NCBI GenBank assembly: GCA_022736605.1
Contig: DZDB01000001.1
Span: forward strand, 1 to 32,061
Length of the DNA stretch: 32,061 bases
Direction: 5' to 3'
Origin: Sideroxydans lithotrophicus
Lineage (GTDB): Bacteria; Pseudomonadota; Gammaproteobacteria; Burkholderiales; Sulfuriferulaceae
Part shown: piece after piece, positions 1 to 32,061 of the stretch
Layout of the letters: each line of letters begins with the position of its first letter
How positions within the stretch are numbered: the first letter of the stretch is position 1
Made by a program: the position numbers and the translations under genes
The notes under the pieces: model-generated
What the model was told of the DNA's origin: nothing
Databases searched by the model: none
Seen by the model: the letters and a program-made list of their open reading frames with translations, nothing else

Positions 1-993
1 GGCATAATGTGGGCGCAGATTTTCAGCATCGACGCATTCCAGTCCCTGCCGCGCAAGCGATTCAATGACGCGTGAGGCATGCACCAACTCGCCGCCGGGA
101 AATACGTAGTCATCAATGAATTCGGCGATACCGCTGCCCAGACCCGCCGTATCCACGCCCGCAGAAGTAATACCGTGATTGAGCACCAGGCCACCCGGCT
201 TTAGCAAGCTGAATATCTTGGCAAAATACGCATCCAGATTGCCGCGTCCGACATGCTCGAACATACCGACGCTGGCGATCTTGTCGAATAGTGCATCTTC
301 GGGCACATCACGATAGTCCATCAATTGGACTTCGAGCTGGTCTTCCAGCCCCCGCGCGCGGATTTGCTCGCGCACGAAATCATGCTGGTTTTGCGACAAC
401 GTGATGCCGACCGCCCGCACGCCGTAATGCTCGACCGCATGCAATACCAACCCGCCCCAGCCGCAGCCAATATCGAGCAGGCGATCACCCGGCTGTAGAC
501 GCAGTTTTTTACAGATGTGATCGAGCTTGGCGATTTGCGCCTGTTCCAGCGTATCGTCCGGATGCTGGAAATAGGCGCAGGAATAAACGCGCCGCTGATC
601 CAGCCAGAGCGCATAAAAATCGTTGGACACGTCATAGTGATAGCCGATGTTCTTGCGGTCACGGGTGCGTGTGTGACGCCACCATTTCCACGCCGCGCTG
701 CCGCGCTTGTCTTCGGTGATGCAGTCACCATCAGCGCAGAGCTGTTCGCCCAGGCGGATGATTTCACGCATGTCGCCGTCAAGGTCAATCTCCCCTTCGA
801 CATAGCAGCGCGCAAATTTTCCCAGCGTGGGCGCAGACAGCGCGGTCGCTGCCTTGAGCGAATGGAGCGACAGACGCACTTTCTCGGGTTTGCCAAGATT
901 CAACGTCTCGCCATTCCAGAAATGAATGGCTAGCGGCAGAGTCAGGCCAGTTATCTTCGATTTGTATCGGTTGATGATAACGTTGTCCAGCAT
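1..993 (-). CDS. cfa: Cyclopropane-fatty-acyl-phospholipid synthase (3' end cut by window edge)
   Basis: This SAM-dependent enzyme adds a methylene bridge across cis double bonds of membrane phospholipid acyl chains. I translated 331 codons from the ATG at 993, which has GGAGG four bases upstream, to the window edge with no stop. The N-terminal part is the usual lipid-binding extension. The methyltransferase core begins around residue 120 with NIGYHYDVSNDFYALWLD, followed by the SAM motif LDIGCGWGG and then SVGMFEHVG and YVFPGGEL, all typical of the family. The family is usually about 390 residues, so roughly the last 50-60 are missing. It is the last gene seen in a four-gene minus-strand operon, 24 bases after the DUF3501 gene. 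Cyclopropanation usually protects membranes against acid and oxidative stress, which suits the upstream rubrerythrin. The family is certain; the operon link is inference. Confidence 0.95.
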   Translation of the reverse strand, partial: MLDNVIINRYKSKITGLTLPLAIHFWNGETLNLGKPEKVRLSLHSLKAATALSAPTLGKFARCYVEGEIDLDGDMREIIRLGEQLCADGDCITEDKRGSAAWKWWRHTRTRDRKNIGYHYDVSNDFYALWLDQRRVYSCAYFQHPDDTLEQAQIAKLDHICKKLRLQPGDRLLDIGCGWGGLVLHAVEHYGVRAVGITLSQNQHDFVREQIRARGLEDQLEVQLMDYRDVPEDALFDKIASVGMFEHVGRGNLDAYFAKIFSLLKPGGLVLNHGITSAGVDTAGLGSGIAEFIDDYVFPGGELVHASRVIESLARQGLECVDAENLRPHYA

Positions 994-1017
994 ACCGCCT
1001 CCGCTTATCTACCCAGA

Positions 1018-1605
1018 TTAGAACACCAGATCCGCCATAAGTGCCGTGCGCGTAGCCTCGGACACCGCCGTCTGTTGTGCCATGTAGCTGGGGTGCTGCA
1101 CACCCATTGCCACGCTGGCACCGGCGCGCAGCGCATCCATCATGCTGCGCGTCAGATCAAAGCGCAGAAAATGTACAGACGAGGTTTTTTCGGCGTTCTC
1201 GCGCTCCATGTCCTCGTCAGCAATCGCGAATACCTTGTCGCACTCACCAACCTGCACGTAGACCTGATCTTCCACACCCTTTAGCAAGGCCAGCATCCGG
1301 CGTCGCTCGGCTTCTTCGGCATATTCGATCAGCATCGTTGCTTTCCAGTTATGCCCATCCGGCAGTAGCGGCGTATAAGCGTTGAGTTCGTCTTCAATAC
1401 CCTGCTCTTCGAAGGTTTTTTCAACGCGCAGCATCTCCTGGATCTGATAGCGCAGGGTTTTTTCATCTTCGAACATCAACGCGATGTTTTCGCCCAAATG
1501 CACCAGACGGTTCTTTTTGTGCGCCATGGTTTCGGCGCGGATTGCAGGCCGTGCCTTGGTGTAGGCTTCCAGAGTCATCAGGCTGTCGCGGGTAATCGCT
1601 GGCAT
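1018..1605 (-). CDS. DUF3501 family protein
   Basis: This 195-residue soluble protein of unknown function matches DUF3501 in length and in its features: an N-terminal ITRDSLMTLEAY segment, HKKNRLVHLGENI, and the ML-EYAEEAERRR helix near the middle. The start is well placed, with GAGGA eight bases upstream of the ATG. No signal peptide, membrane segment or obvious metal-binding cysteine cluster is visible. It lies 71 bases downstream of the Fe-S protein gene and 24 bases upstream of cfa. From family knowledge, DUF3501 genes are repeatedly found beside rubrerythrin and this heterodisulfide-reductase-like Fe-S protein, often with a Fur-family regulator, which points to a role in peroxide or iron-sulfur stress. 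No biochemical activity can be assigned. Confidence 0.88.
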   Translation of the reverse strand: MPAITRDSLMTLEAYTKARPAIRAETMAHKKNRLVHLGENIALMFEDEKTLRYQIQEMLRVEKTFEEQGIEDELNAYTPLLPDGHNWKATMLIEYAEEAERRRMLALLKGVEDQVYVQVGECDKVFAIADEDMERENAEKTSSVHFLRFDLTRSMMDALRAGASVAMGVQHPSYMAQQTAVSEATRTALMADLVF

Positions 1606-1676
1606 AAATCAGTCCTCGTGTACATGCTGAGCCGTTATCGGGCCCGGTTTGAACAAACAATTAGGCATTGTCAGGG

Positions 1677-3002
1677 TTATAGCCCATACGCAATACGCAT
1701 CAAAGTAATCGGATGCGCCTTCTGCGCCTGACTCTCACCCATACCATGCAAAATGTGGCGCGCGGCAATATCACAATCGGAACTGACGTAATTCGGCTCT
1801 GGCGCAGCCATCTGCTTGAATACCGGGCGACCGATTTTCATCGCGTTATCGTAATATTCCGACTTCACGCCCCAGGTGCCATCGTGGCCGGAACAGCGCT
1901 CGACCATGGTCACTTCCGCACCCGCCAGCTTCAGGCTGTCACGTGTTTTATTGCCAATGTTCTGTACCCGCTGATGACACGGCACGTGGTATGACACCTT
2001 GCCCAATGGCTTGGTGAACTCACTTTTCAGCAACCCATCTGCATGGCGAGCCATCAGGTATTCAAACGGATCCCACATCGCTGCCTTGACCGCCTGCACG
2101 TCCGCGTCATCCGGAAACATCAAGGGCAGTTCCTGCTTGAACATCAACGTGCAGGACGGGACACCGGTCAGAATTGCATAGCCATCACGCGCCAGTTTTG
2201 CCAAGTGTGGAATATTGACGTTTTTCAGTTTTTCAACGGTTTCAAGATCACCCAGTTCCAGCTTGGGCATGCCGCAGCACGCTTCCTTTTCCACCAGTTG
2301 CGCGGGGATTTCATTGTGCGCCAGCACTTTAAGCAAATCGTGGCCAATGCCTGGTTCGTTATAGTTCACATAACAGGTCGCGTAAATGGCGACTTTGCCC
2401 GGCGTCTGCGCCCCGGCTTTCACCGCAAAGCTGTCATCCGGGCGCGCCGTACTGCGGAATTTGGCACTGTCGTACTGCGGCAGCTGCTGGTCTTTGTGCA
2501 CACCCAGCTTGCCATCCATCAGCTTGCGTGCCGTAGCGTTGTTGAGCGTTGCATTGACGACTTGCACCACCACTGGTATCGACGCCAGTTTGCCCATGGC
2601 ATCGGTGCTGGACAACAGTTTGTCACGGAATTTTGTCTCGCCTTTTTTATACTTGATCGCCTTGGCCCGCAGCATGGTATGCGGAAAATCCAGATTCCAC
2701 GGATGCGGCGGCACATACGGGCATTTGGTCATGTAACACAGGTCACACAGGTAACACTGATCCACGACCTTCCAGTAATCCTGCTTGTTGATACCATCGA
2801 CTTCCAGCGTCGGCGATTCGTCCACCAGGTCGAATAGCGTCGGGAAGGCGGTACATAAAGACACGCAGCGGCGGCACCCGTGGCACAAGTCATACACTCG
2901 CTCCAGTTCATGGAACAACGCGGCTTCATCGTAAAATTCGGGATTTTTCCAGTCCAGCGCATGCCGGGTAGGCGCTTGCAGATTGCCTTCGCGCACAGTC
3001 AT
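1677..3002 (-). CDS. HdrD/GlpC-like (Fe-S)-binding protein with CCG domains
   Basis: This cytosolic or membrane-associated electron-transfer protein of 441 residues has two [4Fe-4S] motifs near the N-terminus, CHGCRRCVSLC and CYLCDLCYMTKCPY. They are followed by two cysteine-rich CCG-type modules: ACCGMPK and PSCTLMF in the middle, then YHVPCHQRVQ and ERCSGHDGTWG near the C-terminus. This order is that of heterodisulfide reductase subunit D and GlpC-type proteins, but no partner dehydrogenase gene is adjacent, so the electron donor and acceptor are unknown. I chose the ATG at 3002 (MTVREG) with a modest GAAAG upstream. An in-frame GTG at 3062 would add 20 unremarkable residues and has no ribosome site. 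It sits between rubrerythrin and DUF3501, a conserved grouping suggesting a peroxide or redox-stress electron-transfer chain. Confidence 0.87.
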   Translation of the reverse strand: MTVREGNLQAPTRHALDWKNPEFYDEAALFHELERVYDLCHGCRRCVSLCTAFPTLFDLVDESPTLEVDGINKQDYWKVVDQCYLCDLCYMTKCPYVPPHPWNLDFPHTMLRAKAIKYKKGETKFRDKLLSSTDAMGKLASIPVVVQVVNATLNNATARKLMDGKLGVHKDQQLPQYDSAKFRSTARPDDSFAVKAGAQTPGKVAIYATCYVNYNEPGIGHDLLKVLAHNEIPAQLVEKEACCGMPKLELGDLETVEKLKNVNIPHLAKLARDGYAILTGVPSCTLMFKQELPLMFPDDADVQAVKAAMWDPFEYLMARHADGLLKSEFTKPLGKVSYHVPCHQRVQNIGNKTRDSLKLAGAEVTMVERCSGHDGTWGVKSEYYDNAMKIGRPVFKQMAAPEPNYVSSDCDIAARHILHGMGESQAQKAHPITLMRIAYGL

Positions 3003-3088
3003 TTTGTTCTTTCGGAATAGGGTATTTAAATCCGCAGTGAGCGCTGCCAAGGCAATACTCACTGCGGTGTGATGCGTATCAAGCCAGC

Positions 3089-3508
3089 TTAGTCGACCAG
3101 TGCGTCAAGGGCTTTCTGGAACCGCCCAGCGTGTGAGCGTTCTGCCTTGGCCAAAGTTTCAAACCAGTCGGCAATCTCATCAAACCCTTCATCACGCGCA
3201 GTTTTAGCCATACCTGGATACATATCAGTGTACTCATGGGTCTCGCCTGCAACCGATGCTTTCAGGTTGTCGCGGCTGGCACCGATGGGCAGACCCGTTG
3301 CGGGATCACCACAGGCTTCAAGGTATTCAAGGTGGCCGTGCGCATGACCGGTTTCACCCTCAGCAGTCGAGCGGAACACTGCAGCCACGTCGTTTTGACC
3401 TTCCACGTCAGCCTTCGCTGCGAAATACAGATAGCGGCGATTTGCTTGGGATTCACCGGCAAACGCCTCTTTTAAACTAGTTTCGGTTTTAGAACCTTTC
3501 AGTTGCAT
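3089..3508 (-). CDS. Rubrerythrin (short form, diiron domain only)
   Basis: This is a ferritin-like diiron protein of 139 residues, the class that reduces hydrogen peroxide using electrons from a redox partner. The metal-ligand helices are visible as [34 protein letters not shown] and [11 protein letters not shown]. There is no C-terminal rubredoxin domain, so an external electron donor is needed; the Fe-S protein encoded next is a candidate, by inference. The start at 3508 follows GAGGGG eight bases upstream. The reading frame stays open for 22 more codons upstream, but these have no ribosome site and do not look like family sequence. It is the first gene of the minus-strand operon and is divergent from msrB. 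A PerR-box-like palindrome lies 68 bases upstream of the start. Confidence 0.93.
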
Positions 3509-3575
3509 GATATTGCCCCTCTTGGTTAAATTAAACAGCTTGCTGATTACTATAGTTATCAACGCCTCCAACAAA

Positions 3576-3590
3576 TTAGACTTAATCTAA
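3576..3590. promoter_or_regulatory. PerR/Fur-box-like 7-1-7 palindrome upstream of the rubrerythrin operon
   Basis: The 15 bases TTAGACTTAATCTAA form an imperfect 7-1-7 inverted repeat with one mismatched pair. They match 10 of 14 defined positions of the PerR box TTATAATNATTATAA. Rubrerythrin is a classic PerR target, so peroxide-responsive repression is plausible. A TATAGT on the minus strand about 25 bases closer to the gene could be the -10 element. No Fur-family gene lies in the window, so the regulator is inferred. Confidence 0.45.
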
Positions 3591-3719
3591 ATTGCGAATT
3601 AAATGTAATTCAAAGTCCCCCGCCATGTCAATGCTAAAAGCGAAGCATAAAGCATGCTCAGGCACTTTATAAGCCAGCAGGTGTCCCACATTTTGCAGAA
3701 ACAACAGAGGCGTTTAATC

Positions 3720-4118
3720 ATGACAGACAAAATCATCCCTTCAGAACAAGCGTTACGCGCAAAGCTCAGCCCGGAGCAATACCATATTTTGCGCGAACAC
3801 GGCACCGAACGCGCCTTTACCGGCAAATACTGGGATCTCAAGGACGACGGTAAATACCACTGTGCCGTCTGCGACGAAGTATTATTTGATGCTGCCACCA
3901 AATACGATTCCGGCAGTGGCTGGCCGAGCTTTTGGCAGCCCGATTCGGCGGCGGCTGTTGAAACCGAGACCGACCATAGCCTGTTGATGGCACGCACCGA
4001 AGTGCATTGCCACCGTTGCGGCAGCCACCTCGGCCACGTGTTTGAAGACGGTCCGGCACCGACCGGTTTGCGCTATTGCATCAATTCCGCCTCGCTGGAT
4101 TTCAAATCCAAAACCTGA
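3720..4118 (+). CDS. msrB: Peptide-methionine (R)-S-oxide reductase MsrB
   Basis: MsrB repairs oxidised methionine by reducing the R-sulfoxide, usually with thioredoxin as donor. The 132-residue protein has the zinc-binding CxxC pairs CAVCDE and [15 protein letters not shown], the family segment [11 protein letters not shown], and the catalytic cysteine Cys120 in RYCINSASL. The resolving-cysteine type cannot be assigned with confidence from sequence alone. The chosen ATG at 3720 is preceded by AGAGG about nine bases upstream and gives the usual family N-terminus. The frame opens at 3654, but the extra 22 residues lack support. It is divergent from the rubrerythrin operon, so the 211-base gap between them separates two oxidative-stress units. 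Confidence 0.96.
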
Positions 4119-4201
4119 GCCACGTCGCGTCTGATGTTTGCAATTGCACGCATAACCCGGCAACCTGTCGCTTCTTATACTGACAGCAACCGGGATTTCG
4201 C

Positions 4202-4900
4202 TTGTTTACTGCCACCCTCACTCAAATTCAGCAGGCCACGCCCAGCGTCAAGCTGTTCAAGCTCAAGGTTGAAGACCCGGCTTTTCACTTTTTGGCCGGG
4301 CAGTGGATCGATCTGAAAATCGAACTGGACGGAGCGCCACATCTGGGCGGTTATTCAATGACCTCATCGCCGGTGGTTCATGGTGCGATTGAACTGGCAA
4401 TCAAATCCAGCACACGTCACCCGGTTACGCGATGGTTGCACGAACAGGCTCGCATTGGCGATACGGTGCAGATTTCCGGCGGTCAGGGCGTGTTTGTTTA
4501 TCAACCCGAAATGAGTCAGCGCATCGTACTGGTCGGCGCGGGCGTGGGCGTTACGCCGCTGATCAGCATCTTTCGCTATGTTGCCGACGCCGTACCCGGC
4601 ACAGACGCCACTTTGGTGTACAGCATACCCAGCCCGGACGAATTTCTGTTTCGCGACGAAATCGAGCGCCTCAGCCTGCAATTCAACAACTTGCACAGTC
4701 TGGTCAGCGTGACCCAGCCCGACGCGCACTGGCACGGACTGAGCGGCCGCACCGACGCCGCCTTGCTGCAACGCGCAGGCATGAGCAGCGACACCCTGTA
4801 TTACCTGTGCGGGCCACAAGGCATGGTGGAAGACGTCAGCGCCATGCTGGCGAGCCTTGGTGTACCGGCCAGCCGGATTATTTATGAGAAATGGTGGTAG
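4202..4900 (+). CDS. FAD/NAD(P)H-binding oxidoreductase of the ferredoxin-NADP reductase family
   Basis: This 232-residue soluble flavoprotein is a stand-alone reductase module. It has an N-terminal FAD-binding barrel with GQWIDLKIE and the flavin-contact motif GGYSMTSSP, then a nucleotide-binding half with VGAGVGVTPLISIFRY and the C-terminal YYLCGPQGMVEDV. No 2Fe-2S domain is attached, so it resembles OXNAD1-type or flavin-reductase-like proteins, and its electron acceptor is unknown. The only possible start after the in-frame stop at 4181-4183 is a TTG at 4202, so translation is probably weak. It follows msrB by 83 bases on the same strand. A role in supplying electrons to a stress-repair enzyme is possible but unsupported beyond proximity. 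Confidence 0.88.
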   Translation: MFTATLTQIQQATPSVKLFKLKVEDPAFHFLAGQWIDLKIELDGAPHLGGYSMTSSPVVHGAIELAIKSSTRHPVTRWLHEQARIGDTVQISGGQGVFVYQPEMSQRIVLVGAGVGVTPLISIFRYVADAVPGTDATLVYSIPSPDEFLFRDEIERLSLQFNNLHSLVSVTQPDAHWHGLSGRTDAALLQRAGMSSDTLYYLCGPQGMVEDVSAMLASLGVPASRIIYEKWW

Positions 4901-4937
4901 CGCCGTACCATATTCAGTTAACCACAGTCACGGCATG

Positions 4938-4959
4938 ATACGAGGTTCAAAACCCGTAT
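4938..4959 (+). other. Small hairpin in the leader of the secreted MBL gene
   Basis: ATACG and GGTT pair with AACC and CGTAT (5 + 4 base pairs with one bulged A, 3-base loop). The hairpin sits just before the ribosome site GGAG at 4962-4965. No T-run follows, so it is not an intrinsic terminator. It could affect translation of the gene at 4973 or be chance. Confidence 0.3.
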
Positions 4960-4972
4960 CTGGAGCTTCATC

Positions 4973-5923
4973 ATGCACCTCATCGCTATTCTGCGCCGCC
5001 TGCTCGCCCCCGCTCTGCTGCTACCGCTAACGGCACTCGCTGCTGACAACACCGTACGTGACTATTCAGCCGAAAAAATCGCCGCCCACACCTATGTCAT
5101 TCACGGCCCGCTCGGTCAGCCTTCCGTTGCCAACCAGGGGTTCATGAATAACCCTGGCTTTGTTGTGACGCAAACCGGCGTGGTTGTTATTGATCCCGGC
5201 GCCAGCCTGGAGAGCGGCCGCATGGTGCTACGCCAAATCAAGAAAGTCACACCAAAACCTGTCACCCACGTTCTCGCCACCCACGTACACGGTGACCACT
5301 GGCTTGGCAATCAAGCCATTATCGACGCGTATCCGAAGGCGCAATTAATGGCACACCCACAGATGATCGAGAAAGCGCGGGCGGGAGAAGCTGAAACTTG
5401 GGTCAGCCTGATGGATCGGCTGACCCAAGGTTATACCAAGGGCACGCGCGCGGTGATTCCCACCGTGGCGGTAAACGAAAATCAGCGTTTCTCAACTGGC
5501 GGCGTAACGTTTCACATCCTGGCACCGCAAAATGCCCATAGCAAAACCGACATCATGATCGAGGTGGTGCAGGATTCCGTCTTGTTTACCGGCGACAACG
5601 TATTGGCTGATTACATTGCACGTCTCGATGACGGCACTTTCAAAGGCAACATCGCCGCATGCGACCGTGCCATCGCGCTGAAAGCCAAGCATTATGTGCC
5701 GGGCCATGGCAAAACCGGCGACGCACAAATGGTGCAACGCTACCGCGACTACATGGCGATCCTGTTTGCGGAAGTACAGCACCAGTACGACGCAGGCAAA
5801 AGTGATTTCGAGATGAAGCCTGCGGTGGCAAGCAAATTGCAGAATTTTCGCACACTACCCGGCTTTGACGACCAGCTCGGCAAGCACATCAGCCTCGCTG
5901 TGCTGGAAATCGAAGCAATGTAA
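4973..5923 (+). CDS. Secreted MBL-fold metallohydrolase (SoxH-like, copy 1)
   Basis: This 316-residue protein has a signal peptide, with a hydrophobic stretch ending TALAAD around residue 24, so it is exported to the periplasm. The catalytic metal motif THVHGDHWLGN (HxHxDH) follows the segment NQGFMNNPGFVVTQTGVVVIDP. A later metal-ligand aspartate lies in VLFTGDNVL, and the final ligand histidine in YVPGHGKTGD. This arrangement is that of SoxH-like or quinoprotein-relay MBL hydrolases. The substrate is unknown. A ribosome site GGAG precedes the ATG. It is clearly paralogous to the gene at 21006-21959, sharing the NQG(F/Y)M-N-GFVVT box and the same domain layout. No sox or PQQ genes flank it, so a sulfur-oxidation role is only a family-level guess. 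Confidence 0.88.
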   Translation: MHLIAILRRLLAPALLLPLTALAADNTVRDYSAEKIAAHTYVIHGPLGQPSVANQGFMNNPGFVVTQTGVVVIDPGASLESGRMVLRQIKKVTPKPVTHVLATHVHGDHWLGNQAIIDAYPKAQLMAHPQMIEKARAGEAETWVSLMDRLTQGYTKGTRAVIPTVAVNENQRFSTGGVTFHILAPQNAHSKTDIMIEVVQDSVLFTGDNVLADYIARLDDGTFKGNIAACDRAIALKAKHYVPGHGKTGDAQMVQRYRDYMAILFAEVQHQYDAGKSDFEMKPAVASKLQNFRTLPGFDDQLGKHISLAVLEIEAM

Positions 5924-5936
5924 CCAGTACACCAAG

Positions 5937-6245
5937 TTACACCGACCAGACGTTGCCCAGCCTGACGGTCTCAATCCGGCTCCCCAGCAGCGTCACCATG
6001 CCTTCGCGCCGGTTATCGCCGGTGTCGCTGTATTCAAACCGGTAGCCCCGGCGTAACACCAGCTGACCGTGGTCATTGCGTGCCAAACGCAATGACGCCA
6101 AGGCCACCGTATCGTCCAGCAACTGCACCTGATCGGCGTCACAACCGCGCCTGGCTGCCGCCACCGCTGTTTCGCGGCTGGTCATGCTGTTCAGCCAGAA
6201 CCAGCCCAGCGCCGCCAGCAGTGCCACAAAAATCAGTTCCGTCAT
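5937..6245 (-). CDS. DUF3301 domain protein, single N-terminal membrane anchor
   Basis: This 102-residue protein has one N-terminal hydrophobic segment (ELIFVALLAALGWFWLNSM) and a small soluble domain with AARRGCDADQVQLLDDTVALASLRLAR and RRGYRFEYSDTGDNRREGMVTLLG. This matches DUF3301, a family common in beta- and gammaproteobacteria with no known activity. It is convergent with the secreted MBL gene (13 bases apart) and lies 51 bases downstream of the RhlE helicase gene on the same strand, so it may be read through from it. Confidence 0.85.
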   Translation of the reverse strand: MTELIFVALLAALGWFWLNSMTSRETAVAAARRGCDADQVQLLDDTVALASLRLARNDHGQLVLRRGYRFEYSDTGDNRREGMVTLLGSRIETVRLGNVWSV

Positions 6246-6296
6246 CGGTCTGGTTAAAACGTCGTCAGAACCACGGCCCGGTTGCGCCTGCCCGGC

Positions 6297-7694
6297 TTAA
6301 TTGCCCGCATTGCCCGGCGGCCGAAACAGCGCTGCGACCTGCTTGCGAACGGGTGTCGCCGCTGCTTGCGCGCGCAATGCAGGCGGCGTATCCGGCACCT
6401 CGATGTCGACACGCTCACGACGCGTGGGCGGGCTGGCCATCAGCGCTTCACGTGCGGCGGCGCCAGACACAGGTGTCGAGGCGCCAGCGGCCTGTTTTGA
6501 TGGGTCAAACCGTGGCTGACGCGCACGCGCGGGCTCCGGCATCGCACCCAGTTCGGGTTCAAAACCCGGAATGATTTCGGTCGGGATTTTGGCACCCAAT
6601 AAACGCTCGATATCGGCCAGATAGCGCAGCTCGTCGACTGACACCAGCGACCAGGCTTCGCCACTGGCACCCGCTCGTCCGGTACGGCCAATACGATGCA
6701 CGTAATCTTCGGCAGCGTGCGGCATATCGTAATTGACCACGCACGGCAACTGATCGATATCGATGCCACGCGCGGCGACGTCGGTTGCGACCAAAACCTG
6801 GATCACGCCTTGCTTGAACTGATCCAGCGCCTCGACCCGCGCCTGCTGGGTTTTGTCACCATGAATCGCATTGGCCGGAATGCCGTCACGGCTCAAATGC
6901 TGTGCCAGCCGGTTGGCACCCAGCTTGGTGCCGCAAAATACCAGCACTTGACGCAACTGGCGGGTTTTGATCAGGTGCGTGAGCAGCGCATGCTTACGCT
7001 CCTTGTGCACCGGCAATACCACTTGCCTGACCGTTTCGGCAGCGGTATTGCGGCGCGCCACCTCAATCAACTGTGGCGCATTCATCATACTGTCGGCGAG
7101 CTTTTTGATCTCGCCGGAAAACGTGGCCGAAAACATCATGTTCTGCCGTTGCGCGGGTAACAGCGCAATAATGCGGCGTAAATCCGGCATGAAACCCATG
7201 TCCAGCATACGGTCTGCTTCGTCCAGAATCAGCATCTGCACCATCGACAAATTAACTGTTTTATTTTGCACGTGGTCGAGCAGACGACCCGGCGTAGCGA
7301 CCAGAATATCCACACCATTGCGCAAAATCGCGATTTGCGCGTTCATGTTGACGCCACCGTAGACCACCGTGGTGCGCAACGGCAGGTACTTGCCATAGGT
7401 GTGGACGCTTTCTTCCACCTGCATTGCGAGTTCGCGGGTGGGTGTCAGGATCAACGCACGGACCGGATGGCGTGCAGGCGAAGGGCTGGTGGTGGCGAAC
7501 GGCGCCAGCCGACTCAGCATCGGCAGGGTAAAACCGGCCGTTTTGCCAGTGCCGGTTTGCGCGCCTGCCATTACATCGCAACCTGTCAGCGCGACCGGTA
7601 TGACTTGCGCCTGAACCGGCGTGGGTTCAGTGTAACCGCACTCTACGACCGCGCGAAGTATCTCAGGCACCAGGCCGAGATCGGAAAAAGCCAT
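6297..7694 (-). CDS. rhlE: DEAD-box ATP-dependent RNA helicase, RhlE type
   Basis: This cytosolic RNA helicase of 465 residues acts in RNA remodelling such as ribosome assembly or mRNA turnover. The domain order is complete: Q-motif near the N-terminus (FSDLGL with [10 protein letters not shown]), Walker [25 protein letters not shown], the DEAD box in [18 protein letters not shown], then [11 protein letters not shown] and HRIGRTGR in the second RecA domain. About 90 C-terminal residues form a low-complexity, Ala/Pro/Arg-rich tail typical of RhlE and likely to contact RNA. The ATG at 7694 has AGGAG eight bases upstream. A sigma70-like promoter lies just ahead. Symbol assignment among DEAD-box paralogues is by overall resemblance. 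Confidence 0.93.
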
Positions 7695-7723
7695 GCGTAT
7701 TGCTCCTGATAAATCAAGCGCTT

Positions 7724-7753
7724 ATTGTACAGCAATTGCGCTATACCAGTCAG
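7724..7753 (-). promoter_or_regulatory. Candidate sigma70 promoter for rhlE
   Basis: On the minus strand, CTGACT (7753-7748) and TACAAT (7729-7724) are separated by 18 bases, about 30 bases before the rhlE start. The -10 matches 5 of 6 consensus bases and the -35 matches 4 of 6. The upstream MBL gene lies on the same strand, so this would give rhlE its own transcript. Confidence 0.5.
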
Positions 7754-7790
7754 CGCCCAACCGTCGCAAATGCGCTCGGTTCGGCTGCGC

Positions 7791-8564
7791 TCAGCGCGTA
7801 TTCAATTCGCGCCAGTCAAAACCATCTTCCTGTGTGGCGTGGGTCAATCCTGCCGGTGGATTGCTGAGCACGCTGGTCAGCGCCTGTAACGCGAGTTCTG
7901 GTGTGTTGTTTTGTCTGGAAAGGTGTGCCGCGATCAAATGTTGCAAGCGGCTGTTGTCCAGCCGACTGAGCAGATGCGCCGCTGCATGATTGTCGAGATG
8001 GCCGTATTGTCCAGCGATACGACGCTTCAAACCGGGTGGATAGCCACTCTGTTGCAGCAGACTGGCATCGTGGTTGCACTCCAGCACCAGCGCGTCGCAG
8101 CGTGTCAGCATGGCTTCGATATGCGGCGTGGTAGCGCCCACGTCGGTCAACAAACCGAGCCGGTGCGTGCCGTCGCCAAACACGAACTGCACCGGTTCGC
8201 GCGCATCATGCGGCACCGGAAACGGCTGGATTTCAATGTCACCGATGGCAAACGCGGCATGGCTGTCGATATTACGCACCTCAGGCAATTTGTCATACTG
8301 GTTGCGAAATACCGTCAGCGTACCGCGCGTGAGCCAGACCGGCATGCCGTATTTGCGCGCAAATGCCGCTGCACCGCCGATATGGTCGCCATGTTCGTGG
8401 GTGATGACGATCGCATCGATCGCATCCGGCGTCAGCCCCTTGCGGGCAAGACGGCGCACCGTTTCGCGCAGGCCAAAACCGCAATCGACCATGACCCGGG
8501 TTGCGCCCACCTCAACCACCAGTGCGTTGCCCTCGCTACCACTGCCGAGCGAGGCAAAGCGCAT
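7791..8564 (-). CDS. Cytoplasmic MBL-fold metallohydrolase (YycJ/WalJ-like)
   Basis: This 257-residue protein has no signal peptide. It opens with RFASLGSGSEGNALVVE, then CGFGLRETVRRL, and carries the metal motif THEHGDHIGG (HxHxDH) with later ligands in LECNHD and GHLDNHAAA. This resembles YycJ/WalJ and related phosphodiesterase-like MBL proteins, where double-strand 5'-exonuclease activity has been proposed; the function here is unproven. Its ATG overlaps the bamC stop codon by one base (TAATG), which implies translational coupling. It is therefore the third gene of the dapA-bamC operon. Confidence 0.88.
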   Translation of the reverse strand: MRFASLGSGSEGNALVVEVGATRVMVDCGFGLRETVRRLARKGLTPDAIDAIVITHEHGDHIGGAAAFARKYGMPVWLTRGTLTVFRNQYDKLPEVRNIDSHAAFAIGDIEIQPFPVPHDAREPVQFVFGDGTHRLGLLTDVGATTPHIEAMLTRCDALVLECNHDASLLQQSGYPPGLKRRIAGQYGHLDNHAAAHLLSRLDNSRLQHLIAAHLSRQNNTPELALQALTSVLSNPPAGLTHATQEDGFDWRELNTR

Positions 8565-9727
8565 TACTTGAGTTGTTCGAACAACAGTTTGGTGATTTTA
8601 TCAGCGATTTCTGCCGGAGCCAGCACGCCGGTGCTGGTCAACACACGCACGTCGCTGGCATTGGCGGCGGCGTTTTCAGACACTTCAATCTGATATTTAT
8701 CGCCGTTGACAGCGGTTTTTTTGCTACTGCGCCAAAACGCCAGCTTGCTCAACATGCCGGTGTCTTTTTTGGTTTCAACGTCGACTTGTGGATCGACGTA
8801 ACGCACGTAATAAATCCCTTTGGAACGGTCACGATCTTCGACCGTGAAACCCACCCGATCCAACGCCAAACCAACCCGGCGCCAGGCGCGGTCAAACGGA
8901 TCACTGATCGTCAGCAGCGGCGCACCGCTGCTGGTTTTGCCAAATTTGGCACGCTCGACGTTGCTTTGTTCAGCCAGCAGCGCCTTGGCACGCGCTTTTT
9001 CAACCCCGAAACGCTCCATCAGGCGGCTCAACATCTCGGCTTCCAGACCGGGATCGACCGGGCGCGGCTGCCATACAGTACGCTTGTTGCTCTCGTTGCC
9101 TTCGTAGACTTCGGCCATGCCACGATGGCTGATATAAATTTCAGTTTCACCCGGCGGATTGGTGGTGCGCTCCAGCCGGGTGCGGAATTTGTCGCGCTCG
9201 GCGGTCGAATACATGCCATCCAGCACTTTGCCCAGGGTTTTGCGGATGATGTCCTGTGGAATCTTGGCGCGGTTTTCCGCCCAGTCGGTTTCCATCACGC
9301 CAGCCTGCGGATCTTCCTTGTTAATCAGGAAACCATTGTCTTGCCAGAACTCTTTCACAATCGGCCAGACTTTTTCCGGTGGCAGGTTCACTACCAACCA
9401 GCGTTCGCTACCTGCACGCACCACGCGCACATTGTCTTCGGTTGGCAGAATATCGCTCTTGCCAGTGCTGGCCTTGTCGCCGCGCTCGGCGTTGTAGGCC
9501 GAATACGTTGCTGTGCCACGCGGGTTGATATCCGAAACCTGATAACGTCCATCGCTGGTTGGTGTGGTCAAATCGGGCGGCACTTCCAGAGTCGGTACCT
9601 GCGACTTGCTGGCTGATTTGTAATCGATTTTCTTGGTTTCCAGAATACCCAGGCTACCGCAACCTGCTATTGACAGGCTCAGCCCTGCGCCGATCACTGC
9701 CAGCCCCAGTTTGCTACGATTCATCAT
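8564..9727 (-). CDS. bamC: Outer membrane protein assembly factor BamC (lipoprotein)
   Basis: BamC is a lipoprotein of the BAM complex that inserts beta-barrel proteins into the outer membrane. The 387-residue protein starts with a lipoprotein signal ending in the lipobox SIAGC at about residue 23, then an unstructured segment with LEVPPDLTTP, which in BamC binds BamD. Two helix-grip domains follow, with ERWLVVNLPPEKVWPIVKEFW and, in the second, FDRAWRRVGLALDRVGFTVEDRDRSKGIYYVRY. The start has GAGGAT seven bases upstream; a second ATG follows immediately. It lies 70 bases downstream of dapA, the same order as in E. coli, where the gene was named dapX/nlpB. Confidence 0.93.
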   Translation of the reverse strand: MMNRSKLGLAVIGAGLSLSIAGCGSLGILETKKIDYKSASKSQVPTLEVPPDLTTPTSDGRYQVSDINPRGTATYSAYNAERGDKASTGKSDILPTEDNVRVVRAGSERWLVVNLPPEKVWPIVKEFWQDNGFLINKEDPQAGVMETDWAENRAKIPQDIIRKTLGKVLDGMYSTAERDKFRTRLERTTNPPGETEIYISHRGMAEVYEGNESNKRTVWQPRPVDPGLEAEMLSRLMERFGVEKARAKALLAEQSNVERAKFGKTSSGAPLLTISDPFDRAWRRVGLALDRVGFTVEDRDRSKGIYYVRYVDPQVDVETKKDTGMLSKLAFWRSSKKTAVNGDKYQIEVSENAAANASDVRVLTSTGVLAPAEIADKITKLLFEQLK

Positions 9728-9797
9728 TGCAATATCCTCAAAAGACTACAGAGCGTTAGCCCGCAAAATTAACTCGGCACGTGAGCCAGCACAATAT

Positions 9798-10673
9798 TTA
9801 AAGCACCTGCGCCTGGCGCATCGCCAGACGCAGGGTTTCATGGTGTTCCGCCGACAGTGGTGTCAATGGCAAGCGAATGCCTGCATCGATCAGCCCCATT
9901 TCGGCCAGCGCCCATTTCACCGGAATCGGGTTGGCCTCGACGAACAACTTGCGGTGCAGACCAAACAGCTGCTGATTGAGCTTGCGACCGCGCATCAGTT
10001 CCCCGGCAAATGCAGCTTCGCACATTTCGTGCATGGCGCGCGGTGCGACATTGGCTGTCACGGAAATGACGCCGTGCCCGCCCATCAGCATAAACGCCAG
10101 CGCCGTGGCATCATCACCGGTATACAAGGCAAAATCAGCTGGTGCGCGGTGAATCAAATCAGTCGCGCGCTCGATGCTGCCGGTAGCGTCCTTGATGCCG
10201 ACGATACCGGGCACCGCAGCCAGCCGCAGTACGGTATCGTTGCTGATGTCACTGACCGTGCGGCCGGGTACGTTGTATAGAATCAGCGGCAGGTCTTCGG
10301 CCTCGGCAATCGCCTTGAAATGCTGATACAGGCCTTCCTGCGTCGGCTTGTTGTAATAGGGCGCAACCGATAACGCATACGCGGCACCGGCAGATTTGGC
10401 ACAGCGCGTCAGGGCAATCGCTTCAGAAGTGGAATTGGCGCCGGTACCGGCGATCACCGGGATCCGCCCGGCGGCCTGTTCAACCACTGCTCGAATCAGC
10501 GCACAGTGCTCATCATAATTGACGGTAGGCGATTCACCCGTGGTGCCCACTACGACCAGACCATCGCTGCCTTCGGCAATGTGCCAGTCCACCAGCGCGC
10601 GCAGGCGTGGAAGATCGAGGCTGCCATCGTCATGCATCGGCGTCACAATGGCCACCAAACTGCCTTTTAACAT
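9798..10673 (-). CDS. dapA: 4-hydroxy-tetrahydrodipicolinate synthase
   Basis: DapA condenses pyruvate with aspartate semialdehyde, the first committed step to lysine and meso-diaminopimelate. The 291-residue length is normal. The pyruvate-binding motif GTTGESPT, the catalytic tyrosine in LYNVPGRT and the Schiff-base lysine Lys161 in VGIKDATGS are all present. The ATG at 10673 has only a weak ribosome site (AGCGGG). It heads the minus-strand unit dapA-bamC-MBL and is divergent from the CheY-like gene. Confidence 0.97.
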
Positions 10674-10782
10674 GCGTGTACCCGCTGCAATTTAAATCGA
10701 AACAGTTTACCCGATAACACTGACAGCGGAAACCTGCACCCACACAACATCCGCCTCACGCTTCAAACTCACGTGCTTCTTG

Positions 10783-10788
10783 TACAAT
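10783..10788 (+). promoter_or_regulatory. Candidate -10 element for the CheY-like gene
   Basis: TACAAT (5 of 6 consensus) lies 20 bases before the start codon, next to the ribosome site GAGG. The leader would be only about 14 bases. No convincing -35 hexamer sits 16-18 bases upstream, so an activator may be needed or the call may be wrong. Confidence 0.4.
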
Positions 10789-10808
10789 GCCGCCAACGAG
10801 GATGAAGC

Positions 10809-11189
10809 ATGACCGACAGCACATTGAAATTTCTGGTAGTGGACGATTTTTCCAGCATGCGACGCATGTTGCGCAACCTGCTGAAAGAACTCGGCTATCG
10901 CGACAGTGACGAGGCTGAAGACGGCGTTGCCGCACTGGAAAAATTGCATAGCGCACACTATGACGTGGTGTTGACCGACTGGAGCATGCCCAATCTGAGT
11001 GGCATTGAGCTGCTGCGTGAAATCCGCCGCGATCCACTGCTAGCGCATCTACCGGTGCTGATGGTGACTGCCGAGGCGCTGCCGGAAAACCTCGCCGAGG
11101 CGACCGCCGCTGGCGCCAGCGGCTACGTACTCAAACCCTTCACGCTGGACACGCTGGGTACAGCGCTGGCTGCAATACTGCCTGCCTAA
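10809..11189 (+). CDS. CheY-like single-domain response regulator
   Basis: This 126-residue protein is a receiver domain and nothing else. The acidic pocket is in [13 protein letters not shown], the phosphorylated aspartate in [10 protein letters not shown], the conserved threonine in LMVTAEA and the lysine in YVLKPFT. All residues needed for phosphorylation are present. The [16 protein letters not shown] segment resembles true CheY proteins, but no histidine kinase, flagellar or chemotaxis genes are adjacent. Its partner may be encoded elsewhere. A GAGG ribosome site precedes the ATG. It is convergent with sixA, and the two stop codons overlap by four bases (11186-11189). Confidence 0.93.
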
Positions 11190-11662
11190 CTCAGCTCCGG
11201 CGTCATCACCGCACGCACAATAATCTGCTGGCTGGCTTGCCGCACGCGGTTGGTCAGCCACCACAGCCCGCCTTTCTTGATACACAAATCCGCCTCCGCC
11301 CCGCACATCAGCAGCGACGCCGTTTGTCCCAGACTGGGCTGATGCCCGACCACCACCACGGTACCGCCTGCGTCCGGCCAGCCGCTGGCCAGCACCACGC
11401 TCATCGCATCGGTGCCGGGTGCCAGTTTCTGGATGATCTCCATCGGCCGCCCCAGCGCTGCGGCGGTTTGCAGCGCGCGCTTGGCCGGGCTGACCAGGAT
11501 GCGCGCATCCTTCGGCAGACGCGCGTTGAGCCAGTCCGCCATTTGTGCCGCCTGCTTCAAGCCTTTGGCGGTCAGTTCACGCGTCATGTCGGGCACGCCA
11601 TCCACCGCATCGGCATGACGCCACACGATCAAATCCATATCGACATCCAAAAAGTGCGCCAT
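11186..11662 (-). CDS. sixA: SixA-like phosphohistidine phosphatase
   Basis: This is a histidine phosphatase superfamily protein of 158 residues. It has the RHA motif of the SixA branch ([12 protein letters not shown]) and the conserved [10 protein letters not shown] and [10 protein letters not shown] segments with the second catalytic histidine. SixA removes phosphate from phosphohistidine, classically on phosphotransfer proteins. The ATG at 11662 has a strong GGAGG six bases upstream and is preferred over an internal ATG at residue 9. It lies 21 bases downstream of the CYTH-CHAD gene on the same strand, so the two are probably co-transcribed; SixA with CHAD is a recurring pairing. A role in phosphate or polyphosphate signalling is inference. 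Confidence 0.9.
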
Positions 11663-11683
11663 GCTAGTCCTCCAATATGACAG

Positions 11684-13177
11684 TTATGTGCGCTCACGCC
11701 AAAACGGTTTGGCTGCGTTTACGTCATCCCAGGCAATGCCGAATTGCGCCAGCAACTGCGGCACCTGCGCGGCACACCAGCCCTGTACCATACCGCAAGC
11801 CCAGGTGTGGCGTGGGCGCAAGGTTTGCAGGCAACGCTGTGCGACCGCCAGATCATTTAGCTCACCGAGCTGTTGTTGCAAGCCTGACAGCGCTGCCAGA
11901 TACGCCCGGCTTGCGCGCTGCGGATAAATTTCTGCCATAAACGCCAACAGGTAACGTTGTTTTTTGGCCGCGACACGCAGGCGGTGGCGTGCAGCGACTG
12001 ACAGCGTGGTCGCGTCCCCGCCCCGCCGCAGCAACGTACGATGCTGCTTTGCCAGCAGCTCGCGTGCCCTGCGCTTTAAGCTCCCCGCATTGTCTGCATC
12101 CAGACTATCCTGCTCGCAGGATAGCAACGCCCGTCCGACCCGCAGCAAAAACTGGCCAAACCGTGCCGACCCGAGTGCTGCACTCAAGTCTGCATGCGCA
12201 GCGTGGCGCAACGGCTGGATGGCACGCAGCAGGCGTTCAAATGCCAGATCCGCTACTTGCGTCTGAACTGCGGGCAAGGTGTGCGCCATCACCACATCCC
12301 GGTCACGCGCCAGGCTGGTATTGTCCAGCACCCAGCGTAACTCAGCGCGCAACGCGGCCAGTGCCGGGCAGTGCTGATTGATGCGTAGCGCCGCGTCCAT
12401 GCGCCGCAGTGCAATCCGGAATTGGTGCAGATATTCAGGGTCACGCCCATCCAGTAGCCCGACCAGATTGCCGGTCAGCTGCGCCAATGCGCTTTGCGCG
12501 GCACAGATTGCCGCCGCCGTGACCGGCATCTCCGCGCGCAAGCCTGCCGGGGCAGCTTTAACCGGCGCAGCTAGCTGGCCGAGAAACAGCGCATAACCGC
12601 GTTGCGCCTTGCTCACCGGATCAGGACGCAACGGAATGGTTTCAGCCAGCGCCAGCGCGAGGTCGAACAAAGCCAGCGCAGTGCCCGATTTGAGCTCCAA
12701 CTCCAGTTCCAGAATCGGCTGGCTATGTGTGCCACTACGCACCTCGCCCTGATCCAGCGCCACTTCGATCTGTGCACCCTCCCACTGTACCTGCCAGGTA
12801 GTGCGCCAGAAGCGCGTCTCGAATACCGGCAGCAGTTTTGCCTGCCGCGCCGAGGTAAGCAATGCGCGCACTGCAGGCGCTTCAAACAGCGCCGGATTGA
12901 GCGTTGCATCGGGCAGCGTGACTTCCCATTCGGGGCGCTGATGCAGGCCGCCACTTGCACCCCCTCCAATCTTCACCGTCTGGATCCAGCTTTGTCCGAC
13001 CCGACGCACACGCAACGCCGCATTTTTTCGCATTAGACTTAACTTGGGCGTGTCATGGTAAACACTCCGCAGATTGCGTCGTAACGGCGTGCCCGCCGCC
13101 TGCAATAGCGGATGGCGCTTGAGCGCTGCAACGCTCGTGGATGCCAGCGCCAGCTTGAGTTCAACTTCGGTTGTCAT
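11684..13177 (-). CDS. CYTH-CHAD domain protein (inorganic triphosphatase, YgiF-like)
   Basis: This 497-residue protein has an N-terminal CYTH domain (about residues 1-200) and a C-terminal CHAD domain. The CYTH signature ExExK is at the very start (TEVELKLAL), with basic residues in AALRVRRVG and acidic strands in WEVTLP and ILELELELKSG. The CHAD part has the expected histidines and arginines, for example YLHQFRIALRRMDAALR and RHRLRVAAKKQRYLLAF. CYTH proteins hydrolyse triphosphates such as inorganic tripolyphosphate, and CHAD domains bind polyphosphate. I chose the ATG at 13177 because it places the ExExK motif at the N-terminus, although no good ribosome site is visible. It is divergent from ppk1, the polyphosphate-making enzyme, which supports a polyphosphate role. 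Confidence 0.9.
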   Translation of the reverse strand: MTTEVELKLALASTSVAALKRHPLLQAAGTPLRRNLRSVYHDTPKLSLMRKNAALRVRRVGQSWIQTVKIGGGASGGLHQRPEWEVTLPDATLNPALFEAPAVRALLTSARQAKLLPVFETRFWRTTWQVQWEGAQIEVALDQGEVRSGTHSQPILELELELKSGTALALFDLALALAETIPLRPDPVSKAQRGYALFLGQLAAPVKAAPAGLRAEMPVTAAAICAAQSALAQLTGNLVGLLDGRDPEYLHQFRIALRRMDAALRINQHCPALAALRAELRWVLDNTSLARDRDVVMAHTLPAVQTQVADLAFERLLRAIQPLRHAAHADLSAALGSARFGQFLLRVGRALLSCEQDSLDADNAGSLKRRARELLAKQHRTLLRRGGDATTLSVAARHRLRVAAKKQRYLLAFMAEIYPQRASRAYLAALSGLQQQLGELNDLAVAQRCLQTLRPRHTWACGMVQGWCAAQVPQLLAQFGIAWDDVNAAKPFWRERT

Positions 13178-13199
13178 AATATTGTCATGTGATTGCCAT
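13171..13199 (+). promoter_or_regulatory. Pho-box-like array: three half-sites at 11-bp spacing
   Basis: TTGTCAT (13171-13177), TTGTCAT (13182-13188) and TTGCCAT (13193-13199) are separated by 4-base spacers AATA and GTGA. This is the 7-4-7 geometry of the PhoB box, consensus CTGTCAT-N4-CTGTCAY. Half-sites 1 and 2 each match 6 of 7 positions. The first half-site overlaps the CYTH-CHAD start codon. The direct repeats point towards ppk1, about 70 bases away. Confidence 0.65.
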
Positions 13200-13269
13200 A
13201 TAAAGATAGAGTGTGCGACGTATCCGCGCACCTCACAATCATCTTAGCGTTATTTGCTACCATACCCCC

Positions 13270-15339
13270 ATGACAATCGCCACTACCGAGCATTTCCTCA
13301 ACCGCGAACTGAGTTTGCTGGCCTTTAACGAACGCGTGCTGGCGCAAGCCGAAGATCCCGCCATGCCGTTGCTCGAACGGCTCAAATTCATCTGCATCGT
13401 CAGCAGCAACCTGGATGAATTTTTTGAAGTACGCGTCGCCGGACTGAAGGAGCGCATCGCGCTCAGCTCGATCAGCGTTGGTCCTGACGGTCTGAGCGCC
13501 ACGCAGACGTTCCGCGCTGCGGTGCCACGTGTGCATGCACTGGTTGAAAAGCAGTACGCCACATTGAATCAAAGTATCTTGCCGCAACTGGCCGAACAGG
13601 GCATCCGGTTTCTGCGTCGCAATCACTGGAATACCGAACAGACTGAGTGGATCCGCGCGTATTTTTTCCGCGAACTGATGCCGGTGCTGACACCGATCGG
13701 CCTCGACCCTGCGCATCCATTCCCGCGCGTGCTCAACAAGAGCCTGAACTTTGCCGTCGAACTGTCCGGACGCGATGCGTTTGGACGCAATTCCGGCGCA
13801 GCGGTGGTGCAGGCGCCGCGCTCGTTGCCACGCGTGATCCGCATGCCGGAAGCGATTGCCGGGTGCGAATACGGCTTCGTGTTTTTGTCGTCGATCCTGC
13901 ACGCGCACGTCGATGAGCTGTTCTCGGGCATGACGGTGCAGGGTTGTTATCAATTCCGCGTCACACGCAATTCCGACCTGTTCGTTGACGAGGAAGAGAC
14001 CAAAAACCTGCGCGAAGCCTTGCAGGGCGAACTGCCGCATCGCCACTTCGGCAACGCGGTCCGGCTTGAAGTCGCAGATAACTGCTCACCCAAAATGGCC
14101 GAATTTTTGCTGTCACAGTTCAGCCTGGACGCCGATGACCTGTACCAGGTCAACGGCCTGGTCAACCTGGTTCGTCTGATGCAGATTCCTGATCAGGTAG
14201 ATCGCCCCGACCTCAAGTTCGCACCGTTCATGCCCGGTCTGCCAAACGGTCTGGCCAAGGAAGGCGCGATGTTTGCTGCAATCCGCAAAAGCGATATTTT
14301 GCTGCACCACCCGTTCCAGTCATTCCAGCCAGTCATCGACTTCATCCGTGAAGCCGCAGACGATCCGAAAGTGCTGGCAATACGCCAGACCGTGTACCGC
14401 ACCGGCACCGATTCCATGCTGATGGAAGCGCTGATCGCTGCCGCACAGAGCGGCAAGGAAGTCACCGTCGTGGTCGAGTTGATGGCGCGTTTCGACGAAG
14501 AGGCCAATATCAACTGGGCCGCCAAACTGGAAGATGCCGGCGCCCACGTGGTGTACGGCGTGGTTGCGCACAAGACCCACGCAAAAATGGCGCTGGTGGT
14601 ACGCCGCGAAGATGGCAAACTGCGTCGTTATGCCCATCTCGGCACCGGCAATTACCACGCCAGGACGGCACGCCTGTACACCGATTTTGGCCTGTTGACA
14701 TGCAACGATGATGTATGCGCAGACGTCAACGACATCTTTACCCAGTTGACCGGGCTGGGCAAAGCTTCACGCCTCAAACACCTGTGGCAATCACCGTTTA
14801 CCCTGCACAGCCAGGTGCTGGCCGCCATCAAGCGCGAAACCACGCTGGCGCAGTCAGGTCAACCTGCTGCGATTATTGCCAAAATGAATTCCCTGGTCGA
14901 ACCTGATGTGGTCAATGCCCTGTACGAAGCCTCGCAGGCGGGCGTAAAAATCAGCCTGATTATCCGGGGTGTGTGCGTGCTCAAACCCGGCATTGCCGGG
15001 CTGTCGGAAAATATCCGCGTGCGCTCGGTGATTGGCCGCTTCCTGGAACACACGCGCATTTTCTACTTCCGCGATGGCGGCGCCGAACGCGTCTATTTAT
15101 CGAGTGCAGACTGGATGGATCGCAACTTTTTCCGCCGCATTGAAGCGTGTTTCCCGGTGCTGGAGCCACGCCTGAAAAAACGCGTGATTACCGAAGGACT
15201 GAAACCTTACCTGAAGGACAATACCCAGGCCTGGGACATGGACATGCACGGCGACTATCGGCGCAAACAGCCGCGTCGCGCCAAGCCTTACAACGCCCAG
15301 GCCATGCTCTTGGAAACACTGGCAAAAAGCGCCGGGTAA
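13270..15339 (+). CDS. ppk1: Polyphosphate kinase 1
   Basis: PPK1 reversibly polymerises the gamma-phosphate of ATP into inorganic polyphosphate at the inner membrane. The 689-residue protein has all domains: N-terminal FLNRELSLLAFNERVL and SNLDEFFEVRV, and the two phospholipase-D-like catalytic domains. By alignment with E. coli, His437 in KTHAKMALV is the autophosphorylated residue and His456 in YAHLGTGNYH the second essential histidine, with the same 19-residue spacing. RNFFRRIEACFPV is near the C-terminus. A leucine replaces the usual tryptophan in the NRELSWL motif. The ATG at 13270 gives the standard N-terminus although it lacks a clear ribosome site; the frame opens upstream at 13213. 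It is divergent from CYTH-CHAD and convergent with the first CZB gene. Confidence 0.97.
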   Translation: MTIATTEHFLNRELSLLAFNERVLAQAEDPAMPLLERLKFICIVSSNLDEFFEVRVAGLKERIALSSISVGPDGLSATQTFRAAVPRVHALVEKQYATLNQSILPQLAEQGIRFLRRNHWNTEQTEWIRAYFFRELMPVLTPIGLDPAHPFPRVLNKSLNFAVELSGRDAFGRNSGAAVVQAPRSLPRVIRMPEAIAGCEYGFVFLSSILHAHVDELFSGMTVQGCYQFRVTRNSDLFVDEEETKNLREALQGELPHRHFGNAVRLEVADNCSPKMAEFLLSQFSLDADDLYQVNGLVNLVRLMQIPDQVDRPDLKFAPFMPGLPNGLAKEGAMFAAIRKSDILLHHPFQSFQPVIDFIREAADDPKVLAIRQTVYRTGTDSMLMEALIAAAQSGKEVTVVVELMARFDEEANINWAAKLEDAGAHVVYGVVAHKTHAKMALVVRREDGKLRRYAHLGTGNYHARTARLYTDFGLLTCNDDVCADVNDIFTQLTGLGKASRLKHLWQSPFTLHSQVLAAIKRETTLAQSGQPAAIIAKMNSLVEPDVVNALYEASQAGVKISLIIRGVCVLKPGIAGLSENIRVRSVIGRFLEHTRIFYFRDGGAERVYLSSADWMDRNFFRRIEACFPVLEPRLKKRVITEGLKPYLKDNTQAWDMDMHGDYRRKQPRRAKPYNAQAMLLETLAKSAG

Positions 15340-15359
15340 ACCCGATGCTTTGTGCCCGG

Positions 15360-15896
15360 TCAGACGGTTTTTGGGTACTGGCGAAACGATACGATGGACT
15401 GATGCACCGGCATCGCCACACCTTGCGCGCTCAACATGGCGTCAAGTTTGGCGTCGTCCATCTCGATCAGTTGCTGTTGCAGGTCGTCCAGATGGCCCGC
15501 GATATCGCGCGAAATCTGCTTCAGTTCGGCAAACAGTTGGTGTGCCTGCGCTTGCGCTGCCGCTTTTTCTTCAGCCAGCTTTTTAGCAGAACCCAGCATG
15601 CGCCCGAACAGGCCGGACGTGTCTTCCTTATCGGCCACGCGCAACAACTTGTGGATTTCCATGTAAACGTCGTGCAGCTTGAGGTGCGGGTCTTCCACCT
15701 TGCGGAACGCCGCCAGTTGCGACAGGATTTGACCCTCACCGTAATACCAGCAGCCAAAGCCGCACTCGGTGCCGTGCACCGGCACTTTGTCTTTGGCAAC
15801 CTCCATGCCTTCTACCAGCGCATGAGCGTGCGTGACCCAGCTCATGTGAGCTTTTTTGCTATCGCGTAAACGGTAAATCACTTCGGCTTTGTTCAT
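15360..15896 (-). CDS. Free-standing CZB (zinc-binding) domain protein, copy 1
   Basis: This 178-residue soluble protein is a CZB domain followed by a helical, Ala/Glu/Gln-rich segment (about residues 95-150) that looks like a coiled coil. The zinc ligands of the family are visible: His17 in AHMSWVTH, Cys45 in ECGFGCWYYG, and His71 and His75 in PHLKLHDVYMEIH. CZB domains sense zinc or oxidants and normally control attached chemoreceptors or diguanylate cyclases; here there is no output domain. Cys49, four residues after the ligand cysteine, is an extra thiol. The ATG at 15896 has AGGAGA upstream; the frame continues 19 codons further without support. It is paralogous to the gene at 16058-16585. 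Confidence 0.88.
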   Translation of the reverse strand: MNKAEVIYRLRDSKKAHMSWVTHAHALVEGMEVAKDKVPVHGTECGFGCWYYGEGQILSQLAAFRKVEDPHLKLHDVYMEIHKLLRVADKEDTSGLFGRMLGSAKKLAEEKAAAQAQAHQLFAELKQISRDIAGHLDDLQQQLIEMDDAKLDAMLSAQGVAMPVHQSIVSFRQYPKTV

Positions 15897-15970
15897 GTTT
15901 TCTCTCCTGAGTATTGTATTTCTGTCGGTTAGACGTAATACGTGGAGAGGCAAAAACAGACTGTGAACAA

Positions 15971-15981
15971 AGATTAAATCT
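15971..15981. promoter_or_regulatory. Palindrome upstream of CZB copy 1, similar to the rubrerythrin-operon palindrome
   Basis: AGATTAAATCT is a perfect 5-1-5 palindrome 75 bases upstream of the CZB start. The core AGAYTWAATCT is shared with AGACTTAATCT at 3578-3588 ahead of rubrerythrin. A partial copy, AGACTTAAATT, lies at 15993-16003. A shared regulator is possible but both stretches are AT-rich. Confidence 0.35.
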
Positions 15982-16057
15982 GATTCATTAGCAGACTTAA
16001 ATTAAACGCAGGTTGCGGGGTGGGTGTGAAATTGACTGCTGTGAGTAGCGAAAATGA

Positions 16058-16585
16058 TCAAGCGACTATTTGTTTCACCAGACTCAGTTTAGGCGGCGCA
16101 TTGCCGAATCCCTGTGCCGCCATCAGCGCATCGAACTCAGCGTCGCTCATGGCCAGCAGCACGGCCTGTAAATCGTCAACATGCGCGACAATTTCACGTG
16201 ACGCAGCTTTCATGTCCTGCAACAGGGCATGTGCCTTGGCATCAGCCGCCTGTTTTTCGGCTTTGAGTTTGCGTCCCGCACCCAGCAGGCAGCCGAGCCG
16301 CGAGTTGTCCTGTTCCTTCTGTCCGACTTTGAGCAACACATGAATATGCAGGTAGATAGCGTGCAGGCGCTGGTGTGGCTCGTCTATCCGTTGAAATGCA
16401 GAAATCTGCGACAGCACGCTGCCATTGCCGTAATACCAGCAGCCAAACGCGCATTCGGTGCAATGCAGCGGCACTTCGTCCTGCTCAACCGGGCGCCCTT
16501 CAATAATTGCACTGGCGTGCGACACCCACCAGAGATGGGATTTTTTGGCATCGTGCAGGAAAGTAATGGCGTGGGCTTTTTTCAT
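16058..16585 (-). CDS. Free-standing CZB (zinc-binding) domain protein, copy 2
   Basis: This 175-residue paralogue aligns without gaps with copy 1 through at least residue 85: His17, Cys45, Cys49, His71 and His75 fall at identical positions, which supports both chosen starts. The motif reads CTECAFGCWYYG, so it carries a further cysteine at 42, giving a C-x2-C-x3-C cluster. A helical C-terminal part with KAEKQAADAKAHALLQDMK follows. Start choice: the ATG at 16585 fits the paralogue; a GTG at 16609 would add eight residues. There are 161 bases between it and copy 1 downstream, enough for separate promoters. No effector domain is present, so it may act as a zinc- or thiol-responsive partner of another protein; that is inference. 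Confidence 0.87.
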   Translation of the reverse strand: MKKAHAITFLHDAKKSHLWWVSHASAIIEGRPVEQDEVPLHCTECAFGCWYYGNGSVLSQISAFQRIDEPHQRLHAIYLHIHVLLKVGQKEQDNSRLGCLLGAGRKLKAEKQAADAKAHALLQDMKAASREIVAHVDDLQAVLLAMSDAEFDALMAAQGFGNAPPKLSLVKQIVA

Positions 16586-16666
16586 GTCAACTCGCAGGAA
16601 ACATTTCACGCTGACAACCTACCAGATGCAAGCAGTACAAAACATCCATCAATCGAATGAATTTTC

Positions 16667-16698
16667 AATCCGGATTCAGGCCACAAACCAGGTTTGTG
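16667..16698 (-). other. Two palindromes just downstream of ppx
   Basis: CACAAACC-A-GGTTTGTG (16682-16698) is a perfect 8-1-8 inverted repeat starting eight bases after the ppx stop, and AATCCGGATT (16667-16676) is a 10-base palindrome right after it. Together they could act as a transcript end or processing site for the ppx operon. No T-run follows on the minus strand, so a classic intrinsic terminator is not supported. Confidence 0.35.
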
Positions 16699-16705
16699 CC
16701 CAGTT

Positions 16706-18199
16706 TCAGGGGGGGTTATTGACCATCAGCTTGACGCCTGCCTCTTTCCAGACCTGCACTTCCGCTTTCAACGCGGTGCACGTCAAAGGATTGTCGTCCA
16801 GCCAAGCGGCTGACAATGCCAGCTGATAGCCTGCACCGGCGGGGCTCAACGCAATACCCGGCAACGCCGCAGTGATGCGGCTGCGATGAAACAGCACCGC
16901 CAGGCGCAGCGCCAGCACCATCAACTGCACCTCGGGCTGGGCAATGGGCGCTTGAAATTCAGCCAGCTTGGACAAGCCACCGCGTTGCGCCCGCACCAGC
17001 AGCGCCAGCCGTATCTGATCCTTGCGCGAAAAACCCGGCATGTCGGCGTTTTCCAGAATGTACGCACCATGCTTGTGGTACCCCGAATGGGCAATCGAAA
17101 TACCGACCTCATGCAACAGCGCCGCCCAACGCAAAAATAACGACTGGTTCTCCACCGTTTCGTCGCTGTCATCCGTAATCTGTGCGTACAACTGGGTCGC
17201 CAGTCCGGCAACACGTTTCGCCTGATGCGTGTCGACATGATAGCGGCGCGTGAATTGCGCCACGGTAGCGGCGCGCATATCGCGATGGTGGAAGCGCCCG
17301 AGCAAATCGTACAGCACGCCCTCGCGTAACGCGCCATCGGCCACGGTCATCTGCTCGATGCCGAACTCGGCAAACAGCCCACTCATGATCGCCAGTCCGC
17401 CAGCTATGACCGGCTTGCGGTCGGGCTTAAGGCCAGCCAATTCGAGCCTGTCAACGCTGCCAGCGCGAATCAGCGCAATTCGAAATGCGGCCAGCCCATC
17501 TGCGCTGATGCCCGACTGTGACCAGCCATTCTGTACCAGCACATCCGACAAGGCGCGCGCCGTGCCGCTTGAACCAACGGCCTCGTGCCATTGCCCGATA
17601 TAGTCAACACGCAGGCTTTGTGCTTCGGCGCGCGCAGCCAGTTCGGCTTGTTTCATGGCGGCTTTCTCGATTCGCCCATCGCGGAAATACTGCCGGGTGT
17701 AATTGACACAGCCCAGATGCAGGCTCTCCATCAAGCGCGGCTCAACCCCGTTGCCGATGATGCATTCGGTCGAACCGCCACCGATATCGATCACCAGGCG
17801 GGATTGTTCAGTGGCTGGCAGACTATGTGCGACGCCGATATACACCAGCCGCGCTTCTTCACGCCCGGCGATGACTTCAATCGGATAACCTAACGCAGCT
17901 TCAGCCTGCGCCAAAAATTCGGCTGCATTGTTCGCCACGCGCAGCGCGCTGGTGCCGACGCAGCGCACCGCGCCTTGCGGTATTCCGCGCAGGCGCTCGC
18001 CAAACCGGCTCAGGCAATCGAGTGCACGCTGTTGCGAAGCGGCATCGAGATTTTTATCGACGCCGACACCTGCCGCCAGGCGTACTGGCTCCTTGAGCAC
18101 GTCAAGCGGATAGATCTGGTCGTCCACCACCCGCGCCACTTGTAACTTGAAGCTGTTGGAGCCGAGATCGACCGCTGCCAGTATGGAATACTCGTTCAT
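16706..18199 (-). CDS. ppx: Exopolyphosphatase / guanosine pentaphosphate phosphatase (Ppx/GppA)
   Basis: This ASKHA-fold phosphatase of 497 residues removes terminal phosphates from polyphosphate, and possibly from pppGpp. The N-terminal nucleotide/phosphate motif AAVDLGSNSFKLQV and the second motif VIDIGGGSTECI are present, with the catalytic glutamate region in AGREEARLVYIGV. The C-terminal third is an HD-like domain with LLHEVGISIAHSGYHKHGAYI. Length and layout match Ppx and GppA equally; the nearby ppk1 favours Ppx. It is the last gene of a four-gene minus-strand operon, three bases after the SpmA/SpmB-type gene. Confidence 0.94.
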   Translation of the reverse strand: MNEYSILAAVDLGSNSFKLQVARVVDDQIYPLDVLKEPVRLAAGVGVDKNLDAASQQRALDCLSRFGERLRGIPQGAVRCVGTSALRVANNAAEFLAQAEAALGYPIEVIAGREEARLVYIGVAHSLPATEQSRLVIDIGGGSTECIIGNGVEPRLMESLHLGCVNYTRQYFRDGRIEKAAMKQAELAARAEAQSLRVDYIGQWHEAVGSSGTARALSDVLVQNGWSQSGISADGLAAFRIALIRAGSVDRLELAGLKPDRKPVIAGGLAIMSGLFAEFGIEQMTVADGALREGVLYDLLGRFHHRDMRAATVAQFTRRYHVDTHQAKRVAGLATQLYAQITDDSDETVENQSLFLRWAALLHEVGISIAHSGYHKHGAYILENADMPGFSRKDQIRLALLVRAQRGGLSKLAEFQAPIAQPEVQLMVLALRLAVLFHRSRITAALPGIALSPAGAGYQLALSAAWLDDNPLTCTALKAEVQVWKEAGVKLMVNNPP

Positions 18200-18202
18200 T
18201 GC

Positions 18203-19432
18203 TTAACCAAAAAAGAAATACGTCACGCCAATCGCGGCAATCAGCCCACCCAGATCGGCCAGCAGGCCACACGCCACCGCATGGCGTACACGCTTGATAC
18301 CAACCGCGCCAAAATACACCGCGAGCACGTAAAAAGTGGTTTCGGTGCTGCCCTGGATCACCGACGCCAGCCGCCCGGCAAACGAGTCTGCGCCAAAAGT
18401 ATGCATGGTATCGATCATCATCGCGCGCGCACCGCTACCGGACAACGGCTTCATCAGCGCGGTCGGCAGCGCATCCACCCAGCGCGTGTCCCAGCCCATG
18501 CCCAGCACCGCGCTGCGCACCGCGTTCATCAGCAAATCCAGCGCGCCACTGGCACGGAACACGGCGATGGCCACCAGCATCGCAACAAGATACGGGATGA
18601 TCGTGACAGCGGTATGAAAACCGTCCTTGGCGCCTTCGATAAAGGCTTCATACGCATTGACGCGCTTGATCGCAGCACCGCCGATAAATAGCGTGACCAG
18701 ACCAAATAGCAGCGCGTTGCTCAATATCGACGACTGACGCAGCATCTCCGCCGCAGGCAGCTGCGCAAAATACGCGACCAGGCCGAACACGACCGCGCTG
18801 ATCGCGGCCAGGTACGCCAGCACGACTTTATCGAGCAGGTTGATCTTCTGGAAAAACGCCGTCGCCAGCAGCCCCGCCATGGTCGAGCAGTACGTTGCGA
18901 TCAGGATCGGGATAAACACGTCGGTGGGGTCTACCGCACCGGCCTGGGCGCGGTAGGTAAAAATCGTCACTGGCAGCAGCGTCACCGACGACGCATTAAT
19001 CACCAGAAACAGGATTTGCGCGTCGGATGCGGTGTCTTTTTTCGGATTGATGGTTTGCAATTCCTGCATCGCCTTGATGCCGATCGGTGTCGCGGCGTTG
19101 TCCAGGCCAAGCATGTTGGCGGCCATGTTCATGGTAATCGCGCCAAGCGCCGGGTGGTTGGACGGCACATCGGGAAACAGACGCTTGAACAGCGGGTTCA
19201 ACAGCCAGGTCAAACCCTGTAAAAACCCGGCACGCTCGCCGATGCGCATGATGCCGAGCCACAGCGCCATCACGCCGGTTAATCCAATGGCGATTTCAAA
19301 CGCGCTTTTTGATGCTTCAAACGTGGCCTTCATGATCAGCGCGAAGCTGTCGGTGTGGCCAAGGAATACTGCGTTGACGACGGCAAAACCGAACGCCACC
19401 AGAAAGAACCCGACCCAGATGGCGTTTAACAT
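18203..19432 (-). CDS. SpmA/SpmB-type fusion membrane protein (nucleoside-recognition Gate domains)
   Basis: This 409-residue inner-membrane protein has two repeats of the Gate/nucleoside-recognition domain. The first half corresponds to SpmA (ALWLGIMRIGERAG, NPLFKRLFPDVPSNHPALGAI, NMLGLDNAATPIG), the second to SpmB (GAKDGFHTAVTIIPYLVAML, MKPLSGSGARAMMIDT, GSTETTFYVLAVYFG). About eight to ten membrane segments are visible. In Bacillus the two halves are separate spore-maturation genes; in non-sporulating proteobacteria the fusion is common and its transported molecule is unknown. The ATG at 19432 overlaps the upstream stop codon by one base (TGATG), implying coupled translation with the CobD-like gene. 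The frame is open 22 codons further, inside that gene. Confidence 0.9.
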   Translation of the reverse strand: MLNAIWVGFFLVAFGFAVVNAVFLGHTDSFALIMKATFEASKSAFEIAIGLTGVMALWLGIMRIGERAGFLQGLTWLLNPLFKRLFPDVPSNHPALGAITMNMAANMLGLDNAATPIGIKAMQELQTINPKKDTASDAQILFLVINASSVTLLPVTIFTYRAQAGAVDPTDVFIPILIATYCSTMAGLLATAFFQKINLLDKVVLAYLAAISAVVFGLVAYFAQLPAAEMLRQSSILSNALLFGLVTLFIGGAAIKRVNAYEAFIEGAKDGFHTAVTIIPYLVAMLVAIAVFRASGALDLLMNAVRSAVLGMGWDTRWVDALPTALMKPLSGSGARAMMIDTMHTFGADSFAGRLASVIQGSTETTFYVLAVYFGAVGIKRVRHAVACGLLADLGGLIAAIGVTYFFFG

Positions 19433-20355
19433 CAGCCCGCCAGCGATGCAATCGTCATCAACAACAGCAGCAACAGCCAGATGCCCAGCACGCGCCACAC
19501 CAGGCTGATACTGCTATCCAGATATTGCGGCTCGGCGTGGTCACCCAAGCCCAACTCGGGGCGCTGCAACAGACCGCCTGCGTCATGAATCGGCAAACCC
19601 AGCCGTACGCCCAATGCGCCTGCGCCACTGGCAAGCAGGATACCGTTTTCACGGTCGGGCCAGTCTGCCGCCTGCGTACGCCAGCAATACATGGCGTCTT
19701 CAAAATTGCCCGCCACGGCAAAACTCAGGGCCGACAGACGCAGCGGAATCCAGTTGATGACATGAAACGCGCGCGCGGCGAATTCGCCAAACTGCCCCAC
19801 CGCTTCAATGCTGCCCCATTTGCGCCCGAGGATCGACGCCAGACGGAACAGCACCGCGCCGATCGGCCCCAGTGGTGATAACAGCACGAAACACACAATC
19901 ACACCCAGCATCTGACGGTGCGCACTTTCGAAACAGCGTTCGGCAGTCAGGCGGGCAATGTCGTCGGCGTCGAGCTGGCTGGCATCCAGCCCGCGCCAGT
20001 CCGCCAGCAGTGCGCGCGCAGCCTCAATGTCGCCCGCTTCCAGCGCGCGCGCGATGCGCTCGGTGATCTGGCTGAAATATTTGAAGCCCAGGGTCAAATA
20101 CAGCACCAGCACGCTCCAGCCCCAGGCCAGCAAGGGGCTGAGTTGATGCAGCATGAAATACACGGCGGCCACGCCGATTAAAATCGGCAGTATCGCTGCC
20201 AGCCAGGCCAGCACGCCGTGCTGGTATTGCCCCGCATTCAACTGGCGCTCGATGTATTGGGTGTAGCGGCCAAATGCCACGTAGTGCGGCAGCGGATGCC
20301 CCAACGGGTAGAAATGCTCCAGCAACAGCGCGGCAATCAGGGCAAAGAAAATCAT
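19432..20355 (-). CDS. CobD/CbiB family membrane protein
   Basis: This 307-residue inner-membrane protein belongs to the CobD/CbiB family (adenosylcobinamide-phosphate synthase fold). It has an N-terminal FFALIAALLLEHFYPL, membrane segments around residues 50-90 and 150-170, the segment FHVINWIPLRLSALSFAVAGNFEDAMYCWR and the GAGALGVRLG motif. Betaproteobacteria often carry such a copy without other cobalamin genes, and none are seen here, so a cobalamin role should not be assumed. It starts 12 bases after the GyrI-like gene ends and overlaps the next gene by one base. Confidence 0.85.
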   Translation of the reverse strand: MIFFALIAALLLEHFYPLGHPLPHYVAFGRYTQYIERQLNAGQYQHGVLAWLAAILPILIGVAAVYFMLHQLSPLLAWGWSVLVLYLTLGFKYFSQITERIARALEAGDIEAARALLADWRGLDASQLDADDIARLTAERCFESAHRQMLGVIVCFVLLSPLGPIGAVLFRLASILGRKWGSIEAVGQFGEFAARAFHVINWIPLRLSALSFAVAGNFEDAMYCWRTQAADWPDRENGILLASGAGALGVRLGLPIHDAGGLLQRPELGLGDHAEPQYLDSSISLVWRVLGIWLLLLLLMTIASLAG

Positions 20356-20367
20356 CTGGACACTACG

Positions 20368-20898
20368 TCAGCGAGGAATTTCCACCGTCAGCGTGCCCAT
20401 TTTGTTGATCGCGTCGCCTGCTACATAAACCTCTACCGACGGCATGCGGATATCCTGGCCACTGGGTTTCAGATAGTCATGTAGCGCCTGATAGGCCATG
20501 CTGGGTGCCAACAGCATGCTGGCTTGCACATGCGCACTGAACACGGGTCGTGGTGGCATGTCATCAACCTGCAACGGCGGTTTGACACTCACGCCAGCCG
20601 GTAACAGATAGCCCACCCGCGCGCGCTGCTCGCGCTTTTTGGTAATACGCGGGTCGTCGTAGAGGATGGTGATCGCATTGCCGGGCATAATGCCCTGGGC
20701 ACGCAGTGCATCGGATACTTTTTGCTGCACATCCGGAATTTTGCCGAAATTGCCGATGTGTTCAATGTAAACATAGTGATAATTACCGCTGACGCCAGGT
20801 GTCACGGTAGCCGAGTTGAAGCCGCCCCACCACCAGAACACCACCAGGATGGGCAGCACGAAGGCCAGGCTGAAAGCAAGCCAGTTTTTCTTGATCAA
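20368..20898 (-). CDS. Membrane-anchored GyrI-like (small-molecule-binding) domain protein
   Basis: This 176-residue protein has one N-terminal membrane segment (WLAFSLAFVLPILVVFWWW) and a soluble domain resembling the GyrI/AraC-effector-binding fold: YVYIEHIGNFGKI, a helix KVSDALRAQGI, then AITILYDDPRI and ARVGYLLPAG. Similar anchored GyrI-like proteins exist (for example the TEX264 group), where the fold binds small hydrophobic molecules or acts as a scaffold. The ligand is unknown. The start is a TTG at 20898 with AAGGA eight bases upstream. It is the first gene of the operon leading to ppx and is divergent from the secreted MBL gene. Confidence 0.72.
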   Translation of the reverse strand: MIKKNWLAFSLAFVLPILVVFWWWGGFNSATVTPGVSGNYHYVYIEHIGNFGKIPDVQQKVSDALRAQGIMPGNAITILYDDPRITKKREQRARVGYLLPAGVSVKPPLQVDDMPPRPVFSAHVQASMLLAPSMAYQALHDYLKPSGQDIRMPSVEVYVAGDAINKMGTLTVEIPR

Positions 20899-20950
20899 AA
20901 TACGTCCTTAAACAGCAGAAACACGGTGGGAAGATACCATAACGCCATGC

Positions 20951-20971
20951 CCATTGTCGCGCGTACAATGG
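20951..20971. promoter_or_regulatory. Inverted repeat in the divergent promoter region, overlapping a -10-like element
   Basis: The arms CCATTGT (20951-20957) and ACAATGG (20965-20971) are perfect inverted repeats separated by seven bases. The right arm overlaps TACAAT (20964-20969), a plausible -10 element for the plus-strand MBL gene at 21006. This is the layout of a repressor operator. No regulator gene is adjacent except the sigma54 activator downstream. Confidence 0.45.
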
Positions 20972-21005
20972 CCGCAAAACCTCGAACAACAAGGAGATTC
21001 AGAAG

Positions 21006-21959
21006 ATGAAAGCCCTGCTCGCACTGTGTTTTGCCCTGCTGTTTATTTCGCCTTCACAGGCGGCCGACTACGCTGCGGTCAGCGTCAAGGTCACGCCGGT
21101 TAAAGTCGGCACTCATAGCTATTATGTGCAGGGGCTTTCAGGCGCAGCCTCGTCAGAAAATCAGGGCTATATGTCGAATGCCGGGTTTGTTGTCACCCCG
21201 GCTGGCGTGGTGGTGTTCGACACGCTGGGCACGCCGTCACTGGCGGCTGAACTGGTCCGGCAGATTCGCAAAATCACCCATCAGCCGATCAAGCGCGTCA
21301 TCATCAGCCATTATCACGCCGACCATTATTACGGCACCCAGGTATTCAAGGCATTGGGTGCAGAAATCTGGGCGCACAAGAATGGCCGTGGCGCGATCAA
21401 TACCGACGCTGCCGCCGCACGCCTGGCGCAGCGTAAGGAAACCCTGTTCCCGTGGGTCGATGAACACACCAAATTAATGCCCGCCGATATCTGGCTCGAT
21501 GGCGATACCGATTTCGAAATGGGCGGCGTGCATTTTGCGCTGCGCTTCGTCGGCCCGGCGCACTCCGATGAAGACATGGCGATGCTGGTGAAAGAAGACG
21601 GCGTGCTGTACGCGGGCGATCTGGTGTTTAAAGGTCGCGTGCCGTTTGTCGGCGATGCCGACAGCAAAGCCTGGCTGGCCGCGCTCGATAAACTGATTGC
21701 GCTGCAGCCACGCGTGATGGTGCCGGGGCATGGCGGCGTCTCCAACAAGCCGCTGGCCGACTTGACCCTGACGCGCGATTACCTCAATTACTTGCGCGCC
21801 AGCATGGGCAAGGCGGTCAACGACCTGGTACCGTTTGAAGAAGCCTATGCGAGCACAGACTGGTCAAAATACGCCAAATTGCCGGCATTCAAACAGGCTA
21901 ACCGCCCCAACGCCTACAATACTTACCTGCTGATGGAAAAAGAATCGCTCGACAAGTAA
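21006..21959 (+). CDS. Secreted MBL-fold metallohydrolase (SoxH-like, copy 2)
   Basis: This 317-residue exported protein has a signal peptide ending SPSQAAD around residue 20. The core box NQGYMSNAGFVVTPAGVVVFD and metal motif SHYHADHYYGTQ (HxHxDH) match those of the gene at 4973, with later ligands in VGPAHSDEDM, LYAGDLVF and VMVPGHGGVSN. AAGGAG lies nine bases upstream of the ATG. As with copy 1, family members are linked to sulfur oxidation or quinoprotein systems, but the substrate is not known. It is convergent with the sigma54 regulator gene, seven bases apart. Confidence 0.89.
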   Translation: MKALLALCFALLFISPSQAADYAAVSVKVTPVKVGTHSYYVQGLSGAASSENQGYMSNAGFVVTPAGVVVFDTLGTPSLAAELVRQIRKITHQPIKRVIISHYHADHYYGTQVFKALGAEIWAHKNGRGAINTDAAAARLAQRKETLFPWVDEHTKLMPADIWLDGDTDFEMGGVHFALRFVGPAHSDEDMAMLVKEDGVLYAGDLVFKGRVPFVGDADSKAWLAALDKLIALQPRVMVPGHGGVSNKPLADLTLTRDYLNYLRASMGKAVNDLVPFEEAYASTDWSKYAKLPAFKQANRPNAYNTYLLMEKESLDK

Positions 21960-21966
21960 GTAACTG

Positions 21967-23259
21967 TCAGCCTTGCAGCTTGCGATAGAGCGTGCGTTCG
22001 CTGACGCCAAGTTTATCCGCCAGCGCGCGGCGGTCGCCACCGTGCTGCGCCAGCGCCCACTGCAAGTAGCGCTGCTCGGCCTGATCCAGCGGCACAATAT
22101 CCATCGGCATGGCACGTTCGCGCAGCTGAAAACCGGTGCATTCCGGGTCCAGATGTTCCGGCAGCAGCGTATCGCCGTCGGCCATGAGACTGGCGCGCTC
22201 CAGCATGTTGCGCAGTTCGCGGATGTTGCCGGGAAACTCGCAGGCGTCGAGTTGCGCCAGCGTGTCTGGATGCAGTTTCAGTTTGCGGCCGGGATTGATG
22301 CGCGTAAGCAGCGTAGCTGCCAGCAGCGGGATATCTTCGCGCCGCTCGGATAGCGCGGGCAGGTGGATCGGAAAGGTGCTGATGCGGTAATACAGGTCTT
22401 TGCGGAAGCTTTCCTGTTCGACCATTTTTTTCAGATCACGGTGAGTGGCTGACACCAGCCGGAAATCGGCGCGCAATACCTCAATGCCGCCGACGCGCCT
22501 GTAAGTGCCGGTCTCCAGCAAACGCAGCAGTTTCACCTGCAAACCCAGCGGAATATCACCCACCTCATCCAGAAACAGCGTGCCGCCGCTGGCGCTCTCA
22601 ACCAGACCCGGCTTGCGCTGGGTTGCGCCGGTAAACGCGCCCTTTTCGTAGCCAAACAACTCGCTTTCAAACAGCGTCTCCGTCACGCCAGAGCAATCCA
22701 CCGCCACGTAAGGCCCGTCGGCACGTCGACTGGCATCGTGCACGGCTTGCGCGACCAGCTCCTTGCCGGTACCCGATTCGCCCAGCAGCAGCACCGCTGC
22801 CTCGGATGGTGCAACGCGCTCAACCAGCCCGAGCATGTGATTAAACGCTGTCGAACGCCCGACCAGCCCGCGTGACGAGGGATGCGCGCTGGCATCGCGC
22901 ACGGTATGCATCATTTCGACGAAATAAATGACCTGACCATCGGCATCACGAATCGGCGTCAACTCAACATCGACGTGTTCTTCACCGCGTGGCGTCTGAT
23001 GCAAATGCAGCACCCGTTGCGGCCGTCCGCTGGCCGCAGCGTGTTTCAGCGGGCACGCCTCGCCAACCTGATCGCACGGCCGGGTGTAGTGATGTGATAC
23101 CTCATAACAATGCCGGCCAACCAGCGACTGCTCATCTCCGTATTCAGCGCGATATGCCTGATTTGCCGCGATGATGGTGTAGTTCTTGTCCATTACGATA
23201 CGCGGCTCGGGCTGGCTATCGAGATAGGACAATAATTCAGGGATATGCGGGATCGACAT
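21967..23259 (-). CDS. fisR: Sigma54-dependent activator, FisR-like persulfide sensor
   Basis: This 430-residue bacterial enhancer-binding protein has an N-terminal PAS-like sensing domain (about residues 10-120), an AAA+ domain (about 130-375) and a C-terminal Fis-type helix-turn-helix ending [17 protein letters not shown]. Walker A is GESGTGKE at 160-167, the sigma54-contact loop GAFTGA at 207-212, and Walker B is in [10 protein letters not shown]. The sensing domain carries Cys51, Cys62 and Cys69. The spacing of 11 and 7 is the same as Cys53, Cys64 and Cys71 of FisR from Cupriavidus, which reacts with sulfane sulfur and activates sqr-pdo. It is divergent from the cyd operon, whose upstream region has a sigma54 promoter. 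FisR identity rests on recalled cysteine positions plus context. Cys189, within the AAA+ domain, is not part of the set. Confidence 0.85.
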
Positions 23260-23273
23260 TTCACGGCAATCAG

Positions 23274-23324
23274 TGTCAAAAATGGCAGTTTACCTGTTTA
23301 TTTAAAAAAATTACTGTCATTTTT
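23274..23324. promoter_or_regulatory. Candidate enhancer sites for the sigma54 activator
   Basis: TGTCA-N4-TGGCA (23274-23287) is an imperfect dyad. It overlaps a longer inverted repeat in which AAAAATGGCAGT (23278-23289) mirrors ACTGTCATTTTT (23313-23324) with one mismatch. The sites lie 115-165 bases upstream of the -24 element and 15-65 bases before the fisR start, a suitable place for an enhancer and for autoregulation. Binding is inferred. Confidence 0.42.
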
Positions 23325-23437
23325 TGTTTTTTCTCGATGTCGCTGTTGTACTTTGTAACGCATGGAAAGCAAGTTATCAATATAAATTTAATTTAAATTC
23401 ATATAGATAATATATTTTTTAAAATGTATTACCTACT

Positions 23438-23453
23438 TGGCACTGAGGTTGCT
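23438..23453 (+). promoter_or_regulatory. Sigma54 (-24/-12) promoter for the cyd operon
   Basis: TGGCACTGAGGTTGCT matches the consensus TGGCACGN4TTGCW at every defined position except one (T for G at position 7). The GG (23439-23440) and GC (23451-23452) have exactly the required 10 bases between them. Transcription would start near 23464, giving a leader of about 120 bases before cydP. The adjacent divergent gene encodes a sigma54 activator. Confidence 0.85.
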
Positions 23454-23582
23454 TTGCAGCATCACAATGCAGCTTTGCGACGCTATGTCACAGCTACAAA
23501 CCATGATACGGAATATCCATAATCATCCTGTGCGTATATAGTAAGCATCGACATGCTGGTAATTTTGAACAGGAGCCTTTGT

Positions 23583-23768
23583 ATGCGCGACATATGGCAT
23601 CACCCCCTGAGCCGGGAGATTCTACTCATCCTGATCGTAAAAATTTCGCTGGTTTTTGCGATCTGGTGGCTATTTTTTCGCGCACCCGAAACGGCACCGC
23701 TTTCACCCGAGCAAGTGAGCCAGGCCATGTTGCAATCCAGACCCGCAGTCGATCAACACAAGGAGTAA
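23583..23768 (+). CDS. cydP: CydP-like small membrane subunit of cytochrome bd
   Basis: This 61-residue protein has one membrane helix (EILLILIVKISLVFAIWWLFF) preceded by MRDIWHHPLSR and followed by a short polar tail. It fits the CydP family, small proteins encoded directly upstream of cydA and proposed as accessory subunits of bd oxidase. The ATG at 23583 has AGGAG seven bases upstream; the frame is open from 23553 but without support. It begins the operon, six bases before cydA. The family call relies on position and the helix pattern as well as sequence. Confidence 0.8.
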   Translation: MRDIWHHPLSREILLILIVKISLVFAIWWLFFRAPETAPLSPEQVSQAMLQSRPAVDQHKE

Positions 23769-23774
23769 TACCCC

Positions 23775-25370
23775 ATGATCAGTACCGAACTGGTAGACAT
23801 ATCGCGGCTGCAGTTTGCCGTCACCGCGCTGTACCACTTTTTGTTTGTGCCCCTAACTATCGGGCTGGCAGTGATGCTGGTCGCGATGGAGCTGACCTAC
23901 GTCACCACCGGACGCCCGATATACAAGGACATGGTCAAGTTCTGGGGCAAGCTGTTCGGCATCAACTTCGCGCTCGGCGTCACCACTGGCATCACCATGG
24001 AGTTCCAGTTCGGCACCAACTGGGCGTATTACTCGCACTACGTCGGCGATATCTTTGGCGCGCCGCTGGCCATTGAAGGCTTGATGGCGTTCTTCCTCGA
24101 ATCCACTTTCATCGGCCTGTTTTTCTTTGGCTGGGACAAGCTCAGCAAATGGAAGCACTTCATGGTCACGGTATTCATGGCGCTGGGTTCCAACCTGTCG
24201 GCACTGTGGATATTGATCGCCAACGGCTGGATGCAGAATCCGGTCGGTACCGAATTTTCCTTCATCACCATGCGCATGGAAATGACCGATTTCTGGTCCA
24301 TCGTATTCAATCCGGTGGCGCAGGCCAAGTTCGTCCACACCGTGTCGGCCGGGTATGTCACTGCGGCGCTGTTCGTACTGGGCATTTCCAGCTATTACCT
24401 GCTCAAGGGTCGCGATCTCGATTTTGCCCGGCGTTCGTTCCGTATCGCAGCCGGTTTCGGCTTTGCCTCGGCATTGTCCGTCATTGTGCTGGGGGATGAA
24501 TCCGGTTATAGCGTTGGCGAGGCGCAACACACCAAGCTCGCGGCGATGGAAGCCATGTGGCATACCGAACCGGCACCAGCGCCATTCACGCTGTTTGCGC
24601 TGCCCAACGAAAAAACCCAGACCAACGAATATGAAATCCAGATTCCTTACGCCATGGGTCTGATCGGTACGCGCTCCATCAGCAAGACCATCCCTGGCAT
24701 TGCCGAGATCAAGGAAAAAAATCGCGCCCGCATCATCAACGGCATGATTGCGGTCACCGCGCTGGAACAGCTGCGCAAAGACAAAACCAATGCCACCGCG
24801 CTGGCGACATTCAACGCCCACAAGGTCGATCTGGGCTTCGGTCTGCTGCTGAAGAAATATACCGAAGACGTATCGGCCGCAACGCCAGCGATGATTCAGC
24901 AGGCGGTAGACAGCACCATCCCGAAAATCGCACCGATGTTCTGGAGCTTCCGCATCATGGTAGCGCTGGGCTTCCTGTTCCTCATATTGTTCAGTTTCGC
25001 GCTGCTCTATTCGATCAAAGGCAACTTTATCGAAAAGCGCTGGCTACTGCGCTGGGCGCTGTGGTTCATCCCGATGCCTTGGGTCGCGATCGAGCTGGGT
25101 TGGATCGTTGCCGAGTATGGCCGTCAGCCGTGGAGTATTTACGGTGTACTGCCAACTCACCTGTCGGTATCCAGCCTGACCCCCGGCAATGTATACGCGT
25201 CACTCGCAGGTTTTGTCGCTTTCTACACCGTGCTGCTGATCGTCGAAGTGTATTTGATGGCGAAATACGCGCGCCTGGGACCAGCCAGCCTCGGCACCGG
25301 CCGGTATCACGGTGAAACAAAACATGGCGGCGGCACTATTCCTGTCGGCGCACCCGCTGACAAGGCATAA
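23775..25370 (+). CDS. cydA: Cytochrome bd ubiquinol oxidase subunit I
   Basis: CydA binds all three hemes and the quinol in the inner membrane and helps reduce oxygen to water without proton pumping. At 531 residues it is of the long Q-loop class. Heme ligands correspond to His21 (ALYHFLFVPLT), His188 (KFVHTVSAGY) and Met395 (SFRIMVALGF). The quinol-binding loop has NEKTQTNEYEIQIPYAMGLIG, and the conserved GRQPW is in VAEYGRQPWSIYGVLPT. Cytochrome bd enzymes are known to tolerate sulfide and nitric oxide, which suits the persulfide and globin genes downstream. The cydDC assembly genes are not in the window. Confidence 0.98.
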   Translation: MISTELVDISRLQFAVTALYHFLFVPLTIGLAVMLVAMELTYVTTGRPIYKDMVKFWGKLFGINFALGVTTGITMEFQFGTNWAYYSHYVGDIFGAPLAIEGLMAFFLESTFIGLFFFGWDKLSKWKHFMVTVFMALGSNLSALWILIANGWMQNPVGTEFSFITMRMEMTDFWSIVFNPVAQAKFVHTVSAGYVTAALFVLGISSYYLLKGRDLDFARRSFRIAAGFGFASALSVIVLGDESGYSVGEAQHTKLAAMEAMWHTEPAPAPFTLFALPNEKTQTNEYEIQIPYAMGLIGTRSISKTIPGIAEIKEKNRARIINGMIAVTALEQLRKDKTNATALATFNAHKVDLGFGLLLKKYTEDVSAATPAMIQQAVDSTIPKIAPMFWSFRIMVALGFLFLILFSFALLYSIKGNFIEKRWLLRWALWFIPMPWVAIELGWIVAEYGRQPWSIYGVLPTHLSVSSLTPGNVYASLAGFVAFYTVLLIVEVYLMAKYARLGPASLGTGRYHGETKHGGGTIPVGAPADKA

Positions 25371-25381
25371 GGGAGAAAAAC

Positions 25382-26518
25382 ATGGACTACGAAAGCCTGA
25401 AACTCATCTGGTGGTTGCTGGTCGGGGTATTGCTGATTGGTTTTGCCATCATGGACGGTCACGATATGGGCGTCGGCACACTGCTGCCCTTTGTCGGCCG
25501 CAACGACCTGGAACGCCGCGCTGTCATCAATACCGTCGCACCGCACTGGGAAGGTAACCAGGTCTGGTTTGTCACGGCAGGCGGTGCTATTTTCGCCGCC
25601 TGGCCGCTGATCTACGCCACCGCCTTTTCGGGATTCTACTGGGCCATGATGGCGGCGTTATGGGCGCTGTTTTTCCGTCCGGTCGGCTTTACCTACCGCT
25701 CAAAAATCCATAACGCGACCTGGCGCAGCACCTGGGACTGGGGGCTGTTCATCGGCGGCGCGGTGCCACCGATCATCTTCGGCGTGGCGTTCGGCAATCT
25801 GTTGCTGGGCGTGCCGTTCCAGTTCGACGACACGTTGCGTTCCAGCTACACCGGCACGTTCTGGCAACTGCTCAACCCGTTCGGCCTGCTGGCGGGCGTG
25901 GTCAGCCTGTCGATGCTGACCTTCCAGGGTGCCAATTACCTGATGCTGCGTACCGAGGGCGACATCTATCGTCGCGTGCGCACCGCCAGCCTGATTTTTG
26001 GCGTGGCCACGCTGGTGACATTTGCACTGGCTGGGTTGTGGATCATGAAAGGTATTGATGGCTACGTCATTACCAGCCACATTGACCCCAACGCCCTGCC
26101 CGACCCCATGGATAAAACCGTGGTCAAGACAGCGGGTGCCTGGATGAGTAATTACACCACCTACGCCTGGGCTAAATGGATTCCCATCGGCACCTTCATC
26201 GCCATCGCACTGGGCATCGTGTTTTCCCGCCTGCACAAGGCGGGGCTGGCTTTCGTCGCTTCGTCAATCACCTGCGCCGGCATCATCGGCACCGCCGGTG
26301 TGTCGATGTTCCCGTTTCTCATGCCATCCTCGTCCGATCCGCGTTCCAGCCTGACAGTATGGGATAGCGTGTCGTCGGAACTGACGCTGGGCGTGATGCT
26401 TGGTGCGACCGTGGTGTTCATGCCGTTGATCATTTTTTACACTTCATGGGCGTACAAGGTGATGTGGGGCAAGGTCACCACCGATTTCATCAAAGCCAAT
26501 GACCACTCTGTTTATTAA
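25382..26518 (+). CDS. cydB: Cytochrome bd ubiquinol oxidase subunit II
   Basis: CydB is the second core subunit of the bd oxidase. The 378-residue length matches the E. coli protein, with about eight to nine membrane helices. Family segments include FAIMDGHDMGVGTLLPF, the conserved NTVAPHWEGNQVWFVTAGGA, RPVGFTYRSK and the C-terminal GVSMFPFLMPSS. AAGGGAG precedes the ATG by about seven bases. It starts 11 bases after cydA. Confidence 0.98.
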   Translation: MDYESLKLIWWLLVGVLLIGFAIMDGHDMGVGTLLPFVGRNDLERRAVINTVAPHWEGNQVWFVTAGGAIFAAWPLIYATAFSGFYWAMMAALWALFFRPVGFTYRSKIHNATWRSTWDWGLFIGGAVPPIIFGVAFGNLLLGVPFQFDDTLRSSYTGTFWQLLNPFGLLAGVVSLSMLTFQGANYLMLRTEGDIYRRVRTASLIFGVATLVTFALAGLWIMKGIDGYVITSHIDPNALPDPMDKTVVKTAGAWMSNYTTYAWAKWIPIGTFIAIALGIVFSRLHKAGLAFVASSITCAGIIGTAGVSMFPFLMPSSSDPRSSLTVWDSVSSELTLGVMLGATVVFMPLIIFYTSWAYKVMWGKVTTDFIKANDHSVY

Positions 26519-26541
26519 TCGAGATTGCCAGAAAGCCTCCG

Positions 26542-26952
26542 ATGAATTCTGCTTATTACGCATTGCCGCTGATGCTCGCGCTGACCGGCGCCGAAGCCGC
26601 CACCCTTAACGTGGCGCTGGAGGGCGTCAAGGCTGGCGGCGGCAAACTCACCGTGCTGCTCTATGAGCGTGCCGAAGGCTTTCCCAAGGAAGCGCGTGCC
26701 AGCCAGCGTTTTGTGCTGCCACAAGGCAAAAACACGCTCGCCATAGACGGCCTGAAACCGGGGCAGTACGCGGTCATGGCCTATCATGACGAGGACGGCA
26801 ACGGCGAACTGAACCGCCTGTTTGGCATGATTCCGCAAGAAGGCTGGGGCTTGTCGAACAACTCCAAAGTCAGCGGCAAACCCGCGTTCAAGGATGCTGC
26901 CGTCACGCTGGCTGAACCCGACAGCGCCATTACCATTCACCTTAACTATTGA
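26542..26952 (+). CDS. DUF2141 secreted protein
   Basis: This 136-residue protein has a signal peptide (ALPLMLALTGAEA, cleavage near residue 19) and a beta-rich domain matching DUF2141: LNVALEGVKAGGGKLTVLLY, then LKPGQYAVMAYHDEDGNGELNRLFGMIPQEGWGLSNN. The DEDGNGELN stretch looks like a calcium-type acidic loop. Function is unknown. It is unusual here because it separates cydB from cydX, with gaps of only 23 and 12 bases, so it is co-expressed with the oxidase and probably acts in the periplasm. The ribosome site is weak (AGAAAG). Confidence 0.86.
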   Translation: MNSAYYALPLMLALTGAEAATLNVALEGVKAGGGKLTVLLYERAEGFPKEARASQRFVLPQGKNTLAIDGLKPGQYAVMAYHDEDGNGELNRLFGMIPQEGWGLSNNSKVSGKPAFKDAAVTLAEPDSAITIHLNY

Positions 26953-26964
26953 AGGAGAACCATC

Positions 26965-27084
26965 ATGTGGTATTTCGCCTGGATCCTCGGCGTCAGCATG
27001 GCCGTATTGCTCGCCTCAATGGCCGCCACCATGTGTGACGCCAAAGACTGCGCACTGGACGCCGCGGATCGCAGCAAACACTGA
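26965..27084 (+). CDS. cydX: CydX small subunit of cytochrome bd
   Basis: This 39-residue protein begins MWYFAWILGVSMAVLLASMAA, the typical CydX single helix with its conserved MWYFAWILG start. CydX stabilises the hemes and activity of the bd oxidase. AAGGAG lies nine bases upstream of the ATG. The C-terminal tail is longer and more polar than usual, with two cysteines (Cys24 and Cys29) separated by four residues. Two paired thiols in this subunit are not a usual feature as far as I know. It lies six bases before ybgE. Confidence 0.95.
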   Translation: MWYFAWILGVSMAVLLASMAATMCDAKDCALDAADRSKH

Positions 27085-27090
27085 TCAAGC

Positions 27091-27378
27091 ATGACTTCGA
27101 TCTTATTCAAACATCGCTGGGGGCGGTGGGTTTCCCTCGCGGCTGCAGCCAGCCTGGCGCTGGCGATTACCGCCTATCCACGCGGTCTGATGCATGGTGG
27201 CGTGGCACTGGATCACGGCCTGCTCAGCCTGCTGATGTGGGGCATGTCAGCCGGATTCGTGCACGGTGTCGGCTTCGATCCGGACAACCGCTGGTTGCGC
27301 CTGTTACTCGGCCCGCTGGCTGCCTGGCCGTTGCTGCTGCTGGGGTGGGTTCTCTTTATACGTAACTATCTGGCTTGA
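27091..27378 (+). CDS. ybgE: Cyd operon protein YbgE
   Basis: This 95-residue inner-membrane protein has three hydrophobic segments and the family motif SAGFVHGVGFDP between the second and third. YbgE proteins are encoded with cydABX in many proteobacteria; their role in the oxidase is unclear. It begins six bases after the cydX stop. Confidence 0.9.
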   Translation: MTSILFKHRWGRWVSLAAAASLALAITAYPRGLMHGGVALDHGLLSLLMWGMSAGFVHGVGFDPDNRWLRLLLGPLAAWPLLLLGWVLFIRNYLA

Positions 27379-27432
27379 TATTGAGCCAGTTGACCGCATT
27401 CTTTGCGTATACGACTGAAAAAGGTGAAGCAC

Positions 27433-28134
27433 ATGATTCATTTTCGCCAGCTATTTGACGAAACCAGTTCGACTTACACCTATCTGCTGGGTGATCCGAT
27501 ACACCATGAAGCGGTGCTGATCGACCCGGTGCGTGAGCACGTCGCGCTTTATCTGGCGCTGCTGGAAGAACAGCAACTGAAACTGTCCGCAGTACTGGAA
27601 ACCCATGTCCACGCTGACCACATCACTGGCGCTGCACAGCTACGTGAGCAAACCGGCGCACAGACCGTGATCAGCATTCACGGCGGCGCGCCCTGTGCCG
27701 ATGTCCATCTGCAAGGTGACGAACGCCTGCATTTTGGCACGGAAACCATCGCCGTACTCGCTACGCCGGGTCATACATCTGGCTGCACCAGCTACCTGTG
27801 GCGTGACCGCCTGTTCAGTGGCGATGCCCTGTTAATCGGTGACTGTGGCCGAACCGATTTTCAAGGAGGTGATGCAGGTGTGTTATATGACAGCATCACG
27901 CGCAAAATCTGGCCATTACAGGGTGAAACGCTGGTGTATCCGGGGCACGACTATCACCATCGACATGTCTCCAGCGTAGAACAGGAACGCGAGTCCAACC
28001 CGCGACTTGCCGGTAAAAGCCGGGACGAATTCATTGCCATTATGGCCAACCTCAACTTACCCAGGCCGCGCCTGATTGACCAGGCCGTACCCGCCAACCA
28101 GTTATGCGGCCATGAGGCCTCACATGCAGCCTGA
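27433..28134 (+). CDS. pdo: Persulfide dioxygenase (ETHE1-type MBL)
   Basis: This 233-residue cytosolic enzyme oxidises glutathione persulfide to sulfite with molecular oxygen, using one iron. The metal motif is His58-x-His60-x-Asp62-His63 in LETHVHADHITGA. ETHE1-type features include the N-terminal MIHFRQLFDETSSTYTYLLGD, TPGHTSGCTSY, the LLIGDCGRTDFQGGD segment and YPGHDYHHRHVSSV. The ATG at 27433 has AAGGTG seven bases upstream; an upstream in-frame start at 27403 is unsupported. It is 54 bases after ybgE and overlaps the globin gene by 11 bases. Presence in the cyd operon together with a FisR-like regulator points to sulfane-sulfur detoxification. No sqr gene is in the window. Confidence 0.92.
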   Translation: MIHFRQLFDETSSTYTYLLGDPIHHEAVLIDPVREHVALYLALLEEQQLKLSAVLETHVHADHITGAAQLREQTGAQTVISIHGGAPCADVHLQGDERLHFGTETIAVLATPGHTSGCTSYLWRDRLFSGDALLIGDCGRTDFQGGDAGVLYDSITRKIWPLQGETLVYPGHDYHHRHVSSVEQERESNPRLAGKSRDEFIAIMANLNLPRPRLIDQAVPANQLCGHEASHAA

Positions 28135-28531
28135 AACCCCGATGACCGGAACCATACAAAACCACTTTGAACGCATCGGCGGCGCAGATAAAATTCGCGC
28201 CTTGGTGAAACGTTTTTATCAGATCATGGACGAACTCCCGGAGTCGTATGGCATTCGCAAGTTGCACGCCGAAGACCTGCAAGGTTCGGAAGACAAGCTA
28301 TTCAAGTTTTTGAATGGCTGGATGGGCGGCCCACAACTGTATGTGCAGGAGTACGGCCACCCGATGTTGCGGCGCCGCCACCTGCCGTTTCCGATCAGTG
28401 AATCGGAACGCGACCAGTGGCTGCTGTGCATGGATCTGGCACTCAAGGAAGTCGTCGAAGATGATTCATTGCGCGCCGAGTTGTCCGCTGCATTTGCCAA
28501 AGTCGGCGACCATATGCGCAACAAACATTAA
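28124..28531 (+). CDS. Truncated (2/2) hemoglobin, group II
   Basis: This 135-residue globin has the group II pattern FERIGGADKIRALVKRFYQIMDELPE, LFKFLNGWMGGPQLY, and the proximal heme ligand His86 in MLRRRHLPFPI. Group II truncated hemoglobins bind oxygen, nitric oxide and sometimes sulfide, and may protect against reactive nitrogen or hand oxygen to enzymes. I chose the ATG at 28124 because GAGG lies six bases upstream and it overlaps the dioxygenase stop by 11 bases, implying coupling; an ATG at 28142 would also give a complete domain. Supply of oxygen to the adjacent dioxygenase is a speculative role. Confidence 0.92.
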   Translation: MQPETPMTGTIQNHFERIGGADKIRALVKRFYQIMDELPESYGIRKLHAEDLQGSEDKLFKFLNGWMGGPQLYVQEYGHPMLRRRHLPFPISESERDQWLLCMDLALKEVVEDDSLRAELSAAFAKVGDHMRNKH

Positions 28532-28551
28532 TTTTTTAACTGGAGAATCCC

Positions 28552-28932
28552 ATGAGCCTGACCCCACAACAACTTGTCGCCGAAGCCAAAGCCCAGATCA
28601 AAGAGATCGATACCACCACTGCGGCACAACATATCGACGCTGGCAGCGTGGTCATTGACGTGCGTGAACCTGCCGAATTTGAATCCGCACACCTGCCCAC
28701 CGCCATCAGCATTCCACGTGGTTTGCTCGAATTCAAAACCGACCATCCGGCACTGGCAGACAAGGCCGCTGAAATCCTGCTGTACTGCAAAACCGGTGGA
28801 CGTTCCGCGCTGGCCGCGCTCAACCTGCAGCGCCTTGGTTACAGCAACGTGCGCTCCATGAGTGGTGGCTTCGATGCCTGGATCAACCAGGGTCAGACTG
28901 TTACCAAGGACACCACCCAGTACGGCGGCTGA
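28552..28932 (+). CDS. Rhodanese (sulfurtransferase) domain protein
   Basis: This single-domain rhodanese of 126 residues moves sulfane sulfur between donors such as thiosulfate, glutathione persulfide and thiols. The catalytic Cys79 is in LLYCKTGGRSA, with the family start VVIDVREPAEFESAHLPTAISIP. The GRS loop after the cysteine is the usual six-residue active-site loop. GGAG precedes the ATG. It lies 20 bases after the globin gene and ends the operon. With the persulfide dioxygenase it could form persulfide or use sulfite to make thiosulfate, as known for fused and paired enzymes. Confidence 0.93.
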   Translation: MSLTPQQLVAEAKAQIKEIDTTTAAQHIDAGSVVIDVREPAEFESAHLPTAISIPRGLLEFKTDHPALADKAAEILLYCKTGGRSALAALNLQRLGYSNVRSMSGGFDAWINQGQTVTKDTTQYGG

Positions 28933-28940
28933 TCCTTCGC

Positions 28941-28956
28941 GCCAGGCGCTCCTGGC
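28941..28956. other. Hairpin in the convergent gap after rhodanese
   Basis: GCCAGG-CGCT-CCTGGC forms a six-pair stem with a four-base loop, followed on the plus strand by seven As. It lies between convergent genes, where a terminator is expected, but the T-run is on the wrong side for both strands. It may still slow transcription or protect a 3' end. Confidence 0.35.
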
Positions 28957-28973
28957 AAAAAAACAGTACCGAT

Positions 28974-31187
28974 TTACAGGCCGGTTTTGAGTAAACTTGC
29001 ATACTCGGCCGGTGGCAAGGCCGCGCTGTACAAAAAGCCCTGAATCTCGTCACAACCGTGCTGTAGCAGGAAATCGCGCTGCTCAGCCGTTTCCACGCCT
29101 TCGGCAATCACGCGCATTTGCATGCCGTGCGCCAGCTGAATAATGGCACGCACAATTGCAGCATCATCCCCATCCCGCCCTAACTCGTGAATAAACGAAC
29201 GGTCTATCTTGACGGCGTCAATCGGGAAACGCTTGAGGTACGCCAGACTGGAATATCCCGTTCCAAAATCGTCGATTGTCAGGCGCACGCCACGCTGCTT
29301 GAGTGCGTTCAAGGTGTCGAGCGTTTGACGGGTATTGGTCATCGCCGTGCTTTCGGTGATTTCTATCTCAAGCTGTCCGGCGTCAAGGCCGGTTTCCTGC
29401 AACACCTGATCGACCATCAGCAACAGATTCGGCAAGGCAAACTGTCGCGCTGAAAAATTCACCGCAACACGCTGACCCGGCAGGCTGTCGCGCTGCCAGG
29501 TCACGATTTGCTGACATGCCTGCCGCAATACCCATAAGCCGATCGGCTCCATCAAACTACTGGCCTCGATTGTGGGGATGAAGTGGCTGGGCTGGATGAT
29601 GCCACTGCGAGGATGACGCCAGCGCAACAAGGCTTCGGCACCGGTGATGCGCTGATGCACGGCGTCGACTTTGGGTTGGTAATACAACTCGAATTCGCCT
29701 TGCTCCAGCGCCCGGCGCAAGCCACCTTCCAGGCTTAACTGAAGCTTGCTGGCAATATTCATGCTGGAATTGAAATAGAGGAAACCACAATTCTGCTGCT
29801 TGGCGCGATACATCGCAGTATCGGCGTGGCGCAATAGCTCCTGCGCATCGTCGAGCATTGCTGGCGTGCCGCCAATCGTACTGCTGGTAGAACGCAACAC
29901 ACCAATTCCAATACTGGCAGACATAACGTAATCACGATCCAGCAAAGTGAGTGGCTCAGCCATCGCCTGGAGTATTTTTTGCGCAACTGCTGCCGCAGCG
30001 CGGGCAGCATGCTCACCCACCACCAGTACCGTAAACTCATCGCCGCCGATACGCGCGACAAAATCTTCACTGCGCACGCTCGCCTGAATCCGTGTCGCCA
30101 TGATTTGCAGTAGCTGGTCGCCGGCCTGATGTCCGAGCGTATCGTTGATTTGTTTAAAGCGATCAAGATCAAGATACAACAAAGCGACATTGCCGCCATG
30201 GCGCTGTACATGCGCCGTGGTGCGTTCCATCTGCTCCTGGAACGCGGCACGATTGGCTAAACCTGTGAGGCTGTCAAACCGCGCCAATCGATCAAGCCGC
30301 CATTCCGAATGTTTGCGCTCAGCCAGCGCGGCGGCCACCAGCAAGCCTGACAGGGCAATGATGGACAGCAGAATCTGCATATCAAACAGCGTGGCATAGG
30401 TGAATGTCCCGGCCATCGGCCGAAACGCCGTTGCCATGCCTACCGTCGCAGCCGCCAGCGTCACCAGGGTCACGCCCGGCACGCCAAAACGCAGGGCGGC
30501 CCAGATCAGGAAGGCAAACAACACATAATGGTTCTGATCCACCCCGGTCAGCACCGATGCGCCCACCGAAGCCAGCATCAGCACCAGAATGGCGCTCGCT
30601 TCAAATGCGGTCCAGGGATGAATGGCCTGACGCCGGTGTACCCACCAGACCATCAGGGCGGGCGCAACCAGCAGGCAGCCCATCATGTCGCCCATCCACC
30701 ACATGAACCATCCCCGAGCCAGCTCATTGGACGGCAGCAGATGCGTCCCACCCAGCGCGGCAATCCCAACACTCGCGCTCACAGCACACGCCAGTGGCGC
30801 TGCAAAAAATGCTAATTTAACAACATCTTGTACCCGGTCGAGCGCTGCGTGAAACCCGCCTGAACGATTCAGTAACCACAGTGCCGCGAGTGCCTCCAGA
30901 CTGCAACCAACACCGATAGCCAGCGCCACATACCAGGGGAAAATGATCAGGCTGGCAAAAAAGGCACCCGCAAGAATCGCTGGCCAATAACGCCAACCCA
31001 GCAACACCAGCCCGGCAATGGCAAGACCACTGGCTGGCCAGACGGCGCTCACCGAACTGTTCATGGCGGCGGCCAGCCACAGACCAAATCGCGCCGCAAG
31101 AAAATAGCCCAACGCCAGTGCGAGCAGTGTCACCCCAAAACGAATACGGGGTGCGTAAAACCCCTCAGCGATGGCCGACCGTAGCAT
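28974..31187 (-). CDS. MASE1-GGDEF-EAL cyclic-di-GMP protein
   Basis: This 737-residue inner-membrane protein has an N-terminal MASE1 sensor of about eight helices (residues 10-290, including AAMNSSVSAVWPASGLAIAGLVLLG), then a diguanylate cyclase and a phosphodiesterase domain. GGDEF is intact at 381-385, and an inhibitory-site RxxD (RSED) sits exactly five residues before it. The EAL domain has E518-A-L, the asparagine in VNFSARQF, EITES, the aspartate pair in TIDDFGTGYSSL, the lysine in VKIDRSFI and the glutamate in AEGVETAEQ, so both activities are possible. It is the last gene of an operon after the FIST gene, 18 bases from the coiled-coil gene. The signal sensed by MASE1 is unknown. Confidence 0.95.
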   Translation of the reverse strand: MLRSAIAEGFYAPRIRFGVTLLALALGYFLAARFGLWLAAAMNSSVSAVWPASGLAIAGLVLLGWRYWPAILAGAFFASLIIFPWYVALAIGVGCSLEALAALWLLNRSGGFHAALDRVQDVVKLAFFAAPLACAVSASVGIAALGGTHLLPSNELARGWFMWWMGDMMGCLLVAPALMVWWVHRRQAIHPWTAFEASAILVLMLASVGASVLTGVDQNHYVLFAFLIWAALRFGVPGVTLVTLAAATVGMATAFRPMAGTFTYATLFDMQILLSIIALSGLLVAAALAERKHSEWRLDRLARFDSLTGLANRAAFQEQMERTTAHVQRHGGNVALLYLDLDRFKQINDTLGHQAGDQLLQIMATRIQASVRSEDFVARIGGDEFTVLVVGEHAARAAAAVAQKILQAMAEPLTLLDRDYVMSASIGIGVLRSTSSTIGGTPAMLDDAQELLRHADTAMYRAKQQNCGFLYFNSSMNIASKLQLSLEGGLRRALEQGEFELYYQPKVDAVHQRITGAEALLRWRHPRSGIIQPSHFIPTIEASSLMEPIGLWVLRQACQQIVTWQRDSLPGQRVAVNFSARQFALPNLLLMVDQVLQETGLDAGQLEIEITESTAMTNTRQTLDTLNALKQRGVRLTIDDFGTGYSSLAYLKRFPIDAVKIDRSFIHELGRDGDDAAIVRAIIQLAHGMQMRVIAEGVETAEQRDFLLQHGCDEIQGFLYSAALPPAEYASLLKTGL

Positions 31188-31205
31188 TTAAGCTGTATCG
31201 ATAAT

Positions 31206-31463
31206 TTATTGAACGACCGCGTCAATATGCGCGCGCACCGCTTCGAGCGCTTCGCTGAGTGTATCTTCTGACAGGCCATTGAGGCTTTCTGCCAGAATTT
31301 CTGCCGCCTGCAGCGTTTCTGCGGCGAGGCTGGCGCTGTCCAGCTCGGCGACAAAAACGGCTGCCGCACCAGACACCCGCAGCAAGGCATCACGCTCACG
31401 CATCAGCATTTCAACTTCATTGCGCAGCATGGACACTTCCTGATCGCTTTGGGTATGAGACAT
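31206..31463 (-). CDS. Small coiled-coil protein of unknown function
   Basis: I do not recognise this 85-residue protein. Residues 8-28 (EVSMLRNEVEMLMRERDALLR) form a heptad-like coiled coil, followed by an Ala/Glu/Leu-rich helical part, so it is probably an all-helical oligomer. The ATG at 31463 has AAGGAAAG upstream; a longer frame to 31553 runs into the FIST gene and is unsupported. It sits between the FIST gene (22 bases) and the GGDEF-EAL gene (18 bases), and may connect the sensor with the output protein. Confidence 0.7.
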   Translation of the reverse strand: MSHTQSDQEVSMLRNEVEMLMRERDALLRVSGAAAVFVAELDSASLAAETLQAAEILAESLNGLSEDTLSEALEAVRAHIDAVVQ

Positions 31464-31485
31464 ACACTTTCCTTCCTGATAATTA

Positions 31486-32061
31486 TTAGATGAACAGCGT
31501 GAGTACGCCGGTATAACCGTAGAGTCGGTCATGCGAAATTTCGCCGTTGGCAAAAAAACCCACCAGCGGAAACTCGCCCAGCACGTCGCTGATGAGTTTT
31601 AATTCGGCGGATTTGGCGCCAAACAAACTTTCGCCGCGTCCCAGGCAGGAATAGTACACCGCGCCACGCGGCGGCGCTTGCAAGCCCTGCTTCAGCTCTT
31701 GCAGCATGCGCAGCATGTCGTCATGTGCGGCTGCCGCATCACGGCGGCAGAACATCAGTTCGGCACCCGGCACGACCAGTTCACTGATGCCGACGACTTT
31801 TTGCGTGGTGTCGGCGCCGATCAGATTGCGCACCAGATAATCGCGTGTATCCGAACCCGGAATACTGAGCGCGGCAAAAATATAGCCCGCCGCACGTGCC
31901 AGGTCACGCGACAGAATCTCTCCGATATCGTCGTACAACACATCCAGCGCCGGACGGTTATCGAGCGTAATCAGGATGTTTTCCTGGCTGTCTGTGACCT
32001 GATGACGTGGCCCGATCGGCGTCACGCCCTGCGTCAGCCGGGTCATCACCGGCACGGCGGC
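31486..32061 (-). CDS. FIST domain sensor protein (5' end cut by window edge)
   Basis: This is the C-terminal 191 residues of a FIST protein, open to the window edge. FIST_C features are visible: YLVRNLIGAD, ELMFCRRDAAAAHDDMLRMLQELK, the VYYSCLGRGESLFG motif and EFPLVGFFANGEI with GYTGVLTLF at the end. FIST domains are intracellular sensors thought to bind amino acids or other small ligands. The full protein is usually about 370-400 residues, so roughly half is missing. It is the first visible gene of an operon with the coiled-coil and GGDEF-EAL genes. Confidence 0.93.
   Translation of the reverse strand, partial: AAVPVMTRLTQGVTPIGPRHQVTDSQENILITLDNRPALDVLYDDIGEILSRDLARAAGYIFAALSIPGSDTRDYLVRNLIGADTTQKVVGISELVVPGAELMFCRRDAAAAHDDMLRMLQELKQGLQAPPRGAVYYSCLGRGESLFGAKSAELKLISDVLGEFPLVGFFANGEISHDRLYGYTGVLTLFI

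Follow-up and report, generated by a model that had tools for sequence, protein, structure and literature searches.

Does a row of Pho half-sites lying between the polyphosphate kinase gene ppk1 and a divergent CYTH-CHAD gene serve one of the two genes, or both? PhoB is a bacterial regulator for phosphate shortage. Its Pho box consists of direct 7-bp repeats of the consensus [CT]TGTCA[TC] with 4-bp spacers, and in a PhoB-activated promoter the box stands in for the -35 element, with the -10 hexamer following about 10 bp past the second repeat. In the window (the whole stretch of DNA analysed, 32,061 nucleotides), three such half-sites with a period of exactly 11 bp had been proposed at positions 13171-13199, and they were found precisely there (TTGTCAT-AATA-TTGTCAT-GTGA-TTGCCAT), as direct 7-bp repeats with 4-bp spacers that fit the Pho box consensus. 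The features that matter for the argument are the following:

11186-11662, minus strand: SixA-like histidine phosphatase gene (PF00300; TIGR00249 score under the cut-off)
11684-13177, minus strand: gene for a CYTH-CHAD protein of 497 aa (PF01928 and PF05235), starting within half-site 1
13171-13177, plus strand: Pho half-site 1, TTGTCAT; its complement, ATGACAA, holds the CYTH-CHAD start codon and the Thr codon ACA
13182-13188, plus strand: Pho half-site 2, TTGTCAT, which with half-site 1 forms the 18-bp core Pho box
13193-13199, plus strand: Pho half-site 3, TTGCCAT, within the stretch that separates the Pho box from the -10 element; present also at phoB promoters of the genus
13199-13204, plus strand: predicted ppk1 -10 element, TATAAA, separated from half-site 2 by exactly 10 bp
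13241-13246, minus strand: candidate CYTH-CHAD -10 element, TAAGAT; most relatives have a similar hexamer in the corresponding position
13270-15339, plus strand: ppk1, polyphosphate kinase 1, 689 aa (Pfam PP_kinase domains; TIGR03705, 983.8 bits)

The ppk1 start at 13270 lies 71 bp beyond the array; in PPK1 searches the window groups with Sulfuriferula, the S. multivorans protein being 87% identical. On the other side, the CYTH-CHAD protein is a putative tri/polyphosphatase with a polyP-binding domain. Its gene opens with ATG ACA ACC GAA GTT GAA, and the start codon corresponds to 13175-13177 read on the opposite strand, which confirms the proposed coincidence of half-site 1 with the start of this gene. 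An extended GTG start at 13231 was set aside because the extension is missing in most relatives and similarity begins at the ATG. The SixA-like gene follows on the same strand, 21 bp downstream, and is possibly co-transcribed with CYTH-CHAD. Between ppk1 and ppx the window also encodes two paralogous stand-alone CZB (chemoreceptor zinc-binding) proteins (15360-15953 and 16058-16609, minus strand).

The arrangement reads as a promoter toward ppk1: TTGTCAT-AATA-TTGTCAT in the place of the -35 element, then GTGATTGCCA (10 bp), then TATAAA. Judged by the layout, half-sites 1 and 2 make up the working Pho box and half-site 3 falls in the spacer to the -10 element, so that the three half-sites would not be equivalent. 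Half-sites 2 and 3 were tried as the working box and rejected, a GTGTGC-like sequence and no -10 element being found 10 bp further on. The E. coli phoB promoter, which is activated by PhoB with sigma70 and served as our yardstick (TTTTCAT-AAAT-CTGTCAT-AAATCTGACG-CATAAT), has the same spacing: an 11-bp step between its two half-sites, a 10-bp gap before the -10 element and a weaker third repeat in the spacer (CTGACGC), which runs into the -10 element as at ppk1 in the window. It differs in that no divergent start codon lies in its half-site 1 and in that the window array is nearer the consensus.

This grammar, in which a pair of half-sites at 11-bp spacing is followed after exactly 10 bp by a -10 hexamer, is common to ppk1, phoB and pstS in the genus, the spacing of half-sites 1 and 2 at ppk1 recurring in the phoB and pstS promoters. 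The Pho box followed after 10 bp by a -10-like hexamer stands at phoB in 15 of the 18 genus genomes and at 15 of 17 pstS1 genes. With at most one mismatch allowed, the combined pattern of box and -10 element gave 56 sites in the 18 genomes against 3 for a reversed-pattern control, both figures being sums over a per-genome table. The ppk1 and phoB promoters have in common the third half-site in the spacer, which is missing from most pstS1 promoters.

Could such an array have arisen by chance, or be kept solely because it encodes the CYTH-CHAD N terminus? One of the three half-sites is indeed coding, and the original prediction allowed that this one might be a coincidence. The counts did not bear that out. 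The triple half-site pattern with up to three mismatches matched once in the window, where shuffles lead one to expect 0.00, and twice in the whole draft genome (1.7 Mb in 130 contigs, 75% complete), where the reversed-pattern control matched nowhere. Of these two matches, the only ones in the genome, one stands upstream of ppk1 and the other immediately upstream of phoB; the partners of the array in the genome are phoB and, for the two-half-site form, phoU. Half-sites 2 and 3 and the -10 element are non-coding, yet conserved in relatives. Chance or coding constraint as the whole explanation is accordingly the least credible of the readings considered, and we regard it as extremely unlikely.

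The host genome, that of a Sulfuriferula-like betaproteobacterium, encodes the regulator that such a site calls for. The phoB product reached 356.7 bits against an equivalog cut-off of 296.2 (TIGR02154), and its DNA-binding domain is very close to that of E. coli PhoB, including the TVDVHIRRLR segment. A PhoR-like kinase gene follows phoB; it is cut by the end of the locus, and its score falls below the cut-off because of that truncation. Pho elements also stand at core Pho genes other than phoB. A two-half-site match lies upstream of phoU (TIGR02135, 238.7 bits), and another, complete with the 10-bp spacer and a -10 element, lies at the edge of contig C84 and is near-identical to the pstS1 promoter of a relative (G006). 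The C84 site is probably a pstS promoter, with pstS1 itself expected past the contig end; upstream of the sole pstS gene visible in the draft genome, a second paralogue, no Pho site was found. At two mismatches the genome contains 100 two-half-site matches against 62 in the control, and the others are mostly at chance level. Within the window (18587-18620, minus strand), a two-half-site Pho-like match falls in the coding region for a nucleoside-recognition (Gate) protein; two relatives (G002 and G006) have a close match as well, which probably stems from coding constraint.

Four other full-length OmpR-type regulators score in the host genome, so the array might in principle be bound by another member of that family. 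Against this, the same array is found directly upstream of phoB in 15 genomes of the genus and matches the E. coli phoB promoter, which makes recognition by a regulator other than PhoB very improbable.

Conservation of the array was one of the checks that had been proposed, and it came out positive in one part of the genus and negative in another. A CYTH gene is divergent from ppk1 in 12 of the 18 genus genomes, and in nine of these (G000-G004, G006, G007, G016 and G017) a half-site lies over its start codon. Seven of the nine have half-sites 1 and 2 in exact register, with a -10 element (TATAAA or TATCAT) 10 bp past the second, and two (G003 and G016) have small disturbances of the register. 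No array was found at ppk1 in the other three (G005, G012 and G015), and none that was clear in the six genomes that lack a divergent CYTH gene. PhoB control of ppk1 is therefore not universal in the genus. Beyond the 18-genome set, two metagenome-assembled genomes (L012 and L013, 84% PPK1) keep both the array and the start-codon overlap; at several other loci (L054, L066, L073 and others) arrays precede ppk1 in the absence of CYTH. The layout of the window is also found in S. multivorans (L011). The divergent partner is a CYTH-CHAD gene in the window and in G001, G003 and G006 and a CYTH-only gene (about 210 aa) in most others. Several of the CYTH-only members carry a CHAD-like gene elsewhere (L220-L242).

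Taken as a whole, the presence of PhoB, the arrays at phoB and phoU, the 10-bp offset toward ppk1 and the conserved array give strong support to the predicted control of ppk1 by phosphate through PhoB. Positions 13171-13204 very probably constitute a PhoB-dependent ppk1 promoter, at which phosphorylated PhoB would activate ppk1 under phosphate starvation; both the binding of PhoB and the induction of ppk1 are what we infer from sequence comparison. When phosphate is scarce, PhoR would phosphorylate PhoB, and phosphorylated PhoB would bind in head-to-tail orientation to half-sites 1 and 2, which take the place of a -35 element. It would then recruit sigma70 RNA polymerase to the TATAAA 10 bp downstream, leading to transcription of ppk1 from a start predicted near 13211. 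Half-site 3, which is kept at phoB promoters too, is probably a third PhoB contact.

We then asked what the array may do to the gene on its other side. The simplest symmetrical view is that phosphorylated PhoB co-activates both divergent genes, which both act on polyphosphate and have one intergenic region in common. The half-sites, though, read toward ppk1, and the rule of 10 bp to the -10 element is satisfied in that direction only; moreover, with the CYTH-CHAD start codon inside the array, there is no room between them for a PhoB-activated promoter of this geometry. Co-activation is thus unlikely. An array oriented for ppk1 and not for CYTH-CHAD makes interference the likelier effect.

The case for interference rests on where the CYTH-CHAD transcript would begin. 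The candidate -10 element of this gene has counterparts in relatives (TAAAAT, TAGAAT and TAATAT), and the predicted promoter has a weak -35 element. If this promoter is real, transcription would start near 13234 and pass through both the ppk1 promoter and the Pho array, so that the Pho site overlaps the predicted leader as well as the start codon. With half-site 1 forming the start of the gene and the predicted promoter lying beyond the array, bound PhoB and polymerase would occupy that leader and obstruct the transcript. Starvation would then probably lower CYTH-CHAD, and with it perhaps the downstream SixA-like gene, while ppk1 rises. A lowering of CYTH-CHAD by phosphate starvation is plausible, although we would put it at somewhat less than an even chance. 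Slightly more tentative still is the full two-way polyphosphate switch, in which one bound PhoB array raises ppk1 and lowers the divergent CYTH or CYTH-CHAD phosphatase gene.

The first codons of the CYTH genes bear on this point from two directions. A half-site is built into them in most genus members with this gene pair, and every genome read that has the array uses ACA as codon 2. ACA is a minor codon in the ten window genes (16 of 162 Thr codons), whereas array-less CYTH genes of the genus have ACC or another residue at codon 2. This difference suggests selection for the DNA site, which is not proof of an effect on CYTH. On the other hand, PhoB control of ppk1 may be real and the overlap with the CYTH start be without regulatory effect, a product of compact spacing and a Met-Thr start. 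The array-less CYTH genes of G012 and G015 likewise begin with Met-Thr, so the start codon provides part of half-site 1 free (ATGAC gives GTCAT); it is the ACA accompanying the array in all the array-bearing genomes read that speaks for selection on the site. An overlap without consequence for CYTH comes close to an even chance in our estimate. Translation signals did not help to decide. In the three array-less CYTH genes the leaders are Shine-Dalgarno-like (duplex energies -3.8 to -6.6), and the array-bearing ones mostly have nothing of the kind, but ppk1 leaders mostly have none either, and a leaderless start of CYTH-CHAD is therefore neither supported nor dismissed.

Opposite regulation of the two genes would be sensible on biochemical grounds, given that CHAD domains bind polyP and that CYTH-CHAD enzymes of the YgiF type cleave short polyP or tripolyphosphate (PMC6537752, PMC3440374). 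The window partner has the domain make-up of E. coli YgiF, and the CYTH-only partner of many relatives resembles NeuTTM of Nitrosomonas europaea (PMC3440374, PMC6537752). Unlike the window gene, E. coli ygiF is not placed at ppk; it is described as sharing a constitutive transcript with the gene for glutamine synthetase adenylyl transferase (PMC3440374). Most bacteria induce Ppk on starvation for phosphate storage (review PMC4415409), and the ppk1 of the window resembles the PhoB- or PhoP-regulated ppk genes described there (section 4) in its predicted membership of a starvation-induced Pho regulon; it differs in having a box that also contains the beginning of a divergent CYTH-CHAD gene. That ppk can be under Pho control is established knowledge, and the unusual feature here is that a start codon lies within a half-site for the regulator. 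None of the papers searched dealt with the Pho regulon of this genus, and among openly licensed papers no report of PhoB sites over divergent start codons was found. The array would link the making of polyphosphate to the sensing of phosphate in a genus whose members oxidise sulfur and iron, and the locus would be a clean system for asking whether a regulator site in a start codon can let one binding event oppose synthesis and breakdown.

Pho-like arrays were also seen before genes of other kinds. Degenerate versions (for example TTGTCTTCAATTTGTAACGCATTTTTCAT) occur at L139, L183-L185 and L187 (G012, G009, G013, G010 and G014), ahead of a pair of genes for a GNAT acyltransferase and a PlsC-type acyltransferase (Pfam) that resembles the ornithine-lipid genes olsB-olsA, suggesting Pho-controlled lipid replacement. 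At L120 and L121 (G010 and G011), strong three-half-site arrays at about 1501-1529 lie upstream of a MotA/TolQ/ExbB-family gene with a histidine kinase gene adjacent, a possible Pho-controlled TonB energising system.
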